IMG/VR virus record: IMGVR_UViG_3300025769_000096
Span: 1-64,000 of that record
From: a virus
Reading direction: 5' to 3' (one strand)
DNA: 64,000 nt
Below are positions 1 through 64,000 of this stretch, in pieces. A model generated the notes under the pieces. The model ran no database searches and had not been told where the DNA came from. It worked only from the letters and a program-made list of their open reading frames with translations. The stretch's first letter is position 1; every line of letters begins with the position of its first letter. A program made the position numbers and the translations under genes.

Positions 1-11
1 TTTATTAAATT

Positions 12-50
12 AAAAAAATAAAAAAAAAAAAAACACCCCTTGAGGGTGTT
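12..50 (-). terminator. Rho-independent terminator
   Basis: On the minus strand a 7-bp stem (AACACCC / GGGTGTT, positions 50-44 and 38-32) with a 5-nt loop is followed by a long T-tract (33-12). It ends the transcription unit of the genes at 204-536 and 49-201, and overlaps the stop codon of the latter. Confidence 0.9.
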
Positions 51-201
51 ACTTAGGTCTTATAATCTCCGAGGTAGTGTATAGTACATCAGAGAGAAAT
101 TGTCTCGTTGGTGGTGACTTTGCAATCAACACAGAGACTAGAATAAGAATCAAAATCTTCACTTGGTTAGCATAGAAGTTTGCAGATCTTGTCTTATTCA
201 T
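49..201 (-). CDS. Small single-pass membrane protein (50 aa)
   Basis: Unrecognised 50-residue protein that starts MNKTRSANFYANQ and has one hydrophobic segment (about residues 15-27, VKILILILVSVLIA) followed by a polar tail. The ATG lies 2 nt after the stop codon of the gene at 204-536, so the two are probably cotranscribed, and the stop overlaps the terminator stem. A topology with a short cytoplasmic N-terminus is inferred. No family is recognised. It is supported by its tight fit between the upstream stop and the terminator. Confidence 0.6.
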   Translation of the reverse strand: MNKTRSANFYANQVKILILILVSVLIAKSPPTRQFLSDVLYTTSEIIRPK

Positions 202-203
202 TC

Positions 204-536
204 TCAACCCAGACGCATCGAAGAGAAGAAAGGAACGGTAGTTAGTCCTTGAACAGTGTTCATCTTAAGAAACCATTCTCCTGCTTTTTGGAATACACGA
301 TCACCACATTCTCCGTGTGCTTGAAGAATAGCATTCAGGCGAGACTTAGTGGTATTGGATTGCCAACCACCATCAAATAAGCGAAGAAAAGTCTCACCAA
401 TCTCTGCAATCTTTTTACCATGAAGGAATACAATAGAGAGATCATTTTGCTCATCATAGGTAACAACAGTATTGGCACTTTTCCAATTCTCGTTGTTAGT
501 GATGGCATCATTCATTTGCTTTTCGATCTTACGCAT
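204..536 (-). CDS. Hypothetical protein (110 aa)
   Basis: Soluble 110-residue protein of unknown function with no transmembrane segment and no motif I can name. It lies alone behind GAGCC box 1, with the start codon about 28 nt from the box. An in-frame ATG at 515 is an alternative start. The compact spacing between the box and the following small membrane gene supports expression. Its style matches the short hypothetical proteins common in cyanomyovirus accessory regions. Confidence 0.7.
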   Translation of the reverse strand: MRKIEKQMNDAITNNENWKSANTVVTYDEQNDLSIVFLHGKKIAEIGETFLRLFDGGWQSNTTKSRLNAILQAHGECGDRVFQKAGEWFLKMNTVQGLTTVPFFSSMRLG

Positions 537-563
537 TTGGTTTTTTTGTTTGAGGTTTCTGTC

Positions 564-594
564 TTACACTACTAGGACACTTTAAGTGGCTCAG
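564..594 (-). promoter_or_regulatory. GAGCC box 1 (repeated promoter-like element)
   Basis: Minus strand reads CTGAGCCACTTAAAGTGT, then CCTAGTAGTGTAAG. The element lies between the stop of the gene at 601-846 and the start of 204-536. It is one of 16 copies; the downstream TGTAAG aligns with a -10 hexamer in other copies. Confidence 0.85.
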
Positions 595-600
595 TGAGCA

Positions 601-846
601 TTAGGAAATCAAATCTTCTAGAATCTCATCACCATAGCAATCGACAATTTCTTCCTTTAATTGTTGCTCATCATAGTCATTCAGATTCTCCATGATAACA
701 TCATAGGCCATAATCATCAGAGTTTTAGTATCCATATCATCAACAATCATCTGGGCATAATTATCACGGAGATTGGAGAGTTGATCAGGAGTAAGAGGCA
801 TGATTTCAGATTTGAGGATTTCGGTGTAAAGATTAGAGTCAGACAT
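601..846 (-). CDS. Hypothetical acidic protein (81 aa)
   Basis: An 81-residue, strongly acidic, probably all-helical soluble protein rich in Asp/Glu/Leu with no recognised domain. It starts 8 nt inside the end of the gene at 839-1030, so the two are translationally coupled. It is the last gene of the four-gene unit that begins at GAGCC box 2. Function unknown; the high acidity is the only notable property. Confidence 0.75.
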   Translation of the reverse strand: MSDSNLYTEILKSEIMPLTPDQLSNLRDNYAQMIVDDMDTKTLMIMAYDVIMENLNDYDEQQLKEEIVDCYGDEILEDLIS

Positions 847-1030
847 TGGTCAGATCATTGATAGTGAGGACATGAACATCAGGAACAGATTCATCAAAAT
901 GTTCGGAACATTCTTGATACAATGCAACAGCATCATCAAGACGATTCTCATCTGTCAGTTTCATCACTTGTGCATGAATATCATCAAGAATGAGTGCCAA
1001 CATCTTGTCTTTTTGATTGTTGTTCATCAT
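839..1030 (-). CDS. Hypothetical protein (63 aa)
   Basis: Small 63-residue soluble protein, mostly helical and acidic toward the C-terminus (YQECSEHFDESVPDVHV). Two adjacent ATG codons (1030 and 1027) could serve as start. It overlaps the next gene by 8 nt and follows 1037-1219 after 6 nt, giving a compact operon. No family recognised. Confidence 0.7.
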   Translation of the reverse strand: MMNNNQKDKMLALILDDIHAQVMKLTDENRLDDAVALYQECSEHFDESVPDVHVLTINDLTNV

Positions 1031-1036
1031 CAGAAA

Positions 1037-1219
1037 TTAGAGAACTTGAAAGTCAGTGAAAATCTTAAGTTGTGTTGCAGTGAAGATTCTATCATCACTA
1101 CATTTTGAATACTTTTCGCGTTCTAGATCAACATAGGTTTCGAGTGCACTTTGTATTGCGCGATACTCATCATTTGACAATTCCAATTTCAGCATATCAA
1201 TCAAAACGGGATGAAACAT
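1037..1219 (-). CDS. Hypothetical protein (60 aa)
   Basis: Short helical protein containing LELSNDEYRAIQSALETY. The start at 1219 is chosen because AGGAAAAG, a good ribosome binding site, lies directly in front of it; it overlaps the upstream gene by 23 nt. Starts at 1237 or 1195 (1 nt after the upstream stop) are also possible. Part of the box 2 unit. Function unknown. Confidence 0.6.
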   Translation of the reverse strand: MFHPVLIDMLKLELSNDEYRAIQSALETYVDLEREKYSKCSDDRIFTATQLKIFTDFQVL

Positions 1220-1424
1220 CTTTTCCTGGGTTTTCATAGAATGAAACAGTCTCTGTAATCTGCGAAACATCATATGTGAATTGAACCATCTTTCCATCCT
1301 TCAGAATACGATACTGAGTCAATTCTTTCCAGAATGGTTGACCATTATCATCCCAACTCTGACGCTTTTCTTTGACAGGAACAATCTCATAATCCTGATT
1401 CGTTTTTAATGAGGTGTAAATCAT
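1197..1424 (-). CDS. Hypothetical protein (75 aa)
   Basis: A 75-residue soluble protein, probably mostly beta (alternating polar/hydrophobic segments, QYRILKDGKMVQFTYDV). It is the first gene behind GAGCC box 2, with only about 19 nt between the box and the ATG. No family recognised. Confidence 0.7.
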   Translation of the reverse strand: MIYTSLKTNQDYEIVPVKEKRQSWDDNGQPFWKELTQYRILKDGKMVQFTYDVSQITETVSFYENPGKDVSSRFD

Positions 1425-1442
1425 CTTTTTCGTTTGAACGTC

Positions 1443-1471
1443 TCACTACTAGGACACTTTAAGGGGCTCAG
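1443..1471 (-). promoter_or_regulatory. GAGCC box 2, carrying a stop codon
   Basis: Minus strand CTGAGCCCCTTAAAGTGT followed by CCTAGTAGTGAG. The TGA inside CTGAGCC (1470-1468) is the stop codon of the upstream gene 1468-1809. Precedes the unit 1424 to 601. Confidence 0.85.
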
Positions 1472-1809
1472 TAACCCTTACTCATCATGGAAAGTGCAGC
1501 ATCCTGAGTGGTGCTATCTTGTGGCAGTTGTACTTTGCGAGCACAATCAATTGCATCAGCAAAGTTATCGAAACTACCGAAGTTCTTTTGATTGCCAACC
1601 CAGCAACCTTTGTACTCATAGATCATTGCTTCGACAGAGAATACATCGACTTTGGTATCACGATTCACACCGTGCTTAATATAAACTTTTCCATCATTTC
1701 GAGTGTACTTATCAAAGGTGTTAGACTTGAAAGTACGGGAGAAATCAGTCACAAACTCAGAGGTGAGATCAGTATTCTGAGCGAAGAGATTAGCAAAGTG
1801 AATTGTCAT
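1468..1809 (-). CDS. Hypothetical protein (113 aa)
   Basis: Soluble 113-residue protein with an aromatic-rich centre (YEYKGCWVGNQKNFGSF). It is the only gene between GAGCC boxes 3 and 2. Its reading frame ends on the TGA within box 2 (last residues SKGY), so coding and regulatory sequence overlap. No domain recognised. Confidence 0.75.
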   Translation of the reverse strand: MTIHFANLFAQNTDLTSEFVTDFSRTFKSNTFDKYTRNDGKVYIKHGVNRDTKVDVFSVEAMIYEYKGCWVGNQKNFGSFDNFADAIDCARKVQLPQDSTTQDAALSMMSKGY

Positions 1810-1829
1810 TTTTGAATTTCGTTTGAACC

Positions 1830-1860
1830 TTACACTACTGGTACACTTTAAGTGGCTCAG
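1830..1860 (-). promoter_or_regulatory. GAGCC box 3
   Basis: Minus strand CTGAGCCACTTAAAGTGT then ACCAGTAGTGTAAGG; 21 nt in front of the ATG at 1809. Confidence 0.85.
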
Positions 1861-1866
1861 TAGACA

Positions 1867-2109
1867 TTAGAGAGTGAACGTTTGCTCTACAATCACATCA
1901 AAATCTTCCGTCATTTTGACATAATTCCACTCACCAATATCCTCTCCTTCTTGATAACAATGAATCAGATCATTTGCATCAGTCTTGACATAACAACCAT
2001 CATCAAAGTTATCCTCATCGAGAACATAACCAGATGCAATCAGTGCTTCAGTAAAAGTCATTTTGTTGTGAAGATAAGTCTTAATCAGTGACATTTTTTC
2101 GTTATTCAT
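1867..2109 (-). CDS. Hypothetical acidic protein (80 aa)
   Basis: An 80-residue acidic protein (MTFTEALIASGYVLDEDNFDDG region). Its ATG overlaps the stop of the upstream gene as ATGA, a classical coupled arrangement. Last gene of the box 4 unit. Function unknown. Confidence 0.7.
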   Translation of the reverse strand: MNNEKMSLIKTYLHNKMTFTEALIASGYVLDEDNFDDGCYVKTDANDLIHCYQEGEDIGEWNYVKMTEDFDVIVEQTFTL

Positions 2110-2453
2110 CGGAGATAAAGAAACCCACCGTATTGATCACAAATAGTGGGATTCTCAGTGAGTTGCTCAACATAGAATCGAATACCCTTTGCAGGTGCTT
2201 TTACACTGGCAGGTTTGTAACATGCACCAGTGTTATTCTCCACAAACATATATGCAGAGCGTCCATGTTTACGTTCACCACCAGAGACCAAATAAGTCAT
2301 CAGTTTGATGTACTTACGACCGAAATCTGCTTCGACTTGGTAATAAGTATCATGACCAGATTCGATGGCATTAACTTTCCATTGGTCATTCAATTGCTCA
2401 ATCAGAGTATCAACAAGGAACTCAGATTTGGTTTGATTCAGAATAGCAGACAT
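2106..2453 (-). CDS. Hypothetical protein (115 aa)
   Basis: A 115-residue soluble protein; the segment DTYYQVEADFGRKYIKLMTY and a later RSAYMFVENNTG suggest a small alpha/beta fold. The start at 2453 (MSAILNQTKSEF) is chosen because a longer frame to 2501 would overlap the preceding gene and lacks a ribosome binding site. ATGA overlap with the next gene. No family recognised. Confidence 0.65.
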   Translation of the reverse strand: MSAILNQTKSEFLVDTLIEQLNDQWKVNAIESGHDTYYQVEADFGRKYIKLMTYLVSGGERKHGRSAYMFVENNTGACYKPASVKAPAKGIRFYVEQLTENPTICDQYGGFLYLR

Positions 2454-2490
2454 TTTCTTTTGATTATAATTTAAGTGTTGAATTGTGCAA

Positions 2491-2742
2491 TCAGCAGGCA
2501 CAGGTAAGTGCAGAATTGAACAGTTGCGGTTCGGTGTGCATATCAGTCACAATGTAACCATAACCCTCAACACGGGAATCTACCTCATACTGGAAATCTT
2601 TCTTGGTAATGTAGCGAATAGATTGCTTGCAGTTAGAGAAAGTCAGAATCTTGAGAATATGACGATTGGAGATAGTTCCATCCGCATACTTTACGGGATA
2701 GAAATCAACAATCATGTTAGCATCTTTGGAAGTGAGTTGCAT
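2491..2742 (-). CDS. Hypothetical protein (83 aa)
   Basis: Soluble 83-residue protein, first gene of the box 4 unit, with a strong ribosome binding site (AAAGGAGAAAA directly before ATG). Contains FYPVKYADGTISNRHILK and ends in TCAC. No domain recognised. Confidence 0.7.
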   Translation of the reverse strand: MQLTSKDANMIVDFYPVKYADGTISNRHILKILTFSNCKQSIRYITKKDFQYEVDSRVEGYGYIVTDMHTEPQLFNSALTCAC

Positions 2743-2764
2743 TTTTCTCCTTTGGGTTTCTGTC

Positions 2765-2795
2765 TTACACTACTGGAACACTTTAAGGGGCTCAG
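2765..2795 (-). promoter_or_regulatory. GAGCC box 4
   Basis: Minus strand CTGAGCCCCTTAAAGTGT then TCCAGTAGTGTAAGA; precedes the three-gene unit 2742-1867. Confidence 0.85.
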
Positions 2796-2801
2796 TGAGC
2801 A

Positions 2802-2945
2802 CTACTTGAAAACTGCTGTGCATCCTACAATCTTTGCCTTAGGATTACGTGCTAATGCAGTCTCACGCGCATCCTGATAGTTTACAGCTTCCACAATCTC
2901 TGAGAATACCTTACCTGCAACATACAAATCAACTTTAACTCTCAT
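2802..2945 (-). CDS. Small basic protein (47 aa)
   Basis: Starts MRVKVDLYVAGKVFSEI and contains the segment ARETALARNPKAKIVG. The pattern (two beta strands, a helix rich in Ala/Arg, a last strand) is one I associate with short conserved cyanophage proteins, but no function is known. It ends 7 nt before GAGCC box 4 and is the last gene of the box 5 unit. Confidence 0.7.
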   Translation of the reverse strand: MRVKVDLYVAGKVFSEIVEAVNYQDARETALARNPKAKIVGCTAVFK

Positions 2946-2954
2946 GTGCTTAAA

Positions 2955-3152
2955 TTATAGAGTTTGCCATGATTGTGCTTCCTTGACATCAGAATCATAA
3001 TACTTCTGCATTATGCTGTCAATGATAGGATACCACTCTTCATTAGAACTTGGATACCCACATTCTCTTGCTTCACGAAGAAACCTTAAAATGCAAGTTT
3101 CCTCATTAGGAGTAAGGTCAACGCGGTTCAAACTGTAAGTCCAGATGTTCAT
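2955..3152 (-). CDS. Hypothetical protein (65 aa)
   Basis: Soluble 65-residue helical protein containing CILRFLREARECGYPSSNEE. It follows 3156-3317 after 3 nt and precedes 2802-2945 after 9 nt, so it is an operon member of the box 5 unit. No family recognised. Confidence 0.7.
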   Translation of the reverse strand: MNIWTYSLNRVDLTPNEETCILRFLREARECGYPSSNEEWYPIIDSIMQKYYDSDVKEAQSWQTL

Positions 3153-3155
3153 GAT

Positions 3156-3317
3156 TTAGACAGAAGGAGTAACAGAAACTTCTTTAATGTTTAGTCCACA
3201 GAGTTGATTGTAGACACGATTATTGATAAGGTCACAAGCACGTTTTGCACTCGATTTCTCATACCAAACGGTCACACATCCGTCGTTGGTCTCAACTCGA
3301 ACTCGATAGTTTTTCAT
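3156..3317 (-). CDS. Hypothetical protein (53 aa)
   Basis: Begins MKNYRVRVETNDGCVTVWYE, a beta-rich short protein. The internal ATG at 3317 is chosen over a longer frame because a separate small gene (3314-3430) occupies the upstream sequence and ends with an ATGA overlap at this start. Function unknown. Confidence 0.65.
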   Translation of the reverse strand: MKNYRVRVETNDGCVTVWYEKSSAKRACDLINNRVYNQLCGLNIKEVSVTPSV

Positions 3318-3430
3318 ACTTTTGGAATTGAATGTGCTTTGTTGATGATTGTAACCCATTCGGTTGGGGGTGATAGTTTGTTGGAAACTTTCACCCACCG
3401 ACCCTTAAACTTAACGATTGTGTATTTCAT
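3314..3430 (-). CDS. Small basic protein (38 aa)
   Basis: A 38-residue protein beginning MKYTIVKFKGRWVKV. Supported by its packing: it starts 3 nt after the stop of 3434-3625 and its stop overlaps the next ATG as ATGA. Beta-rich, Lys-rich; unknown function. Confidence 0.55.
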   Translation of the reverse strand: MKYTIVKFKGRWVKVSNKLSPPTEWVTIINKAHSIPKV

Positions 3431-3433
3431 AAA

Positions 3434-3625
3434 TCACCACTCAGTTTGATGTGAACGATAATTCATCAGATAAGTTAGACAATCGTCTGCCTTTTTGAGT
3501 TCCTTTTCTTTCTGATACCTATCAGAGTGATATACACTCAAGCGGTCAACTTCTTTGAGAAGATTGAGTCGAAAGAAAGTGAACTCATCATCAGCAAAAA
3601 GTGTGCGGGGGTCTTGTGCTTTCAT
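3434..3625 (-). CDS. Hypothetical protein (63 aa)
   Basis: Charged, helical 63-residue protein (EVDRLSVYHSDRYQKEKELK), possibly a short coiled coil. First gene of the box 5 unit, 16 nt downstream of the box. No family recognised. Confidence 0.7.
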   Translation of the reverse strand: MKAQDPRTLFADDEFTFFRLNLLKEVDRLSVYHSDRYQKEKELKKADDCLTYLMNYRSHQTEW

Positions 3626-3640
3626 GTTTGAGTATGCTTC

Positions 3641-3671
3641 TTACACTACTGGGACACTTTAAGGGGCTCAG
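3641..3671 (-). promoter_or_regulatory. GAGCC box 5
   Basis: Minus strand CTGAGCCCCTTAAAGTGT then CCCAGTAGTGTAAG; precedes the five-gene unit 3625-2802. Confidence 0.85.
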
Positions 3672-3677
3672 TAACTA

Positions 3678-3848
3678 TCAGGCAACTGCATCCTCATCAC
3701 TCACAAGAGAAAGATCTGGCAGGTTATTTACACGCGACTTCATACGGTTGTGCTTAGAAATTGTCCATCCGTTAGCATCAGCATCGTGCAGAACTCCATC
3801 TAGTTGACGACGCTCAGATTCGGTGTGAAAATGCCTTTCTTGGTTCAT
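3678..3848 (-). CDS. Hypothetical protein (56 aa)
   Basis: A 56-residue protein starting MNQERHFHTESERRQLDG, helical with a basic middle. The start at 3848 is chosen because a sigma70-type promoter (3876-3904) occupies the sequence upstream; the frame stays open to 3896 but that would begin inside the promoter. Function unknown. Confidence 0.65.
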   Translation of the reverse strand: MNQERHFHTESERRQLDGVLHDADANGWTISKHNRMKSRVNNLPDLSLVSDEDAVA

Positions 3849-3875
3849 GATTTCAAATCTCAAGAGAACATAAAG

Positions 3876-3904
3876 ATTGTACCAGATTTTATTCACTCTG
3901 GCAA
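3876..3904 (-). promoter_or_regulatory. Sigma70-type promoter
   Basis: Minus strand TTGCCA (3904-3899), 17-nt spacer, TACAAT (3881-3876). Drives 3678-3848; the expected start point is about 20-25 nt upstream of that ATG. Confidence 0.65.
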
Positions 3905-3913
3905 TGGTAGCTT

Positions 3914-4171
3914 TTACCTACCGCAAGGCACCTCTTCGTACCACGTTCTGACATAACCAGGACGCCATCTGTTGCCAGGAACATATTCTTCTCTGCGAAT
4001 ACGTTTGATACAATATCTGTGATAGAAGTGGTCTCTGTAATTATCACGCTTTCTTTCATGGCGATGATCACTATCCTCATGAACAAATGGCTCCCAGAAC
4101 TGTTGCCAGGTGATAGCATTTGCAGGGATGGGAGAGAGTGCTAAGAGCACAGCAGTTAGTAACAGTTTCAT
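3914..4171 (-). CDS. Small secreted/periplasmic protein with signal peptide (85 aa)
   Basis: MKLLLTAVLLALSPIPANA is a textbook Sec signal peptide with an AxA cleavage site, giving a mature protein of about 66 residues that is rich in His, Arg and aromatic residues and has two cysteines (Cys in YCIKR and in VPCGR) that could form a disulfide. The ATG at 4171 is chosen because it opens directly on the signal sequence. It follows the ligase-like gene by 22 nt. A role in the periplasm or envelope is inferred. Confidence 0.75.
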   Translation of the reverse strand: MKLLLTAVLLALSPIPANAITWQQFWEPFVHEDSDHRHERKRDNYRDHFYHRYCIKRIRREEYVPGNRWRPGYVRTWYEEVPCGR

Positions 4172-4193
4172 GGTTAAAATAGACTCCATTTAT

Positions 4194-5096
4194 TTAACTC
4201 CAAACCTTTTCCATGTTGAAGTTTGCATAACTAAACTCTTCACGGTCAACAACCTTGAAAGTCCCATAATTGTTAGAGATAACATAACCTTCATGGCAAA
4301 CAAACGTATTACCAATCATACAAGCAATGTCATCGGTTTCTTTAATGAACAAGAACAAATCATCCTTCATAGATGCAACCAACTTCCAAAGCCGTAGCAG
4401 GTTGATGTCACATTCACATTTTTCTGCAATTTCATCCTCAACAATGGGTTGACCCTCACGGATGCAGGCATTGATTGCTTTTTTGATTTGTGTTGCCTTG
4501 CGAGCACTTACAAAATCACATAGAGTGGACATTTGACGGGCAAATGCTGCAACATCTGCCAAATCTTCACGGTATGGGTTTAACTCAACCTCGGGTTGAA
4601 TAAACAGACAATTTTGGGTGCTGGGAAGGTCAAGAACCAAAGGATAAGCATCAACCTCACGCAAATCATTCCCACCACTATAAACAGTGTGTGGGGCTAC
4701 AATTATATCTTGAGAGATAAACTCTGGGAAGACATATGTCAAAGTGTTGGGGCGATAGGTATCAGAACCACCGACACCAATCCAATCACCTTGGACAATA
4801 GTTTTGGTGCGAGGAAGATACTTAAAGCAAAGATGCAGAATATCTGCAACTCTACCCTCATAGAACTTATCAATCTCCCGATGAGAATGTGCAATCTTGA
4901 TTTTTACTTTGTTAAAGGCACTTTTTGTAGCCACAAACCATTTCCCATTTGCAGGATTTGTTCCCCAAACCAAGCTAGGACTCCCATCAATTTTTGTGCT
5001 GATGATAGAATCAGGGTCCGAGAACCAATCAAGAACCGAAAGGTCACCCGTTAGGATAGAATCTTCTACGTGTTCAAGGTGGATATTTTGTGCCAT
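4194..5096 (-). CDS. DNA/RNA ligase-like nucleotidyltransferase (300 aa)
   Basis: The protein has a recognisable covalent-nucleotidyltransferase signature. KIDGS at residues 35-39 fits motif I (Lys35 would carry the nucleotide). QGDWIG near 102-107 resembles motif III, CHEGYVI near 273 motif IV, and FKVVD near 283 motif V. It is shorter than T4 RNA ligase 1 (374 aa) and has a helical insert between motifs III and IV. It may seal RNA or DNA nicks or act on tRNA; substrate is not predictable from sequence. The ATG at 5096 is preferred over a TTG one codon upstream. First gene behind GAGCC box 6, followed by the signal-peptide protein. The family call is an inference from the motifs. Confidence 0.65.
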   Translation of the reverse strand: MAQNIHLEHVEDSILTGDLSVLDWFSDPDSIISTKIDGSPSLVWGTNPANGKWFVATKSAFNKVKIKIAHSHREIDKFYEGRVADILHLCFKYLPRTKTIVQGDWIGVGGSDTYRPNTLTYVFPEFISQDIIVAPHTVYSGGNDLREVDAYPLVLDLPSTQNCLFIQPEVELNPYREDLADVAAFARQMSTLCDFVSARKATQIKKAINACIREGQPIVEDEIAEKCECDINLLRLWKLVASMKDDLFLFIKETDDIACMIGNTFVCHEGYVISNNYGTFKVVDREEFSYANFNMEKVWS

Positions 5097-5109
5097 CAAT
5101 TTACCATCG

Positions 5110-5140
5110 CTACACTACTAGGACACTTTAAGGGGCTCAG
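5110..5140 (-). promoter_or_regulatory. GAGCC box 6, carrying a stop codon
   Basis: Minus strand CTGAGCCCCTTAAAGTGT then CCTAGTAGTGTAGC. The TGA (5139-5137) ends the gene 5137-5604. Confidence 0.85.
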
Positions 5141-5604
5141 ATAGAAACAATCTCTTTAATGTAATAGGTGGAAGAATTGTAGCATTCATATTGCTTTTCT
5201 TTCTTATACTTTGTCCGATGAACTATTGCTTTAATATTACTATATGTGTGACCCTTATTGCGTGCCCAAGTTGATAACTGCTTTACAATTTCTTCTGTCC
5301 CATCTCTAAAAATTATCTTATAAGTCTTTGCGTTAGGATTATTTTCTTTTAGTTGTTTTAGGTTTGCCTTTTTACCCTCTTCACTATGAACATTCACCCG
5401 TCCTCTATACCAACCATCTGGGATTTCATCACATTTGACCATCTTATTATCTGTTCCATTTGTTATCCAAATCTTACCTTTATTTGGAGGTGGTATATTC
5501 ATTTCTTGTGGTGACAATAGCTCATAATCATCTTCCATCAAGATGAAATCTTTTCCAGATACGTTGAAACATTCGTTCAACGATTGAACGCTTACTTTAT
5601 TCAT
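5137..5604 (-). CDS. Homing-endonuclease-type DNA-binding protein (155 aa)
   Basis: The central segment GKIWITNGTDNKMVKCDE followed by IPDGWYRGR matches the repeat (W-I-T-N-G ... I-P-x-G-W-x-x-G-R) found in the DNA-binding parts of phage HNH and GIY-YIG homing endonucleases. The C-terminal part (QLSTWARNKGHTYSNIKAIV) looks like a helix-turn-helix of the kind that follows it. I see no HNH or GIY-YIG catalytic motif in the 155 residues, so this is either a nuclease remnant or a stand-alone DNA-binding protein. Upstream sits a late promoter enclosed in an inverted repeat, as for the three HNH genes in this window. The last codon is fused to box 6. Confidence 0.6.
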   Translation of the reverse strand: MNKVSVQSLNECFNVSGKDFILMEDDYELLSPQEMNIPPPNKGKIWITNGTDNKMVKCDEIPDGWYRGRVNVHSEEGKKANLKQLKENNPNAKTYKIIFRDGTEEIVKQLSTWARNKGHTYSNIKAIVHRTKYKKEKQYECYNSSTYYIKEIVSI

Positions 5605-5610
5605 TCTGCT

Positions 5611-5687
5611 TTATGTGTCGCAGTATTATTTATACAAGAAAAGGGGCATTTCTGCCCCCATTCTCTTTGCTTAGTTGCGACACATAA
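5611..5687 (-). promoter_or_regulatory. Inverted repeat enclosing a late promoter (gating hairpin)
   Basis: Perfect 12-bp arms TTATGTGTCGCA (5611-5622) and TGCGACACATAA (5676-5687). The 53-nt interior holds a terminator hairpin and a late promoter TATAAATA (minus strand 5634-5627). A transcript from upstream could form the long-range stem next to the start of 5137-5604; a transcript from the internal promoter lacks one arm. Confidence 0.7.
5643..5658 (-). terminator. Rho-independent terminator
   Basis: Minus strand GGGGCA / TGCCCC stem with a 4-nt loop, followed by TTTTCTTG. Ends the CAAD-gene transcript and insulates the homing-type gene. Confidence 0.75.
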
Positions 5688-5694
5688 GCATCAT

Positions 5695-5702
5695 TATTTA
5701 TA
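5695..5702 (-). promoter_or_regulatory. Possible T4-type late promoter
   Basis: Minus strand TATAAATA immediately after the CAAD stop codon. The terminator 40 nt downstream makes its role unclear; it looks like a partial copy of the promoter at 5627-5634. Confidence 0.4.
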
Positions 5703-5996
5703 TCACTCAACAATGTCGTTGTAAGTATTTTGAACTTTACCAACAAACTCTTGACGCTGTTCGGGAGTCAGAAGATTGTTGCGAACAAAATTAATCAAAG
5801 TGAAAAGTCCAACAAGTTGCATTATACCATTGAACACAGGAATTGCATCCACAACCATCACAACCTCATGAATTATCAGTTGTGCAACAATTACAACAAA
5901 GAGAATAGTTGCGGAGATTCCAACTTTTTTGAGAACATCGTTGGTAACATTCTCATTGACGAAGGTCTTGATTTGTGCGATTTTGTCGTTCATCAT
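5703..5996 (-). CDS. CAAD/CURT1-like thylakoid-type membrane protein (97 aa)
   Basis: The order is a short amphipathic N-terminus, a hydrophobic helix (about residues 27-48), a short turn with DAIPVFNGI, a second hydrophobic helix ending in LINFVRNNLL, and an amphipathic tail (TPEQRQEFVGKVQ). That layout and the P-x-x-G-x-x-x-L-V-G-L pattern match the CAAD domain, a cyanobacterial and chloroplast domain related to CURT1 thylakoid-curvature proteins. In the host it would insert in thylakoid membranes. CURT1 proteins bend thylakoids; a role in reshaping membranes during infection is inference. It is alone behind GAGCC box 7, so probably expressed before the late genes. Confidence 0.75.
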   Translation of the reverse strand: MMNDKIAQIKTFVNENVTNDVLKKVGISATILFVVIVAQLIIHEVVMVVDAIPVFNGIMQLVGLFTLINFVRNNLLTPEQRQEFVGKVQNTYNDIVE

Positions 5997-6036
5997 TTCA
6001 AAAGTTTAATAGTTTTTGTGGGAGCAGTGTGCTCCT

Positions 6037-6066
6037 CACACTACTGGAACACTTTAAGGGGCTCAG
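6037..6066 (-). promoter_or_regulatory. GAGCC box 7, carrying a stop codon
   Basis: Minus strand CTGAGCCCCTTAAAGTGT then TCCAGTAGTGTGAG. The TGA (6065-6063) is the dam stop codon. A GGAGCA/TGCTCC hairpin (6021-6035) lies in the 5' leader between the box and the CAAD gene. Confidence 0.85.
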
Positions 6067-6881
6067 TAGACAGCAATCAATTCATTTGCTTTCTTTCTAC
6101 TTCCACCATTTGCTGCAATAGTTCTAGACACTTGAATTGGATAGATTGTGGCATTTTTGTATAGTTCTCTGGTGATGGAAACGTCATTATTAGATACAAT
6201 CACTTTAATACCCTTTGCAGCAAGAGATTCTGCAAGTTGTGCTAGTTTAACCTGCTGGTCTGATGTAAACCCATCAGTCGCATAGCTTGTGAAGTTTGAT
6301 GTATCAGATGCAGGAACATATGGTGGGTCAAAATAGACAACATCACCTGCTTCCAAATCTTCATAAAGAGATAAATCTTCAAATGAAAGTGATGTGAACC
6401 GCACCAATTGTTTGGTGAGGAAATACATCCTAAATTTCATCATCTCTTCAGATGGACAAGTTGGTTTTTCATATTTACCAAAAGGAACATTAAATCCACC
6501 ATTTTTATTGTATCTTGACAGTCCATTAAAGCAGTGGCGATTCAAATAGATGAATAGTCTTGCCCTTTCTTTAGAATCTGTTGATTGATTGAAGTGTTCT
6601 CTCAAATCAAGATATGACTCTTTAGTATTATTCTCTGGAATGAACAGTTCTTTACAATACTGAATAAAACTATCCTCATTTGGATCTAACAAATTCTGAT
6701 AAATTGCCACCAAATCTTTATTCACATCATTGAGAATATACTGCTCTGCTGATGTGTTCAGTGCAACAGCAAGGCTCCCACCAAAGGGTTCACAATAACG
6801 CTTTGGACTACCAATATGGGGAGTAAGATGGGGAAGGACTCTATATTTGTTTCCTGCCCACTTTAGAAAGGGTTTATGCAT
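6063..6881 (-). CDS. dam: DNA adenine methylase, Dam type
   Basis: A complete 272-aa D12-class N6-adenine methyltransferase, close to E. coli Dam (278 aa) in length. It has the opening FLKWAGNK (5-12), the AdoMet-binding EPFGGS (31-36), the Dam-typical segment HCFNGLSRYNKNGGFNVPFG (residues about 116-135), and catalytic DPPY at 185-188. GATC is the likely target by family. The ATG overlaps the end of the 467-aa gene by 8 nt, so the two are coupled, and the MutH-like gene lies one gene further upstream. The stop codon lies inside GAGCC box 7. Dam could protect phage GATC sites, or mark the new strand. Confidence 0.95.
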   Translation of the reverse strand: MHKPFLKWAGNKYRVLPHLTPHIGSPKRYCEPFGGSLAVALNTSAEQYILNDVNKDLVAIYQNLLDPNEDSFIQYCKELFIPENNTKESYLDLREHFNQSTDSKERARLFIYLNRHCFNGLSRYNKNGGFNVPFGKYEKPTCPSEEMMKFRMYFLTKQLVRFTSLSFEDLSLYEDLEAGDVVYFDPPYVPASDTSNFTSYATDGFTSDQQVKLAQLAESLAAKGIKVIVSNNDVSITRELYKNATIYPIQVSRTIAANGGSRKKANELIAVY

Positions 6882-8277
6882 ACAAATAATTTTTTAGAAT
6901 AACACGGAGTGTAGTATGTGTTCCTGTTTTCTTGATACTACCAAGTTTAATAAGATCACTAGCAGAAGAAAGATAACAATTTCTTGGATACTCAAACTCA
7001 TTAGTATTATCGCACCATTCATTCAAATCTTCAAGTGTAAAAGATTTTTTAAGTCCATTCTGCATAGCATAAATGAACACCAGACGCAGGAAATTCAGTT
7101 CCTTATACATGTGCTCATTTCTATTTTTAGAGCCCAAAATGTTAGCACCACCATTAACATAGATGTTATGGTCACAGACATCTGCATTTTTACCAGCATC
7201 TCTTTCAATGTAAAAGAGTTCCCACAAAATCCAATCAATGGCAGTCAATCGTAGTTTCCAAACATCTGCGGCACGATTACGAATCCAGGAAGAAAAATTC
7301 TTTTCTCCTTGCCAGTTGATTGTAGAACCATTGCGAACTTTGTTTCTACCAAACAATTTGTCTTGCCAATAATCTTCAACATTACTATCTTTGATGATTT
7401 TAATCTCAGAAATAAGTTGATTCAAAAACTGATTAAAATATGGTGCCTTACCATTCATATATGCTGCTGTCATGTCAACACAGAGAGCACGATAGATTTT
7501 GCTATACGTTGACCCGTTGTTGATAATTTGAGAAGTTATTGCAGGTACATTTTCAAAAACAGGTAGATATGGTTTCACGACATCTGTCATTGTATCTACA
7601 TCTTTAGGAACAGTATTATTGTCAATCAAACTGATAGGTCCGTCCATGTCATTTAGCAACCATGGAGTTAAATTTGATTGTCCAGTTGTTGCATTTAAGT
7701 AACCGAAACCATTCAGAACAGAGGTATAGTTATCGTTCTTAGATTTACCAGATGCAGTATGATCAATGGTACGATAAATTCGATTATATTCATCGTTGCT
7801 AGAAATTAGAACAATTTCATATCGAAGTGTTGATTCTGCCTCAGGAACACAATCTGAGAGAAGATAATCCTTTGGAATATCTAACTCACCATTAAGAAGT
7901 TTGCATAGGGTAACAATAAGAGTGTTACCATTCATCTGCTTAGGTGTCCATGCTTTAAAAGTATTGCCAAAATTATCTACAAAATCAGTGGTTGAAACCA
8001 CTATCATATTTTCACGATTTGCTGTGTCATGATTATAAAGAACATATCTTCCATTCTCATCTTTCTGTAAGAAGTAAGTTCGATAAACATCACCTTCTGC
8101 CCTGTCTTCGCTATTTCTTTGAAGTGAAACTGGGTCTAAAACTTTGCTGTAAGAAGTGCCTCTTTTCTCAACCAATCCATTATAGAAAGGGAGATTTACA
8201 TGGTTAGAGGATTCTCCATTTTCGTGTATTTGTTTTGCGAGCAGCACAATTTGCTCGATAAGAGTTTGAGTCAACAT
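6874..8277 (-). CDS. Unknown protein between MutH-like and Dam genes (467 aa)
   Basis: Large soluble protein with no family I recognise. The segment YNRIYRTIDHTASGKSKND (N-terminal half) resembles loosely the charged loops of ParB/DGQHR-type proteins, but not enough for a call. Many Trp/Tyr residues lie in the C-terminal half, which is probably helical. The start at 8277 is chosen for its GGAG ribosome binding site; the frame stays open to 8310. It has its own consensus sigma70 promoter and overlaps dam by 8 nt, which argues for a function linked to adenine methylation. A nuclease, specificity or regulator role are all open. Confidence 0.85.
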   Translation of the reverse strand: MLTQTLIEQIVLLAKQIHENGESSNHVNLPFYNGLVEKRGTSYSKVLDPVSLQRNSEDRAEGDVYRTYFLQKDENGRYVLYNHDTANRENMIVVSTTDFVDNFGNTFKAWTPKQMNGNTLIVTLCKLLNGELDIPKDYLLSDCVPEAESTLRYEIVLISSNDEYNRIYRTIDHTASGKSKNDNYTSVLNGFGYLNATTGQSNLTPWLLNDMDGPISLIDNNTVPKDVDTMTDVVKPYLPVFENVPAITSQIINNGSTYSKIYRALCVDMTAAYMNGKAPYFNQFLNQLISEIKIIKDSNVEDYWQDKLFGRNKVRNGSTINWQGEKNFSSWIRNRAADVWKLRLTAIDWILWELFYIERDAGKNADVCDHNIYVNGGANILGSKNRNEHMYKELNFLRLVFIYAMQNGLKKSFTLEDLNEWCDNTNEFEYPRNCYLSSASDLIKLGSIKKTGTHTTLRVILKNYLYA

Positions 8278-8344
8278 AGATTTTCTCCGTGTATAGATTT
8301 GGAGTGTCAAAACGGGTATAGATTTGTTTTGACTGAACTTATTT

Positions 8345-8373
8345 AGTATAAACTATTTTCAGTTAGTTGTCAA
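8345..8373 (-). promoter_or_regulatory. Sigma70-type promoter for the 467-aa gene and dam
   Basis: Minus strand TTGACA (8373-8368), 17-nt spacer, TATACT (8350-8345), starting 4 nt after the MutH-like stop codon. ACTAAATAAG, a late-promoter-like string, overlaps its 3' end, so the pair may be transcribed both early and late. Confidence 0.75.
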
Positions 8374-8376
8374 CTA

Positions 8377-8964
8377 TCAGAAAAGATTGCGTCCAAATTG
8401 ACCACAAAGATAAAATGCCATTCCCTTATCCTTAAGAGTCACACCTGCAAATTTCAGAGGAACATAGTGACCGTTGGTTTTAGATGCTTTGGTGCGAATC
8501 TGAAGCAATCCGTTAGGGCCAGTGATGGTATTCAATTCACTTTCCTCATCAAATGCCGTGCGAATATGGTTACAAATGAATTCGTAATCCTCTTTCAGTT
8601 CCCGATAGTGCTCAGAATGAGTTTCTGAATTTAGAAGTTCAGTTCCCACATAATCGTTGGTGCGAGTGAAACCAACGTAGATGGTCTGATTGAGTTTCTC
8701 AGCAACTTTACTTTCAGCGAAAGGAACATTATCCTCAATAATTTCGCTAAGGCAGTGCTTTAACTGTGTCACAGCAATAGATTCACCAACCGTGAACGTC
8801 TTAAGTTCACCGTCCACAAGATCTTTGAGGTTGGAGCTGTTAGGAATGCCCAGAGCAGTTTCAATCAGTTGTCCGCGAGAACCTTTGTTCTTGCCAGGTT
8901 TGGCATATGCAGAGAAATCAGTTACTTTCAATTTAGCAAAAGTTTGAATAGTTGTGAGAGTCAT
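8377..8964 (-). CDS. MutH/Sau3AI-family endonuclease (195 aa)
   Basis: The protein aligns along its length with E. coli MutH as I remember that sequence. KGSRGQLIETALG (residues 27-39) corresponds to the MutH block with catalytic Glu56. Asp48 or Asp51 with ELK (53-55) corresponds to D70-E77-K79. SKVAEKL (85-91) covers the MutH Lys116 region. LKEDYEFI (123-130) and LLQIRTKA (153-160) match the C-terminal DNA-binding part, and AFYLCGQF the end. The loop before ELK is about 2 residues shorter than in MutH. By family it should nick or cut GATC depending on methylation. The ATG at 8964 is chosen because GAGCC box 8 occupies the upstream sequence. It is followed by the 467-aa gene and dam. Confidence 0.85.
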   Translation of the reverse strand: MTLTTIQTFAKLKVTDFSAYAKPGKNKGSRGQLIETALGIPNSSNLKDLVDGELKTFTVGESIAVTQLKHCLSEIIEDNVPFAESKVAEKLNQTIYVGFTRTNDYVGTELLNSETHSEHYRELKEDYEFICNHIRTAFDEESELNTITGPNGLLQIRTKASKTNGHYVPLKFAGVTLKDKGMAFYLCGQFGRNLF

Positions 8965-8978
8965 TGCAAGTTTGTTCC

Positions 8979-9009
8979 TTGTACTACTACAACACTTTAA
9001 GTGGCTCAG
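8979..9009 (-). promoter_or_regulatory. GAGCC box 8
   Basis: Minus strand CTGAGCCACTTAAAGTGT then TGTAGTAGTACAAGG; 15 nt upstream of the MutH-like start. Confidence 0.85.
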
Positions 9010-9014
9010 TATCA

Positions 9015-9233
9015 TCAATCAATCGGAAGTTTAGCAACACTCTTACCTCTACGATGTTTTTGAATAAACTTGCGGGCAGATTCCTCCGTTGTGCACACTT
9101 TAAGCTGCTTGCCATTGTGAATGATCATCAATCGGTTACAGTAAGGAACTGCTGCATAGATTCCACCATCAACAATAAATCCATTTTGGGGTGGGTTTGA
9201 GTCAAGAATGCTTGAATTAGTTGGTTGGTTCAT
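9015..9233 (-). CDS. Hypothetical protein (72 aa)
   Basis: Soluble protein starting MNQPTNSSILDSNPPQNG with a basic C-terminus (RKFIQKHRRGKSVAKLP). The ATG at 9233 is chosen because two terminator hairpins fill the sequence upstream. No clear promoter is visible between those terminators and the gene (a weak TTGCAA-17-TATGGG is the best candidate). Function unknown. Confidence 0.65.
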   Translation of the reverse strand: MNQPTNSSILDSNPPQNGFIVDGGIYAAVPYCNRLMIIHNGKQLKVCTTEESARKFIQKHRRGKSVAKLPID

Positions 9234-9263
9234 GATACTTTCAAAAAAATCGTGATTTTTGTT

Positions 9264-9277
9264 GGGGCGGATGCCCC
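9264..9277 (-). terminator. Terminator hairpin
   Basis: Minus strand GGGGC / GCCCC stem with a 4-nt loop, then AACAAAAATCACGATTTTTTTG. The T-tract is 14 nt from the stem, so it is weaker than the neighbouring hairpin. Confidence 0.45.
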
Positions 9278-9301
9278 ATAGGGTCTGTGCAGTGAAATTG
9301 C

Positions 9302-9323
9302 AAAAAAATCGGGGTTTTACCCC
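9302..9323 (-). terminator. Rho-independent terminator after the HNH gene
   Basis: Minus strand GGGG TAAAA CCCC hairpin followed by GATTTTTTTG. Ends the helicase-HNH unit about 30 nt after the HNH stop codon. Confidence 0.8.
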
Positions 9324-9351
9324 TGATGGCCACTTGAGTCTTGGGTGAGAC

Positions 9352-9792
9352 TCACCGCCTGTAGATGATGGTGATGGTTTTTCCATCATCCACTATACTC
9401 TCTAGAGTGCATTCTTTCAAGAGTTCTGCATTGTCGTGATTTGCTCTGGTTTTGATACGATGACACTCCTTGCAGAGTAATTGGCATTTCTCAACTTCTG
9501 GAATAATTCTAGACATATCCCAGTCGATGATTTTTCCAATAGTGTATGCTTTGTCTGCTCGGTTGATGTGGTCAAACTGAAGGTTTTCTGTCGTTCTACA
9601 CCCTACACAGACTCCACCCAGATGCTCAACAAGTTGCTGCCTCTTTTTCTTGCGAAGTTCTCTGAGTTTTTCTGTCTTGTAAGCTCTATTTTTCTTTGCC
9701 CATTCACTGTTCCTTTCAAGTTTTTCCTCCCTGTAAGTTTCATCATTTTGGTATTTGTTTCGGTGCCAATCTGCACCAGTGTTCTTACTCAT
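9352..9792 (-). CDS. HNH endonuclease (146 aa)
   Basis: A complete free-standing HNH nuclease. CVGC and CKEC pairs (residues about 66-69 and 107-110) would bind a structural zinc; LQFDHINR carries the catalytic His; CHRIKTRANH completes the fold. A charged N-terminal helix (residues 10-55, Lys/Arg/Glu rich) probably contacts DNA. It follows the helicase after 44 nt. That gap holds a 12-bp inverted repeat with a late promoter in its loop, ending 3 nt before the ATG. This is the arrangement known for T4 homing endonucleases, which are translated only from late transcripts. Confidence 0.9.
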   Translation of the reverse strand: MSKNTGADWHRNKYQNDETYREEKLERNSEWAKKNRAYKTEKLRELRKKKRQQLVEHLGGVCVGCRTTENLQFDHINRADKAYTIGKIIDWDMSRIIPEVEKCQLLCKECHRIKTRANHDNAELLKECTLESIVDDGKTITIIYRR

Positions 9793-9795
9793 AAG

Positions 9796-9832
9796 AATGA
9801 CACAACTGATTTATTTATATAGTTGTGTCATT
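9796..9832 (-). promoter_or_regulatory. Gating hairpin with late promoter in the loop
   Basis: Perfect 12-bp arms AATGACACAACT (9796-9807) and AGTTGTGTCATT (9821-9832), 13-nt loop containing TATAAATA (minus strand 9819-9812). The stem ends 3 nt before the HNH start codon at 9792, so read-through mRNA from the helicase should hide the ribosome binding region. Confidence 0.85.
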
Positions 9833-9836
9833 TCAA

Positions 9837-11027
9837 TCACCTCCGCACAACAGAATCCAACATCTCACCTTTATGAAATACGGTATCAACAACGTTCTGC
9901 AATGCTCGCTCGGTGCTGATACCAACCTGGGAATACACAGGTACAACACAAAGACCAAACTTCTTGGTATCGCTACCCAAACGCAGGACACGGCCGATGG
10001 TTTGAACCATTTCGATGGTGTCCATATTGCGAAGGAAAACAACAGTCTCCAATTCGCTCACGTTGATACCCTCAGAGAGAATAGAACGGTGAAGAACAAC
10101 AAACTTCTTGCTAGGATCTTTACCCCAAGCATTGAGAGTGTTGAAGAACTCCTCTCGGTTAGCTTTCTTGCCGTCAATTACAGCACCAGTCTTGCTAGTG
10201 ATGTAGAGATAAGAGTAACCACGTTGTTGTAATTCAGAAGCAAAATCAGTGAATCCCATCAGGTTCATCAGTTGCTTGCTAGTCTTAACACAAACAAGAA
10301 TCTTCTTGGTGTCAGTGTCATCAATCGTGTCCAAAACATTGGCACAATCAATGTTAGGATTGATTTGTTTTGCCTTGTGAATGTCAAACTTCTTTGCCTG
10401 AATCTTAGGAGGAATGATGTAACCACCCTCCACCAGTTCAGGTGCAGAAACGCGACAAATAATGTCACCATAAACCTCAACATCGTTCATACCAGGTTTG
10501 TTGATAGTGACAGAAGTCTTGCGGGTTGCAGTAAAGAAGTAGCAACGTTCTGCATCGCCAGAGAAGAACTCTGTAGGAGCAAAGAAGTTACGCTTTACAG
10601 AATTGTGTGCCTCATCAAAGTAAATGGTGTTCACTTCGATGTCTGCTTGACGCAAACGATCAAGAGAATTGTAGGTCGTGAAGATAATGCAAGCATCACC
10701 AGCCGTGCGGGCAACATTAGCAAACATATGAATTTGCTTGGGGTTGGTGCTGCTGAAGTGAGAAGTTTCACCACTGTGAGCGTGCATTACGTGCACATTC
10801 TTGGTGTCGATAACCTCAAGAAATTCGCTACAGAGTTGCTCTGCAAGCAAAATACGAGGGCAAACAACAACAATGGTGGTGGCACCAATGTTGTCAATCT
10901 GTGCCTTAGCATCAGTAATCATTGTGAGAGTCTTGCCTGCACCAGTAGGCATAATCAACTGCCCCTTCATATGGGCAACCATTGCATCAACACCGCGTTG
11001 CTGATGTGGGCGAAGAAGTGGAATCAT
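9837..11027 (-). CDS. DEAH-box superfamily 2 helicase (396 aa)
   Basis: Walker A PTGAGKT (27-33), Q-motif-like RPHQQRGVDAM (6-16), DEAH at 138-141, motif III TAT (166-168), motif V SEGINVSELE and motif VI QTIGRVLR in the C-terminal domain. It is a two-RecA-domain SF2 translocase of the UvsW/type III Res group. T4 UvsW has about 500 residues including an N-terminal domain; this protein lacks such an extension, so it may be a second helicase and not UvsW itself. Likely roles are branched-DNA unwinding or recombination. It is the first gene behind GAGCC box 9. Confidence 0.9.
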   Translation of the reverse strand: MIPLLRPHQQRGVDAMVAHMKGQLIMPTGAGKTLTMITDAKAQIDNIGATTIVVVCPRILLAEQLCSEFLEVIDTKNVHVMHAHSGETSHFSSTNPKQIHMFANVARTAGDACIIFTTYNSLDRLRQADIEVNTIYFDEAHNSVKRNFFAPTEFFSGDAERCYFFTATRKTSVTINKPGMNDVEVYGDIICRVSAPELVEGGYIIPPKIQAKKFDIHKAKQINPNIDCANVLDTIDDTDTKKILVCVKTSKQLMNLMGFTDFASELQQRGYSYLYITSKTGAVIDGKKANREEFFNTLNAWGKDPSKKFVVLHRSILSEGINVSELETVVFLRNMDTIEMVQTIGRVLRLGSDTKKFGLCVVPVYSQVGISTERALQNVVDTVFHKGEMLDSVVRR

Positions 11028-11039
11028 TTAATCAATCGC

Positions 11040-11070
11040 TTATACTATAGGGACACTTTAAGTGGCTCAG
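11040..11070 (-). promoter_or_regulatory. GAGCC box 9
   Basis: Minus strand CTGAGCCACTTAAAGTGT then CCCTATAGTATAAG; contains a good -10 (TATAAG). A terminator lies just upstream (11128-11149), so box and terminator form a stem-loop plus promoter cassette. Confidence 0.85.
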
Positions 11071-11127
11071 TAATCCTAACACACCCAATTAAATGTGTAA
11101 ATGTAGGATGAGTCCTAAAATATGAAA

Positions 11128-11149
11128 GGAAGGCATTGTAGCGCCTTCC
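11128..11149 (-). terminator. Rho-independent terminator
   Basis: Minus strand GGAAGGC / GCCTTCC 7-bp stem followed by TTTCATATTTT. Ends the gene at 11159-11578. The remaining 11072-11127 holds only a short TAGGA/TCCTA hairpin. Confidence 0.75.
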
Positions 11150-11158
11150 AGATGACTC

Positions 11159-11578
11159 TCAAACAGCAAGTGCGCTGCTGGGAATCTCAACAACCTCAGG
11201 CAGCGGTTTTCTATCATCAAACTGGTGCATATCATAACATACCCATTCACCATTGCGGAAGACATATGCAAACTCTTCGCTGTTATCGGGCAGCAAATAC
11301 TCTGCAAGGTCAGCATCAAGGCGTGGAGGAGTATCTGATGCCCGTTGAGAATAATACTCAGGAGCATATTGACCCACAGGAAGTTTACCCTCCCAAGTGC
11401 GATTAGACCAGCAAGAACTCATATCACCACCGTCAATCAGTTCGGATACTTTATCCTTAGTGTTGTAGTGTGTGATGAGAATACGACCCAACCACTCAGG
11501 ATAACCATCATAGTGGTGATAAGCAGAAAGAATAGAACCGTCTTTGAGTTCGATACCAATGCGGGAGCGGGTTGCCAT
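11159..11578 (-). CDS. Conserved phage protein, MATRSRIGIE type (139 aa)
   Basis: The N-terminus MATRSRIGIELKDGSILSAY, with HHYDGYPEWLG and LIDGGDMSS after it, is a conserved pattern I have seen in many phage and bacterial hypothetical proteins. The fold is probably alpha/beta and soluble. Function is unknown for the family. Single-gene unit between GAGCC box 10 and a terminator. Confidence 0.85.
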   Translation of the reverse strand: MATRSRIGIELKDGSILSAYHHYDGYPEWLGRILITHYNTKDKVSELIDGGDMSSCWSNRTWEGKLPVGQYAPEYYSQRASDTPPRLDADLAEYLLPDNSEEFAYVFRNGEWVCYDMHQFDDRKPLPEVVEIPSSALAV

Positions 11579-11592
11579 TGTTTTGTGTGTGA

Positions 11593-11623
11593 TTATACTA
11601 TAAGGACAGTTTAAGTGGCTCAG
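11593..11623 (-). promoter_or_regulatory. GAGCC box 10
   Basis: Minus strand CTGAGCCACTTAAACTGT then CCTTATAGTATAATC; carries a perfect -10 TATAAT, which anchors the promoter interpretation of the whole set. Confidence 0.88.
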
Positions 11624-11629
11624 TTGTTA

Positions 11630-11860
11630 TCAACCACCGAACAGTTCATCGAAGAGATCGTCGCCCATCTGATCCATTTCCAGTTTGCGATCCATTGCAT
11701 TTCGCATTTCAATCAGAGCAATCTGCTTTGCTTTTAGTTTATCCATTTCAACATTCAAGGCGTGCAGTTTGTTGTTAATCTCAATGCGATCCAATCCATC
11801 AACAGTGGTAACAGTGATGGGAAATCCTTGGGAGATGATAGTTTTTTCAGAGATGATCAT
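11630..11860 (-). CDS. Hypothetical coiled-coil protein (76 aa)
   Basis: Beta-rich N-terminus (GFPITVTTVDGLDRIEI) followed by a long amphipathic helix with heptad-like spacing (LHALNVEMDKLKAKQIALIE). Probably forms a short coiled coil and oligomerises. Single gene behind box 11. No family recognised. Confidence 0.7.
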   Translation of the reverse strand: MIISEKTIISQGFPITVTTVDGLDRIEINNKLHALNVEMDKLKAKQIALIEMRNAMDRKLEMDQMGDDLFDELFGG

Positions 11861-11872
11861 TAAGTGTTCCGT

Positions 11873-11903
11873 ATCTACTACTGGGACACTTTAAGTGGCT
11901 CAG
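11873..11903 (-). promoter_or_regulatory. GAGCC box 11
   Basis: Minus strand CTGAGCCACTTAAAGTGT then CCCAGTAGTAGATAC; 12 nt upstream of the ATG at 11860. Confidence 0.85.
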
Positions 11904-11905
11904 TT

Positions 11906-12502
11906 TCAGCTCTCGTCGCCAGATGATGTGTACTTGTTCTTCAGTTCACTCTCTTTCTTTTTGCCTGTTGATTGAAGAACCAAATCTCTCAGTTTTCTTC
12001 TACCTTCTCTCTTAATTCTTCTCTTCTCATCTCTAGTATATTCACCTTTTGTCATCTTTACCTGCTTCTCTCTTTCAGGAGCTGGTTTCTTCTTAGAAAG
12101 GAGTTTACTTCCTTCTTTATCTAAATCGCGTGATTTTGGTTTTGAAGAAGTTGATGCAGTTCCTCCAGATGCCTTTTCCGCTGCTCTTTTTCTTGCTGCA
12201 GCTCTTCTTTCTGCCTTTACTTTATCTGCATATGATTGCTTAACCTCAGCAGAACCTCTTTCCTGTGTTGGTTGTTGCTGTCTTTCAGAACTTGATCTTT
12301 GGGTTCCAATATCTTTGCGGTCACTATATCTTTTTGCTGGTTCCGTTTTACCACCACCAACTCTCTTTCTTCTTCTAGTTTCTGCATCAGACAGTCTCCT
12401 GTCAGATCCTACTCTTCCACCTTCCCCAGTTTTTCTAATTTGGGAAGAACCCATTACATCAGCATCATATGCTTCGGCACAAAATTGAGAGAAGGTCTTC
12501 AT
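11906..12502 (-). CDS. Predicted injected internal head protein (198 aa)
   Basis: The start MKTFSQFCAEA closely resembles the T4 internal protein I leader (MKTYQEFIAEA), the capsid-targeting sequence removed by the prohead protease after A-E. Cleavage after Glu10 is predicted here. The remaining 188 residues are extremely rich in Lys, Arg, Ser and Gln, with no hydrophobic core, as expected of a DNA-binding protein packaged with the genome. It is one of few genes in this region with a T4-type late promoter (12525-12532) and an upstream terminator, so it is expressed with the virion genes. By analogy with T4 internal proteins it may be ejected into the host to counter defence; that is inference. 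Confidence 0.65.
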   Translation of the reverse strand: MKTFSQFCAEAYDADVMGSSQIRKTGEGGRVGSDRRLSDAETRRRKRVGGGKTEPAKRYSDRKDIGTQRSSSERQQQPTQERGSAEVKQSYADKVKAERRAAARKRAAEKASGGTASTSSKPKSRDLDKEGSKLLSKKKPAPEREKQVKMTKGEYTRDEKRRIKREGRRKLRDLVLQSTGKKKESELKNKYTSSGDES

Positions 12503-12524
12503 CAGAATAAGAGAGATTTCTTAT

Positions 12525-12532
12525 TATTTATA
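12525..12532 (-). promoter_or_regulatory. T4-type late promoter
   Basis: Minus strand TATAAATA, 23 nt upstream of the internal-protein-like gene at 12502. A 7-bp AATAAGA/TCTTATT hairpin follows in the leader. Confidence 0.8.
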
Positions 12533-12550
12533 AATCCTAATTCATCACAA

Positions 12551-12582
12551 GCAAAAAAGAGAGGGACTGTGGACAGCCCCTC
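12551..12582 (-). terminator. Rho-independent terminator
   Basis: Minus strand 10-bp stem GAGGGGCTGT / ACAGTCCCTC (one G-T pair), followed by TCTTTTTTGC. Ends 12590-12784 and insulates the late gene downstream. Confidence 0.85.
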
Positions 12583-12589
12583 AACTGGT

Positions 12590-12784
12590 TCAATCTTCAG
12601 TTTTCTTTTCTTTCCTCGGACTTGCAACAAGTCCCTCATCATAAAAATACTTAACTCGTTCACGTCGTGCTACAACAAGCATATCATATTGCTCTTGTTG
12701 TTCTTTAGTGTACTTGAAATTTTGTTTCCTCCAAGCATCACGAAGTTCAAACATGTGAGGCAGAACATTAACAGTGTCGGTCAT
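12590..12784 (-). CDS. Hypothetical protein (64 aa)
   Basis: Helical, charged protein (KYTKEQQEQYDMLVVARRER) ending in a Lys/Glu tail. The pattern is one I associate with a conserved small cyanophage protein of unknown function. Single gene between box 12 and a terminator. Confidence 0.75.
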   Translation of the reverse strand: MTDTVNVLPHMFELRDAWRKQNFKYTKEQQEQYDMLVVARRERVKYFYDEGLVASPRKEKKTED

Positions 12785-12798
12785 TGTTGTTTGGTGAT

Positions 12799-12828
12799 TG
12801 TAATACTAGAACAGTTTAAGTGGCTCAG
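12799..12828 (-). promoter_or_regulatory. GAGCC box 12, carrying a stop codon
   Basis: Minus strand CTGAGCCACTTAAACTGT then TCTAGTATTACAATC with -10 TACAAT. The TGA (12827-12825) ends the gene 12825-12980. Confidence 0.85.
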
Positions 12829-12980
12829 TTATCTTCTTTGTTGGTATTCACTCGAACATTGTAAGGACTGCGCCAGTATGAACGGAAGCAAGTAACAACA
12901 ATGAGAAGCGTTGAAAGAACACCAACAAAACCAAGGATGGTGGTAGCATCGCCATTAAAGTTCAGAGTGTCAGGAGTCAT
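12825..12980 (-). CDS. Small membrane protein (51 aa)
   Basis: Starts MTPDTLNFNGDATTILGF; one transmembrane helix (about residues 15-33, ILGFVGVLSTLLIVVTCF) and a polar basic C-terminal tail. It overlaps the upstream gene by 4 nt (ATGA), and its stop codon lies inside box 12. Single-pass topology is inferred; no family known. Confidence 0.6.
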   Translation of the reverse strand: MTPDTLNFNGDATTILGFVGVLSTLLIVVTCFRSYWRSPYNVRVNTNKEDN

Positions 12981-13123
12981 TTTGCGTAGATACAGTTAGG
13001 GTTAGAAATTTGTTCGGCACAGATTTTATCATATGCCTCAAGCATTTTACTATCTCGGTTTGCAAGAAAGGCATTATACATCAGAATGCCTATGAATGCA
13101 AGAAAGATGTAGGAGGTTTTCAT
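12977..13123 (-). CDS. Small membrane or secreted protein (48 aa)
   Basis: Starts MKTSYIFLAFIGILMYNAFLA, a hydrophobic segment that may be a transmembrane helix or signal anchor, followed by a polar part with two cysteines (KICAEQ and NPNCIY) that could form a disulfide. ATGA overlaps on both sides show it belongs to the box 13 operon. Confidence 0.6.
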   Translation of the reverse strand: MKTSYIFLAFIGILMYNAFLANRDSKMLEAYDKICAEQISNPNCIYAK

Positions 13124-13323
13124 TTGAGTTCGATACGATCAAAGAGAACCATTGCAAGGTCGAAATAGAGATCATCGTCCATTTCACCCATCGTAGCATC
13201 AAGTGCCTCACACACTAGTTGTTGCATCATAGAGGCATAGGTCTCATTTGCATAGATGTGTTCCAAAACATCATTCTTCAGAGCATCAGCAATGTTAGAA
13301 ACTGTTTGATTGGAGAGTGGCAT
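13120..13323 (-). CDS. Hypothetical acidic protein (67 aa)
   Basis: Helical protein starting MPLSNQTVSNIADALKND, with a DATMGEMDDDLYFDLA segment. The ATG at 13323 is chosen over a longer frame to 13356 because the upstream small gene ends at 13325. Overlaps the next gene by 4 nt. No family recognised. Confidence 0.65.
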   Translation of the reverse strand: MPLSNQTVSNIADALKNDVLEHIYANETYASMMQQLVCEALDATMGEMDDDLYFDLAMVLFDRIELK

Positions 13324-13324
13324 T

Positions 13325-13462
13325 TTAGTAATCGTAGTTTCCGTTGATGTAATCATTCAGATTGAAATTGCTAGCATCTTCATAGAGTTCGGCAAAATCA
13401 TCATCGGAGATGTAATCAAAGTTTTCAAGCTCTTCAATTTGAATGTCGTCGAAAGGATTCAT
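13325..13462 (-). CDS. Small, purely acidic protein (45 aa)
   Basis: Starts MNPFDDIQIEELENFDYISD. Of 45 residues 14 are Asp or Glu and none is Lys, Arg or His. It is the first gene behind GAGCC box 13. Such composition is seen in DNA-mimic inhibitors, but a mimic role is only a hypothesis. It is followed by the gene at 13323 after 1 nt. Confidence 0.65.
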   Translation of the reverse strand: MNPFDDIQIEELENFDYISDDDFAELYEDASNFNLNDYINGNYDY

Positions 13463-13477
13463 AGTTTCGTTTGTTCC

Positions 13478-13508
13478 TTACACTGTTGGTACACTTTAAG
13501 TGGCTCAG
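13478..13508 (-). promoter_or_regulatory. GAGCC box 13, carrying a stop codon
   Basis: Minus strand CTGAGCCACTTAAAGTGT then ACCAACAGTGTAAGG. TGA (13507-13505) ends 13505-13756. Confidence 0.85.
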
Positions 13509-13756
13509 TTTACCTTATCGTAGACTGATTCCCTAGACTTAACAAATTTTAAGTCTTTCCATGATTGATTGTAACAGAGAATCAGGGTTCTTTCATTTCG
13601 ATGTAATCCTGAATGTACTAGATCTTCTTCAGGTTTTGGTTTTACATTGATTTCAATGGTGAGATAATCTTTACATTTGAAGTAAATCCATCCTTCAATG
13701 TCAACACCAACACTCTGTTTCCACAGAACATAGTCATTTACTTTTGGTTCATACAT
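13505..13756 (-). CDS. Hypothetical beta-rich protein (83 aa)
   Basis: MYEPKVNDYVLWKQSVGVDI followed by EGWIYFKCKDYLTIEI suggests a small beta-barrel. This family is common in cyanophages with unknown role. The ATG at 13756 is preferred over 13768 because MYEPKVNDYV is the usual family start. Overlaps the preceding gene by 8 nt; the stop lies in box 13. Confidence 0.75.
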   Translation of the reverse strand: MYEPKVNDYVLWKQSVGVDIEGWIYFKCKDYLTIEINVKPKPEEDLVHSGLHRNERTLILCYNQSWKDLKFVKSRESVYDKVN

Positions 13757-14069
13757 ATGCAAGTTCAAGTGGAGTTAGTTTTGGTTTCATAGCTGAGTAT
13801 GGAGAAGTATTCCCAAACTCTACCGAATCTCCGCACTTGGAGGAGTTAATAGGGGCGTGATAGGATTCGGTTTTGGTGTTGAAGAATCCCCAAATACTTC
13901 GCGCACTAGCACCATCGTTGTAAACAAATTTATAATGATTGCGAATCCAAATAGCAATGATGTTGCGTTTAAATTCTTCAACTTCATAACTGTAACCCTC
14001 TGGTGCTGTGTGTTTGAATGATTCAGGTAAGGAAAGAATCAACGATTCCGATTTCTTCGTTCGCTTCAT
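13749..14069 (-). CDS. Hypothetical protein (106 aa)
   Basis: Basic N-terminus (MKRTKKSESL), then a mixed alpha/beta part with IAIWIRNHYKFVYNDG and SIWGFFNTKTES. It overlaps 14023-14268 by 47 nt in another frame; both frames have plausible composition, so the start may lie further in. Function unknown. Confidence 0.6.
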   Translation of the reverse strand: MKRTKKSESLILSLPESFKHTAPEGYSYEVEEFKRNIIAIWIRNHYKFVYNDGASARSIWGFFNTKTESYHAPINSSKCGDSVEFGNTSPYSAMKPKLTPLELAYV

Positions 14070-14268
14070 TACTTAATTCCAAACGTGTTGCTCGATAAAC
14101 ATTTTCCTGAATCCGATCATCATAAGAACTCTCACATTCATCACGCCAATCAATCAAAACATCGTGACATTGATTGTCATTCTCAGCAACAACTGCAATC
14201 AATCCTCCATACTCAGAACTTGGAAAAGGAACCCAGTAATTAACAAGATACAAATACTTTTGTGCCAT
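14023..14268 (-). CDS. Hypothetical protein (81 aa)
   Basis: MAQKYLYLVNYWVPFPSSEY with a later RLELSNEANEE. Probably an alpha/beta soluble protein. Part of the box 14 unit, 29 nt after 14298-14429. No family recognised. Confidence 0.7.
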   Translation of the reverse strand: MAQKYLYLVNYWVPFPSSEYGGLIAVVAENDNQCHDVLIDWRDECESSYDDRIQENVYRATRLELSNEANEEIGIVDSFLT

Positions 14269-14297
14269 TATCGAATAAAAATTACTTAGTGATTATA

Positions 14298-14429
14298 TCA
14301 GAGATTGTAAAATTCTTCAAGATAATAGGGTTCAGAGACTTGTAGTTTTGAAGCTTCTTCTTCAATCATTTTCCAAAATTCAATTTCGGAATCTGTCGGT
14401 TGTTCTTTGTTCAAATTTTCTTTCATCAT
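14298..14429 (-). CDS. Small acidic helical protein (43 aa)
   Basis: Starts MMKENLNKEQPTDSE and continues as one acidic amphipathic helix (IEFWKMIEEEASKLQ). Overlaps the upstream membrane gene by 50 nt in another frame, which lowers confidence. An ATG at 14426 is equally possible. Confidence 0.45.
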   Translation of the reverse strand: MMKENLNKEQPTDSEIEFWKMIEEEASKLQVSEPYYLEEFYNL

Positions 14430-14520
14430 TTGGTCTAATTTTCTTAAAATAAAAACCTAGGATTAGTGACGTTACTGACACAATTCCTAGGTATATCATG
14501 CAAGCAAGAAGAATGCTCAT
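14380..14520 (-). CDS. Small membrane protein (46 aa)
   Basis: MSILLACMIYLGIVSVTSLI and GFYF form one transmembrane helix, followed by a basic cytoplasmic-type tail (KKIRPNDERKF). It opens 7 nt after GAGCC box 14 and so is the first gene of that unit. Confidence 0.5.
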   Translation of the reverse strand: MSILLACMIYLGIVSVTSLILGFYFKKIRPNDERKFEQRTTDRFRN

Positions 14521-14526
14521 TGAACT

Positions 14527-14557
14527 CTACACAATTAGGACACTTTAAGTGGCTCAG
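14527..14557 (-). promoter_or_regulatory. GAGCC box 14, carrying a stop codon
   Basis: Minus strand CTGAGCCACTTAAAGTGT then CCTAATTGTGTAGAG. TGA (14556-14554) is the CP12 stop codon. Confidence 0.85.
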
Positions 14558-14766
14558 TCATCATAAACTCTACATTCAAGTGCATCGGGGTTTGCATCAC
14601 AATAAAGTTCTAATGGAGTTGGATCGTGGTCATCATTTGGATGATTCTTTTTGTATTCTTTAAGAGCTTCTAATTCCTCTTCAGTATGCCTGCGAGACTG
14701 TGCAGAAATCATTGGATTGTCAAGGATAGATTGATCCTTTTCAATATGTTTGTCGATGTTTTCCAT
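14554..14766 (-). CDS. cp12: CP12, Calvin-cycle regulator
   Basis: The C-terminus LELYCDANPDALECRVYDD is the CP12 signature: two Cys flanking D-x-N-P-x-x-x-E. In hosts CP12 bridges GAPDH and phosphoribulokinase and shuts down the Calvin cycle. The 70-aa length and the N-terminal helix (RRHTEEELEALKEYKKNHP) match cyanophage CP12; the N-terminal Cys pair of plant CP12 is absent, as usual in phage forms. In infection it is thought to divert NADPH and carbon from fixation to nucleotide synthesis. It is the last gene of a unit started by a sigma70 promoter at 15426-15454, so early expression is expected. Its stop lies in box 14. Confidence 0.92.
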   Translation of the reverse strand: MENIDKHIEKDQSILDNPMISAQSRRHTEEELEALKEYKKNHPNDDHDPTPLELYCDANPDALECRVYDD

Positions 14767-14797
14767 TTGTCTTTTTGTTTCTTATATTTATTTTTAA

Positions 14798-14965
14798 TTA
14801 ACCACCTTTTTCTTTCATACTTCGCACCAAATACTCAGTAAACCTTTCCATTCGTGAAGGGCAAACTGCCTGAGGATATTGATTGATTGCATCCTTAAGT
14901 GCAACCAATTCATTCCACTCTTCTTCTGATAATTTTGTTTTGCCGCTAGGAGGAGTAATTGTCAT
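14798..14965 (-). CDS. Hypothetical protein (55 aa)
   Basis: Starts MTITPPSGKTKLSEEEWNEL and continues as a helix with RMERFTEYLVRSMKEKGG. The ATG at 14965 is the start I know for this small cyanophage family; the frame stays open to 15019. Lies between CP12 and 15054-15278. Function unknown. The 88 nt upstream hold no other gene. Confidence 0.7.
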   Translation of the reverse strand: MTITPPSGKTKLSEEEWNELVALKDAINQYPQAVCPSRMERFTEYLVRSMKEKGG

Positions 14966-15053
14966 GGTTGTGTCAGAATACCCTAACATTCTATCAGTAT
15001 TTAATGCAGAACTTAGCATTCTTAATGTTTTCTTTGGGATTGGTTAAAATATC

Positions 15054-15278
15054 TTAATCAGTAAAGAATGGTCCAAAGTTTCCACTGCTGCCTGGTTTTC
15101 TGTCTTCAAGCATATCTAAAATGTTTTCAAACTTTTTCAGTTTTTCAATATCATAAAGAACCTTTGAGATTTGTTGAATCACCAAAGGTTTTTCATTTGT
15201 TGCAGCTGATTTGATTGCAGACCTGAGTGCAGATTCTGCATCAAGTAAATGGTCAAGTGTATTCTTTGAGAGTGTCAT
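15054..15278 (-). CDS. Hypothetical helical protein (74 aa)
   Basis: Long amphipathic helices (TLDHLLDAESALRSAIKSAA and ISKVLYDIEKLKKFENIL), then a Gly/Pro tail. Start overlaps the preceding stop as TAATG. Member of the CP12 unit. No family recognised. Confidence 0.7.
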   Translation of the reverse strand: MTLSKNTLDHLLDAESALRSAIKSAATNEKPLVIQQISKVLYDIEKLKKFENILDMLEDRKPGSSGNFGPFFTD

Positions 15279-15406
15279 TAACTTTCAGTTTTCTCTTTGT
15301 TTAGTTCTACATTGTGCCAATAGATCTCAAGTGCTTTCACAGATTCGGGAGTTTCTTCCCATTCCCAAGTGTCACCTTTGGTACTTACATATGTACGTGT
15401 TGCCAT
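15278..15406 (-). CDS. Small protein (42 aa)
   Basis: MATRTYVSTKGDTWEWEETP then a helix (ESVKALEIYWHNVEL). Strong ribosome binding site GGAGGAATAGT directly before the ATG and a consensus promoter just upstream. First gene of the CP12 unit. Confidence 0.75.
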   Translation of the reverse strand: MATRTYVSTKGDTWEWEETPESVKALEIYWHNVELNKEKTES

Positions 15407-15425
15407 ACTATTCCTCCAAAATTAA

Positions 15426-15454
15426 ATTATAAAACAAAATAAGAAAAAAGTCAA
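15426..15454 (-). promoter_or_regulatory. Sigma70-type promoter of the CP12 unit
   Basis: Minus strand TTGACT (15454-15449), 17-nt spacer, TATAAT (15431-15426), directly after the stop of the fibre gene. Confidence 0.85.
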
Positions 15455-15455
15455 A

Positions 15456-18065
15456 TTATACAGTAACTGCATATTTTACAACCTTTATTTCTGCTGATGT
15501 TGCATTTGCCATATCAACTTGTAAAAGTAAATTTGACCCACTTATTGTTGTTGAGAATGTGGCAAGATAGTTATTGGTTGCAACAGATCCACTCTCAACC
15601 AAACTTGCAGTAGAATCATTGTGAATGACTAACAAATCCGTACATTGATAATCATTTCCTTGTGATATTTGAACTTGGTATCTAGCAGATCTATATGTTG
15701 ATATTGGGAATGAATCTATTGTGGATGTGGTAAGAGTCGATAATTGAGTTACTGCTGTTCCTATTCCAAGAATGTCAGAAAGATTCATAGAACCACCAGC
15801 AACGGTGGCATATCCAACATCATCGACAAAGGCACTTAACCCCGTTGGTGCATTTGTCAAATCAGTATAGTCACCAGAGAATGTGGATATAGAAACTAAG
15901 TTGTTTACATATCCTTCTGTTGCATAACCAACCACAATACTAGATGTTACAAATCCTACGTCATTTGAGAAAGAACTTAATGCCGTTGGAGTATTCGTTA
16001 AGTCTCCATAGTCTCCCGAGAATGTGGATATAGAAACTAAGTTGTTTACATATCCTTCTGTTGCATATCCTGTAACTACACTAGAAGTTACAAAACCAAC
16101 ATCATTACTAAATGAACTTAATGAAGTTGGTGTGTTTACAAGGTCGTTATAGTCACCCGAGAATGTAGATATGGAAACTAAGTTGTTTACATATCCTTCT
16201 GTTGCATATCCTACAACAATACTAGAAGTTACAAATCCTACATCATTACTAAATGAACTTAATCCTACTGGTGTGTTGGTAAGATCGTTGTAGTTTCCGG
16301 AGAATGTAGATACTGCAACGTGCTGTAAAACGTAACCTTCTGTTGCGTGACCAACAAGAGATGCAGCAGTAATAAATCCCAAATCATTTGAGAAAGAACT
16401 TAATCCTACTGGTGTGTTGGTAAGATCATTGTAGTTTCCAGAGAATGTAGATATGGAAACAAGATTGTTTACATAAGTTTCGGTGACATATCCAACCAAA
16501 TTGGGTGGAGTGTAAGTGAAAACACCAGTGGTATCATCATAAGAAAGATTTGCTGTTCCTGGAGAACCTACTGTTACAGAAAAAGCATCAAGATCAGCAC
16601 CACCGCCTCCACCACCACCTACAACAGTTTCAAATACAAACTTACGTGAAGGATGATCATATTTCAGAAACTTACCATTATACGCAGATGGATTTGTTGC
16701 AATACCAACAACATCATCCAGATATTTAAGTTGTGTTTCTCCGCCACCACCAAGAGTAGACAACTGATGTTGAATTCTATTGATAAATGTTCTGTAATGT
16801 TCTTGAAGTTGTTTAAACGTAACAAAATTCTGATCCAATGGGGTCAAAGGATCTTTATTGTCAGTTTGTGGAGGTTCTGTAATAGTTTCTTGAAGATATT
16901 CTTTTTGAGACTCATTAAAGTGCTCAAAGATTTCTTCCAAATGCTTAATCTTATCATTTAAAAGTGCATTACTTTTCTGATAATTTTCATAGAGTTTTTC
17001 CAACTCTTTCTTATCAGTTTTCTTTGCAGAAATTACTTTCTTAGATAGACTATCAAAGTTACTCTTTAATGATTCTATTTCCTCATCATAGCATTTTACC
17101 TCAGGCAATACCTGCAGTTCCGGAATTGAATTCTTAATCTCAACAATCTTTTGACTGATGATATTAAGTTCTTCATCATAATACTTTGGTTCGGGAAGAA
17201 GATTGATAGATTCCTTTAATTCGCCAATCTTACTCTCAATCTCAACAATTTGATCATCATAATACCTAACTTCCGGAAACTCAGGAATTGTTGGAATACT
17301 TGAGTTTACTTGATCTATCTTCTCATGGAGATGAATTATATTTTCATCATAATACTTAATCTCAGGAACTACAGGAATTGAAGCATTAACTTCCGCAAGT
17401 CTTTGCTCAATCTTACTAATCTGCTCATCATAACACTTTACTTCAGGAAGACTCTCAATCTGATTCTTAATAGAATCAATTGTAGTCAGAAGTTCTTCAA
17501 GCTCTCTATCATAATATTTGATTTCAGGAACTACTGGAATTGAATTCTTAACTTCTACAATTACATTTCTAAGTTGATCTAAATCCTCATCATAAAGGAT
17601 TGGTTCAGGTATCTTTGGAATTTCAGACCTGATACCGTCAATCTCTTCTCTTAAGATAAAAAGATTTTTGTAGATGTAAGTTGCATCAAATTTATCTTCT
17701 TTAATTCTATCAATATAAGATTTTAATTCATCAATTTTACTATCGTATTTTGCAGTACTTACAATATTTTCTCTTATTTGATCTATGTTACTTGATATAT
17801 TATAGACCAATTCTTCTATATTTTTCTTCTCAGGTTCTTCTTTAATATAGTCGTCTTCTAAAACTACTTCTACTTCTTTCGCAATTTTTATATCATTGAA
17901 TAAAAGTTTTGGACTTAATAATTTTTTATTATTTGCATTATTATCTTCAATTATTTTTTGGCATTCTAATTCATCCAAAAGATCTAATCTTTTTTCTTCA
18001 AATAATTCTTTTGGAGATTTTATTTTTTTAGACATAAATTCTGCGTCAGATCTTTTTTCCATCAT
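15456..18065 (-). CDS. Long tail-fibre/virion protein with two repeat arrays (869 aa)
   Basis: Three parts are visible. Residues about 100-390 hold seven to eight heptad-like coiled-coil repeats of about 27-34 residues, each with a Pro-Glu-x-(K/R)-(Y/C)-Y-D-(E/D) hinge. Residues about 430-520 end in a run of nine glycines. Residues about 530-760 hold five to six 47-residue repeats of the type TFSGDYNDLTNTPTGLSSF and VGYATEGYVNN, a beta-rich fibre repeat. The last 100 residues form a unique C-terminal domain, probably the tip or trimerisation module. It is a virion fibre by architecture; the receptor is unknown. It has a weak late promoter and pairs with 18084-18422. Starts at 18065, 18062 or 18035 are possible. 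Confidence 0.8.
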   Translation of the reverse strand: MMEKRSDAEFMSKKIKSPKELFEEKRLDLLDELECQKIIEDNNANNKKLLSPKLLFNDIKIAKEVEVVLEDDYIKEEPEKKNIEELVYNISSNIDQIRENIVSTAKYDSKIDELKSYIDRIKEDKFDATYIYKNLFILREEIDGIRSEIPKIPEPILYDEDLDQLRNVIVEVKNSIPVVPEIKYYDRELEELLTTIDSIKNQIESLPEVKCYDEQISKIEQRLAEVNASIPVVPEIKYYDENIIHLHEKIDQVNSSIPTIPEFPEVRYYDDQIVEIESKIGELKESINLLPEPKYYDEELNIISQKIVEIKNSIPELQVLPEVKCYDEEIESLKSNFDSLSKKVISAKKTDKKELEKLYENYQKSNALLNDKIKHLEEIFEHFNESQKEYLQETITEPPQTDNKDPLTPLDQNFVTFKQLQEHYRTFINRIQHQLSTLGGGGETQLKYLDDVVGIATNPSAYNGKFLKYDHPSRKFVFETVVGGGGGGGADLDAFSVTVGSPGTANLSYDDTTGVFTYTPPNLVGYVTETYVNNLVSISTFSGNYNDLTNTPVGLSSFSNDLGFITAASLVGHATEGYVLQHVAVSTFSGNYNDLTNTPVGLSSFSNDVGFVTSSIVVGYATEGYVNNLVSISTFSGDYNDLVNTPTSLSSFSNDVGFVTSSVVTGYATEGYVNNLVSISTFSGDYGDLTNTPTALSSFSNDVGFVTSSIVVGYATEGYVNNLVSISTFSGDYTDLTNAPTGLSAFVDDVGYATVAGGSMNLSDILGIGTAVTQLSTLTTSTIDSFPISTYRSARYQVQISQGNDYQCTDLLVIHNDSTASLVESGSVATNNYLATFSTTISGSNLLLQVDMANATSAEIKVVKYAVTV
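15840..16480 (-). repeat. 141-bp coding repeats in the fibre gene
   Basis: Five to six copies of a 47-codon unit encoding FSGDYNDLTNTP ... VGYATEGYVNN. Adjacent copies are nearly identical in nucleotide sequence. Confidence 0.85.
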
Positions 18066-18077
18066 TTTGATTTTAAA

Positions 18078-18085
18078 TATTTATT
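18078..18085 (-). promoter_or_regulatory. Possible late promoter
   Basis: Minus strand AATAAATA 12 nt upstream of the fibre start at 18065; differs from TATAAATA at the first position. Confidence 0.5.
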
Positions 18086-18422
18086 ATGAAGGAAGAGTCG
18101 CAGATCCATTTACTATTGCATTTCCCTCAAATCTTTTGGTTCTTTTTCCTGCTGGGGAAATTAAAAATATATCATAATAGTATCTACCAGGATCTAAGTT
18201 TTTTGTGACAGAAGATCCCAGAGATACTGTTGTAATACCAAGTGTGGTATCTATTGTTGGATTTAAATTGTAAGAAGTAGTAGCACCAGGATGCTTTTTC
18301 AGATTCGATTCAACAGTATAAGATGCAAGACTTGGGATACTATTATCGGGATTCAGAATCTTAAAAGTAGAATCAAAATCCTCTCCCTGCTCAATTACAA
18401 TATTAACTGCTAAAGTTGACAT
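18084..18422 (-). CDS. Small virion protein preceding the long fibre (112 aa)
   Basis: Beta-rich 112-residue protein (VIEQGEDFDSTFKILNPDNS ... PGRYYYDIFLISPAGKRTK) of an Ig-like or baseplate-upper-protein type. Similar proteins precede fibre genes in other marine myoviruses; I infer a baseplate or fibre-attachment role. Late promoter variant CTAAATA lies 25 nt upstream. Confidence 0.7.
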   Translation of the reverse strand: MSTLAVNIVIEQGEDFDSTFKILNPDNSIPSLASYTVESNLKKHPGATTSYNLNPTIDTTLGITTVSLGSSVTKNLDPGRYYYDIFLISPAGKRTKRFEGNAIVNGSATLPS

Positions 18423-18446
18423 CTCTCGTAACTACTATCCTAATCA

Positions 18447-18453
18447 TATTTAG
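18447..18453 (-). promoter_or_regulatory. Late promoter, CTAAATA variant
   Basis: Minus strand CTAAATATGA, upstream of 18422. The same core precedes the kelch fibre genes. Confidence 0.65.
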
Positions 18454-18463
18454 TTTATGATTC

Positions 18464-18679
18464 TTACAACTTACCACCAACAGTTCCTTCATGAGTGACT
18501 GAATCTCCCCAACCGTCTTGTCGCATTTTTAAAAAAAATCTTGTGGCGCTCACGCAGTTTTTCTCAGTAAGTGATGTAAGAATACATTTACCATCTTTGT
18601 CATAAGAGTTCCACATTTTCCAACGTGATTGCTCCACATAGAAAGCACCATCATCATAAAATTGTTTTTCTTCGGGCAT
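18464..18679 (-). CDS. Hypothetical protein (71 aa)
   Basis: MPEEKQFYDDGAFYVEQSRW with several Trp and a Cys pair. Resembles a conserved small cyanophage protein of unknown role. It overlaps 18654-18827 by 26 nt and is the last gene of the ten-gene unit from box 15. Confidence 0.7.
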   Translation of the reverse strand: MPEEKQFYDDGAFYVEQSRWKMWNSYDKDGKCILTSLTEKNCVSATRFFLKMRQDGWGDSVTHEGTVGGKL

Positions 18680-18827
18680 TTTGATAGTTTGAGAGTTGAC
18701 GTTTAACTTCGACTTCGATACTTACAAGTTTATTGTGAAGAAATTGTTCGTACTCATTTCCTTCAAATAAATTGCAAAGATTATTCACCTGAACAAGAGC
18801 AAGGTGAAGTTTCATTTCATCGGTCAT
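18654..18827 (-). CDS. Hypothetical helical protein (57 aa)
   Basis: MTDEMKLHLALVQVNNLCNL then a helix ending in a basic tail. The last nine codons overlap the next gene. Supported by packing in the operon; function unknown. Confidence 0.55.
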   Translation of the reverse strand: MTDEMKLHLALVQVNNLCNLFEGNEYEQFLHNKLVSIEVEVKRQLSNYQNARRKTIL

Positions 18828-19005
18828 TTTTTACCCATGCCCTTTCTCTTTCTTCCAGAAGTCTTGTCATTGCTGCTAGTGTTTCGAGTGGAATCCATGC
18901 GGGTTCCTCTTTTGCGAACTGGACTTGAACTTCTGTTACTTTTCGGTTGAGACTTTTGCTCCAGGTTTCTCTTGTGAGTTTTACGTGTGCGATTGGGTTT
19001 TCCAT
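18817..19005 (-). CDS. Hypothetical protein (62 aa)
   Basis: MENPIAHVKLTRETWSKSLN with a helix (LETLAAMTRLLEERERAW). The ATG at 19005 is chosen over a TTG at 19017. It lies almost wholly within the 3' part of 18824-19162 in another frame; its ordinary amino-acid composition suggests this frame is truly coding. Confidence 0.6.
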   Translation of the reverse strand: MENPIAHVKLTRETWSKSLNRKVTEVQVQFAKEEPAWIPLETLAAMTRLLEERERAWVKNDR

Positions 19006-19162
19006 TTTTATAATCAAGTTTAATTTCTTTTGGTTTAAGTTTGTGTCTGTCTATGTATTTGTCAAGATGTTCCTGACATGAAAACCAACAGACTTTACCA
19101 TCATCTTTGTGCTCCAATCGGAACCCAAAGGTTTCATAAGGAAACAAATTAACCTCTTTCAT
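18824..19162 (-). CDS. Hypothetical protein with basic low-complexity tail (112 aa)
   Basis: The N-terminal half (NLFPYETFGFRLEHKDDGKV and CWFSCQEHLDKYIDRHKL) is a compact domain typical of cyanophage small proteins. The C-terminal 50 residues are a Lys/Arg/Ser/Thr tail, encoded where 18817-19005 is read in the other frame. Either the pair is a true 182-nt overlap or this frame once stopped earlier. Confidence 0.65.
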   Translation of the reverse strand: MKEVNLFPYETFGFRLEHKDDGKVCWFSCQEHLDKYIDRHKLKPKEIKLDYKNGKPNRTRKTHKRNLEQKSQPKSNRSSSPVRKRGTRMDSTRNTSSNDKTSGRKRKGMGKK

Positions 19163-19602
19163 TTATGCTCCCAAAAATCATCCCAATCTTTCTTGGTAGA
19201 TGCAATATCAATTTTAGCACGTTGATTGTAGTATTCTGCTTCACGCAGATTATAATCACGACACTTTTCTTTTTCCTGATCTGATGCTGCTTTATCGCAC
19301 ATTGCATTCAGTTCTTCTTCTGTATAATTTGTATTAAACTGAATAATACTTCTATCAGAAAGACTAAAATCACCAACTGGACTTGGAGTATCTCCAGTAA
19401 TCAATGACATTGCCAGATTTACCTTTTCTAATTTCTTGTGATGATACTCCTTCCAGTCTTTCAAAGCATCCATTAGATCTGTGAAGAATGTCACACTCGA
19501 ATAGTTATCATCATCAAGATACTCTCCAACTATATCAAAAAGACGACACTTCATGTTTTGATGAAGCAAGTCAACTGTTTTTGAATCAATTTCCTTTGTC
19601 AT
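19159..19602 (-). CDS. Hypothetical protein (147 aa)
   Basis: Soluble helical protein (MTKEIDSKTVDLLHQN ... LMDALKDWKEYHHKKLEKVN), rich in Asp/Lys. Start at 19602 chosen for GAGGAGAAACTCA before the ATG. Overlaps the next gene by 4 nt. No family recognised. Confidence 0.75.
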   Translation of the reverse strand: MTKEIDSKTVDLLHQNMKCRLFDIVGEYLDDDNYSSVTFFTDLMDALKDWKEYHHKKLEKVNLAMSLITGDTPSPVGDFSLSDRSIIQFNTNYTEEELNAMCDKAASDQEKEKCRDYNLREAEYYNQRAKIDIASTKKDWDDFWEHK

Positions 19603-19753
19603 TGAGTTTCTCCTCAAGTTCTTCAATTCTAACATAAAGATCTTCGATTAGTGAAGTGAGATTGTAAAAGTTGACTTTTCCAAACTCATAGTATCCATTG
19701 TCTGCTGTAATTTCACCGAAGATTTCTCTCCATTTATGTGTTCTTTCAGTCAT
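19586..19753 (-). CDS. Small coiled-coil protein (55 aa)
   Basis: MTERTHKWREIFGEITADNG then a leucine-heptad helix (LIEDLYVRIEELEEKLND). Starts with TGATG overlap on the preceding gene and overlaps the following gene by 17 nt. Unknown function. Confidence 0.6.
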   Translation of the reverse strand: MTERTHKWREIFGEITADNGYYEFGKVNFYNLTSLIEDLYVRIEELEEKLNDKGN

Positions 19754-19881
19754 CACAAGTGTCCATAGTTTTGTTGGTAATAAAGGAATCTTTGCATTGA
19801 TGGTCTAATACCTAAACTCTCACAACATCTCAAATAAGAGATGAATTCATACCAAGGTGCTGTAGGATCAGTGTCCGCCAT
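19753..19881 (-). CDS. Small protein (42 aa)
   Basis: MADTDPTAPWYEFISYLRCC and a Tyr-rich end (RFLYYQQNYGHL). Overlaps neighbours on both sides by a few nucleotides. No family recognised. Confidence 0.5.
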   Translation of the reverse strand: MADTDPTAPWYEFISYLRCCESLGIRPSMQRFLYYQQNYGHL

Positions 19882-20077
19882 ATCTACACCTCATTGTGTG
19901 AAGATACTTAAGAACTTCTTCTCGAACTTCCATCAGTTCATTGTAACACTTTTGATTGTGTGCACATTGGCGAAGTGATGAATCTGGTTTGTGAACAGAT
20001 TCGATAAAGATGTCAAGTCCCCTCAACATCTTATCTTCTTTAGATTCACCGTCAGGAATACTGTTCTGGTCTTTCAT
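19868..20077 (-). CDS. Hypothetical protein (69 aa)
   Basis: Helical protein with MLRGLDIFIESVHKPDSSLR and MEVREEVLKYLHTMRC. ATGA overlap with the preceding gene. Unknown function. Confidence 0.65.
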   Translation of the reverse strand: MKDQNSIPDGESKEDKMLRGLDIFIESVHKPDSSLRQCAHNQKCYNELMEVREEVLKYLHTMRCRYGGH

Positions 20078-20235
20078 TTGGATTCTAGTTCAATGGGACA
20101 ATCTGAGTATTCCTTGAGAGTTTGTAGAATCTCTTGCTTTTCTGATTGGGTGATAGAATTGTTATCAAACATTCTGTTTGCAATTCTATTGAAATCGGAG
20201 CAAGAAAGTTCTAGAGACAGCATTAACTCTAACAT
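20074..20235 (-). CDS. Small helical protein (53 aa)
   Basis: MLELMLSLELSCSDFNRIAN, acidic helical. Strong ribosome binding site GGAGGATTGCC before the ATG. Lies between 20257-20451 and 19868-20077. Confidence 0.65.
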   Translation of the reverse strand: MLELMLSLELSCSDFNRIANRMFDNNSITQSEKQEILQTLKEYSDCPIELESK

Positions 20236-20256
20236 GGCAATCCTCCAGGATTACAT

Positions 20257-20451
20257 CTATTTAACAACCTCCCAATGGTCATCAGATCCCTCACTCATCC
20301 AGAACCAGTATTTGCCACTGATAGATGCAAGAAACATCTTCCCATCTTTACGATTCTCCACTCTACATGTATGAAGGCTATTCATCATGTTAGCAAAACG
20401 ATTTTTTGCCTTTGATGACTTCGGTTTGACGCAAATTAGATCAGTTTTCAT
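20257..20451 (-). CDS. Hypothetical basic protein (64 aa)
   Basis: MKTDLICVKPKSSKAKNRFA then a beta-hairpin with SGKYWFWMSEGSDDHWEV. First gene of the box 15 unit, 15 nt from the box. Unknown function. Confidence 0.7.
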   Translation of the reverse strand: MKTDLICVKPKSSKAKNRFANMMNSLHTCRVENRKDGKMFLASISGKYWFWMSEGSDDHWEVVK

Positions 20452-20465
20452 TTGGGTGGTGGAAT

Positions 20466-20494
20466 CTAATACTAGAACAGTTTAAGTGGCTCAG
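20466..20494 (-). promoter_or_regulatory. GAGCC box 15
   Basis: Minus strand CTGAGCCACTTAAACTGT then TCTAGTATTAGATTC. A terminator ends 3 nt upstream, so terminator and box form one cassette. Confidence 0.85.
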
Positions 20495-20496
20495 AT

Positions 20497-20519
20497 AAAA
20501 AAAGAGACCCGAAAGTCTC
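20497..20519 (-). terminator. Rho-independent terminator
   Basis: Minus strand GAGAC / GTCTC stem with a 6-nt loop followed by seven T; ends the ParB-like gene. Directly abuts box 15. Confidence 0.85.
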
Positions 20520-20525
20520 ATTTCT

Positions 20526-21617
20526 TCACAATTTATCCAGAGGAATCAAACGATTCATAGAGCGAAGTTCTTTGTGCTTCTCATCATCAGCAAACTGGGG
20601 AATTGCGCCAATGATAGTGAAAGGACGCTCGGAAGGGAGAGCAATTTGAATTCCTGCCAACTGACTATTGATCAATTTAATAGTTTGAGCATAGAACATC
20701 TCAAGATCATTGGTAAAGTTCTTTACTTCTTCACGCAACTTGTCAGCAGTTTTTTCAGTACAGTAAAGAACAATATGAGTGTGATGACCCTGAGTAGTAT
20801 TTGCAAGAATTTGGTCAACCCAGCAGCGCCGAGCATTAGTCTTACCAGTAGAATAAAGAACCAACTGATTCTCATTCAAAGGATTGGGGGTGTCTGGAAG
20901 AGAAATTCCCAGAGATTTGACTTCTTTACAATCTTCAAGGTACTCAATCCACTCAGAACGAGTCTTATCAATAATAATTGGGTCACCATCTGGTGTAGAC
21001 TCTTTAAGAATACGATTAGAAATCTTTGTAATTGTACCCGCAATATTACTATAGAAACTTTCAATTCCAACTTCAGTATAAAGCCAGGTATCAATAGATG
21101 CCTGATCGCAGTTAAGAAGTCCTTTGCTAACCATTGCACAACCAGCAGTCACAAAGTCGTTCATATTTGCACGACGAGCAACCAAGTGATTGTTGGCAAT
21201 CAGACCATTAACAATATCAGATGCTTCTTCGTTGACTTCTTCATCATATGAGAAGATAGCAACAAGAATATATTTCCAACCCGCAACAAGTGCTGCACGA
21301 ATACGGGTACGACCATCTTTAATTTTTCCTTTAGTAGAGACGATTGGTGGGAATGGATTATAATCCCAACCGTGCTCTTCATAACTATATGCAATATCAT
21401 CAGTAGCATCATCCTTATTCTGCTCACTGCGAACTGCAACGTTATTCAATTCATCATCATAAAGTTTGTAACCAGAAATATCAATCTTGGCAAATTTTAC
21501 AAACTTTCCATATTTTTGCTTGGCATTTAGTTGTTCTTTAGACCAACGACCCTCATATTGCTTAGGATCAAGGTCTGCGCAAGTAACCTTACCGAATCCA
21601 ACTCCAGCAGTAGACAT
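20526..21617 (-). CDS. ParB-like nuclease-domain protein (363 aa)
   Basis: The segment KDGRTRIRAALVAGWKYI (about residues 108-125) is the ParB/Srx-type motif (D-G-x-x-R-x-x-A-x-x-x-x-G). The N-terminal part positions a set of conditions (NPFPPIVSTKGKI) as in ParB N-domains. The C-terminal 230 residues are unlike plasmid ParB and carry no obvious helix-turn-helix. ParB-fold proteins include CTPases, nucleases and modification enzymes; which one this is cannot be told. The start at 21617 is chosen for GGAG 9 nt upstream; 21638 is an in-frame alternative. Single gene between box 16 and a terminator. Confidence 0.75.
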   Translation of the reverse strand: MSTAGVGFGKVTCADLDPKQYEGRWSKEQLNAKQKYGKFVKFAKIDISGYKLYDDELNNVAVRSEQNKDDATDDIAYSYEEHGWDYNPFPPIVSTKGKIKDGRTRIRAALVAGWKYILVAIFSYDEEVNEEASDIVNGLIANNHLVARRANMNDFVTAGCAMVSKGLLNCDQASIDTWLYTEVGIESFYSNIAGTITKISNRILKESTPDGDPIIIDKTRSEWIEYLEDCKEVKSLGISLPDTPNPLNENQLVLYSTGKTNARRCWVDQILANTTQGHHTHIVLYCTEKTADKLREEVKNFTNDLEMFYAQTIKLINSQLAGIQIALPSERPFTIIGAIPQFADDEKHKELRSMNRLIPLDKL

Positions 21618-21683
21618 AATAATTTGCTCCAATAGCATTTTGTAAAGGATGTAAGAGAGGAAACTGCCAGAGGCATCTCCCTC

Positions 21684-21712
21684 ACATCACTAGAACATTT
21701 TAAGGGGCTCAG
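21684..21712 (-). promoter_or_regulatory. GAGCC box 16
   Basis: Minus strand CTGAGCCCCTTAAAATGT then TCTAGTGATGTGAG; the most divergent copy and the last before the late region. Confidence 0.8.
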
Positions 21713-21721
21713 TGAGATTTG

Positions 21722-22213
21722 TCAAGCATGTATGATTTCATCTGTTAACAAACGCTCACCTAATACTCTCTTCATTAACTCCAAGGATATTTGTTGAGGA
21801 CGTTCTTTCCATCCATACCAACGACTCTTCTTTCCTTGTTCATGTGGTGGTAATTTTCCTACGGAAAAGTACTGCTCCGCAGTACAGTCATAAATTTTAT
21901 CTCCATTCTGTACCCACCAGTGCTTTTCTCCTCTATAATCTTCAGCACTCATTGGGTATAGTAAATCAGTATTCATCAGATAAACTAATGCTTGACTTGA
22001 ATGATAGCAGTGACCATAACAACGATTAAACTTTATATCATCAGGATACATTAAAGACTTTCTACCTTTAAGTAAATCTGGTGATAGATTCTTGCGAATC
22101 AAACCTATCACCAAACACATATTCTTTTCGGTATATTCAAAGGGTTCAAAAGTCAATCTTCGAGTCTGAAATATCTCCTTATCTTTATATCTGTGTCTCT
22201 CTATAATCTTCAT
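21722..22213 (-). CDS. Cys-His-Asp protein, papain/transglutaminase-like (163 aa)
   Basis: Three blocks look like a catalytic triad in the order of transglutaminase and NlpC-type folds: GHCYHSSQALVYLM (Cys69), EKHWWVQ (His98) and IYDCTAEQY (Asp109). The spacing and hydrophobic helix after Cys69 fit a small papain-like protease or amidase; a tailored amidation or crosslinking role is possible. Single gene with a consensus sigma70 promoter 40-70 nt upstream, so early expression is expected. The family is an inference from motifs. Confidence 0.6.
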   Translation of the reverse strand: MKIIERHRYKDKEIFQTRRLTFEPFEYTEKNMCLVIGLIRKNLSPDLLKGRKSLMYPDDIKFNRCYGHCYHSSQALVYLMNTDLLYPMSAEDYRGEKHWWVQNGDKIYDCTAEQYFSVGKLPPHEQGKKSRWYGWKERPQQISLELMKRVLGERLLTDEIIHA

Positions 22214-22252
22214 ATAATCTTAGCTATAATTAACCTGAACCCTAACAAAGGT

Positions 22253-22281
22253 ATTCTACAGAGAAATTAGATGCTTGTCAA
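22253..22281 (-). promoter_or_regulatory. Sigma70-type promoter
   Basis: Minus strand TTGACA (22281-22276), 17-nt spacer, TAGAAT (22258-22253). Drives 21722-22213. The rest of the gap up to 22410 holds no intact gene; one frame reads NLPEEFVNIFAA then stop (about 22350-22315), perhaps a gene remnant. Confidence 0.8.
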
Positions 22282-22410
22282 GCCATTGATTTTGATGTAG
22301 AATGTTGTTACGGATTTATCAGGCAGCAAAGATGTTTACGAATTCTTCTGGAAGATTGTATTATTCTCAATTTAGTAAGAATCTTTGTTTACAATATATT
22401 CTATAAAAAT

Positions 22411-22812
22411 TTAAAGAATGTTATGAATTTCTGAAATTCCTTCATTTCTTTTTGCTTCTGCTTCAATTCTTTTTGCTTCTGCAGTAGATTCATCTCCAGA
22501 AAATTCTGCTTGGAAAGATTCTTCGATAAGAGAATCATGCTGATCAAAATAAGTCTTTATACTAGAAAATTGGTCAAATGTAATTTTTTGAACTGCTTTT
22601 TTTCCACTATTTCCATCAATGATATCTGTAATAGTTACATTATCAGGAACTTCGGATAAACAAATATCAATTCCACTAGAGTCCTGTGCCCAAATTTTTA
22701 CATCTAGACCTGGATATTCTAATACGGGATGTGTTTTTGCTTTTGCGCTATTTGTTTCGCAAAGGTAGTTTCTAGAATCGCATTCTACCCAGTAGTGCTT
22801 AATGTATTGCAT
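22411..22812 (-). CDS. Late hypothetical protein (133 aa)
   Basis: Beta-rich N-terminal part (QYIKHYWVECDSRNYLCE, VKIWAQDSSGIDICLSEV) and a helical C-terminal part with AEAKRIEAEAKRNEG. TATAAATA lies 22 nt upstream, so it belongs to the late, virion-related set. First gene beyond the early region. Could be a fibre chaperone or small virion protein; unknown. Confidence 0.7.
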   Translation of the reverse strand: MQYIKHYWVECDSRNYLCETNSAKAKTHPVLEYPGLDVKIWAQDSSGIDICLSEVPDNVTITDIIDGNSGKKAVQKITFDQFSSIKTYFDQHDSLIEESFQAEFSGDESTAEAKRIEAEAKRNEGISEIHNIL

Positions 22813-22833
22813 TTTTTTCCAGTATTTTTTAAA

Positions 22834-22841
22834 TATTTATA
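22834..22841 (-). promoter_or_regulatory. T4-type late promoter
   Basis: Minus strand TATAAATA, 22 nt upstream of the ATG at 22812, overlapping the end of the oxygenase gene. Confidence 0.8.
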
Positions 22842-23499
22842 TTACATTGATTCCATATTTATGCGACAATTCCTTGTTTATATCATCCATAGAAACAAAA
22901 CCCTTTATCGTAGACCAAGTTACTATAGAATATCTTTTTCCTCTCGTAACTGGTTCTACTCCATGAACGTAAAAATGATTTGATGGGAAACATACCATCA
23001 TTCCCGGTTCGGGTCTTATTCTAATTTTTAATTCCGGAAACACAAAATCTCCACCTTCAAAATTGTCATTTAGGAAAAATACGGTAGATATATCTCTATC
23101 TGTACTTTTTTTCCATATTTTTTCTCCTGTGGGGGATACCCAAATACTTTCACCATCCACATGAGGTTTATAATGTCCACCAATACCATATGAAAGTATT
23201 TGAGGAAATTCACTAGAATCAATCTCAATATCATAGAATGGATTTATAATTTGACTTACGCACTTTTTCAGTAGGTCTTCAATTTTTAGATACAAATTTC
23301 CTATTGGAACAATTTGAGTATCTCTGGTATTTTTATTTACGGACCAAGATATTTTTCCTGTTCTATTTGTTTCATGTGGATCAAAAATAGAAAGATCTTC
23401 TGATGCTGAAGATTCTATGTGTTGTATAAGTTCTTGTAGTCCTTCTTTGTTAATCGCATTTGGTCTAATAAGAACATAAGATAAAGGATTTTCAATCAT
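22837..23499 (-). CDS. 2-oxoglutarate/Fe(II) dioxygenase, prolyl-hydroxylase type (220 aa)
   Basis: The double-stranded beta-helix signature is complete: HVD (metal His and Asp) in GGHYKPHVDGES, the distal His in FYVHGVEP and the 2-oxoglutarate Arg in RGKRYSIVTW. GGDFVFPEL is also typical of the P4H/PKHD group. It should hydroxylate an amino-acid side chain (often Pro or Lys) using O2 and 2-oxoglutarate. It lies directly next to three fibre genes and has a CTAAATA late promoter, so fibre hydroxylation is a reasonable inference. Confidence 0.88.
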   Translation of the reverse strand: MIENPLSYVLIRPNAINKEGLQELIQHIESSASEDLSIFDPHETNRTGKISWSVNKNTRDTQIVPIGNLYLKIEDLLKKCVSQIINPFYDIEIDSSEFPQILSYGIGGHYKPHVDGESIWVSPTGEKIWKKSTDRDISTVFFLNDNFEGGDFVFPELKIRIRPEPGMMVCFPSNHFYVHGVEPVTRGKRYSIVTWSTIKGFVSMDDINKELSHKYGINVI

Positions 23500-23519
23500 A
23501 TTTTTTTTTGTTGTTGCAT

Positions 23520-23526
23520 TATTTAG
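23520..23526 (-). promoter_or_regulatory. Late promoter, CTAAATA variant
   Basis: Minus strand CTAAATAATG, 21 nt upstream of the oxygenase ATG. Confidence 0.7.
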
Positions 23527-23550
23527 ATTATGTAATTGAGATTGATGATA

Positions 23551-26373
23551 TTACAAATAAACTGGTGTTGGTGAAATTGTTGTTGACGGAAGACTAGCAC
23601 TTGATGCAGCAAGATAATATCGTCCTATACTTAAATCTGCACCAGGAGCTGCTGCTGTGGTATCAGTGGAATAAGTGACCTTATCCATTGTTGCTCTGGG
23701 AGCAGGGACTCTACCACCACCAAAGTAACCATTAGTATTATTACCTGTTGCAGCAAGAGCACGCCGTGCTAAACTTAAATCTGCACCAGGAACTGCTGCT
23801 GCGGTATCAGTGGAATAAGTGACCTTATCCATTGTTGCTACTGGACCAGGATTACCACCACCAAAGTAACCATTAGTACTATTACCTGTTGCAGCAAGAA
23901 AATAACGTCCTGAACGTAAATTCGCACCAGGAGCTGCTGCTGTGGTATCAGTGGAATAAGTGACCTTTTCCATTGTTGATCTTGAAGGCTGCCCACCACC
24001 AAAGTAACCATTAGTATTATTACCTGTTGCAGCAAGAGCATATCTTGCTACAGTTAAATTGGCATTAGTGGGTGATGATATTGTATCTGTGGAATAAGTG
24101 ACCTTATCCATTGTTGACTTTGAACCAGGATTACCACCACCAAAGTAACCATTAGTACTATTACCTGTTGCAGCAAGCCAATAGCGTGCTACACTTAAAT
24201 CCGCACCAGGAACTGCTGCTGTGGTATCTGTTGAATAAGTGACCTTATCCATTGTTGCTGTGGTAGGATTACCACCACCAAAGTAACCATTAGTAATATT
24301 ACCTGTTCCAGCAAGACCATATCTTGCTACACTTAAATTTGCACCAGGAACTGCTGCTGTGGTATCTGTGGAATAAGTGACCTTATCCATTGTTGCTACT
24401 GGACCAGTACTACCACCACCAAAGTAACCAGTGTTTGGTGCTGGTGAAATAGAGTCAAAAGTAGAAGATGTTGGAGTTGGTGCTGGAGGTTCTATTACAG
24501 GAAGTCCATTTGCCCTAGCACTTGATGCAGCAAGACGATATCGTGCTGAACTTAAATTGGCATTAGGAACTGCTGCTGTGGTATCAGTGGAATAAGTGAC
24601 CTTATCCATTGTTGCTGTGAGAGGAAAACCGCCACCAAAGTAACCATTAGTACTATTGCCTGTTGCGGCAAGAGCATAGCGTGCTGAACTTAAATTGGCA
24701 CTAGGAGCTGCTGCTGTGGTATCTGTCGAATAAGTGACCTTATCAATTGTTGCTGTGACAGTAGGGATTCTACCACCACCAAAGTAACCATTGGTACTAT
24801 TGCCTGTTGCAGCATGACGATATCGTACTACACTTAAATCTGCACCAGGAACTGCTGCTGTGGTATCTGTTGAATAAGTGACCTTATCCATTGTTGCTAC
24901 TGGACCAGGATTACCACCACCAAAGTAACCATTGGTACTATTGCCTGTTGCAGCAAGACGATATCGTGCTGAACTTAAATTGGCACTAGGAGCTGCTGCT
25001 GTGGTATCTGTTGAATAAGTGACCTTATCCATTGTTGCTACTGGACCAGGATTACCACCACCAAAGTAACCATTGGTACTATTGCCTGTTGCAGCAAGAG
25101 CATAGCGTGCTAAACTTAAATCTGCACCAGGAACTGCTGCTGTGGTATCAGTGGAATAAGTGACCTTATCCATTGTTGACTTTGAACCAGGATCACCACC
25201 ACCAAAGTAACCATTGGTACTATTACCTGTTGCAGCAAGAGCACGCCGTGCTACACTTAAATCTGCACCAGGAACTGCTGCTGTGGTATCTGTTGAATAA
25301 GTGACCTTATCCATTGTTGCTGTGGTAGGAGCACCACCACCAAAGTAACCAGTGTTTGGTGTAGGAAGAGTACCATCAGAAAATCTAGTTGCTGGAGGTT
25401 CTATTACAGGAAGACCATTTGCCCTAGCACTTGATGCAGCAAGAGCATATCTTGCTACACTTAAATCTGCACTAGAAGGAAGTGCTCCTGTGGTATCTGT
25501 TGAATAAGTGACCTTATCCATTGTTGCTGTGGTAGGAAAACCGCCACCAAAGTAACCATTGGTACTATTACCTGTTGCAGAAACATAATATCTTGCTACA
25601 CTTAAATTTGCACTAGAAGGAAGTGCTCCTGTGGTATCAGTGGAATAAGTGACCTTATCTACTAATTGTGAGCTAGGAATACCACCACCAAAGTAACCGT
25701 TGGTACTGTTGCCTGTTGCAGCAAGAGCATAGTGTGCTACACTTAAATCTGCACCAGGAACTGCTGCTGTGGTATCAGTGGAATAAGTGACCTTATCCAT
25801 TGTTGCTGTGGTAGGAGTACCACCACCAAAGTAACCATTGGTACTGTTACCTGTAGCAGCAAGATATCTACGTGCTGCACTTAAATTGGCATTAGGAACT
25901 GCTGCTGTGGTATCAGTGGAATAAGTGACCTTATCCATTGTTGATACCCCACCAGGACCACCACCACCAAAGTAACCATTGGTACTATTACCTGTTGCAG
26001 CAACACCAAAACGTGCTAAACTTAAATCTGCACCAGGAACTGCTGCTGTTGTATCGGTGGAATAAGTGACCTTATCCATTGTTGATTTTGGACCAGGATT
26101 ACCACCACCAAAGTAACCGTTGGTACCATTACCTGTTGCAGCAAGAGCTAAACGTGCTAAACTTAAATTGGCACCAGGAACTGCTGCTGTGGTATCTGTT
26201 GAATAAGTGACCTTATCCATTATTGATGTGGCAGGAACACCACCACCAAAGTAACCAGTGTTTGGAGAACTTGGGGAAGGTACTATCCAAACTTCATCCA
26301 GAGGAACCCATTGATTGGAAAATTTAAATTTAAATGCTTCTTTAAGGGAAAATATTCCTCTGATGTTGGGCAT
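23551..26373 (-). CDS. Kelch-like fibre protein 1 (940 aa)
   Basis: After a short N-terminal cap (MPNIRGIFSLKEAFKFKF ... LDEVWIVPSP) the protein consists of 18 kelch-like repeats of about 46 residues (core GYFGGG ... DKVTYSTDT ... AR ... AATGNST). They are grouped as three blocks of six, separated by linkers with ASSARANGLPVIEPPA. Six kelch repeats fit one six-bladed propeller, giving three propellers per chain. The C-terminus ends in SPTPVYL. Most variation lies in the 5-9 residues after GGG. It is probably a receptor-binding or virion surface fibre; the N-terminal cap, shared by all three paralogues, likely attaches to the baseplate. Late promoter at 26410. Confidence 0.85.
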   Translation of the reverse strand: MPNIRGIFSLKEAFKFKFSNQWVPLDEVWIVPSPSSPNTGYFGGGVPATSIMDKVTYSTDTTAAVPGANLSLARLALAATGNGTNGYFGGGNPGPKSTMDKVTYSTDTTAAVPGADLSLARFGVAATGNSTNGYFGGGGPGGVSTMDKVTYSTDTTAAVPNANLSAARRYLAATGNSTNGYFGGGTPTTATMDKVTYSTDTTAAVPGADLSVAHYALAATGNSTNGYFGGGIPSSQLVDKVTYSTDTTGALPSSANLSVARYYVSATGNSTNGYFGGGFPTTATMDKVTYSTDTTGALPSSADLSVARYALAASSARANGLPVIEPPATRFSDGTLPTPNTGYFGGGAPTTATMDKVTYSTDTTAAVPGADLSVARRALAATGNSTNGYFGGGDPGSKSTMDKVTYSTDTTAAVPGADLSLARYALAATGNSTNGYFGGGNPGPVATMDKVTYSTDTTAAAPSANLSSARYRLAATGNSTNGYFGGGNPGPVATMDKVTYSTDTTAAVPGADLSVVRYRHAATGNSTNGYFGGGRIPTVTATIDKVTYSTDTTAAAPSANLSSARYALAATGNSTNGYFGGGFPLTATMDKVTYSTDTTAAVPNANLSSARYRLAASSARANGLPVIEPPAPTPTSSTFDSISPAPNTGYFGGGSTGPVATMDKVTYSTDTTAAVPGANLSVARYGLAGTGNITNGYFGGGNPTTATMDKVTYSTDTTAAVPGADLSVARYWLAATGNSTNGYFGGGNPGSKSTMDKVTYSTDTISSPTNANLTVARYALAATGNNTNGYFGGGQPSRSTMEKVTYSTDTTAAAPGANLRSGRYFLAATGNSTNGYFGGGNPGPVATMDKVTYSTDTAAAVPGADLSLARRALAATGNNTNGYFGGGRVPAPRATMDKVTYSTDTTAAAPGADLSIGRYYLAASSASLPSTTISPTPVYL
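23580..26270 (-). repeat. 18 kelch-like coding repeats (about 140 bp each)
   Basis: Copies share long identical stretches, for example the codons for KVTYSTDTTAAVPGA and ATGNSTNGYFGGG. Ideal substrate for recombination. Confidence 0.9.
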
Positions 26374-26409
26374 GACTTAAAAATATATTTTTTATAATCT
26401 TAATATCAC

Positions 26410-26416
26410 TATTTAG
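26410..26416 (-). promoter_or_regulatory. Late promoter, CTAAATA variant
   Basis: Minus strand TCTAAATAGTG in a block homologous to those before the two other kelch fibre genes. Confidence 0.7.
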
Positions 26417-26440
26417 ATTATGTAATTGTGATTTGTGATA

Positions 26441-29317
26441 TTACAAATAAACTGGTGCTGGTGAACTTGTTACTGGAAGACCATTTGCCCTAGCACTTGA
26501 TGCAGCAAGACCATAACGTGCTAAACTTAAATCTGCACCAGGAACTGCTGCTGTGGTATCAGTGGAATAAGTGACCTTATCCATTGTTGCTAATGGGCCA
26601 GTAAGACCACCACCAAAGTAACCATTAGTACTGTTTCCTGTTGCAGCAAAAACCCAACGTGCTACACTTAAATCTGCACCAGGAGCTGCTGCTGTTGTAT
26701 CAGTGGAATAAGTGACCTTATCCATTGTTGCTACTGGACCAGGAATACCACCACCAAAGTAACCGTTGGTACTATTGCCTGTTGCAGCAAGATAAAATCT
26801 TGCTACACTTAAATTGGCACTAGGAGCTGCTGCTGTGGTATCAGTGGAATAAGTGACCTTATCCATTATTGCTGTGGTAGGAGAACCACCACCAAAGTAA
26901 CCGTTGGTACTATTGCCTGTTGCAGCAAGATAAAATCTTGCTACACTTAAATTGGCACTAGAAGGAAGTGCTCCTGTGGTATCTGTCGAATAAGTGACCT
27001 TATCCATTATTGCTGTGTTAGGAGAACCACCACCAAAGTAACCATTGGTACTATTACCTGTTGCAGCAAGATAAAAGCGTGCTACACTTAAATCTGCACT
27101 AGGAACTGCTGCTGTGGTATCTGTTGAATAAGTGACCTTATCCATTGTTGCTGTGATAGGAGAAGCACCACCACCAAAGTAACCATTGGTACTATTACCT
27201 GTTGCTGCGACGCCATAACGTGCTGCACTTAAATTGGCACCAGGAGCTGCTGCTGTTGTATCAGTGGAATAAGTGACCTTATCCATTGTTGCTACTGGAC
27301 CAGGAACACCACCACCAAAGTAACCAGTGTTTGGTGATTGAGCAGAAAAAGTAGAAGATGTTGGAGTTGGTGCTGGAGGTTCTATTACAGGAAGTCCATT
27401 TGCCCTAGCACTTGATGCGCCAAGATTTGCGCGGCCAAGACTTAAATTGGCACTAGAAGGAAGTGCTCCTGTGGTATCTGTTGAATAAGTGACCTTATCC
27501 GTTGCTGCTGTGGTAGGCTGCCCACCACCAAAGTAACCATTGGTACTGTTACCTGTTGCAGCAGGATAAGAACGTGCTACACTTAAATCTGCACCAGGAA
27601 CTGCTGCTCTGGTATCAGTGGAATAAGTGACCTTATCCATTGTTGCTGTGGTAGGAAGACCCCCACCAAAGTAACCATTGGTACTATTACCTGTTGCAGC
27701 AAGTACACGACGTGCTACACTTAAATCTGCACCAGGAACTGCTGCTGTGGTATCTGTCGAATAAGTGACCTTATCCATTGTTGTTACGTCATTGGAAGAA
27801 GACCTACCACCACCAAAGTAACCATTAGTACTATTACCTGTTGCAGCAACACCAAAACGTGCTACACTTAAATCTGCACCAGGAACTGCTGCTGTGGTAT
27901 CAGTGGAATAAGTGACCTTATCCATTGTTGATACTGCAGGAAAATCGCCACCACCAAAGTAACCATTGGTACTGTTTCCTGTTGCAGCAACACCATATTT
28001 TGCTCCACTTAAATTGGCACTAGAAGGAAGTGCTGCTGTGGTATCAGTGGAATAAGTGATTTTTTCGATTGATGAAAAACCACTACCACCACCAAAGTAA
28101 CCATCAGCACCATTACCTGTTGCAGTAAGACCATTACGTCCTACACTTAAATATGCATTAGGAACTGCTCCTGTGGTATCGTTGGAATAAGTGATCTTAT
28201 CCACTGTTGTTTTTGGACCAAAGATATCACCACTACCAAAGTAACCAGTGTTTGGAGTTGAAAAAATTCCATCAGAAAATCTATTTGGAGGCAAACTTAA
28301 AGGTTCTGAAGAAAATGTTCCTGTTGGAAGTCCATTTGCCCTAGCACTTGATGCAGCAAGAAAACCGCGTGCTACACTTAAATCTGCACCAGGAACTGCT
28401 GCTGTGGTATCTGTTGAATAAGTGACCTTATCCATTGTTGCTGTGAGAGGAAAACCACCACCACCAAAGTAACCATTGGTACTGTTGCCTGTTGCGCCAT
28501 AACCATAACGCTCTAAACTTAAATTTGCACTAGAAGGAAGTGCTCCTGTGGTATCAGTGGAATAAGTGACCTTATCCATTATTGATGCTGATGGACCAGT
28601 ACCAGCACCAAAGTAACCATTAGTACTATTACCTGTTGCAGCAAGACTATGTCGTGCTAGACTTAAATCTGCACCAGGAACTGCTGCTGTGGTATCTGTT
28701 GAATAAGTGACCTTATCCATTGTTGACCTTGAACCCGGAAGACCACCACCAAAGTAACCATTAGTACTATTACCTGTTGCAGCAAGATTAAAACGTGCCA
28801 AACTTAAATCTGCACCAGGAACTGCTGCTGTGGTATCAGTGGAATAAGTGACCTTATCCATTGTTGCTGTGGTAGAAGGGAGTCTACCACCACCAAAGTA
28901 ACCATTGGTACTATTACCTGTTGCGCCATGACTAAAACGTACTGCAGTTAAATTTGCACTAGGTGATCTTAATGTGGTCTCTGTCACATAATTTACCTTA
29001 TCCATTATTGATACCGCAGAAGGAGTGCCACCCCCACCAAAGTAACCATTATTATTATTTCCTGTAGCGGCAATATATCTACGACCACCAGTTAAATTTG
29101 CACCAGGAACTGCTACTGTGGTATCTGTTGAATAAGTGACCTTATCCATTGTTGCAGTTACGGCGGGAGTAATACCACCACCAAAATAACCAGTGTTTGG
29201 AGTAGAAGTCAAAAATGGTGAGGGTGATATCCAAACCTCATCCAGAGGAATACCATTATCAGTAACTTTTAAATTATATATTTTTTTAAATGTAAATATC
29301 CCTCTGGTATCAGGCAT
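26441..29317 (-). CDS. Kelch-like fibre protein 2 (958 aa)
   Basis: Paralogue of the neighbours, with the cap MPDTRGIFTFKKIYNLKV and LDEVWISPSP, three blocks of six repeats and the end SSPAPVYL. The first block starts with a less regular second repeat (NYVTETTLRSPSANLTAVRF), and the second block opens with two divergent repeats (GSGDIFGPKTTVDKI, GGGSGFSSIEKI). These may be older blades not yet homogenised. Late promoter at 29351. Confidence 0.85.
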   Translation of the reverse strand: MPDTRGIFTFKKIYNLKVTDNGIPLDEVWISPSPFLTSTPNTGYFGGGITPAVTATMDKVTYSTDTTVAVPGANLTGGRRYIAATGNNNNGYFGGGGTPSAVSIMDKVNYVTETTLRSPSANLTAVRFSHGATGNSTNGYFGGGRLPSTTATMDKVTYSTDTTAAVPGADLSLARFNLAATGNSTNGYFGGGLPGSRSTMDKVTYSTDTTAAVPGADLSLARHSLAATGNSTNGYFGAGTGPSASIMDKVTYSTDTTGALPSSANLSLERYGYGATGNSTNGYFGGGGFPLTATMDKVTYSTDTTAAVPGADLSVARGFLAASSARANGLPTGTFSSEPLSLPPNRFSDGIFSTPNTGYFGSGDIFGPKTTVDKITYSNDTTGAVPNAYLSVGRNGLTATGNGADGYFGGGSGFSSIEKITYSTDTTAALPSSANLSGAKYGVAATGNSTNGYFGGGDFPAVSTMDKVTYSTDTTAAVPGADLSVARFGVAATGNSTNGYFGGGRSSSNDVTTMDKVTYSTDTTAAVPGADLSVARRVLAATGNSTNGYFGGGLPTTATMDKVTYSTDTRAAVPGADLSVARSYPAATGNSTNGYFGGGQPTTAATDKVTYSTDTTGALPSSANLSLGRANLGASSARANGLPVIEPPAPTPTSSTFSAQSPNTGYFGGGVPGPVATMDKVTYSTDTTAAAPGANLSAARYGVAATGNSTNGYFGGGASPITATMDKVTYSTDTTAAVPSADLSVARFYLAATGNSTNGYFGGGSPNTAIMDKVTYSTDTTGALPSSANLSVARFYLAATGNSTNGYFGGGSPTTAIMDKVTYSTDTTAAAPSANLSVARFYLAATGNSTNGYFGGGIPGPVATMDKVTYSTDTTAAAPGADLSVARWVFAATGNSTNGYFGGGLTGPLATMDKVTYSTDTTAAVPGADLSLARYGLAASSARANGLPVTSSPAPVYL

Positions 29318-29350
29318 GATTTATTGATATTTTTTGATACTTAATATTAT

Positions 29351-29357
29351 TATTTAG
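29351..29357 (-). promoter_or_regulatory. Late promoter, CTAAATA variant
   Basis: Minus strand TCTAAATAATAATATTAAG, 34 nt upstream of the ATG at 29317; the block is nearly identical to that upstream of 32222. Confidence 0.75.
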
Positions 29358-29381
29358 ATTATGTAATTGTGATTTGTGATA

Positions 29382-32222
29382 TTACAAATAAACTGGTGCT
29401 GCTAATGGAAGTCCATTTGCCCTAGCACTTGATGCGGTAACATACCTACGTTCCACGGTTAAATATGCACCAGGAACGTCTGCTGTGGTATCAGTAGAAT
29501 AAGTGACCTTATCCATTGTTGATAATACTGGACTAGTTCTACCACCACCAAAGTAACCGCTGGTACTATTACCTGTTGCCCCAAGACCATTACGTGCTAA
29601 AGTTAAATTCGCACCAGGAACTGCTGCTGTGGTATCAGTGGAATAAGTGACCTTATCCATTGTTGACTTTGAACCAGGAGTACCACCACCAAAGTAACCA
29701 TTGGTACTGTTACCTGTTGCAGCAGTAACCCAACGTGCTACACTTAAATTTGCACTAGAAGGAAGTGTTGATGTTGTATCGTTAGAATAAGTGACCTTAT
29801 CAATTGTTACTAAGATAGGAACTCCCCCACCACCAAAATAACCATTGGTAGTGTTGCCTGTTGCAGAAATTCTATTAAATTCATTAATTAAATTGGCACT
29901 AGGAGCTGCTGCTGTGGTATCAGTGGAATAAGTGACCTTATCCATTGTTGATACTTTACCGGGAGATGAACCACCACCAAAGTAACCATTAGTACTATTA
30001 CCTGTTGCGCCATGACCATATCTTGCTACACTTAAATCTGCACCAGGAACTGCTGCTGTGGTATCAGTGGAATAAGTGACCTTATCCATTGTTGCTACTG
30101 GACCAGGAAACCCACCACCAAAGTAACCATTGGTGCCGTTACCTGTAGCAGTAGTGTAACGTGCTGCACTTAAATTGGCACTAGGAGCTGCTGCTGTGGT
30201 ATCTGTTGAATAAGTGACCTTATCCATTATTGCTGTAGTACCGGGAAGAAGTTCACCACCACCAAAGTAACCAGTGTTTGGTAATTGAGCAGAAACAGTA
30301 GAAGATGTTGGAGTTGGTGCTGGAGGTTCTATTACAGGAAGTCCATTTTCCCTAGCACTTGATGCAGCAAGAGCACGCCGTGCTACACTTAAATCTGCAC
30401 CAGGAACTGCTGCTGTTGTATCAGTAGAATAAGTGACCTTATCCATTGTTGATACTGGAACAGAATTACCACCACCAAAGTAACCATTGGTACTATTACC
30501 TGTTGCAGCAACATAAAATCTTGCTACACTTAAATTGGCACTAGGAGCTGCTGCTGTTGTATCAGTGGAATAAGTGACCTTATCCATTATTGCTGTACTA
30601 GGATTACCACCACCAAAGTAACCGTTGGTACTATTACCTGTTGCAGCAAGACCATAACGTGCTACACTTAAATCTGCACCAGGAACTGCTGCTGTGGTAT
30701 CAGTGGAATAAGTGACCTTATCCATTGTTGCGAATGGACCAGGCTGCCCACCACCAAAGTAACCATTGGTACTGTTACCTGTTGCAGCAATAAAACCGCG
30801 TGCTACACTTAAATCTGCACTAGAAGGAAGTGCTGCTGTGGTATCAGTGGAATAAGTGACCTTATCCATTGTTGCTGTGGTATCAGGGATTCTACCACCA
30901 CCAAAGTAACCATTGGTACTATTGCCTGTTGCAGCATGAACATAGCGTGCTACACTTAAATCTGCACTAGGAGCTGCTGCTGTGGTATCTGTTGAATAAG
31001 TGACCTTATCCATTGTTGCTGTGATAGGAGTACCACCACCAAAGTAACCATTAGTACTATTACCTGTTGCAGCAGGATAAGCACGTGCTACACTTAAATT
31101 GGCATTAGGAACTGCTGCTGTGGTATCAGTAGAATAAGTGACCTTATCCATTGTTGCTGTGTTAGGAGCACCACCACCAAAGTAACCAGTGTTTGGTGTC
31201 GGAAGAGCACCATCAGAAAATCTAGTTGCTAGAGGTTCTATTACAGGAAGTCCATTTGCCCTAGCACTTGATGCGCCACGATATCTTTTTGCTGCACTTA
31301 ATGGAGATGATGTGAGTTCTGATACGGTCTCTGTCGAGTAATTAATCTTATCTAGAGTTGCTTTGCTAGGACTACCACCAGCAAAGTATCCGTCTGTTGA
31401 GTTTCCAGATCCAGTTATTCCATCCCCGGTATCACTTAAATAGACGCTAGGAACTGCTACTGTAGTATCAGTGGAATAAGTGATCTTATCTATTGTTGAT
31501 ACTGTACCAGGAATATTACCACCAGCAAAGTATCCGTGTGTTGAGTTTCCTGCTGCACCAAGTCCGCGACGTGCTGAACTTACATTGCCACTAGAAGGAA
31601 GTGCTCCTGTGGTATCAGTAGAATAAGTGACCTTATCCATTGTTGCTACATAGGGGCCGGGAAGATTGTCACCACCACCAAAGTAACCGTTGGTACTATT
31701 GCCTGTTGCAGCAAGAAAATATCTTCCTTGCGTTAAATCTGCACCAGGAACTGCTGCTGTGGTATCTGTAGAATAAGTGATCTTATCCATTGTTGATTTT
31801 TGTAAACGTCCCCCACCAAAGTAACCGTTGGTACTATTGCCTGTTGCAGCAAGACCATAACGTGCTGCACTTAAATTGGCACTAGGAGCTGCTACTGTGG
31901 TATCAGTGGAATAAGTGACCTTATCCATTGTTGCTGCGGTAGGACTACCACCACCAAAGTAACCGTTGGTACCATTACCTGTTGCAGCAAGACCATAACG
32001 TGCTACACTTAAATCTGCACCAGGAACTGCTCCTGTAGTATCTGTTGAATAAGTGACCTTATCCATTGTTGATACTGTAGGAAAACCGCCACCACCAAAG
32101 TAACCAGTGTTTGGAGAACTTGGGGGAGGTACTATCCAAACTTCATCCAGAGGAACCCATTGATTGGAAAGTTTAAATTCGGATATATCTTGAAAAGAAA
32201 ATATTCCTCTGGTATCAGGCAT
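29382..32222 (-). CDS. Kelch-like fibre protein 3 (946 aa)
   Basis: Third paralogue (MPDTRGIFSFQDISEFKLSN ... ANGLPLAAPVYL), again 3 x 6 repeats. In block 1, repeats 5 and 6 use AGG in place of GGG (HGYFAGGN, DGYFAGGS) and diverge (STDGYFAGGSPSKATLDKIN). Its ATG overlaps the end of the DUF6445-like gene by 8 nt. It is the first fibre gene downstream of the modification cluster. Confidence 0.85.
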   Translation of the reverse strand: MPDTRGIFSFQDISEFKLSNQWVPLDEVWIVPPPSSPNTGYFGGGGFPTVSTMDKVTYSTDTTGAVPGADLSVARYGLAATGNGTNGYFGGGSPTAATMDKVTYSTDTTVAAPSANLSAARYGLAATGNSTNGYFGGGRLQKSTMDKITYSTDTTAAVPGADLTQGRYFLAATGNSTNGYFGGGDNLPGPYVATMDKVTYSTDTTGALPSSGNVSSARRGLGAAGNSTHGYFAGGNIPGTVSTIDKITYSTDTTVAVPSVYLSDTGDGITGSGNSTDGYFAGGSPSKATLDKINYSTETVSELTSSPLSAAKRYRGASSARANGLPVIEPLATRFSDGALPTPNTGYFGGGAPNTATMDKVTYSTDTTAAVPNANLSVARAYPAATGNSTNGYFGGGTPITATMDKVTYSTDTTAAAPSADLSVARYVHAATGNSTNGYFGGGRIPDTTATMDKVTYSTDTTAALPSSADLSVARGFIAATGNSTNGYFGGGQPGPFATMDKVTYSTDTTAAVPGADLSVARYGLAATGNSTNGYFGGGNPSTAIMDKVTYSTDTTAAAPSANLSVARFYVAATGNSTNGYFGGGNSVPVSTMDKVTYSTDTTAAVPGADLSVARRALAASSARENGLPVIEPPAPTPTSSTVSAQLPNTGYFGGGELLPGTTAIMDKVTYSTDTTAAAPSANLSAARYTTATGNGTNGYFGGGFPGPVATMDKVTYSTDTTAAVPGADLSVARYGHGATGNSTNGYFGGGSSPGKVSTMDKVTYSTDTTAAAPSANLINEFNRISATGNTTNGYFGGGGVPILVTIDKVTYSNDTTSTLPSSANLSVARWVTAATGNSTNGYFGGGTPGSKSTMDKVTYSTDTTAAVPGANLTLARNGLGATGNSTSGYFGGGRTSPVLSTMDKVTYSTDTTADVPGAYLTVERRYVTASSARANGLPLAAPVYL

Positions 32223-32715
32223 GATTTATTAATATTTTTTGATACTTAATATTATTATTTAGATTGTATGAATGCCAAATATTGCCTTTAAATATAACCA
32301 TGCGATTATATCTTGCAGGAATGCAACCATACTCTTTCCACAATTCTGGATCAGAACTAAAAATATTTTTTAAACAATCTTCTTTAATCTGAAGATATTT
32401 AATTTCCTCTTGAGAAGGAAATACCTCCAAACCAGTTTGTTTATGTGAATAAAATTTAATTCCCAACTCTCCAAATGCTTCTAGGGGTAATGACATATAA
32501 ATTACGGCAATCCAATCACATTTAAGATGTGCCACAACCCCAGAATTTGTGTTTTTTTCGTTTGTTGCTTCTATGACACTAATTGGACCACCTAAAATTT
32601 GAGATATTTTACCAACAGTCTCATGAGTAAGTACACATTCGTTCTCAAAAAAACCTCTATGATAGTGATATGGAATATCATAGAAGTCATCAACCACAAT
32701 TATTCTTTCATTCAT
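32215..32715 (-). CDS. DUF6445/2OG-oxygenase-like protein (166 aa)
   Basis: Starts IIVVDDFYDIPYHYH, the typical opening of DUF6445 proteins (jelly-roll, 2OG-Fe(II)-like), and ends with the distal-His block GNIWHSYNL. The first metal block is HLKCDW, so His and Asp are separated by three residues instead of one, and the enzyme may be inactive or use another geometry. The last 17 codons are encoded inside the promoter block that precedes the fibre gene, suggesting that its original 3' end was replaced when the fibre cassette moved. Starts 2 nt after 32718-35165. Confidence 0.6.
   Translation of the reverse strand: MNERIIVVDDFYDIPYHYHRGFFENECVLTHETVGKISQILGGPISVIEATNEKNTNSGVVAHLKCDWIAVIYMSLPLEAFGELGIKFYSHKQTGLEVFPSQEEIKYLQIKEDCLKNIFSSDPELWKEYGCIPARYNRMVIFKGNIWHSYNLNNNIKYQKILINHA
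32256..32262 (-). promoter_or_regulatory. Late promoter, CTAAATA variant
   Basis: Minus strand TCTAAATAATAATATTAAG within the 3' coding end of 32215-32715; drives the fibre gene at 32222. Confidence 0.7.
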
Positions 32716-32717
32716 TC

Positions 32718-35165
32718 TTATTTAAATCCTTGTCCAAAGATTTTTTTATTTTCTTCCGCTGGTTTAATTGCTGCACCGTATCCCAAGTCAGTTCCGGTTA
32801 GTTTCTCATAACCTTTCAACACCTTACTTTGTAAGTCTCCAATGAATTCCATACGTCCTCTTTGATCCATAAGTTTATCCATTGGGAGATAACCTTCTTT
32901 GAGATTATTTCTTTGATCGATTATTGATGGTGCAGAAGCACGACGCATTGCTTGAATATTTGCGCCAGAAATTCCAGTTTGTGCTGCCATCAAATCATCC
33001 AATGCTTGCTCTGCAAGACGGGTATCCCAATAATTTTGATTCTCCTCTAAGAATTGCTCTCTATTTGGAGGATTGCCTCCATTTTGTGCAACAAGTTTTT
33101 CGAGAATTTTATCTAAATGTTCCATTTGATAAAGTCTATCGCGAATTTCAATTTCACTTCCTTTTAAGTAATGAGTCAGTTCTAATTCATCCAAATCATA
33201 CCAACAAAGTTTCTTTCCTCCACCACCAGGTCCACTAACTTCCCACATAAGAGGTTGGGACTTGTCCTCATGATTTTTCCACTTATATTCAAATTCGCGA
33301 ACTTTTTCTTTCATTTCAATAAGCTTAAACATATATCCTGTTGCCATTATGCGACGTTCTTTTAGAATGTGTTCAAAAGAAACAGAGATATTATGAGTGT
33401 CGAGACCAATAAACTTTTCTATTTGGAAGTTAGTTCGACCCTGTGCCATTTCTTTGTCACTTTCTTCCCACTTAAGAACATTTTCAGATGCTTGACGAAG
33501 ATATTCTTCATCATTCACCGCCTTTTTAGAATCTATGGGATTATAAGTCAACGCGGAAGAGTTTTCAGTAGACATAGTTTTTTCTTTCATTTTTGATTGA
33601 CGTGTTGCAAAAAATATTCCTGTTTTATAAGGCGTATTTTCTATATTATGTATAATGAAATTTTTACTTTCCAAAAATTGAATTAAATCCTTTATGGTTT
33701 TTCCTTCAATATCAAAATTTGTATGGCAAGAAGATAATTCATGATATTCACCAACAATATTCTCAATTTTCTCAATAAGACTTGAATTCATTAGTATTTC
33801 ATACTCAGAACCTTCAGCATCAATTTTGAGTAGACTCACTTTCTCAAAATCTTTCAGTATGTAGTCAAGAGAAACTGTTTTTACATTTACTTCTTCAATT
33901 TTTTCTGGAAAGTCTATGGATTGTGGATGTTTGTAAAAAGAATTTACGCCTGTGTTATAGCAATTATGGTTATAAAATATAACATTTTCTGAGTTTTCTT
34001 TCCAAACTGCTATATTATTTGCTTTCCACCCTTCATAATTCTTGAGATTTTTTAGGAGATATTCGTAGTTATTCTTATTTGCCTCATAACATGTAATATT
34101 TTTACATCCTTTATCTAAACATAACTTGGCAAAATATCCACGATGGGAACCAATATCAATAACAATATCATTTTCTGAAAATTCTTTTATTTTATATTCA
34201 TTCTTTAAATATACTTCTTTATAAATTTCAGAATCGAAACTATCTGGTTGAAAGTAAACTTGAGTAATTTGAACAATTAGATTCCTCCACTGCTCTGCAA
34301 TATCTTTCCAATTGTACTTTTCTACAACATGATCTGATATAATCTTTGAAACTTCTTTATAAAATTTAGGTTGATGATCATAATAATCAAGTGCTTTACA
34401 GCAAGCATTTGTAAAATCTATGATAAATTTATCAGTAATTTTCCACCCACTTGAAGTGTTCTCGCCATCAATGGGAACAACTGTTGCATTTCTTTCTCCA
34501 GCAACCTCAGAAAGTGCTCCAATATTTGTAATTATTGGATAAGAACCGCAACGCATTGCTTCTCCCATTGAAACTCCAAATGTCTCCTCCCAAATACAAG
34601 GGTGGATAAAAAATGCAGATTCTTGATATTGCTTTACTAGGTCTTCCCTATCAACTGCTTCAGAATATTCAACATTTGGTATTTTTTTTAGATGATCATA
34701 AATGCTTAAAAAATTATCTGGTCCAGGTCCATATAATGACATTGATGAAAAGATTTTAAACTTTACATCAGGATGTTGTTCTTGAATTCTTGGAATGACT
34801 TTTGCCAACACTTCCAAACCTTTATATGGTACAGAAGTATAGATCATTGTTTTTGTTTTTTTATCTGAATAAGAAAACATATCTGCAACACCATTTGGTA
34901 TTACACTGATCTTGTCTTCTGGAACATTGTGGTGTATAATAAACTGTTCCTTATTCCATTGAGACGGAGAAACAATGTGATTTACAATATTGTGATCAAA
35001 ATCTAAAAATAATGGTTGGTCATAAGCATGATGTGCCCATAAAATTTTGTATTCTTGATTTGATTTTTTTATTTCTTGTGGAATATGAGAAACAAATACA
35101 TTCTCCGGAAATGAATAATGCTCTTGTAGATAAAAATAAGATGTTTCAGTTGCTCCAGATTTCAT
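32718..35165 (-). CDS. Glycosyltransferase + FkbM methyltransferase + virion-type C-terminal domain (815 aa)
   Basis: Three modules. Residues about 1-300 are a GT-B glycosyltransferase of family 4 type (SVIPNGV; acidic motif EETFGVSMGEAMRCG). Residues about 310-535 are an FkbM methyltransferase (AdoMet loop VIDIGSHRGYFAKL; LLKIDAEGSEYEIL). Residues about 535-815 are a helical domain (MSTENSSALTYNPIDSKKAV onward) unlike either enzyme, with a glycine-rich loop SGPGGGGKKL, resembling a stand-alone cyanophage protein. Internal ATGs at 33590 and 33575 could start the last module separately. The first two would transfer a sugar and O-methylate a glycan. Fusion of the third is odd and may tether the enzymes to the virion or be a recent fusion. 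Confidence 0.8.
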   Translation of the reverse strand: MKSGATETSYFYLQEHYSFPENVFVSHIPQEIKKSNQEYKILWAHHAYDQPLFLDFDHNIVNHIVSPSQWNKEQFIIHHNVPEDKISVIPNGVADMFSYSDKKTKTMIYTSVPYKGLEVLAKVIPRIQEQHPDVKFKIFSSMSLYGPGPDNFLSIYDHLKKIPNVEYSEAVDREDLVKQYQESAFFIHPCIWEETFGVSMGEAMRCGSYPIITNIGALSEVAGERNATVVPIDGENTSSGWKITDKFIIDFTNACCKALDYYDHQPKFYKEVSKIISDHVVEKYNWKDIAEQWRNLIVQITQVYFQPDSFDSEIYKEVYLKNEYKIKEFSENDIVIDIGSHRGYFAKLCLDKGCKNITCYEANKNNYEYLLKNLKNYEGWKANNIAVWKENSENVIFYNHNCYNTGVNSFYKHPQSIDFPEKIEEVNVKTVSLDYILKDFEKVSLLKIDAEGSEYEILMNSSLIEKIENIVGEYHELSSCHTNFDIEGKTIKDLIQFLESKNFIIHNIENTPYKTGIFFATRQSKMKEKTMSTENSSALTYNPIDSKKAVNDEEYLRQASENVLKWEESDKEMAQGRTNFQIEKFIGLDTHNISVSFEHILKERRIMATGYMFKLIEMKEKVREFEYKWKNHEDKSQPLMWEVSGPGGGGKKLCWYDLDELELTHYLKGSEIEIRDRLYQMEHLDKILEKLVAQNGGNPPNREQFLEENQNYWDTRLAEQALDDLMAAQTGISGANIQAMRRASAPSIIDQRNNLKEGYLPMDKLMDQRGRMEFIGDLQSKVLKGYEKLTGTDLGYGAAIKPAEENKKIFGQGFK

Positions 35166-35169
35166 AATA

Positions 35170-35823
35170 CTACCCCTGATAAATGTGATAACCTGTGTGA
35201 TTTAAATGAATACTTGTGTCTAACCAAATATCATATCCTACTTGCGAAGCTCTGTAAAAAAAACTTTTGTCCTCCGACATAAACCCATTTTTGGACTTAT
35301 GTTCAGCAAAATAATGATATGAGTTTCTAATTTCTCCACATGTGTGTGGAGTATCTGAATGATAGTCCGAAGGAATATATTTTAGATCTGGATATTTTCT
35401 TGCAATTTCTAAGAATACCTGGCGATGAATGAGAACAAATCCCATTCCATTTCCATTTATTTTAAGTAAATTACCATCTCTTCTTTCTGGTTGAGATACT
35501 TCTACACAATATCTTTCCGGGATTACCTTCATTGGATAAGCACCAGATACTATTGGAACTTGATGTGAAAGTAGTTTAATTACATCTTCAGATTCGAATC
35601 CAATATCACTATCCAAGAAGAGAAGATAATCATGTTCTGTATTGTTAATAAAAAAATTTGCTATCTTTGACCTTGCCTGAGTAATCAAAGATGAGTTGGA
35701 AAGGGTTAACAACCCATGATTTATATCATTTCTAATTAATGTTTTTCCTAAATTAAACAATCCAACAGTTGTCTTTTCACTTACAACCCCACCTCCGCAG
35801 GGTAATCCTATCATTATACCCAT
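35170..35823 (-). CDS. GT-A-type glycosyltransferase (217 aa)
   Basis: LLFLDSDIGF gives the DxD metal/nucleotide-sugar motif at about residue 74. GLPCGGGVVSEKTTV at the start and SGAYPMK with GNGMGFVLIHR fit the GT-A fold family common in phage genomes. Probably adds a sugar to a glycan or protein; substrate unknown. Four nt from the fusion gene and 2 nt from the sulfotransferase gene, so part of the same late operon. Confidence 0.75.
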   Translation of the reverse strand: MGIMIGLPCGGGVVSEKTTVGLFNLGKTLIRNDINHGLLTLSNSSLITQARSKIANFFINNTEHDYLLFLDSDIGFESEDVIKLLSHQVPIVSGAYPMKVIPERYCVEVSQPERRDGNLLKINGNGMGFVLIHRQVFLEIARKYPDLKYIPSDYHSDTPHTCGEIRNSYHYFAEHKSKNGFMSEDKSFFYRASQVGYDIWLDTSIHLNHTGYHIYQG

Positions 35824-35825
35824 AA

Positions 35826-36647
35826 TTAATAATACCTATGATTATAATTTTTCCAGTATTCTAAGTTGCTGTAGGTATTTATGATCTCTTGGGATAAAAC
35901 ATCTTGAGGTGATTTTGATTTTTTTTCAAGTCTTTTTCTTACATGATGCATGTCCTTGAGATACCATTGGTCATCAATCTCTCTATGAGTATTCTCAATA
36001 TTGTTAAAATTGTGAGAATAGTAATCCAACTCTAAGAAATTGTAGATATCTGCCAATGTTTTTTCTGGGAAATTAATCAAATCTTCATATTCTACCATGT
36101 GTAGATATTTTTTACCATCACCCCTTATAAAAGCTTGAGATTGAGCCCACAATGCTTGTTCGACAATCCCATCTTTACTCATCAAATAATGGCAACGATT
36201 GTCATTGTTGATTGGTAAATTATGTTCAATAAGATATTGGTCTACGAATGATACCTGATCTGAATTACGATTTATTAATTCAATGAAAGATGTCAATATT
36301 TCTGTAATATTTCTTACTGGACAGATAATTTTGGGAAAGGGAGTGATAAAAGTTTTTATCATTTCAATGTTGTTACTCCAGGCCCGACAATGATCTATAA
36401 TTATTGGTTTTTCTACTTCCACATAATAATTGTTAATAATACTTGAAATGACTTTATGTGCGGACTTTGGTTTTGGGTATCCCAGATATTGTTCACTATC
36501 CTTAAAATACTCATTGTTATAATGAGTTAGTTCTAAAACTGGACTAACGGGTTCTGTATGGAGTATTGGATTTTGATTAAGAATACTCTTTAATAAAGTG
36601 CTTCCTGATCTTGGAAGACCCGCCATAAAATAATATTTTTTGTTCAT
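35826..36647 (-). CDS. Sulfotransferase family protein (273 aa)
   Basis: AGLPRSGSTLLKSIL near the N-terminus is the PAPS 5'-phosphosulfate loop, and ICPVRNITEILTSF is the 3'-phosphate-binding motif. It should move sulfate from PAPS to a hydroxyl, for example on a sugar. ATG at 36647 is preferred over a TTG at 36656. It follows the DUF6445 gene by 2 nt. Cluster context suggests sulfation of a virion glycan. Confidence 0.85.
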   Translation of the reverse strand: MNKKYYFMAGLPRSGSTLLKSILNQNPILHTEPVSPVLELTHYNNEYFKDSEQYLGYPKPKSAHKVISSIINNYYVEVEKPIIIDHCRAWSNNIEMIKTFITPFPKIICPVRNITEILTSFIELINRNSDQVSFVDQYLIEHNLPINNDNRCHYLMSKDGIVEQALWAQSQAFIRGDGKKYLHMVEYEDLINFPEKTLADIYNFLELDYYSHNFNNIENTHREIDDQWYLKDMHHVRKRLEKKSKSPQDVLSQEIINTYSNLEYWKNYNHRYY

Positions 36648-36649
36648 GT

Positions 36650-37264
36650 TCACCAACCAGTGGGATTAAAAAAGAATAATTGAACTAATCGACCATTTTC
36701 TAGAGAATTGCCAAAATTATAATTATGAGAATGCCATAAGTCAGCTCTGAATATTACAATACGATTGTAATTCATTGGGGACAATAAGTATCTAGTCCAT
36801 TTTGATCTATCTAGTCCTTCTCCATAAACAGTTGTATTCCATGCTTCTTTTGATGAGAAATAACCATAATGATTTGCTTCTTTGTCTGTTTGTGGACACC
36901 TTTCCATTTTAGTTTTATTATGCATCCAAAATGAGGTCCCACCTTCATCAATAGATTGTTCTGGTGGATTGAGATAACAAACAGCACCAAATTCCCATGT
37001 CGGATCTACATGAACATCTTGGCGATAAGAGTCTGACTCCAACGACAATCTAAAGTATCCGTTGGGTTGTGCTGGAATGAGTTTGCGATTGAGAATTGAC
37101 TCAAATCTATTGTGAAGTTCTGGGGGATAGTAGTTGTCTTGTGAATTTTTTCCTGGATATGTGTACTGATCACTGGGATCGGGATATGGTGAGTTTAATG
37201 CTATTTTTCTTATCTTATCTGGTTCAGAATAAAAACCATCAAGTATAATAATACTACGTCTCAT
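36650..37264 (-). CDS. DUF6445/2OG-Fe(II) oxygenase-like protein (204 aa)
   Basis: Opens SIIILDGFYSEPDKIRKIAL. Metal residues are visible: HVD in QDVHVDPTWEFGAVCYLNPP and the distal His in WHSHNYNFG; the 2-oxoglutarate Arg is probably in GRLVQLFFF. Likely a hydroxylase. First gene of the modification operon behind a CATAAATA promoter. Related to 32215-32715 by fold, not close in sequence. Confidence 0.75.
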   Translation of the reverse strand: MRRSIIILDGFYSEPDKIRKIALNSPYPDPSDQYTYPGKNSQDNYYPPELHNRFESILNRKLIPAQPNGYFRLSLESDSYRQDVHVDPTWEFGAVCYLNPPEQSIDEGGTSFWMHNKTKMERCPQTDKEANHYGYFSSKEAWNTTVYGEGLDRSKWTRYLLSPMNYNRIVIFRADLWHSHNYNFGNSLENGRLVQLFFFNPTGW

Positions 37265-37287
37265 TATAAATGAATTTTATGTCATTT

Positions 37288-37295
37288 TATTTATG
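37288..37295 (-). promoter_or_regulatory. T4-type late promoter of the modification operon
   Basis: Minus strand CATAAATA, 23 nt upstream of the ATG at 37264. Confidence 0.75.
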
Positions 37296-37304
37296 AAGAG
37301 TTTA

Positions 37305-40300
37305 TTATACTATTTGTTTTCCAGATACTTGTACATCTATTGTTGATGTTTGATCTACCTGAACATTTAATATATCATTAAGATTTAACCTCTTAGGGCT
37401 GCTATCTATTATTTCAACACTACCATATTTTGGTATTATTAGATTGTCTACTATTCTTATAGTACTTACTCCATTTGCAATACTTAAACTTATTGGATAT
37501 GCGCCAGTATCTGTACGATTGGTAAGTCTTATAGATTGTATCACACTGGGATAAGTTGAAGATGTATAAATTCCAATTGGATCAGTAACTCCAATTCCAA
37601 CAGTACCAAATCCAACGCCAAAATACTCCGTGCTTGTCTTTTCTTGGTATGATACGTGTACCTCAACTACACTATCAGCACCATTTCTATCATAATCCAA
37701 ACCTCTCATTGCAATTTGGTCTGAAGGATTTAATATTTGAGGCTGAATCAGAAGATCTATTCCAGTACCTGTAGGAATTGGTACGCTGTATGCAAAGTAA
37801 GATCTTTCTCCACCATTAAAATCAAAGGAACCAGTTACATTAACTTCAGTATTTCCTGCAGCAACATTTGCTGCATGTATTGAATATACTATGTATTGTT
37901 TTCCTGCTGTAGAAGGGAAGGTTATTATTGAACCACCAATTCCAGTTAAAACTGCGGAAAAACTGCTTGTAATTCCTGTATTAAATTGATAAGAATCTAC
38001 AGATTCTGCGGAAACTCCAGTTAGATTTGAACCGTCACCATAATAAGTAACAACACCAGAAGTTGCAGTGATGATACCCGATGAAATTTGAACTGTTCCT
38101 AATGTAGAAACCCCAGAAATTTTAATATCACCAATGACATCTAGTTTTGATTGTGGATTTGTCGTTCCAATACCGACATTCTCAGTGCTTCCAAAAGGTG
38201 CTAACTGAATAGTTCCATCAGCATTTACATCAATACTTGGAATACCAGAAACATCATTGACTGAGAAGATAGAACCTGATGTGAGATTATTGGTAACAGA
38301 GAACAGTTGACCAGCAGATCCCTGAACATCAATTGCAGTAGTTCCAGTTCCAACATCAATTGTCAGTTTTGCTGTTGGAGTTGTTGTTCCAATGGAAAGT
38401 GAATCACGAACAGTTGCTGTTCCATTTACGTCAAGTGTTTGAGTTGGAATTGTGGTTCCGATACCAACTTTTCCATCAGAGATTATTCTAGCCCTTTCTG
38501 TTCCATTTGTCGCAAATGCAATTCCATCATCAGACGCTCTAAAAATTCCAGTATTTTGATCTAACTTAAATGAAATTGATGGACTTGACTCAGTACCATC
38601 AGCAAATAATACATTATTGTTAAAGGTTGATATTCCAGTTACTGTTACACCTTGACCTACGATTAAAGTATCTTTAACGTCAACATTATTGTTAAAGGTT
38701 GATATTCCAGTTACAGTAACACCTTGACCTACGATTAAAGTATCTTTAACGTCAACATTATTGTTAAAGGTTGATATTCCAGTTACTGTTACACCTTGAC
38801 CAACTGTTAAGGTGTTATTAATGTTGACATTATCATTAAAGGTTGATATTCCAGTTACAGTAACACCTTGACCTACGATTAAAGTATCTTTAACGTCAAC
38901 ATTATTGTTAAAGGTTGATATTCCAGTTACTGTTAATCCACTTCCAACAATTAAAGTATCTTTAACGTCAACATTATTGTTAAAGGTTGATATTCCAGTT
39001 ACAGTAACACCTTGACCAACAGTTAAAGTGTTTTGGATATCTACATTATCATTAAACGTAGAAACACCCGTTACAGTAACACCTTGACCAACAGTTAAAG
39101 TGTTTTGGATATCTACATTATCATTAAACGTAGAAACACCCGTTACAGTAACACCTTGACCAACAGTTAAAGTGTTTTGGATATCTACATTATCATTAAA
39201 CGTAGAAACACCCGTTACAGTAACACCTTGGCCTACAATTAAAGTATCTTTAACGTCAACATTATTGTTAAACGTAGAAACACCCGTTACAGTAACACCT
39301 TGACCTACGATTAAAGTATCTTTAACGTCAACATTATTGTTAAAGGTTGATATTCCAGTTACTGTTACACCTTGACCAACTGTTAAGGTGTTATTAATGT
39401 TGACATTATCATTAAAGGTTGATATTCCAGTTACAGTAACACCTTGACCTACGATTAAAGTATCTTTAACGTCAACATTATTGTTAAAGGTTGATATTCC
39501 AGTTACTGTTAATCCACTTCCAACAATTAAAGTATCTTTAACGTCAACATTATTGTTAAAGGTTGATATTCCAGTTACAGTAACACCTTGACCAACAGTT
39601 AAAGTGTCTCTAATATCTAAATTTGCACCTACATCAACATTAGAATTGAACGTAGAAATACCAGTTATAGTAACTCCTTGACCAACTGTTAAAGTGTTTT
39701 GGATATCTACGGATGCATCAATATCCAAATTAGATGCAAAGGTAGAAACACCTGTTACTGTTAATCCACCACCAACAGTTAAAGTGTCTCTAATATCTAC
39801 ATTTGCATTTATATCAACATTAGAATTAAAAGTAGAAATACCAGTTACGGTAACACCTTGACCAACTGTTAAAGTCTCTTGGATATCTACATTTGCATTT
39901 ATATCCAAATTAGATGCAAAGGTAGAAACACCTGTTACTGTTAATCCACCACCAACTACTAAACTATCTTGTATATCTACATTTGCATTTATATCAACAT
40001 TGGAATTGAATGTAGAGATACCTGTTACAGTAACTCCTTGACCAACAGTTAAAGTGTTTTGGATATCTACATTTGCATTTATATCAACATTATCATTAAA
40101 AGTAGAAATACCTGTTACAGTAACTCCTTGACCAACAGTTAAAGTGTTTTGGATATCTAAATTGGCATCAACATCAACAAAATCTTGGAAAGTTGTGATT
40201 CCAGTTTTTGTGTCATTTTCGTCGGACCTTAAAAACTGAGTAGAATCTACACCATCTAATGATGATGCATCTCCTGCCGACATAGAGGTAGTATCTGCCC

Positions 40301-41717
40301 AGGTTGCTCCAGCACCAGTTGAAACTAAAACTTGACTTGCTTGTCCTGGTTTATTTAATGCATCATAAAATTCCCCACGAATTCTGATACTTCCAGCAAT
40401 ATCAAGAAGTGCTGTCGGATTAGTGGTTCCAATACCAACAGATTGAGTTGCAATTCCAGTTACACGAAGTCTTTCTTGTCCGCCAGTTTCGATGGTAAAT
40501 GTGTCATCACTTGGAAATCTGATTGCAGTGTCAGTATCTCCGGTATGAACAATCTTATCTGCAACAGAAACTTCACCAGAAACGCTGAGTGTTGTGAGAG
40601 TTCCAAGACCCGTCAGTGAAGAAGCAGTTACACCAGAACCTAATGTTGTTGCAGAAAGGACTTCTGTATTGTTAATCTTATAAACTTTACCAGATTCTAA
40701 ATCTAAACTTTGAGAAAGAGTTCCAAGACCCGTCAGTGAAGAAGCAGTTACACCAGAACCTAATGTTGTTGCAGAAAGGACTTCTGTATTGTTAATCTTA
40801 TAAACTTTACCAGACTCAATATCTAAGTCTTCAATAAGAGTTCCTAATGATGTAAGAGAAGAATTAGTAACTCCTGATCCTAATGTTGTAGAAGATAAAA
40901 CTTCGGTATTGTTAATCTTATAAACTTTACCAGACTCAATATCTAAGTCTTCAATAAGAGTTCCTAATGATGTAAGAGAAGAATTAGTAACTCCTGATCC
41001 TAATGTTGTTGCAGAAAGGACTTCTGTCTGATCGATTTGATATGCTTTGCCAGATGCTACGTTAAGATTTTCACTAGATTTTAATGAAGGATTTGTTCCT
41101 CCATTATATTCGTAAAGGAAAGTATTATCTGGTCCTATTTTGATACCTGCACCATCGGCAAGCATATCGGATGTCGCCGTAGAGGCAATACCGACAATAA
41201 AGTCTGCAAGCTCAATTGTGGTAGAATTGATTATAGTTTCTGTTCCATCAACATATAAGTCACCCTTAATTCTAACTACGCCACTAGTAGTTCCAACACC
41301 AACAGGCATTGGGTCAATAATTAAATTTGCAGGACCTTGAATAGTCGCAGTATCTGATGTTCCATTGAAAATAGATACACCAACCCCTGTGGTTTCAAAT
41401 TTCTTAGATCCATCATTATAAAGTTCTACACTTCCACCATCATTAAATTTACCAATTGGATTTCCGTTTAAAGAACTAGAAATATTGACATCGTTACTAA
41501 ATGTAGAAACACCAGATACCCTCAGAGTCCCATTTACATCAAAATCCGATTTTGGAGAAGTTGTTCCAATTCCTATACTGTTTCCAATATAAAGATTTTG
41601 GGAAATCGTAGCATTTCCTGCAACATCCAAAGACTCCTTGGGATCTGCTGTTCCAATACCAATTCGTTGATCTTTTAAGATAAAGTCGTCAGAAAATACT
41701 ATGCGATTTTTCGCCAT
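37305..41717 (-). CDS. Large repetitive fibre/virion protein (1470 aa)
   Basis: N-terminus KNRIVFSDDFILKDQRIGIG is shared in style with other large proteins here (repeated RIGIGTADPKESLDVAGN, a beta-structured attachment motif). Residues about 240-390 hold repeats of SLTSLGTLIEDLDIESGKVY and residues about 510-1030 hold about 21 copies of a 24-residue unit (GISTFNNNVDVKDTLIVGQG). The C-terminal 300 residues are unique. Elongated beta-helix or fibre shaft is the likely structure. Late promoter at 41743. Confidence 0.8.
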   Translation of the reverse strand: MAKNRIVFSDDFILKDQRIGIGTADPKESLDVAGNATISQNLYIGNSIGIGTTSPKSDFDVNGTLRVSGVSTFSNDVNISSSLNGNPIGKFNDGGSVELYNDGSKKFETTGVGVSIFNGTSDTATIQGPANLIIDPMPVGVGTTSGVVRIKGDLYVDGTETIINSTTIELADFIVGIASTATSDMLADGAGIKIGPDNTFLYEYNGGTNPSLKSSENLNVASGKAYQIDQTEVLSATTLGSGVTNSSLTSLGTLIEDLDIESGKVYKINNTEVLSSTTLGSGVTNSSLTSLGTLIEDLDIESGKVYKINNTEVLSATTLGSGVTASSLTGLGTLSQSLDLESGKVYKINNTEVLSATTLGSGVTASSLTGLGTLTTLSVSGEVSVADKIVHTGDTDTAIRFPSDDTFTIETGGQERLRVTGIATQSVGIGTTNPTALLDIAGSIRIRGEFYDALNKPGQASQVLVSTGAGATWADTTSMSAGDASSLDGVDSTQFLRSDENDTKTGITTFQDFVDVDANLDIQNTLTVGQGVTVTGISTFNDNVDINANVDIQNTLTVGQGVTVTGISTFNSNVDINANVDIQDSLVVGGGLTVTGVSTFASNLDINANVDIQETLTVGQGVTVTGISTFNSNVDINANVDIRDTLTVGGGLTVTGVSTFASNLDIDASVDIQNTLTVGQGVTITGISTFNSNVDVGANLDIRDTLTVGQGVTVTGISTFNNNVDVKDTLIVGSGLTVTGISTFNNNVDVKDTLIVGQGVTVTGISTFNDNVNINNTLTVGQGVTVTGISTFNNNVDVKDTLIVGQGVTVTGVSTFNNNVDVKDTLIVGQGVTVTGVSTFNDNVDIQNTLTVGQGVTVTGVSTFNDNVDIQNTLTVGQGVTVTGVSTFNDNVDIQNTLTVGQGVTVTGISTFNNNVDVKDTLIVGSGLTVTGISTFNNNVDVKDTLIVGQGVTVTGISTFNDNVNINNTLTVGQGVTVTGISTFNNNVDVKDTLIVGQGVTVTGISTFNNNVDVKDTLIVGQGVTVTGISTFNNNVLFADGTESSPSISFKLDQNTGIFRASDDGIAFATNGTERARIISDGKVGIGTTIPTQTLDVNGTATVRDSLSIGTTTPTAKLTIDVGTGTTAIDVQGSAGQLFSVTNNLTSGSIFSVNDVSGIPSIDVNADGTIQLAPFGSTENVGIGTTNPQSKLDVIGDIKISGVSTLGTVQISSGIITATSGVVTYYGDGSNLTGVSAESVDSYQFNTGITSSFSAVLTGIGGSIITFPSTAGKQYIVYSIHAANVAAGNTEVNVTGSFDFNGGERSYFAYSVPIPTGTGIDLLIQPQILNPSDQIAMRGLDYDRNGADSVVEVHVSYQEKTSTEYFGVGFGTVGIGVTDPIGIYTSSTYPSVIQSIRLTNRTDTGAYPISLSIANGVSTIRIVDNLIIPKYGSVEIIDSSPKRLNLNDILNVQVDQTSTIDVQVSGKQIV
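38600..40200 (-). repeat. 72-bp coding repeats in the fibre protein
   Basis: About 21 tandem 24-codon units (GISTFN..VDV.DTLIVGQGVTVT); several adjacent units are identical over the full 72 bp, and a larger block of several units is itself duplicated (compare 38640-38990 with 39310-39590). Confidence 0.85.
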
Positions 41718-41742
41718 TTTTAATTCTACCCTTCTATAATAG

Positions 41743-41749
41743 TATTTAG
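41743..41749 (-). promoter_or_regulatory. Late promoter, CTAAATA variant
   Basis: Minus strand CTAAATACTATTATAG, 26 nt upstream of the ATG at 41717. Confidence 0.65.
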
Positions 41750-41785
41750 ATTGTTATTTTTTGCAAATTGGTATTGATAAAATTA

Positions 41786-44665
41786 TTATACTCTTGTTGG
41801 GAATTTATTATAAACTAATGTATTATTTGCATAATTTGGTGTCACATTCAATCTTACATTTATTCCACTTAAATCAGCACTATATTCTACAAGATTTTCG
41901 GTATCAGAAATTCCAGCATATTCTACGATAGAAACGCTGGTGGTTGCAGAACCAACCGATTGTAAAAGTAATATATCAGAAATTTGGAAACTCTCCACCA
42001 AATTAGAAACAGTAAAACTAAATCCTGTTCCAACAACTTCACTAAACGATGAATAAAGATTATTATTGTTTACTGATAGAACTTCTCCAATTTGGAATCC
42101 AGATCCCTGTTTCTGTATGTCTACATTTGTAACTATCCCATCAATGTAAACATTTGGATTTGCAGAAACATCATAACCTAATGTTACATAATCAGTTCCT
42201 GCAAAGTCCTTAGTAATTCTAAATGTATTGTTATCAATAGGATCAATATAATAATATGTTGTTCCTCCATATCCAGGACCAGGAAGAATATCATACTGAG
42301 AATCATATCCAAGAACAGGAGTTAATACTGCTTCTGTAAATGGAGAAATTGTGGGACTATCTGTGGTTATTCCTGGAACTTCTGTATATCCCAATCCAGT
42401 AGTTGCCCTTACAGAATAAATTCCCAATCCAACTGTTGAAAATCCAACTGGTTGAACTAATCCAGGAGAATCAATAGAAACTGTTACTGGAATATCAGCA
42501 GATGTATATCCATATCCTGGATTTGTTAAATTAATTCCAGTCAAAACAATATCATCAACTTGAGCAGTAGCATTAGTTCCTCCCCCACCACTTAAACTCA
42601 CACCTGGTTTTGATGTTTGGAAACCTGCTCCGGGTGAAATTACGTCAATGTTAGAAACAATCAGTTCCGTAATAGTGATAGCAGCACCAACTCCAGTTCC
42701 ATTAACTACTATTGTTGGTGGAGTTGTGTATCCAGTTCCGGGATTTATCACATTAACAGACAGAATTGTTCCACCTATAGATATAGATCCAACTGAAATG
42801 AGTGCATCATTCCCTATTCCATTTACACCATTGACAGTAAGTGTTACGGTATTATCATAACCTGATCCTCCTGTAATTAATATATTTGTATCAGATAATC
42901 CAAGACCAACTGAAACAACTGGGGATTCTGTTGGAGTTTGATTGTAAGATACTGTTGGTGGGGAAGTATAAGCAGATCCTACGCCAGTAATTGTGAATGT
43001 CGATATGCCAAATCCAACAATTCCTTCTGCGGTTACTCCTGATCCTACTGGAGTATCGAAAGTTACTGTTGGAATGGTGTTTGTAGATATCCCTGAGGAA
43101 TTAAGAATTACGTTAGTAACCTTCATGGAAACTTCTGTAACTAATGCAGTAGATCCAATTCCAACTCCAAGAACTGGATTGCCCGATATAATTGGGGAAT
43201 CAATAATTATATTTGGGATACTTGTGAATCCTGCTCCAGAATTTGCTACTTGTATCTCAGTTATTCTAGATTCTTCATAAGTATTTGGATTAAGGGTAGT
43301 ATCAAATGCCACAAGAGTTGCTGTAGGTATTCCTGCAATACTATCAGTAGTGGTAAAAATGCCACCAGTTAGTGTAGTGGAAGAAATTTGAGTTGATACT
43401 TTTGGACTTACAGTTATATTTGCTGTTGCTTGTTCTCCGGTTAATCCAGAAATTAGAGAAACATTTTGATAAGTTCCTGGAGAATAATTGGAACCTGATG
43501 TTAATCCGGAAATACTATAATTTGATAATCTTCCGGTTGTTGTAGTTTGTACTGAATATCTTGCACTTCTAAACTGACCACTGTCAAAAGAATCTAAAAC
43601 TGCTGTTGAAGTTGAAGTTGTAGTCAAAATTCCAGGGAATGATGACATCACATCAACAATAATCTCCTCAGCTCTTATTGTTCCATTTACATCAAGAGCA
43701 TATTGTGGATTTGTTCCAATTCCAAGTTTTACTTTATCTGGATTGTAAATAAGAGAGTCTGAATCAACAAATAATTGAGAATATGAATTTGTATTTGATG
43801 AAAATCCTATGTAGAATGATCTATCTTCGGAAGATTCGGTAGTTTTTAAGGAATCTGATTTTTCCGCCGGAACTGCACTTGCAAGTGCAGCCCACTCTGG
43901 TGGTCTTCCATCTCCCTTTGAAATTAAAACATCATTATCATTTCCGGGTCTTCCTCTTCCATCATATACTAAACTAGACAGTCCTACAGGATTTGAAAAT
44001 TCGAATGAATATTTGGGGGTTTGAGTTCCAATTCCAATATTTCCATTATAAGTTTTTAATACTGTTGCACCAGATCCAATGTTTAAATCAAGTGTATGTA
44101 TAGTCGTAAATCCTACTTCACCATAAACATCCAGAATTTTTGTAGGAATAGTGGATCCAATACCTACTTTTCCATTTCTATATACAAATCCAGATGCACC
44201 ATCTTCCTTTCCAGTTGATGGGTTATTATATGCAACTTCATAAGCATCACCGATTCCTTGAACGTCGGTAATTTGAATTCTTACTGTTGCTACACCAGTT
44301 TGATCTTCAAAATTTGGACCAACAAAGTCTACAGTAACTCCAGTTCCTACAAAATTAAATTTGTTGAAACTATTTGCAATTCCGACTTGAACGCTATTAT
44401 TAAAAACTGTAAATGATCCGGGAGTTGTTCCAGGTGGTACAAGTGAGGTTGATGGAATCCAGTATCTTTCTCCAGTTTGTCCCCCAACATTAATAAGAAC
44501 ATATTGACTTCCTGGAGGAAATGGTTTTGCTCCAGTAGAAGATGGTCCAATTATGGGATCTCCTAAATCGGGTTCGGCCTGATCTAAACCCAAAAATTCG
44601 TAACGATCAGAAGTAATTCCTGATTGTGGAGTCTTCTTAACTCTTCCGGATAGTAGTCTTGCCAT
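41786..44665 (-). CDS. Large virion protein (959 aa)
   Basis: Unrecognised 959-residue beta-rich protein. Sequence near residues 155-215 (GKVGIGSTIPTKILDVYGEV, NIGIGTQTPKYSFEF) is the VGIG-type beta motif also found in the other large proteins here. The central part has many short repeats rich in Gly/Thr/Val/Ile (GAGFTSIPNIIIDSP, GSGYDNTVTLTVNG). Fibre or baseplate component by position. It precedes the gene at 37305-41717 and follows a small gene after 4 nt. Confidence 0.75.
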   Translation of the reverse strand: MARLLSGRVKKTPQSGITSDRYEFLGLDQAEPDLGDPIIGPSSTGAKPFPPGSQYVLINVGGQTGERYWIPSTSLVPPGTTPGSFTVFNNSVQVGIANSFNKFNFVGTGVTVDFVGPNFEDQTGVATVRIQITDVQGIGDAYEVAYNNPSTGKEDGASGFVYRNGKVGIGSTIPTKILDVYGEVGFTTIHTLDLNIGSGATVLKTYNGNIGIGTQTPKYSFEFSNPVGLSSLVYDGRGRPGNDNDVLISKGDGRPPEWAALASAVPAEKSDSLKTTESSEDRSFYIGFSSNTNSYSQLFVDSDSLIYNPDKVKLGIGTNPQYALDVNGTIRAEEIIVDVMSSFPGILTTTSTSTAVLDSFDSGQFRSARYSVQTTTTGRLSNYSISGLTSGSNYSPGTYQNVSLISGLTGEQATANITVSPKVSTQISSTTLTGGIFTTTDSIAGIPTATLVAFDTTLNPNTYEESRITEIQVANSGAGFTSIPNIIIDSPIISGNPVLGVGIGSTALVTEVSMKVTNVILNSSGISTNTIPTVTFDTPVGSGVTAEGIVGFGISTFTITGVGSAYTSPPTVSYNQTPTESPVVSVGLGLSDTNILITGGSGYDNTVTLTVNGVNGIGNDALISVGSISIGGTILSVNVINPGTGYTTPPTIVVNGTGVGAAITITELIVSNIDVISPGAGFQTSKPGVSLSGGGGTNATAQVDDIVLTGINLTNPGYGYTSADIPVTVSIDSPGLVQPVGFSTVGLGIYSVRATTGLGYTEVPGITTDSPTISPFTEAVLTPVLGYDSQYDILPGPGYGGTTYYYIDPIDNNTFRITKDFAGTDYVTLGYDVSANPNVYIDGIVTNVDIQKQGSGFQIGEVLSVNNNNLYSSFSEVVGTGFSFTVSNLVESFQISDILLLQSVGSATTSVSIVEYAGISDTENLVEYSADLSGINVRLNVTPNYANNTLVYNKFPTRV

Positions 44666-44669
44666 TTAC

Positions 44670-45020
44670 TTATTGTTTTGCGGTTTCAAGAATGCTTAAT
44701 ACAATATTTAATTCATTATTGGCGCTTGCCTGGACTTTAATCACATCATTTGTTTCAAGCGCCAATCTTCCGTCTGGAACTAAATTTATACTATCATTTG
44801 GGGGGACAAATGAATTATTTGCAAATTTGTAGTCTGCTGGAATTTCTCCAGGACGAGAATGAATTGCTGTAATTTGAGAAGTTGTGTCTGATGTAAGGTT
44901 AGTAACCTGAGCCAAAATAACAATTGCAGCAACTCCAACAGGACAAGTATAAATTCCAACAGAACTTGTTGTTAGTTCTTTTCTGATTGTTTTAAAACTA
45001 TTAAGTGCTACTGCTGCCAT
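44670..45020 (-). CDS. Small virion protein (116 aa)
   Basis: Beta-rich 116-residue protein (VGVAAIVILAQVTNLTSDTT ... GRLALETNDVIKVQASANNE). It lies 1 nt after the gene at 45022 and 4 nt before the next, so it is part of the virion operon. It could be a connector or decoration subunit. No precise family. Confidence 0.7.
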   Translation of the reverse strand: MAAVALNSFKTIRKELTTSSVGIYTCPVGVAAIVILAQVTNLTSDTTSQITAIHSRPGEIPADYKFANNSFVPPNDSINLVPDGRLALETNDVIKVQASANNELNIVLSILETAKQ

Positions 45021-45021
45021 T

Positions 45022-48000
45022 TTAGTTACCTAATGCGATGATAAGTGGGGTTACGGTGTTTAACAAACTTTGACTAAATGATCTTCCAGAAATAGTTCCG
45101 GTTAATTGATTTACGACTACTCCATCACCAATTTTGAAATTACCTGCCTGATCGGTTGAAGTATATACAACTTCACCACCATTTAATTTAACAACTTCAT
45201 TTTCTGGAACAACAACGCCACCAAGAGCAGGTTTTGCAGTATTAATATTATTTCCAGAACCAACCCATTCAAAGGAATGAGACGAAGTGATTTGGAGACT
45301 CAATCTAGTAAAATAGACTGTGGTTCCAGTACTTACTGTATTATTTAGATTATTATTTAAAACTATCGTAGAATTTCCTTCGGATGGTAAAGAAGCACTT
45401 TCAATTGTGTAATAAATTGGATACAGTTTTAATCTTGCTGTTGCAGTTGTTCCTGCACCAGGAGAAGCAATTGATATTTGAGGAAGATCACTTAATCTAT
45501 ATTGAGATCCACTGCTAAGAATATCAATACTAGAAACTCTTCCAAATTGATCTATATTTGAAGATGCTTCTGCTCTAATTCCATTTGGTCCAGTTGGAAA
45601 ATCAATTGCAACTCGGGGGGGTTGGGTATACCCAAAACCAGAATCAAGAATTTCTATACTTTCTACTTCATAAAAAAGTTCGCCAAAATAAATTGCTTGA
45701 CCATCATAAGGTCTCAAATTACCAACTCCAGAAACCTCAACAATTGATTGCTCTAATACTGCTTCTGTTCTTGCAACTCCCGTGTAGTGATAAATTGATT
45801 TTGTAGTTTCATCTCCAACACCATCAGAAACGAGTCCAAAAGTTCCAAAGGAAGAGTTGGAGTTTGTAATGTCGCATTGACCACCTGATGCAGTAAAGAT
45901 TGCAGTCTGATCACAGATCGTAAATATAGAAACTAATTGTGAGTATGCTCCATTGGTAATTGAAACTCCAATACCACCTTGATTATATTGAGTGTAAGAG
46001 TCAACACTCATGGTTCCTGTAACACCAATGTCATCAAGTTTTCCTGGTTCTGCATCAAATCCATCAACTTTCATTCCAATTGATTTTGGAATAAAGTTTG
46101 TGCAGTTTCTAATATAAGGACCTTGTGTGATAGGACCAACACCAGGAGAATAAGGTGGGAACACAACTCCACCACCTTCATATGTGTGAGGAATTGTAGA
46201 AACACCAGTGTTTACTACAAATGTAGTTCCAGATCCAATAACCTCATTGACTCTAAACTCAAATCCAAGATTACCAGTTGGATATAATGTTGTTGTTCCT
46301 GCACCACTTGTGCATGAGAATTCTAAGTTTTGAAGTTTTACAAATTGACCGACTTTTACAATTGCTCCTGGAGCAGTTACTGTTGTAATCCCAGTTACAT
46401 TATCGTAAGAAGCAGTAGTAATTCCTATTGCACGATCTACGACAAAACCACCACCAACATAATTATGGGAAATTGTAGAAACTCCAGTATTGACTGTAAA
46501 TGATTGATCTGTTCCAACTCCAGTAACATCAAAAAGATATCCATATTTTCCTGAAGGGAATTTTTGAGTTCCTATACCTCCACCAGAATCGCACTCAAAT
46601 GATAGATTTCTAATTTCTACAATATCTCCAACTTTTACATTTAGATTTGGTGCAGTTATTCTTGTTTCTCCAGTTAGATTATCATAGGTTGCTGTGGTAA
46701 CACCAACTAATGTAGTATATCCAATTCCAGCATTTCCTGGATAAGTTGTTCTAATTCCAGAATTTGCTCCCAAAGCAAGAATGGTTGTAACAACTCCAAC
46801 ACAAGATTTCAGTGCAGAAACAACATTGGCACATCCATTTACTGCATGATTAAATCCGGTGTCTGGATCTGGTTGTATTGCAATATCTTTAACTTGCGTA
46901 AACTCATTTTGGAAGTTTACATATTTCTGAACTGTTCCGCTAGGACCATTATAAGTATGTGGAAGTGTTGATTGCCCTACAATTACACTGAAAGTGTTTG
47001 TATCAATAACAGATTCTACATTAAATATATTTCCAAATTTACCACTAGGATATGTTACAATTCCTGGACCTGATGGACAAGTAAATTCCAATCCAGAAAC
47101 TTTAACAGCATCTTTTTCTGATAATCCATGACCATTTGCAGTAATTGTAACAATTCCAGTTACATTATCATAAAGTGCTCCTGTAACCGCAGAAGCAACT
47201 CCTACTGACAGACCTCCCCATGTCGAATTATTAATAACTGCTCTTGCAACTTCAAAAGAATAATCAAGAGTTGAAATGGTTTGATCAACTTCTCCTGGAT
47301 TTTTGAGAATTTGTGGTATCAAATTAAAGTCTGCATCAAAATAAGACTTGCCAGCACCTACACAACTAGAATTACCACCTCTGGTAATGTCATGAATTAC
47401 GCACTTCCAAATATCCTTAACGTCATCGGCACAGTCTGCACTCTCTAATGTAACGCCAAATCTAATGCTAGGAAGACCACTTGTATTTCCTGCTCCAATT
47501 GCAGAAGTGACAATTCCGACCAGTTGCTGTATTGTTGTACCTACTGCAACACAACCACCTGGAACTGCAATGACCGAAGGATTAAATGTTTGAGTAACAG
47601 AACCAACGCCAGACTGATATGAAATTGGAGGTGCTACATTATCAATAACCGATTTTGCAATTCCTGCTGCATAATCTAAGGTAGAAATAGTTGCTGTTGA
47701 TACTCCTGGACCTGTAATGTGAACAAGAGCACCAGAATCATTAAAGTATGAAAGCGCTGCCCCAACTGACTTACGGTTGCTATTTGCCTTTAAGTCATAA
47801 GAAACTGAACGGAAAATATCTCTAACATCATCAGCACAATCCGCCGTTGTTCCGGGTCCAGGGACAACAAAGTTTAATCCTGTTGGTGAAGTCAAGAATC
47901 CAACTGCTTCTGCTGCAATATAATCAATATTAGAATCAATCAGTCTTGCAGCATCTTGTTCTCTGTGATTTCCAGCAAAACCACTAAATCCACTTGTTAA

Positions 48001-50325
48001 GAATCCTACTGACTCTTTTGCAATATAATCGAGATTAAAACGAATTAATCTTGCGGCGTCAAAATATCTATCTGCTGATACACCAAGAAGAGGTTGGAAT
48101 GCAACAACCGCTGCACCATGGACCATATCCTCAGTATCAATAAAACTTAAATCAGTTACATGACAACTGTTGTTTACATGGAAAATATCTCTGTCTTTAT
48201 ATCTTGGAGTTACAACACAGTTTCTAAGTTCTGTTCCTTCAACAGCAACTCTTGTTCCAAGAACAATTGGGTTATTCTCAACATAAACTCCTGGATAAAC
48301 TTTAATTGTATCTCCTGGGAAAGCAACAGCAGCAGCTGCCTTGATAGTTCTCTTGGAATCACTTTCAGTCAAACCACTATTGGCATCATTTCCATTCTGA
48401 GTTACAAATATAGTTTTTCCAATTGGGAAATATGAGTCAATATTTATAAGACCCTTTCCTGGAAGTTCAGTGGCACTTAAATTTATACCCTTTCCAGCAT
48501 TTATTTGTGTTACAATACCAGTAAGATTTGCTCCATTTCCAAGATAAGTTAAAGCACTGACTGTGTTGGAAGTGATTGATTCTGCAACACCAATATTTTG
48601 TGCTGTCAGGAATCCTACCGTAGCAGTCTCAGCAACAGATACATTAGTTGCTGTAAGGAATCCAATGGTTGCAGTGTTTGCAACTGAAATATTTGGTGCT
48701 GTAAGGAATCCTACTGTGATTGTTCCCGAAACTCCAACATTTCCTAAAACATCTAATCTTTCAGTTGGAATTGTTGAACCAATACCAACATTGCCTGGAT
48801 CTGGTATAAAGACAAATTCTGATTGAGCAATTCCCGTTTGTTGTCTTCCGAGACCTTGTACAATTGTTGGGTAATATGTGGTTGTTGTATTAATACTAAC
48901 GACGGTAGAGTCCTCTGAAGAAGACCAGTTTGGAGATAAACCTGGACCTCTGGAAACTAAAACTTCTCCACTTCTTCCTGAATAGAAATTTCTTTGTATT
49001 GTAAATTCACGACTTTGTGGAATTCCAATTCTGTTGTGATCGGGAGTAATACTAACACTATTAATTCCAATAGAAGTTATAACTGTTCCTGGAACAATGT
49101 CAATTCCAGAAATAGAATCTAATATATTCAGTCCATCAGTGTTTATTCCACTAATATATTTTTGATATGCTGGTACTGAAATAACTACTATAGGATCTGT
49201 GTTTAATATTTCTCTTCCGGAAACAATTCCAGATCTTGTATCAACTATTCCATTAGTAACATAAAGAGGACCACCTAAAAGAGTTTCTCCTCTGACTTCT
49301 AAATCATAATATGCTATTGTTGTTCCAATACCGACTTTACCTTTTTCTGGAGTTAGTAAAGTATCACCAGTATCTAAATTAACGACGAGTGCATTATAAG
49401 AATCAGATTGAGAATCTCCGATAGATACTCCCTTTACAGCAAATGAATTAGAGTCTCCAAATGCACCAGATGTTCTTGTATCAATTCTAACTATGCCACC
49501 AACTCTAGAAGTAGTTGCAATACCTACTTGCTCTCTGTTTATTCCTAAACTTATAAGTTCTCCGTCGTGTTCAGTGAAAAGTCCTGAATTTACATCACTT
49601 GCAAGTCCAGTAAACTGAATTCCAAAATCTGTGCTTGATAATTTATTTGGAATATCACCTATTAAAATATTACTATTTTCTGAAGTTAAAATATCAATAT
49701 TTGCTTGTGGTTGCGTAGTTCCAAATCCAATACTATTTGATGTTGGAACATATGTTAAATTTGTTGAAAAGTTTATAAATGTACTTGCAACACCAGGAGT
49801 GAAGTTAATAAATTGTGTATTTGAAGAATTATTATCTAGAATAACGCCTAAAGTTGGATCTCCCCAAATTGCCGGTTGACCAAATCCGCCAGATACTAAA
49901 ACATCTCCGGGATTACCTGAAAAACTGAATCTTGAAAATGTAAATGATGTAGTTGCAATACCTGATGTTTTTGTATGGTTTGGGGAAATTTCTAATGTAC
50001 CTTGACCAATTGATAATATTTCCGTATCAATTGTTATAAAGTCTCCAGATACAATATCTCCCACTAAAATATTGCTTGTATCAATTCCAACAATTCTTGT
50101 TAAATCTGTCGAAGATACGATACCAACAGTAGAACCTACTGAAGTTTCTCCTTCTTTTAAGGGAAAATATAATTCTCCAGTAACTAGAACATTACCCTCT
50201 ACATGAAGGTCTTTTTTTGGTGTTGAAGTCCCTATTCCAACCTTTCGAGTACTTCCATCTGCATAGACAAGATTATCTGATACATCAAGTCCGTTTCTGA
50301 CAATGAAATTCTTATTAGTTGCCAT
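45022..50325 (-). CDS. Very large virion protein with pectin-lyase-like part (1767 aa)
   Basis: N-terminus NKNFIVRNGLDVSDNLVYAD and repeated VGIG motifs. Around residues 600-700, FVTQNGNDANSGLTESDSKR and TIKVYPGVYVEN form the start of a right-handed beta-helix (pectin-lyase-like) as in many tail spikes and baseplate proteins. Later repeats such as GVTTATYDNLTGETRITAP and TGVSTISHNYVGGG recur three to four times. It is probably a large baseplate or tail-spike component. Whether it degrades host polysaccharide is not visible. TATAAATA lies 38 nt upstream. Confidence 0.8.
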   Translation of the reverse strand: MATNKNFIVRNGLDVSDNLVYADGSTRKVGIGTSTPKKDLHVEGNVLVTGELYFPLKEGETSVGSTVGIVSSTDLTRIVGIDTSNILVGDIVSGDFITIDTEILSIGQGTLEISPNHTKTSGIATTSFTFSRFSFSGNPGDVLVSGGFGQPAIWGDPTLGVILDNNSSNTQFINFTPGVASTFINFSTNLTYVPTSNSIGFGTTQPQANIDILTSENSNILIGDIPNKLSSTDFGIQFTGLASDVNSGLFTEHDGELISLGINREQVGIATTSRVGGIVRIDTRTSGAFGDSNSFAVKGVSIGDSQSDSYNALVVNLDTGDTLLTPEKGKVGIGTTIAYYDLEVRGETLLGGPLYVTNGIVDTRSGIVSGREILNTDPIVVISVPAYQKYISGINTDGLNILDSISGIDIVPGTVITSIGINSVSITPDHNRIGIPQSREFTIQRNFYSGRSGEVLVSRGPGLSPNWSSSEDSTVVSINTTTTYYPTIVQGLGRQQTGIAQSEFVFIPDPGNVGIGSTIPTERLDVLGNVGVSGTITVGFLTAPNISVANTATIGFLTATNVSVAETATVGFLTAQNIGVAESITSNTVSALTYLGNGANLTGIVTQINAGKGINLSATELPGKGLINIDSYFPIGKTIFVTQNGNDANSGLTESDSKRTIKAAAAVAFPGDTIKVYPGVYVENNPIVLGTRVAVEGTELRNCVVTPRYKDRDIFHVNNSCHVTDLSFIDTEDMVHGAAVVAFQPLLGVSADRYFDAARLIRFNLDYIAKESVGFLTSGFSGFAGNHREQDAARLIDSNIDYIAAEAVGFLTSPTGLNFVVPGPGTTADCADDVRDIFRSVSYDLKANSNRKSVGAALSYFNDSGALVHITGPGVSTATISTLDYAAGIAKSVIDNVAPPISYQSGVGSVTQTFNPSVIAVPGGCVAVGTTIQQLVGIVTSAIGAGNTSGLPSIRFGVTLESADCADDVKDIWKCVIHDITRGGNSSCVGAGKSYFDADFNLIPQILKNPGEVDQTISTLDYSFEVARAVINNSTWGGLSVGVASAVTGALYDNVTGIVTITANGHGLSEKDAVKVSGLEFTCPSGPGIVTYPSGKFGNIFNVESVIDTNTFSVIVGQSTLPHTYNGPSGTVQKYVNFQNEFTQVKDIAIQPDPDTGFNHAVNGCANVVSALKSCVGVVTTILALGANSGIRTTYPGNAGIGYTTLVGVTTATYDNLTGETRITAPNLNVKVGDIVEIRNLSFECDSGGGIGTQKFPSGKYGYLFDVTGVGTDQSFTVNTGVSTISHNYVGGGFVVDRAIGITTASYDNVTGITTVTAPGAIVKVGQFVKLQNLEFSCTSGAGTTTLYPTGNLGFEFRVNEVIGSGTTFVVNTGVSTIPHTYEGGGVVFPPYSPGVGPITQGPYIRNCTNFIPKSIGMKVDGFDAEPGKLDDIGVTGTMSVDSYTQYNQGGIGVSITNGAYSQLVSIFTICDQTAIFTASGGQCDITNSNSSFGTFGLVSDGVGDETTKSIYHYTGVARTEAVLEQSIVEVSGVGNLRPYDGQAIYFGELFYEVESIEILDSGFGYTQPPRVAIDFPTGPNGIRAEASSNIDQFGRVSSIDILSSGSQYRLSDLPQISIASPGAGTTATARLKLYPIYYTIESASLPSEGNSTIVLNNNLNNTVSTGTTVYFTRLSLQITSSHSFEWVGSGNNINTAKPALGGVVVPENEVVKLNGGEVVYTSTDQAGNFKIGDGVVVNQLTGTISGRSFSQSLLNTVTPLIIALGN

Positions 50326-50362
50326 TTGTTCTACTCGAAAGGTTCACTATCCCCTTGTTATT

Positions 50363-50370
50363 TATTTATA
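50363..50370 (-). promoter_or_regulatory. T4-type late promoter
   Basis: Minus strand TATAAATAAATAAC, 38 nt upstream of 50325. Confidence 0.8.
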
Positions 50371-50372
50371 AA

Positions 50373-52052
50373 TTATGGAGCTGCAGCAGCAACAGTAGTG
50401 AGTCTCCATTCAGTACTGGTATTACCAACTTTAATAGTGGCAAGATTTATAGTTAAGTTTTGAGTGCCAGTTTTAGTTCTTAATGAAATAAAGTCATCAT
50501 TTCTAACTAAAATATTCGTTTTGTCAGCATCATAATTACTAAGTATTTCTCCGTTTCTATACACTTGGTATGCAGATTGTTGATTTAGTGCACTTGTTGT
50601 CAATACTGCACTTGTTTGAAGTCCTACGTTCAATCCAGTAATTTTGAGTGCTTCTGTTGTGACTCCAACTAAAGCATCTCCTGTGAAGAATGTTGAATCT
50701 AATGCAACATTGGCAATAGGTGTAAAAGCTACTCTTGTATTTGTAAAGTCCTCAAAAACTAAAAATGATGGAGTTAAATCTAGTGGTTCTGTTTCTACAC
50801 TCCAAATTGAGGTAAATCCTGAAGGTGAAGGACCCAACCATCTATAACTAAATGGATAGTTTTCTAAAGTAATGTTTAGAGTATTTTCATATCCAACCGA
50901 TGGAAGTCCTGTCGATTGTTTTCGTTCAACAAAATCTTCATTTTTTGCTGTAAGAGAAATTAAACTTCCATTTTCCCATATTGCATATGTACTTGATGCA
51001 ATATCATTTGGATTATTAAAAGGATTATCAGGACTAATAGAGGCAGAACTAAATTCAGTTCCATCTATAATAATTCCACCATAATCTTCAAATGGAGTTG
51101 GATTGCCATCAACCCAAGTATCAGCACCAAGTCTGTTTGTATATCCTCCAGGAATAAAGTATGAATTTTCTAATCCTCTAATTGAAATTTCATTTGATAC
51201 AATATCACCATCATTTTCATCAATACCTCTGTTTGGATCGCTGTAGTAATAAATTACATGGTTACTTACAGGATTAAATGCAAAAGTTACATCTGGTTCA
51301 ACATCAGGCCATCTAACACTTACGTTCCAATCCGAGGAAAAACCTCCTATTGAAAGAGTTGAGTTAAATTCATATCCCCAAATAATCGGCCTATCTCCAG
51401 GTGAAGTAGTTACTGGTACAGGTAAAACTCTACCATCGGTTAGATAAACATTATTATTTGCAGAAATATCTTCTAAAATTTTTGATTTTTTATTTTGACT
51501 AAATTTTGACAATATAGAATCAAAAGTTTCATCTAAAGAAAAGTCCAAAGAATCAAATTGATCTTCCTCTGGTATTGCCAATTTGATGACAAAGGTTCCA
51601 CTTGGTTTTATTCTTGAATCATTTGCACTAAATCTATCTGCGATGGGTAAATCATCTGCAAAACTATAAAATGGAATACTTCCAAAATCATCAGCAAATG
51701 ATGCACTAAATCTATTATCATTAGCAAAAACTGAGGCAAATGTAGAATACTCTACAGTATATCCAATACCAGTTAGAGAATTTAGAAGATTTGTATCTGC
51801 AATTTCAGTTCTTGATAATGCTAAAGTATCAGAATACCATCTTCTATTAATAGTTGTTGATAATTTAATTGGAACTGATGTTGTTAAACATTCAACTACT
51901 TGGAAAAATGTTCCACCAATTCCTGTAGAATAATATGTAGTATTTGGATTTATCTCTAATAAATCCAAAAAACTATATGGGCAAGGCCGAAATTCTGCAT
52001 TGCTTCTATAGGCATATTCGGATATATTTCCTATTCCACCAAGAATTGGCAT
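50373..52052 (-). CDS. Virion structural protein (559 aa)
   Basis: Starts MPILGGIGNISEYAYRSNAE. Beta-rich with several domains (GGTFFQVVECLTTSVPIKLS; IRPSGT-like segments; WRLTTVAAAAP at the end). No enzyme motif. Position between two giant structural genes indicates a baseplate or fibre component. It starts 10 nt after the preceding gene and is probably coupled to it. Confidence 0.75.
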   Translation of the reverse strand: MPILGGIGNISEYAYRSNAEFRPCPYSFLDLLEINPNTTYYSTGIGGTFFQVVECLTTSVPIKLSTTINRRWYSDTLALSRTEIADTNLLNSLTGIGYTVEYSTFASVFANDNRFSASFADDFGSIPFYSFADDLPIADRFSANDSRIKPSGTFVIKLAIPEEDQFDSLDFSLDETFDSILSKFSQNKKSKILEDISANNNVYLTDGRVLPVPVTTSPGDRPIIWGYEFNSTLSIGGFSSDWNVSVRWPDVEPDVTFAFNPVSNHVIYYYSDPNRGIDENDGDIVSNEISIRGLENSYFIPGGYTNRLGADTWVDGNPTPFEDYGGIIIDGTEFSSASISPDNPFNNPNDIASSTYAIWENGSLISLTAKNEDFVERKQSTGLPSVGYENTLNITLENYPFSYRWLGPSPSGFTSIWSVETEPLDLTPSFLVFEDFTNTRVAFTPIANVALDSTFFTGDALVGVTTEALKITGLNVGLQTSAVLTTSALNQQSAYQVYRNGEILSNYDADKTNILVRNDDFISLRTKTGTQNLTINLATIKVGNTSTEWRLTTVAAAAP

Positions 52053-52062
52053 TTTACTTTAC

Positions 52063-55000
52063 CTATGAATTTCCGTAAGTTGATTGTGAAGTGAATACTC
52101 TATAATCATTTATTACATTCCCACTATCACCAATCCTTATTATAATGTATGTATATACATCGGTATTGCCTGGATTTCCACCAGTATATGCACTTCCACC
52201 ATAGTATTGAATATTTGTTATAGAAGTTCCATCAATAAAAACTTCATTATTATATGCAGCATTTCCTCCAATTGTTGCTAAGAATGCAACGGTTATTGAC
52301 TTACCAACATCTAATATTTCACCTAAAGTTTGAGTAGTTGTTCCTGTAAAATTGACTCCCCAATCACTTGAGGCTGCAGAAGTATAATAGTATACATTAT
52401 CGTCACCCAGATACAATGAAACTCTATCTGCGGATGGCTGCTCCGGTGGTGCAAAAGCAGGCCAAGATGAGTTGACAATAGTGGCATTTTCAATAATTTC
52501 CGTAACATTTAAAAGACCGTTAATAAAGGTCTTACCTTCAACTCTTAATTTAATATTACTTTGAATACTTGAAGTTCCGATACCAACACCACCTTTATTA
52601 TAATATGCTAAACTAGTCCCTGTTCCAATAATTTTTTCTCTCCAAATGGAATCTAATCCGGCAACTGTCCCGATTGTACCATTGATTGTGCCATTGAAAA
52701 CGCCTGTCCATTCTCCCGCAGCATTCTGTATAGGTGCAAATTTTCTCCATTCACTATTTGTTGTATAAACCCATCCAAGATAACCACCATCACTTGGTTG
52801 GGAGAAGTATGTAACATCTCCCGAAGTTGCTGATGATGTTGGTGTAATGATTCCGACAGTATATTTTCTTGATACTGTTGCATTTCCTTGAATGAAAATG
52901 TTTTGTGCTTCAATTCCTTTTTCGGAATTTGAAGTAATCTTCTTATTGAAAATTACTGGTCCATTAAATTCTGAAATAATATTTTCATTTTTTCCACCAT
53001 CAACTCTGATTGAATCGTTTACAGTTAGTGATTGAACCTCATAGATATTTGCAGATGCAGTGTTTCCTGTATCTGATACAATCTCCTCCCCTCTTACTGA
53101 AGGGACTGGAGAATCAAATACATTTTCTTGACCCGTTGCCGAACTTACTCTCTTGTTTCCAATATAAAAATCACCATCATTATTGGTTCCTGTATAGACG
53201 TTAATGCCACCATCAAGTTTTAGTGCCTGAGTTAGAAGTTCTTCTTGCTCACTTAATTCTCTATCTTGGCGGTCTGGGAAAGCAGTGGAATAGTTTCCGG
53301 GTCCAAATCCAACATATTCAAAAGTATGTCCTGATGCTCTTAAAATTGAATACCTTCTAAATTCTATAGGATATACTGTTATTTTTTTAATGACGCTTGA
53401 GTTTGGATGCTCCGAAGTTCTTGTTCCTAAAACACCTCTCAGCACACTTACAGTATTTGAAGTAATTGTTTTGTTTATTCTGACAACTTCTTCGTCTATT
53501 TGTAAATAATCTCCAATCTTCAGACCAATGTCGGATGCATTTGATATATTAATTGTTCCCGAATTAGCCGATGCTGAAGAAGCAGTAAACCCGGTAATAC
53601 CACCATAATTTACAGATACTCTCGATTCATTTCTAAATGAGTTACTTCCACCTTTAGAAGAATAACCGAAACGATTTGCTGAAATTGTTCCAGTTGTTGC
53701 TGGAATATTGGTAGAAACTCCAACATTAATATTGATTGTGTTTATACCAACAATTCTAGAAACAATGAAGTCACCATTATAAAGTGAACTATCTGCACCA
53801 GAAACTTTGATTTTGTCATAGACTAAAAGTCCATGGCCATTTGTAAATGTAATCGTTGTAATTCCGGTTAGGTTGTTGTAATTTAATGAGGAAACTGAAA
53901 GTTTCTTTCCAGTTAAATCGCAATATGCATTGCTCAATTTAGACAATTCTATTCCCGAAGTTTCTGGGGAAGATATGACACCTGCAGAATTTACTTCAAT
54001 AGATTTACTGTTTGGTATTGCAGTAATACTGTAAAGAGTATTGTATTGACTATAATAATCAGCAATTCCATCAATCTGAATGGTGTCCCCAACAGAATTG
54101 TTAATCGCATTAACAGTGTAAGTTGTAGGAGTCGTATATCCTAAAGTAGTTGCAATACCAACAACAGATACTACGTCTCCAATTTGATATCCACTTCCTG
54201 GGTCCATTATTTCAATATTGATCAATGCACCTGTAGTTCCATTAGTCCTTACAACTGCAGTAGCTCCTTCACCAGAACCTCCTATTAAATCTGCATTGTA
54301 AAGATCTTGTTGAGTTAAATCAAAACCATACCCTACATTATTTGCAGAAATTGATAATCCAGTAATTCCATTTAATCCATGATCAGTTTTTGTATATAAG
54401 GTATGAGCAATGCCTGCAATATTGCTAACAACTTGAGTTAAAGCAATCCCAACGTTATTATCGGATAAGAATTTGTCTAAAGTTTCTTTTGTTAGACTCT
54501 TCTGTTTATCATTTAAGTATGAATAACCAATTAGTTCGCTAGAAGCAAAAGTTTTTGATGATTGTGGATCTGATTCTACATTATCTCTATCAATTTGTGG
54601 ATAAAAATATTGAATTGGTTGAGAAACTCTCACATCAGAGAATGTAGTTACTCCGGGAGAATTTGAACTATTGGTAACAGAAATATGATAAATTCCATCC
54701 TGTTCATCTTTAACATAATCTTGAATTGGGTCATTTTTATAGGATACATATGTTCCCGAAAGTTTTGTGCGATTGAAGTAGGGTAATGATGTTGTCCTAT
54801 TTGAAGTTGTATCAGTAAAAGTTCCGGGATCTGTAGCAAGAGTATATGTAAACTCTTTTCTGCTTATAATTGAATTTACGGTATAATATCCATTAAATCC
54901 AGAAGTTGAAACTCCTAATGTATTATTAGAACTTACTACATTAAATATTGAAACTTCTGAACCAACAGATAACTTATGAGGAATTTCTGTTTTAATTGTT

Positions 55001-57546
55001 GCAACATTTCCTGCCCAAGATGCACCAGAAATAAATCTTGTATTCCTAAGAGATGATATATTGCTTAAAGTTTTTTGAGTACCATCTGGAGAATACTTCT
55101 GTTGAATTTCTGCAGAAGTTTCTGATTTTGATGTTGATTCTTGAATTACAAATCCATCCAAAGGAGGTCTTGCTTTTACTGAAGAATTCTTAGGAATTAC
55201 ATATCTAAACTTATAGACAGTATCTTCAGAACTTCTATTATCAGGTTTTCTTGTAATATATGTTCTTGGGCTTGTTGAACTATACGAACCACCAACTTGA
55301 TATATCTCACTATTTGCATTCGTTTTAATATACCAATGATTTTGAGTATCGTCCCATTGAATTGGGTGTCCAATATCTCCAGAAATTTTATCAGATACTC
55401 TACTTACTACTTTCAGATTTGCATTTCTTGAATTGTTTATGGTAGCAGCAGAGGATGCTTGATTTCCATTTTCCGCATCATTTAAAGTAAATGCAAGTTT
55501 TATCTGAGTGTTTCCTAATCCAACTGCTGTTGTGTTTGTGATTGCATAATATACAGTATCAAATTGAATTCCATCAGGAAGTTCTCCCGTTTCACTTACA
55601 ACTCTTATTTTTTCTCCATTAATAAAGTCGTGAGTTGAAGTTAAGGTAATAATATTATTTGAAATGTTATTAACAGTTCCAGTGCTCTTTGCAACATCAT
55701 ATTCTTTTTGATATGTCGATTCGGATGTTCCATCCATAACGACAGTTGCAGAATATGTTGTAGATATACCACCAGATGAAAGAATTACTTTTAATTGTTC
55801 ATCTTTCTTTGCTCCAATTCTATATCCTTCTATTACACTTTCAGGAGCAACATTCTCATTATTTTGATCTGCCAAGTATAATCTTGAATTATTTCCAACA
55901 AAATTAGTTACTGGAAAATCGATTGAATTAAATTCTAAACTTACATCTTTACTGTCAATCTGTTTTGGTGGAATAATTCCTGCAAAGTAACCTTGGTCAT
56001 CTCTAGGAAACTTGTCTGGTCTAAATCCTTTCGATAATAATGCTCTAGCTCCAAAGTTTGAGTTTGAGTTTGTAATTGAAATATCGCCACCACTTTCAGA
56101 TATGAAATGATTTGAATATCCAATCGCAAAAATCGAAACTGCTTGAATAAATGCGTTATTGGATGCTTTGATATGATATGATTCGTAGTCTGGTTTGTAT
56201 ATTGCTTTAGAATCTATAGAAATATTAGTTACAGATTGCTTGTCAATATAAGTTCCTGTATTTTTATCATACTTGACAAATGCATTTTCGTCTTTTTGAA
56301 GTGATATTCCAGTAAATTGTGCAACAACAACACTCTTAAATCCAGATACCGAATTTCCATCAGCATTTATTCCACAAAGACCAAATACGGAACGAAGAGA
56401 ACAATTGAAAATATATGGAGATGCTGAAGTTACTGTATCAACAATAATGTTTACTGAACCTTCCGGCGATAGAATTTCGTTTGTTGTTGGAGCTACAGGA
56501 ACTTGATACAATATCTCAGTATCGCTAATTACCTCCTTTACGACAAATTGACCACTGTATACTGGATCTCCAATAGAAACTCGAATAGGTGTATCTACAT
56601 CAAACCCATCAGTAGTTCCGGCAAGAGTAACTGTAATATTAGTCCTAATTCCTCCACCAAGTCCATCACCGGCAATAATTCTTGTTACACCAATTTCTTG
56701 ACCACGAGATCCAACAATTCTGTACTCATCAATTTTTGTCTGAATGTCTAGATCTGAACTTGGGAAGTCATTATCAATCTTTCTTCCACTATTTACCCCA
56801 TATGCAAGTCCAATTTTTTCATAATACATATCAAGATCTGTTCTATCAAAATCTTGAGTGATAAAAATATCATTAATAGAGACATTATTTGCACCATCTG
56901 CATACTCAAAAGATGTAAGTTTATGATGCGAAAAATTGGGAACAGTTTTGTTTGATGTATAATCTCTAAAACATAATCCATTTGGATTTGCATCAAATAT
57001 TGATAATTGCCAAATGTAGCAAGCACCAGTTAATCTAAAGATTGCAGATCTTTTAATATTATCATTTTCAGGATTTGGAACGTATTTTGGTCTAATTTTA
57101 GTTTTTCTTAAATCATAACCAACAATGGAAGTTCCTCTGGGGACAATTACACCACCATGAATGGAATTGAATTTATATAATTCATTATTATCTGCGTTGA
57201 TATCAAAATTTGTCTGAATATCAAATTCTCTAAAATCTGTTGACTGAGTTCCATCTCTTTTTAAAAAGTTGGAGCTAGTAAGAGGAATCCATCCAGGACG
57301 ATTGTCAATTAAATAATCGCCGGGATACAAAAGAATTGTTGTATTGCCAAATTTATCATTATCAAGTCCAGGTAAATATGAAAATCTTGCCGCTTCAATT
57401 AATGCGCGTTGGAGAGTTTTAAATGGCCTTGCTGCACTAGTTCCATCATTTTCAATGGAATCTGTAGAGTCTAGTGCATTTGGATCAACGTATATAATGT
57501 TTCCGCGCAGTGAACGCAAAAAGTTGTCTAATCTAGAAAGACCCAT
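52063..57546 (-). CDS. Giant virion protein with N-terminal beta-helix (1827 aa)
   Basis: The N-terminus GLSRLDNFLRSLRGNIIYVD, then SARPFKTLQRALIEAARFSY and LYPGDYLIDNRPGW, is a conserved cyanomyovirus structural-protein start and begins a pectin-lyase-like beta-helix. The middle has many short Ig-like repeats (VKDEQDGIYHISVTNSSNSP; TGITTITFTNGHGL). The C-terminal 150 residues (YLGDDNVYYYTSAASSDW ... GDSGNVINDYRVFTSQS) look like a fibre-type head domain. Likely part of the baseplate/fibre complex. Late promoter at 57578. Confidence 0.85.
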   Translation of the reverse strand: MGLSRLDNFLRSLRGNIIYVDPNALDSTDSIENDGTSAARPFKTLQRALIEAARFSYLPGLDNDKFGNTTILLYPGDYLIDNRPGWIPLTSSNFLKRDGTQSTDFREFDIQTNFDINADNNELYKFNSIHGGVIVPRGTSIVGYDLRKTKIRPKYVPNPENDNIKRSAIFRLTGACYIWQLSIFDANPNGLCFRDYTSNKTVPNFSHHKLTSFEYADGANNVSINDIFITQDFDRTDLDMYYEKIGLAYGVNSGRKIDNDFPSSDLDIQTKIDEYRIVGSRGQEIGVTRIIAGDGLGGGIRTNITVTLAGTTDGFDVDTPIRVSIGDPVYSGQFVVKEVISDTEILYQVPVAPTTNEILSPEGSVNIIVDTVTSASPYIFNCSLRSVFGLCGINADGNSVSGFKSVVVAQFTGISLQKDENAFVKYDKNTGTYIDKQSVTNISIDSKAIYKPDYESYHIKASNNAFIQAVSIFAIGYSNHFISESGGDISITNSNSNFGARALLSKGFRPDKFPRDDQGYFAGIIPPKQIDSKDVSLEFNSIDFPVTNFVGNNSRLYLADQNNENVAPESVIEGYRIGAKKDEQLKVILSSGGISTTYSATVVMDGTSESTYQKEYDVAKSTGTVNNISNNIITLTSTHDFINGEKIRVVSETGELPDGIQFDTVYYAITNTTAVGLGNTQIKLAFTLNDAENGNQASSAATINNSRNANLKVVSRVSDKISGDIGHPIQWDDTQNHWYIKTNANSEIYQVGGSYSSTSPRTYITRKPDNRSSEDTVYKFRYVIPKNSSVKARPPLDGFVIQESTSKSETSAEIQQKYSPDGTQKTLSNISSLRNTRFISGASWAGNVATIKTEIPHKLSVGSEVSIFNVVSSNNTLGVSTSGFNGYYTVNSIISRKEFTYTLATDPGTFTDTTSNRTTSLPYFNRTKLSGTYVSYKNDPIQDYVKDEQDGIYHISVTNSSNSPGVTTFSDVRVSQPIQYFYPQIDRDNVESDPQSSKTFASSELIGYSYLNDKQKSLTKETLDKFLSDNNVGIALTQVVSNIAGIAHTLYTKTDHGLNGITGLSISANNVGYGFDLTQQDLYNADLIGGSGEGATAVVRTNGTTGALINIEIMDPGSGYQIGDVVSVVGIATTLGYTTPTTYTVNAINNSVGDTIQIDGIADYYSQYNTLYSITAIPNSKSIEVNSAGVISSPETSGIELSKLSNAYCDLTGKKLSVSSLNYNNLTGITTITFTNGHGLLVYDKIKVSGADSSLYNGDFIVSRIVGINTININVGVSTNIPATTGTISANRFGYSSKGGSNSFRNESRVSVNYGGITGFTASSASANSGTINISNASDIGLKIGDYLQIDEEVVRINKTITSNTVSVLRGVLGTRTSEHPNSSVIKKITVYPIEFRRYSILRASGHTFEYVGFGPGNYSTAFPDRQDRELSEQEELLTQALKLDGGINVYTGTNNDGDFYIGNKRVSSATGQENVFDSPVPSVRGEEIVSDTGNTASANIYEVQSLTVNDSIRVDGGKNENIISEFNGPVIFNKKITSNSEKGIEAQNIFIQGNATVSRKYTVGIITPTSSATSGDVTYFSQPSDGGYLGWVYTTNSEWRKFAPIQNAAGEWTGVFNGTINGTIGTVAGLDSIWREKIIGTGTSLAYYNKGGVGIGTSSIQSNIKLRVEGKTFINGLLNVTEIIENATIVNSSWPAFAPPEQPSADRVSLYLGDDNVYYYTSAASSDWGVNFTGTTTQTLGEILDVGKSITVAFLATIGGNAAYNNEVFIDGTSITNIQYYGGSAYTGGNPGNTDVYTYIIIRIGDSGNVINDYRVFTSQSTYGNS

Positions 57547-57577
57547 TTTATTGCTACTTATAGTTTCCGTTATAAGT

Positions 57578-57585
57578 TATTTATC
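57578..57585 (-). promoter_or_regulatory. T4-type late promoter
   Basis: Minus strand GATAAATAAC, 31 nt upstream of the ATG at 57546. Confidence 0.7.
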
Positions 57586-57603
57586 ACATAAAAAAAACCT
57601 CCC

Positions 57604-58029
57604 TCATCGTTTTTTATTTCCCCAAGTTTTTGTTTGACTATGACAGTTTGGGCACAAAAATCTCAAGTTTTCTTTTCTATTATCGTTATTGATACCATTG
57701 ATATGGTCTAGTTGCAGAGATATTGGTGCATTATTCCATTCGGTTATACCGCAAGAAGAGCAAGAATATGATAAAATCTCCTCTTTAATTATTCTATTGC
57801 GAAGAGTAGTTTTGTCATATGTAGAGTTCTCGCAATATATCTCTTCATTCAAATATGGCACAGTGCTACGGGATCGCGGAGAAAATAGAGGTTTTATGCT
57901 GTAATACTCCATTTCGCGCCGTAGAGTATTATATGTTTTACTACTTTTATTTAAACCTAATTTTCGGCATACTTCTGCCATACTACGAGCACCATCTATT
58001 GCATCTACTAATTCCTGTTTATTTCTCAT
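57604..58029 (-). CDS. HNH endonuclease (141 aa)
   Basis: Catalytic core in the C-terminal half: CSSCG, LQLDHINGINNDNRKENL (catalytic His) and CPNCHSQ, the classical HNH with zinc Cys pairs. The N-terminal part (ELVDAIDGARSMAEVCRKLG) is a helix-turn-helix. A 10-bp inverted repeat with CTAAATA in its loop and a consensus sigma70 promoter precede it. It sits directly upstream of the giant structural gene at 57546, so it may be a mobile insertion between structural genes. Confidence 0.9.
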   Translation of the reverse strand: MRNKQELVDAIDGARSMAEVCRKLGLNKSSKTYNTLRREMEYYSIKPLFSPRSRSTVPYLNEEIYCENSTYDKTTLRNRIIKEEILSYSCSSCGITEWNNAPISLQLDHINGINNDNRKENLRFLCPNCHSQTKTWGNKKR

Positions 58030-58041
58030 TTACATAAAAAT

Positions 58042-58068
58042 GGACACTTCCTATTTAGGGAAGTGTCC
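58042..58068 (-). promoter_or_regulatory. Gating hairpin with late promoter in the loop
   Basis: Perfect 10-bp arms GGACACTTCC (58042-58051) and GGAAGTGTCC (58059-58068) with loop CTAAATA (minus strand). Lies 12 nt upstream of the HNH ATG at 58029. Confidence 0.8.
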
Positions 58069-58110
58069 TATTCAGCACAGAGTGCCACTGTTCACACGGA
58101 AGGAAGTTAT

Positions 58111-58139
58111 ATTATAATACAATTATTCTTTTGTGTCAA
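58111..58139 (-). promoter_or_regulatory. Consensus sigma70 promoter
   Basis: Minus strand TTGACA (58139-58134), 17-nt spacer, TATAAT (58116-58111): a perfect match. Reads into the gated HNH gene at 57604. Confidence 0.9.
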
Positions 58140-58200
58140 GTTTTTTTATGATGGAAATAATACTCCAAGTAAAAAACAGAGTGACTGCTACGGCACCCAT
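58123..58200 (-). CDS. Possible membrane micropeptide (25 aa)
   Basis: MGAVAVTLFFTWSIISIIKK then LDTKE: one hydrophobic helix with basic and acidic ends. It overlaps the sigma70 promoter and no ribosome binding site is obvious. The rest of 58070-58246 holds the promoter and the terminator at 58235. Weak candidate. Confidence 0.3.
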   Translation of the reverse strand: MGAVAVTLFFTWSIISIIKKLDTKE

Positions 58201-58228
58201 TGTGGTTATTGCAACTACACCCTATCTA

Positions 58229-58256
58229 TAAAAAAACTAAGTATTTTTACCTAGTT
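58229..58256 (-). terminator. Rho-independent terminator of the tRNA operon
   Basis: Minus strand 9-bp stem AACTAGGTA / TACTTAGTT (one G-T pair), AAAA loop, then TTTTT. Overlaps the stop of 58247-58420. Confidence 0.75.
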
Positions 58257-58420
58257 TGTGTTGATTCTAAGATATATTCTACGGTGCTAGCAATATCATT
58301 CATAGCAACACGAAGATCATGTTGTTGTCCTGATTCTTGACGACATATTGGACGACGATTGTCTGTAAGGGTCCAACGCCAAAGACTCATATCAGCACAA
58401 TACCAAAGATTAATTCTCAT
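58247..58420 (-). CDS. Hypothetical protein (57 aa)
   Basis: Starts MRINLWYCADMSLWRWTLTD and has RQESGQQHDLRVAMNDIAST, the pattern of a small protein family common in cyanophages. ATG at 58420 chosen by that family start; the frame continues to 58486. Last gene of the tRNA operon. Function unknown. Confidence 0.75.
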   Translation of the reverse strand: MRINLWYCADMSLWRWTLTDNRRPICRQESGQQHDLRVAMNDIASTVEYILESTQTR

Positions 58421-58565
58421 TTTTGCTATGCTCCAACTTGACCCAGTTAAGAAGTGCATTGATTTCTGCTCTTTTTTCTTCCCCAAAGTCTTGCCCCTTG
58501 CTAAACATGTAGAAGTCTAATGCCTCGATGACATTCTTACGGTCTTTTTGAGATAATAGTGACAT
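58410..58565 (-). CDS. Small helical protein (51 aa)
   Basis: MSLLSQKDRKNVIEALDFYM and a helix (EEKRAEINALLNWVKL). Overlaps the next gene by 11 nt and follows the tRNA-Thr-type gene after 19 nt. Unknown function. Confidence 0.65.
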   Translation of the reverse strand: MSLLSQKDRKNVIEALDFYMFSKGQDFGEEKRAEINALLNWVKLEHSKNEN

Positions 58566-58584
58566 TTGGAGTTTAATGAACTCA

Positions 58585-58669
58585 AGCTGGAGACAGGATT
58601 TGAACCTGCGGTGTCCTTTCGGAGCGGCATTACAAGTGCCGTGCGTTCGACCTCTACGCTAACTCCAGC
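58585..58669 (-). tRNA. tRNA with UGU anticodon on a Ser-type (long variable arm) body
   Basis: Acceptor GCTGGAG/CTCCAGC with discriminator T. D-arm with 3 bp, AGAGGTCGAACGC. Anticodon stem CGGCA/TGCCG with loop CTTGTAA, so anticodon TGT (Thr, ACA codons). The variable arm is 15 nt with TCC-GAAA-GGA stem-loop. T arm GCAGG-TTCAAAT-CCTGT. Length 85 nt. A long variable arm and GGTCGAA D-loop fit tRNA-Ser and not tRNA-Thr. It lies 3 nt after 58673-58942. No CCA is encoded. Confidence 0.85.
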
Positions 58670-58672
58670 AAA

Positions 58673-58942
58673 TTAATCAACAGGCAACATTTCTGGATTT
58701 TCCAGATCTAATTCGAATAAGAGTGGATGGCATTGCTCTTCAATCAAATATGAAGAACATTTGTACATGTCATCAACTTCATACCGCCTTTCTTTGTCTG
58801 CGATTTTAATTAACTCCTCATCGAATATAGATTCGTCGGGGAGGTCATCGAAAGTAAAGGGAACACCACTTATGAAGTACATAAGCACTATTTGCTTACC
58901 TTCATTGTACCATACATATCTGGCATCAATTCGGTATTTCAT
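58673..58942 (-). CDS. Hypothetical protein between tRNAs (89 aa)
   Basis: MKYRIDARYVWYNEGKQIVL then FDDLPDESIFDEELIKIADK; soluble alpha/beta, acidic. A CCCTAAATA string and a TTAGGG/CCCTAA hairpin lie between tRNA-Leu and this gene. It sits inside the tRNA transcript and would be released by tRNA processing. Unknown function. Confidence 0.75.
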   Translation of the reverse strand: MKYRIDARYVWYNEGKQIVLMYFISGVPFTFDDLPDESIFDEELIKIADKERRYEVDDMYKCSSYLIEEQCHPLLFELDLENPEMLPVD

Positions 58943-58983
58943 AAGTAGTTCTCTACTTTTGAATATTTAGGGATAAACCCTAA

Positions 58984-59057
58984 TACCCGTGGGCGGATTC
59001 GAACCGCCGACTGCTCGATTTTAAGTCGAGAACCTCATTCCGCTGGGTCACACGGGC
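58984..59057 (-). tRNA. tRNA-Leu (UAA), class I shape
   Basis: Acceptor GCCCGTG/CACGGGT, discriminator A. Anticodon stem CTCGA/TCGAG with loop CTTAAAA (anticodon TAA, reads UUA). Variable loop is only CAGTC (5 nt), whereas tRNA-Leu normally has a long variable arm. T arm GGCGG-TTCGAAT-CCGCC. 74 nt. Confidence 0.85.
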
Positions 59058-59079
59058 ATTTGTTGGCGATAAACGCCAA

Positions 59080-59151
59080 TGGTTCTGGAGAGAATTGAAC
59101 TCTCTTCTTACACTTATAAGGTGTAGGCTTTAACCAATAAGCAACAGAACC
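59080..59151 (-). tRNA. tRNA-Ile (UAU)
   Basis: Acceptor GGTTCTG/CAGAACC, discriminator A. Anticodon stem TACAC/GTGTA, loop CTTATAA: anticodon TAT, reading AUA, a codon rare in marine Synechococcus but more frequent in AT-rich phage genes. 72 nt, first in the operon. Confidence 0.9.
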
Positions 59152-59163
59152 GATTATATGACT

Positions 59164-59192
59164 ATTATAGCATTAAAAGAAATAATAGTCAA
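59164..59192 (-). promoter_or_regulatory. Sigma70-type promoter of the tRNA operon
   Basis: Minus strand TTGACT (59192-59187), 17-nt spacer, TATAAT (59169-59164); the tRNA-Ile 5' end is 12 nt downstream. Confidence 0.88.
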
Positions 59193-59605
59193 CTTTCATT
59201 TAATTGTCTTCTTTTTTTGTGAAACCCAACTTTTTTATTTAAAGTTTTGTAAGTATCAGTTAAAGAATGGCAATTGGGACACAAAACTCGTAAGTTTTCT
59301 TTGTATCCATTTTCTCTTGAACCGTCTATGTGGTCTATTTCAAGATAAACAACACCATTTACTGGATTTGCTTTCCCCCAACCACATTCAGAACATTTGT
59401 GTCCTGATTCCTCAAGCATATACTTTCTAACAAAATCGCTTGGTCTTCCATCTCTAACCTGTCCGGTTATTTTTTTGGACAACCAGTCGCTTATGTTTTG
59501 TTGATAGTAATCCTCTTGTTGGCATTTGTTGGAACAATAAAGTCCTTTTCCCTGAGATGGGAAATAATTAAATTGCTTTTTACAATTTTTACAACTTCCT
59601 ATCAT
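59189..59605 (-). CDS. HNH endonuclease with N-terminal zinc finger (138 aa)
   Basis: SCKNCKKQF ... CSNKC at the N-terminus forms a Cys4 zinc-finger of the kind often found on phage HNH proteins. The nuclease core is CSECG, YLEIDHIDGSRENGYKENLR (catalytic His) and CPNCHSL. The stop codon lies in the -35 region of the tRNA promoter. Upstream is a consensus sigma70 promoter (59663-59691) followed by a 13-bp inverted repeat with a late promoter. Confidence 0.9.
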   Translation of the reverse strand: MIGSCKNCKKQFNYFPSQGKGLYCSNKCQQEDYYQQNISDWLSKKITGQVRDGRPSDFVRKYMLEESGHKCSECGWGKANPVNGVVYLEIDHIDGSRENGYKENLRVLCPNCHSLTDTYKTLNKKVGFHKKRRQLNES

Positions 59606-59648
59606 ATTACTTAGAGCAGTGTTTATTTTTATTTATGCTCTAAGTAAT
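59606..59648 (-). promoter_or_regulatory. Gating hairpin with late promoter
   Basis: Perfect 13-bp arms ATTACTTAGAGCA (59606-59618) and TGCTCTAAGTAAT (59636-59648) around a 17-nt loop; the minus strand carries GCATAAATA spanning arm and loop. The 3' arm touches the HNH ATG at 59605. Confidence 0.85.
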
Positions 59649-59662
59649 TTAGGCACTTAACA

Positions 59663-59691
59663 ATTATAAGGCATAAACCTCAGATTGTCAA
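59663..59691 (-). promoter_or_regulatory. Consensus sigma70 promoter
   Basis: Minus strand TTGACA (59691-59686), 17-nt spacer, TATAAT (59668-59663), upstream of the gated HNH gene at 59605. Confidence 0.9.
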
Positions 59692-59700
59692 GTGCTTGTA

Positions 59701-59910
59701 TCATTCCATTTCGTAAGTTGGTGGATGATACTTGAGATACTCTTGGAAGGTCATTTTCATTTCCTTCTGAGTCATACCGCAGTGCTTCGCTGCTGCGGGC
59801 ACGGTCATTTTAGCACGAAATAGTGCCTCGTTTGCTTCTTTGACATTTTCTGGTGTTGTCTTCACCCTCCGCTCTATTAGAGACTGATAGTCAATTTTGA
59901 TTAAATTCAT
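59701..59910 (-). CDS. Small HTH-type protein (69 aa)
   Basis: MNLIKIDYQSLIERRVKTTP, then VPAAAKHCGMTQKEMKMTFQ, which looks like a helix-turn-helix (A-A-A-K-H-C-G-M-T). This family occurs in many cyanophages; role unknown, a small DNA-binding regulator is possible. ATG at 59910 matches that family; the frame continues to 59928. Confidence 0.7.
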   Translation of the reverse strand: MNLIKIDYQSLIERRVKTTPENVKEANEALFRAKMTVPAAAKHCGMTQKEMKMTFQEYLKYHPPTYEME

Positions 59911-59982
59911 GAAAACCCTACAGACCAAAAAATTACCGGGATTTTTTTCCGCCCAAAAATGGAATTAAAAGTCGATTTTCCC

Positions 59983-60165
59983 TCAGAGTGGACTTGCATA
60001 AGCAAGAGTGTCTTCTCCCAGTGTGGCACGAACAAATTTTAGCACATTCATAAACTCTTCGGTGGTATCACAGACCACTTCCTTTTCTGACCCCTCACTG
60101 GAATAGATATACACAGTGCGCTTGATGGGGTCCACCACGCATCGAGTCAGATACTCATCAGACAT
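59983..60165 (-). CDS. Hypothetical protein (60 aa)
   Basis: MSDEYLTRCVVDPIKRTVYI then EFMNVLKFVRATLGEDTLAY; beta-hairpin plus helix. ATG at 60165 chosen because the promoter at 60193-60221 lies upstream and the family starts here. Function unknown. Confidence 0.75.
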   Translation of the reverse strand: MSDEYLTRCVVDPIKRTVYIYSSEGSEKEVVCDTTEEFMNVLKFVRATLGEDTLAYASPL

Positions 60166-60192
60166 TTGGTCTCGTTCGTTGATTACCTGACT

Positions 60193-60221
60193 ATCATAGC
60201 ACGATGGGTGTTGGGTGTCAA
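60193..60221 (-). promoter_or_regulatory. Sigma70-type promoter
   Basis: Minus strand TTGACA (60221-60216), 17-nt spacer, TATGAT (60198-60193); reads into 59983-60165 and probably 59701-59910. Confidence 0.88.
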
Positions 60222-60230
60222 CATAAAAAA

Positions 60231-60683
60231 TCAAAGGAGCTCGAATACTTCTATACCTATTCTAGGAATATCTCCAATTCGGCGAAGTGATGGCACAGGT
60301 CTACCTTCAACCACAAGGAAAGTTTCTGTTGAGGATATTGTATTGGAAAGAAAAACTTGAGGGTAATATGTTTCTGTCCAAGATTCTGCACCACCGCCTA
60401 TTGGAGTATTAACTCTTCTTACCTGTGGTGGAATTAGGTATACTACATTTATAAAAGTTTTTTTTAAATCGCATTGTCCAGTAATACCTGAGGTATCATA
60501 TGCGAGGTTTCCTGAGAGTTGAATCTCAATCCTATTATTTCCACTACTTCCACCTCCCCACTGATAAACAGAAAGATCTGGAAGTGGTAATCTTTGACTC
60601 ACTTCTATTAGTCCATTGTCAAACCGACCAAATTTCCTTTTTATAATACTACTACCACCAAAAAATTGACTAAAATTGCTCAT
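60231..60683 (-). CDS. Virion protein, SQFFG family (150 aa)
   Basis: Begins MSNFSQFFGGSSIIKRKF, the same SQFFG start as the neighbour at 60797. The remainder is beta-rich (YQWGGGSSGNNRIEIQLSGN). A structural tail-fibre-associated or adaptor protein is inferred from position and the shared cap. AAATAAATA and AAGGAGA precede it. Confidence 0.7.
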   Translation of the reverse strand: MSNFSQFFGGSSIIKRKFGRFDNGLIEVSQRLPLPDLSVYQWGGGSSGNNRIEIQLSGNLAYDTSGITGQCDLKKTFINVVYLIPPQVRRVNTPIGGGAESWTETYYPQVFLSNTISSTETFLVVEGRPVPSLRRIGDIPRIGIEVFELL

Positions 60684-60703
60684 TTAACTTATCTCCTTTT
60701 GTG

Positions 60704-60712
60704 TATTTATTT
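60704..60712 (-). promoter_or_regulatory. Late promoter-like element
   Basis: Minus strand AAATAAATAC, 21 nt upstream of 60683. Confidence 0.55.
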
Positions 60713-60796
60713 TCTGTAATCTATCCTTGTTCCTCAATTAACTGATTATCATAGTAAGTACTAAGAAGTAATTTCAATAGAAAATTCTATATTTTA

Positions 60797-61714
60797 TTAG
60801 TTAAATGTAATTGATGCAATTGATGTAGTATCAGTAAAAGTGTAAATGCGATAACTTATACCATCAGTATCAGTTTCAAAACTTTGTGTTGCACCAGGTG
60901 CTGTTGCTGCTGGAAAAGTATCTGGATATGCAACGATTACAACGCCACTTCCACCATTGCTTTCCACGACACCGAAATTGCCAACTGAACCTCCACCTCC
61001 ACTACCAGTACCGTCTACTCCTGGTGTTGGTGCTGCAAATTGACTGCCCCCATTTCCACCGATTCCACTGCCGCCAAGGTCCAGTGGGAAACTGGACGGT
61101 AATCCAGATCCCGGATCTTGACCTCCACCTCCACCTCCACCAAAAAATCCTGAAAATATTGAAATATTAATGCCATCTCCACCTTTGAAAGAAGAACCTT
61201 CACTGCCAGCACCGCCGCCGCCAAAGGAGCTCGCTCCAACAGGGCCCCCCTGGCCATTTGTAAAACTAGCAACAGTGATATTAGATTCTGCTGAAATACA
61301 AGTATAAGAATTAAATGAATTAAAAGAAGCCTCTGTTCCCCGATTACCAAAGCCTGATTTCCCACCACCACTGCCAAGTGTAGTTGCAGGAGTAGGGGTA
61401 AATGTGCCATAACCACCTCCACCTCCCCCTTCTGCCTTTAAGTTAGAAAAATAAGAAGTTTTGCCATTAAGGTCTCCAGTAAACTGCCCACGACCACCCC
61501 CACCAACTCTAATTGGATATGCAATATTCCTATTTACCAGTAAATTATCCACATAAAGTACTTTTCCGGCACCACCGCCACCACCACCGGTGGCAGCTGC
61601 GCCACCAGCACCACCGCCACCAACAATAAGCAATTTTAATGGTATAGCATCGGGATTAACAGGTAATGGGAGTTGAGCATTTCCAGAACCAAAAAATTGA
61701 CTTAAATTTGTCAT
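60797..61714 (-). CDS. Glycine-rich fibre/adhesin protein (305 aa)
   Basis: Starts MTNLSQFFGSGNAQLPLPVN, then polyglycine-rich runs across residues about 30-250 (GGGGAGGAAATGGGGGGAG type) as in the polyglycine-sandwich tips of T4-like fibres (gp38 adhesins). The C-terminus (VVIVAYPDTFPAATAPGAT) is a beta sandwich. This suggests a fibre-tip receptor binder. GGAGG ribosome binding site 9 nt before the ATG; 0-nt gap to the gene at 61715. Confidence 0.75.
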   Translation of the reverse strand: MTNLSQFFGSGNAQLPLPVNPDAIPLKLLIVGGGGAGGAAATGGGGGGAGKVLYVDNLLVNRNIAYPIRVGGGGRGQFTGDLNGKTSYFSNLKAEGGGGGGYGTFTPTPATTLGSGGGKSGFGNRGTEASFNSFNSYTCISAESNITVASFTNGQGGPVGASSFGGGGAGSEGSSFKGGDGINISIFSGFFGGGGGGGQDPGSGLPSSFPLDLGGSGIGGNGGSQFAAPTPGVDGTGSGGGGSVGNFGVVESNGGSGVVIVAYPDTFPAATAPGATQSFETDTDGISYRIYTFTDTTSIASITFN

Positions 61715-62023
61715 TTAACTAATCCTCCATCCGATAGTATTATCTACGTATACAAATTCTATTGTAGCATATTGCAAATTTATTGTGAGATTATCATCAA
61801 GGTTCATAATTTTTTCACCGTTTCTATCAATAATAACATTAGTTTTGTCAAATACACTTATTTTGACTTTATTTCCAACAAATCCCCTAGGTAATGTTAA
61901 AGTAATTCCGGTTCCGCCAGATGTTGGAACAATACAATACTCAAAATTATCTAGAGTTTTGTTTACTGTAGTCGTTGTAATTGTATAAGGTGCATTTATA
62001 AATTGATTAGCTCTAAGTGCCAT
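61715..62023 (-). CDS. Small virion protein (102 aa)
   Basis: MALRANQFINAPYTITTTTV then beta strands (VKISVFDKTNVIIDRNGEK). Similar layout to 62048 and 62804 (strand-rich end with a Trp near the C-terminus, IGWRIS). TATAAATA lies 21 nt upstream. Confidence 0.7.
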   Translation of the reverse strand: MALRANQFINAPYTITTTTVNKTLDNFEYCIVPTSGGTGITLTLPRGFVGNKVKISVFDKTNVIIDRNGEKIMNLDDNLTINLQYATIEFVYVDNTIGWRIS

Positions 62024-62044
62024 TATTCATTTCTCCTTGTATTT

Positions 62045-62052
62045 TATTTATA
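62045..62052 (-). promoter_or_regulatory. T4-type late promoter
   Basis: Minus strand TATAAATA, then ACAAGGAG ribosome binding site, before the ATG at 62023. Confidence 0.8.
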
Positions 62053-62677
62053 CCAAGACCCATCCTTTCACATTTTCACTAACATTCTCTGCGATTGCAG
62101 CGGAAAGTCGTCTTAAATCGGATTGATACGGTCTTCCGACATAAACAAAAGTATATGTTGTATTTGGAACATCCAATATAATTCCAGAAGGAGTACCTAT
62201 ATCTCCTGGAGAAAACCCAAGAATATTATTTGCTGGACTATTTGATGGTAGTGAACTTGGAATAACACGGATACTTTGTGTTGCAGTTCCTTTATGAATC
62301 GAAACTTTATTTCCAAAAACTGGATTTTGAGGTAATCGAAGAGTAATCTCAGCATTTGGAGTTACTGCACTTGTATTTGTGTATTGAACATAAAAATCTC
62401 CGTTCTGAAGTTGTTGTATAGGTTCTGGAATAGTTGCATTTGCTGCATAATATCTTAAAGTTTCATACTCAGAATTGGGAGAGAACCTAACATCTGGAGT
62501 GACTTTGGTATAAGTTATTGGTGTAGCACCACCAATCGAAACTTCTTCTGCAATTTCTCCAGAAGCATTTGCAAGTCCATCATAAATCTCAGTAAAATTT
62601 GAATTAATCTTAACACCACCTTGAAGTAAACTATCAGCTGATTCAATCGGTGCTGTCGTTATACCTTGATATGCCAT
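62048..62677 (-). CDS. Virion protein, MAYQGI family A (209 aa)
   Basis: MAYQGITTAPIESADSLLQG with GGVKINSNFTEIYDGLAN; the motif KINSNFTEIY is shared with 62804-63247, so the two are paralogues. Beta-rich C-terminus (LRLPQNPVFGNKVSIHKG). Likely a trimeric baseplate/fibre adaptor. CATAAATA upstream. Confidence 0.75.
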   Translation of the reverse strand: MAYQGITTAPIESADSLLQGGVKINSNFTEIYDGLANASGEIAEEVSIGGATPITYTKVTPDVRFSPNSEYETLRYYAANATIPEPIQQLQNGDFYVQYTNTSAVTPNAEITLRLPQNPVFGNKVSIHKGTATQSIRVIPSSLPSNSPANNILGFSPGDIGTPSGIILDVPNTTYTFVYVGRPYQSDLRRLSAAIAENVSENVKGWVLV

Positions 62678-62697
62678 CGAATCTAATCTTTATTGAA

Positions 62698-62705
62698 TAT
62701 TTATG
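62698..62705 (-). promoter_or_regulatory. T4-type late promoter
   Basis: Minus strand CATAAATA, 20 nt upstream of 62677. Confidence 0.7.
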
Positions 62706-62707
62706 AA

Positions 62708-62794
62708 TTACTTAAAAGTATACACTCTAACTTTACCTCTTGCTCCATTTGTACTATCGGATATGTTGGAGATATATGATTTAACTAATCTCAT
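62708..62794 (-). CDS. Possible micropeptide (28 aa)
   Basis: MRLVKSYISNISDSTNGARG then KVRVYTFK. It lies between the two MAYQGI genes, 9 nt after the preceding stop, with no clear ribosome binding site. Basic, strand-forming tail. Could be a virion peptide or chance frame. Confidence 0.35.
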   Translation of the reverse strand: MRLVKSYISNISDSTNGARGKVRVYTFK

Positions 62795-62803
62795 TTTATG
62801 TAT

Positions 62804-63247
62804 TTATTTTATTGCCCAACCAAAACTTGATCCGGTATAGACAAGATCAAATGAAATATAGTCTTTGTCTAAAGTCAGATCTTCATTCAAACCTTGAATT
62901 AGGGATACACTAGGTATAAGAATACTATTGGTTGAATCTTTACTAATAATTCCAAATCTTGTTCCAATTGGAGCGGATGATAAATTATTTAAATTTACTC
63001 TACTACTGGGTCCCTCTAAAATATAAAGAGTATTAGCTTCACTTACAAGAGGATTGACAGAACCATTACTAGGCACCTCAACTACCGCATTATAACCAAC
63101 TTTTTGATTGAGATTTATAATACTTCCGTCACCTAAAGAAGTATAGATCTCTTGAAAGTTTTCATTAATTTTAGTAGCACCACTAAACAAAGTATCTCCA
63201 TCTCCGGCATTAATGCCAGTTCCAGTACTAATTCCTTGATATGCCAT
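62804..63247 (-). CDS. Virion protein, MAYQGI family B (147 aa)
   Basis: MAYQGISTGTGINAGDGDTL, then KINENFQEIYTSLGDGSI. Paralogue of 62048-62677 with a shorter C-terminus ending VYTGSSFGWAIK. CTAAATA lies 21 nt upstream. Structural; adaptor role inferred. Confidence 0.75.
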   Translation of the reverse strand: MAYQGISTGTGINAGDGDTLFSGATKINENFQEIYTSLGDGSIINLNQKVGYNAVVEVPSNGSVNPLVSEANTLYILEGPSSRVNLNNLSSAPIGTRFGIISKDSTNSILIPSVSLIQGLNEDLTLDKDYISFDLVYTGSSFGWAIK

Positions 63248-63260
63248 ATCTCAGTGATTT

Positions 63261-63521
63261 TTATTGATTATTTAGTTCTGCAGTAACCTGATAGTAACAC
63301 TCAATGGGGAGCATTCCTTCAGAACCTAATCTAATTTCTTTAATATCAACTGTTTTGACAAAGATTCTATGATGCATTCCACAAGGAGTCAGAGATACTG
63401 TAATCGTTTTTGGATTAACAGTGTTCTCCCATTCCTTGGGAAGTTTGATAGTATTGTTATTAAAAACTTTTCCTCTTGCAATGACAAGATTATCAGTGTC
63501 TGTATAAAGTGTGTTTTTCAT
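63261..63521 (-). CDS. Small virion protein (86 aa)
   Basis: MKNTLYTDTDNLVIARGKVF then PKTITVSLTPCGMHHRIFVK; beta-rich. Its ATG overlaps the stop of the large gene upstream as ATGA. Structural by context; unknown role. Confidence 0.7.
   Translation of the reverse strand: MKNTLYTDTDNLVIARGKVFNNNTIKLPKEWENTVNPKTITVSLTPCGMHHRIFVKTVDIKEIRLGSEGMLPIECYYQVTAELNNQ
63269..63275 (-). promoter_or_regulatory. Late promoter, CTAAATA variant
   Basis: Minus strand CTAAATAATC inside the 3' end of 63261-63521; drives 63247. Confidence 0.55.
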
Positions 63522-64000
63522 ATTATCTCCTGATTATTGACAAAATCTATTAGTGAACCGTACTCATCTATTTTATCATTTTCACCTCCAATTGACTGTC
63601 TCAATGTCCAAATTCTAATTGCATAATCTGCTCGCTCAGTTCTTAGTGCTTTTGCGGTGTCTTCTCTTGATCCAAATTTGGTGTCAGAAATTAGTGTATC
63701 TCTTGCATTCTCTGCATTAGTAATTGCATTATCTGCAGATCCACATCCAGATCCACCGCTTACTGGTTGATACAGTGGTATAATTCCTGCATATATTCCC
63801 GTAGTAAAATTAAAATCTGTTGTAGAGACTATTCTTGTATCTCCTCTAGATACTGGATTGAAAACAAAGTCTACTGGTTGAACATTAAATCCTATATTAT
63901 AGTAAATTTTTCCTCCACCGACTTTTGGAAATCTTACCTTTTCTCCACCCTTAGTAGTACCTTCATACTCTGGTTTCCAGTCCTGAGTTGCTGATGGATT
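63518..64000 (-). CDS. Structural protein, 3' part only (160 aa visible)
   Basis: The frame is open from the edge of the window to TGA (63520-63518). Visible: GGEKVRFPKVGGGKIYYNIG, VDFVFNPVSRGDTRIVSTTD, GGSGCGSADNAITNAENARD and an Arg/Ala helix (TAKALRTERADYAIRIW) near the end. The beginning lies outside the window. Virion protein by context and beta-rich composition. Confidence 0.8.
   Translation of the reverse strand, partial: NPSATQDWKPEYEGTTKGGEKVRFPKVGGGKIYYNIGFNVQPVDFVFNPVSRGDTRIVSTTDFNFTTGIYAGIIPLYQPVSGGSGCGSADNAITNAENARDTLISDTKFGSREDTAKALRTERADYAIRIWTLRQSIGGENDKIDEYGSLIDFVNNQEII

What the first reader, a model, noticed from the sequence alone, without database searches (positions are those of the whole stretch)
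6063..8964. MutH-like endonuclease, unknown 467-aa protein and Dam methylase as one phage module
Three consecutive genes: a 195-aa MutH/Sau3AI-family protein with the catalytic Glu and D..ELK residues, a 467-aa protein of unknown family, and a complete Dam (DPPY). The last two overlap and share a consensus sigma70 promoter that begins right after the MutH-like stop; the block lies between GAGCC boxes 8 and 7. Marine Synechococcus is not known to use a Dam-MutH mismatch system, so phage enzymes could (a) cut unmethylated host GATC while Dam protects phage DNA, (b) form a phage methyl-directed repair, or (c) be a phage-borne restriction-like weapon against co-infecting phages with the 467-aa protein as partner. 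GATC is not avoided here: I counted 12 in the first ~4.1 kb, about what base composition predicts.
Basis: partly seen in the sequence, partly recalled or inferred. Interest (0 to 1): 0.9.

Follow-up and report, generated by a model that had tools for sequence, protein, structure and literature searches.

The report
Swappable cyanophage GATC restriction-modification cassette
A virus of marine cyanobacteria carries what looks like a complete cut-and-protect DNA system (a MutH/Sau3AI-type cutter, a methylase that marks the same GATC site, and a third protein of unknown kind), whose parts are exchanged between related viruses, and the viruses with such a system that were examined are short of GATC sites in their own genomes.

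Summary
The three genes are real. The 195-aa protein has the MutH/Sau3AI fold (VIA-align Z 12.8 to MutH, 11.2 to Sau3AI). The 272-aa protein is Dam. The 467-aa protein (U467) matches nothing characterised. They form an exchangeable cassette of nuclease, third ('middle') protein and N6-adenine methylase. In related phages the nuclease is MutH-A, MutH-B or an unrelated PD-(D/E)XK-like protein, the methylase D12-Dam or PF05869, the middle protein one of three families or absent; all six nuclease x methylase pairings occur. L098 is a natural swap: flanks 93-97% identical to the window, but MutH+U467 replaced by another pair and Dam kept. In named cyanophages this Dam and a cassette nuclease occur in the same 64 records. 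Host stretches are GATC-rich; Dam is rare in the hosts' family. Best reading: a phage-borne type II-like restriction-modification cassette that cuts unmethylated host GATC, as proposed for chlorovirus enzymes. Mismatch repair is disfavoured. No activity was tested. The role of U467 is open.

The parts
8377..8964 (-). MutH/Sau3AI-fold endonuclease, 195 aa (MutH-A type, phrog_15364)
   Evidence: E35, D48, E53, K55 align with the MutH catalytic residues (roles recalled)
8345..8373 (-). sigma70-like promoter (TTGACA-17-TATACT) ahead of the 467-aa and dam genes; lies in a 37-bp island (8339-8375) kept in the swapped cassette L098
6874..8277 (-). 467-aa middle protein (U467, family U1), no significant match to Pfam, PHROGs, NCBIfam, PADLOC or PDB sequences
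   Evidence: nine IMG/VR contigs at 84-100%, two divergent full relatives at 35-36% and one partial one
6063..6881 (-). Dam-type GATC N6-adenine methylase, 272 aa
   Evidence: TIGR00571 268.5 bits (cut-off 114.85)
8991..9008 (-). upstream repeated box TGAGCCACTTAAAGTGTT bordering the cassette
6048..6065 (-). downstream repeated box TGAGCCCCTTAAAGTGTT bordering the cassette

Best explanation
The block is a phage-borne, exchangeable restriction-modification cassette directed at GATC that works like an orthodox type II system. Dam methylates phage GATC sites. The MutH/Sau3AI-fold nuclease cuts (or nicks) unmethylated GATC. Host DNA is GATC-rich and apparently unmethylated there, so during infection it is the main target: it is degraded, host transcription stops and nucleotides are freed, as proposed for chlorovirus restriction enzymes. 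The middle protein is an accessory factor, most likely a regulator of timing or a loader of the nuclease; the cassette exists without it in other phages. Shown by computation: fold, methylase family, cassette architecture, gene-precise swapping, co-occurrence, GATC depletion in carriers, GATC content of host stretches. Inferred: GATC cleavage, independence from MutL, host DNA as target, role of the middle protein. About 0.8 for a restriction-modification-type pair on GATC, about 0.55 for host DNA as the main target.
For: (1) MutH-like model (pLDDT 81) matches MutH (Foldseek E 1.5e-5; VIA-align Z 12.8) and the Sau3AI N-domain (Z 11.2). A family profile hits only MutH in the PDB (E 2.6e-5). (2) Dam: 7e-72 to E. 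coli Dam; N119, L121, R123, N125, N131, P133 and Y137 are identical in the alignment. (3) All six combinations of three nuclease types with two methylase types. (4) Natural swap window/L098. (5) Dam at E<=1e-20 in 64 Synechococcus/Cyanophage-named records; MutH-A in 25, the PD-(D/E)XK-like protein in 39 others. All 60 printed Dam rows are in that union; the other four were checked. About 463 T4-like cyanophage records exist by gp23. (6) GATC depletion in carriers, p=0.0002. PMC4687349 (abstract) reports own-site avoidance in prokaryotes for orthodox type II systems only. (7) S-RIM2 has a three-gene cassette with another first gene and another D12 methylase and avoids AATT (52/227=0.23). (8) Hosts: TIGR00571 dam in 0 of 10 genomes; in 201 genomes of the family, 3 over cut-off and 10 with any match; host GATC ratios 0.95-1.10.
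Against: No activity or methylation data. Of 131 nuclease ORFs in non-duplicate loci, 78 (71 MutH-A) show no methylase within 2.5 kb; in S-CAM7 Dam lies 32 kb away. Of 28 records searched for D12, 5 fragments (38-107 kb) had none and two of 129 and 146 kb only a weaker D12 type. All 10 non-carriers carry a weaker D12 methylase of unknown site. S-RIM2, a non-carrier, has GATC ratio 0.58, inside the carrier range. Restricted to close relatives (4 against 3) the difference is p=0.11. Records are not independent (64 records bear 14 phage names). GATC avoidance could come from a host GATC nuclease. The 163-aa protein is only weakly assigned as a nuclease (Pfam PDDEXK_11 E 0.0046, below cut-off), and in named phages only 37-48% of it is matched. 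Host GATC was measured only around psbA.
Confidence: 0.72

Rival explanations
1. Phage methyl-directed mismatch repair: Dam marks the parental strand, the MutH-like protein nicks the new strand, with host MutS and MutL.
For: The nuclease is closest to MutH in sequence; records are annotated MutH or 'methyl-directed repair DNA adenine methylase'.
Against: The MutH-like slot is taken by an unrelated PD-(D/E)XK-like protein beside the same Dam type (L098; ACG-2014b). Carriers deplete GATC, which such a repair needs. Host MutS and MutL were not searched for.
Confidence: 0.08
2. Superinfection weapon: the nuclease destroys unmethylated DNA of co-infecting phages while host DNA is secondary.
For: Same enzymes; cassette swapping between close relatives would suit competition. 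For giant viruses, methylases are suggested to act in interactions during co-infections (PMC7253447, passages).
Against: Ten non-carrier cyanophages show only mild GATC avoidance (median 0.87). In chloroviruses exclusion was tested and the restriction enzymes were not responsible (PMC7019647, passages).
Confidence: 0.15
3. Anti-restriction: Dam protects the phage from a host GATC restriction enzyme, the same enzyme drives GATC avoidance, and the nuclease has a separate function.
For: GATC avoidance in carriers has the same sign.
Against: Does not explain why each of the 64 named Dam records has one of two unrelated nuclease-like proteins or the gene-precise swapping. GATC is not avoided in eight host stretches, while hosts with an old GATC system would be expected to avoid it. 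A host GATC restriction enzyme was not searched for directly.
Confidence: 0.12

Closest known systems
E. coli / H. influenzae MutH
   Same: fold, catalytic E/D/ExK residues, GATC (by homology); (I/L)R(P/T)K motif kept
   Different: here beside Dam as a pair in the window and 14 other loci, replaceable by an unrelated protein, 195 aa; MutL dependence unknown
Sau3AI (type II, GATC)
   Same: MutH-related fold (Z 11.2 to the N-domain), same predicted site, restriction-type use
   Different: Sau3AI is a two-domain enzyme of about 490 aa and is partnered by a cytosine methylase (both recalled); here one domain and an N6-adenine methylase
Chlorovirus restriction-modification systems (e.g. CviJI)
   Same: lytic virus carries site-specific nucleases with adjacent methylases; thought to degrade host DNA (PMC7019647, passages)
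   Different: bacterial T4-like phage; MutH-type nuclease; a third gene; parts exchanged between relatives
Marseillevirus GATC restriction-modification (melbournevirus)
   Same: virus-encoded GATC system (PMC7253447, passages)
   Different: unrelated virus group; gene layout not compared
phrog_2558 / DUF6551 DGQH-motif, ParB-like phage proteins
   Same: occupy the third-gene slot in other cassettes (U3)
   Different: no detectable sequence relation to U467

Membership tests
MutH/Sau3AI nuclease superfamily | MutH-like PD-(D/E)XK fold | tested here: met
   VIA-align Z 12.8 MutH, 11.2 Sau3AI; Foldseek E 1.5e-5
MutH/Sau3AI nuclease superfamily | catalytic E, D, E/D-x-K | tested here: met
   E35, D48, E53, K55; E35, D48 and K55 invariant in 19 sequences, E53 becomes D in subtype B
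MutH mismatch-repair equivalog (NF003458) | score over the curated cut-off of 243 bits | tested here: not met
   36.3 bits, E 3e-9: homologous, not the equivalog
MutH mismatch-repair equivalog (NF003458) | activation by MutL | not testable with these tools
   needs an assay
Dam (TIGR00571) | score over the curated cut-off of 114.85 bits | tested here: met
   268.5 bits
Dam (TIGR00571) | GATC-reading residues | tested here: met
   seven residues identical to E. coli Dam; their role in reading GATC is recalled
Orthodox type II restriction-modification system | separate nuclease and methylase genes linked and co-occurring | tested here: met
   same 64 named records; methylase within 2.5 kb for 53 of 131 nuclease ORFs
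Orthodox type II restriction-modification system | own-site avoidance (common, not universal) | tested here: met
   carriers 0.56 against 0.87
Orthodox type II restriction-modification system | nuclease cuts unmethylated site by itself, methylase protects | not testable with these tools
   no assay
ParB/DGQH-motif proteins (for U467) | detectable homology to phrog_2558-type middle proteins | tested here: not met
   profile comparison at chance, with shallow alignments; an NGNT/DGQH resemblance is by eye only
Known defence-system proteins (PADLOC) | model match for nuclease or U467 | tested here: not met
   none at E 0.01; Dam matches orphan and type II methylase models

The most novel reading that the evidence does not exclude
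A three-component viral restriction-modification class: a controller slot (U467, U2 or the DGQH-motif protein) goes with freely exchangeable nuclease and methylase parts of one shared specificity and tells the nuclease when or on which DNA to act. T4-like cyanophages trade these parts gene by gene, with the 37-bp promoter after the nuclease, and in the window's own group the repeated boxes, as crossover points.
Probability: 0.3. Interest if true: 0.86.

Novelty: new variant of a known kind. Interest (0 to 1): 0.72.

Why it matters
How cyanophages, which lack T4-style modified cytosine (recalled), take apart host DNA without harming their own is, as far as I know, open. A GATC (or, in S-RIM2, AATT) cut-and-protect pair would be a direct answer and is testable in cultured phages (S-RIM8, S-IOM18, S-RIM50, S-RIM2). 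Own-site depletion also gives a sequence signature from which other phage cassettes and their sites could be predicted.

Tried and rejected
AlphaFold2 of U467 failed (pLDDT 32 with six close sequences); the model was not searched. Homology of the middle families U1, U2 and U3 was looked for because U467 'NGNT...LNGELDIP' resembles 'DGQH...LSGEELDIP'; hhalign and HMMER without filters (shuffles for one of the pairs) give chance level, so it is not claimed. No relative of U467 in genome contigs by two peptide patterns; none in 50,697 phage records at E 0.01. PDB sequence searches with U467, with the U3 profile and with the S-RIM2 179-aa protein gave nothing significant. VIA-align also lists MvaI, BcnI, HinP1I, PvuII and DpnI at Z 2.9-6.0; not taken as closer kin. 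Paper searches (10 of 10) listed no paper whose title or abstract start speaks of a cyanophage MutH or nuclease-Dam cassette; for 'cyanophage'+'MutH' 15 of 28 papers were listed, and the library holds open-licence papers only. PMC10665884 (passages) mentions a DNA adenine methylase in cyanophage S-CREM2 as a DNA-stability gene and has no 'MutH'. Mobile early-promoter stem-loops that shuffle T4 gene cassettes were considered for the boxes (recalled, not tested): in 33 sources scanned with up to 2 mismatches boxes appear in the window, L098, L072, L079, L084, L123 and L028 only, so they are not general cassette borders. MutH family PF02976 was not searched in host genomes.
Full report
WHAT IS THERE. 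The window is part of a 67.5-kb IMG/VR virus record; its relatives are T4-like cyanophages. On the minus strand lie a 195-aa MutH-like gene (8377-8964), a 467-aa gene (6874-8277) and a 272-aa Dam gene (6063-6881, overlapping the previous one by 8 nt), bordered by two of 16 copies of a TGAGCCNCTTAAAGTGTT box. An 11/12 sigma70-like match starts right after the MutH stop.

NUCLEASE. Pfam gives nothing significant (MvaI_BcnI E 0.056); PHROGs calls it phrog_15364, function unknown. NCBIfam MutH matches at E 3e-9, far below its equivalog cut-off. A 19-sequence family profile finds only three PDB sequences, all MutH. The predicted structure (pLDDT 81) has MutH as its only Foldseek matches at E<=0.001, and in VIA-align Z 12.8 (rmsd 3.9, 179 aligned) to MutH, 11.2 to the Sau3AI N-domain and 8.9 to the Sau3AI C-domain, against 6.0 for MvaI.

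METHYLASE. E. coli Dam at 7e-72, TIGR00571 268.5 bits. The stretch that reads GATC in E. coli Dam (role recalled) is identical at seven positions counted from the alignment.

MIDDLE PROTEIN. U467 has no match in Pfam, NCBIfam, PADLOC or the PDB and only noise in PHROGs, and none in 50,697 phage records. IMG/VR gave nine loci at 84-100%. Two full relatives, 35-36% identical, and one partial one appeared later.

CASSETTE. Scanning the loci shows a recurrent group of nuclease, third gene and methylase, often near a helicase gene and a DUF6267 gene. The order nuclease-middle-methylase holds in all 23 loci with a third gene counted except S-IOM18, where the U3 gene comes first, then Dam, then MutH; in S-RIM8, WH25-B, KBS-M-1A and ACG-2014b Dam precedes the nuclease. 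Nucleases: MutH-A (window), MutH-B (29-30% identical; NCBIfam MutH E 5e-6) and a 163-aa PD-(D/E)XK-like protein (weak Pfam match E 0.0046). Methylases: D12-Dam and PF05869 'Dam' (2.3e-17); once an N4/N6-type (my label, no family search). Third gene: U1 (U467 type), U2, U3 (phrog_2558; weak ParB-like and sub-threshold DUF6551 matches), or none. Among non-duplicate loci, 53 of 131 nuclease ORFs have a methylase within 2.5 kb and 78 do not (71 MutH-A, 6 PD-(D/E)XK-like, 1 MutH-B; the fused gene of L003 is not counted); many contigs are near-identical or end close by. All six nuclease x D12/PF05869 pairings are seen, some only once (MutH-A+PF05869 in L143). Free pairing is expected only if the parts share one specificity, which by Dam and MutH would be GATC (inference).

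NATURAL SWAP. L098 matches the window at 93-97% over the long flanking blocks. The blocks reach window position 8956 (third codon of the MutH-like gene) and resume at 6886, five bases before the Dam start. Between these, MutH-A+U1 is replaced by PD-(D/E)XK+U2, except for a 37-bp island (8375-8339, 97%) holding the promoter. L013 shares with the window's cassette only 8375-6876 (promoter+U467, 91.9%), flanked by the other nuclease and the other methylase. L011 shares 8376-5914 (82%) with MutH-B upstream. Exchange is thus precise to genes.

CO-OCCURRENCE. In named phage records, Dam at E<=1e-20 is in 48 Synechococcus- and 16 Cyanophage-named records (organism names below the ten listed were not seen). 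MutH-A is in 25 and the PD-(D/E)XK-like protein in 39 different ones, matched over 37-48% of its length. The 60 printed Dam rows are all in this union; the four others were checked one by one. About 463 T4-like cyanophage records exist by gp23 (378+61+24). The 64 records bear 14 phage names. Of 28 records behind nuclease loci, chosen mostly for length, 23 have a D12 methylase (20 of them the strong type, over 180 bits); the 5 without are fragments of 38-107 kb, and G011 (146 kb) and G012 (129 kb) have only the weaker type. All 12 records of 171 kb or more have a strong D12 or, in the MutH-B record G022, PF05869. S-CAM7 has Dam and MutH 32 kb apart. S-8S29 has Dam and MutH annotated as one 1479-nt gene.

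SITE AVOIDANCE. With expectation N(GAT)N(ATC)/N(AT), 13 carriers (window, six named, six IMG/VR; 40-64 kb each) have GATC ratios 0.19-0.76, median 0.56; 10 non-carriers 0.58-0.98, median 0.87; p=0.0002. Of the other 15 palindromes the lowest p is 0.008 (CATG), not significant after correction. Non-carriers lack MutH-like genes (0 of 10) and are not in the list, but all have at least one weaker D12 methylase, in S-PM2 and S-SSM2 one annotated 'Dam' between clamp-loader genes. The lowest ratios are S-RIM50 (other nuclease, 0.19) and S-RIM8 (MutH-A, 0.21), both Neptunevirus, so depletion goes with both nuclease types. A test among close relatives only (4 against 3) gives p=0.11. The outlier S-RIM2 (GATC 0.58) has its own three-gene group before the helicase (179 aa, U3-type 347 aa, D12 methylase) and alone avoids AATT (52/227=0.23; the other 16 stretches 0.69-0.99); the remaining sites are spread over the flanking contexts, so a longer site such as GAATTC is not the cause. 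Own-site avoidance in prokaryotes is reported for orthodox type II systems only (PMC4687349, abstract).

HOSTS. TIGR00571 dam has no match in 10 of 10 picocyanobacterial genomes, WH7803 among them. In 201 genomes of its family, 10 have a match and 3 are over cut-off; the control genome of Synechococcus elongatus, a more distant relative, has one. Completeness of these genomes is not told. Host stretches around psbA (10-21 kb, eight genomes) have GATC ratios 0.95-1.10 and 4.6-9.2 sites per kb.

MECHANISM. Chlorovirus reviewers hold that virus restriction enzymes degrade host chromatin, and report that these enzymes are not responsible for mutual exclusion (PMC7019647, passages). The same logic fits here: host GATC is dense and apparently unmarked, phage GATC is rare and presumably marked. 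Residual self-cutting of new, not yet methylated phage DNA would explain depletion despite Dam. Repair is disfavoured by nuclease replacement and by depletion. The role of the middle gene is open: dispensable across the group, at least three families with no detectable relation, one with a ParB-like signal. A control role is the guess.

VERDICT. Real, and more interesting than a MutH-Dam curiosity: a viral restriction-modification cassette of a known general kind in a host group where I found no report of one, with a new third component and gene-by-gene exchange. Activity is untested.

Noticed in passing
L260:2820-5370 (Synechococcus phage S-RIM2, KX349227): Another three-gene cassette (179-aa protein of phrog_2400 with a PD-(D/E)XK-like 'EPDGG..FEGKK' stretch by eye, U3-type protein, D12 methylase); this phage avoids AATT (0.23).
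   Followed up: partly
L155 (ACG-2014d, KJ019031 60001-110000): TCGA is absent (0 observed, 90 expected), which suggests another site-specific system; its genes were not looked for.
   Followed up: no
L159:38308-39438 (S-CAM7, MT586120): Gene annotated 'type-2 restriction enzyme CviJI', a chlorovirus-type enzyme, in a phage that also carries MutH-A and Dam.
   Followed up: no
L153 and L167 (S-PM2, S-SSM2), gp44/gp62 region: A second, weaker D12 'Dam' between clamp-loader genes. Each of the 10 non-carriers has at least one weaker D12 methylase; its place was not checked in the other eight.
   Followed up: partly
window 576-21711: Sixteen same-strand boxes TGAGCCNCTTAAAGTGTT (0.21 expected); also in L098 and a few related contigs, absent from 26 of 33 sources scanned.
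   Followed up: partly
L003:3113-4591 (S-8S29): Dam and MutH-like protein annotated as one 1479-nt reading frame, a natural fusion or a sequencing difference.
   Followed up: no
L097, L118, L121 and L125: A 303-aa protein (phrog_5778 in L097, unknown) or a relative sits next to the PD-(D/E)XK-like nuclease cassette.
   Followed up: no
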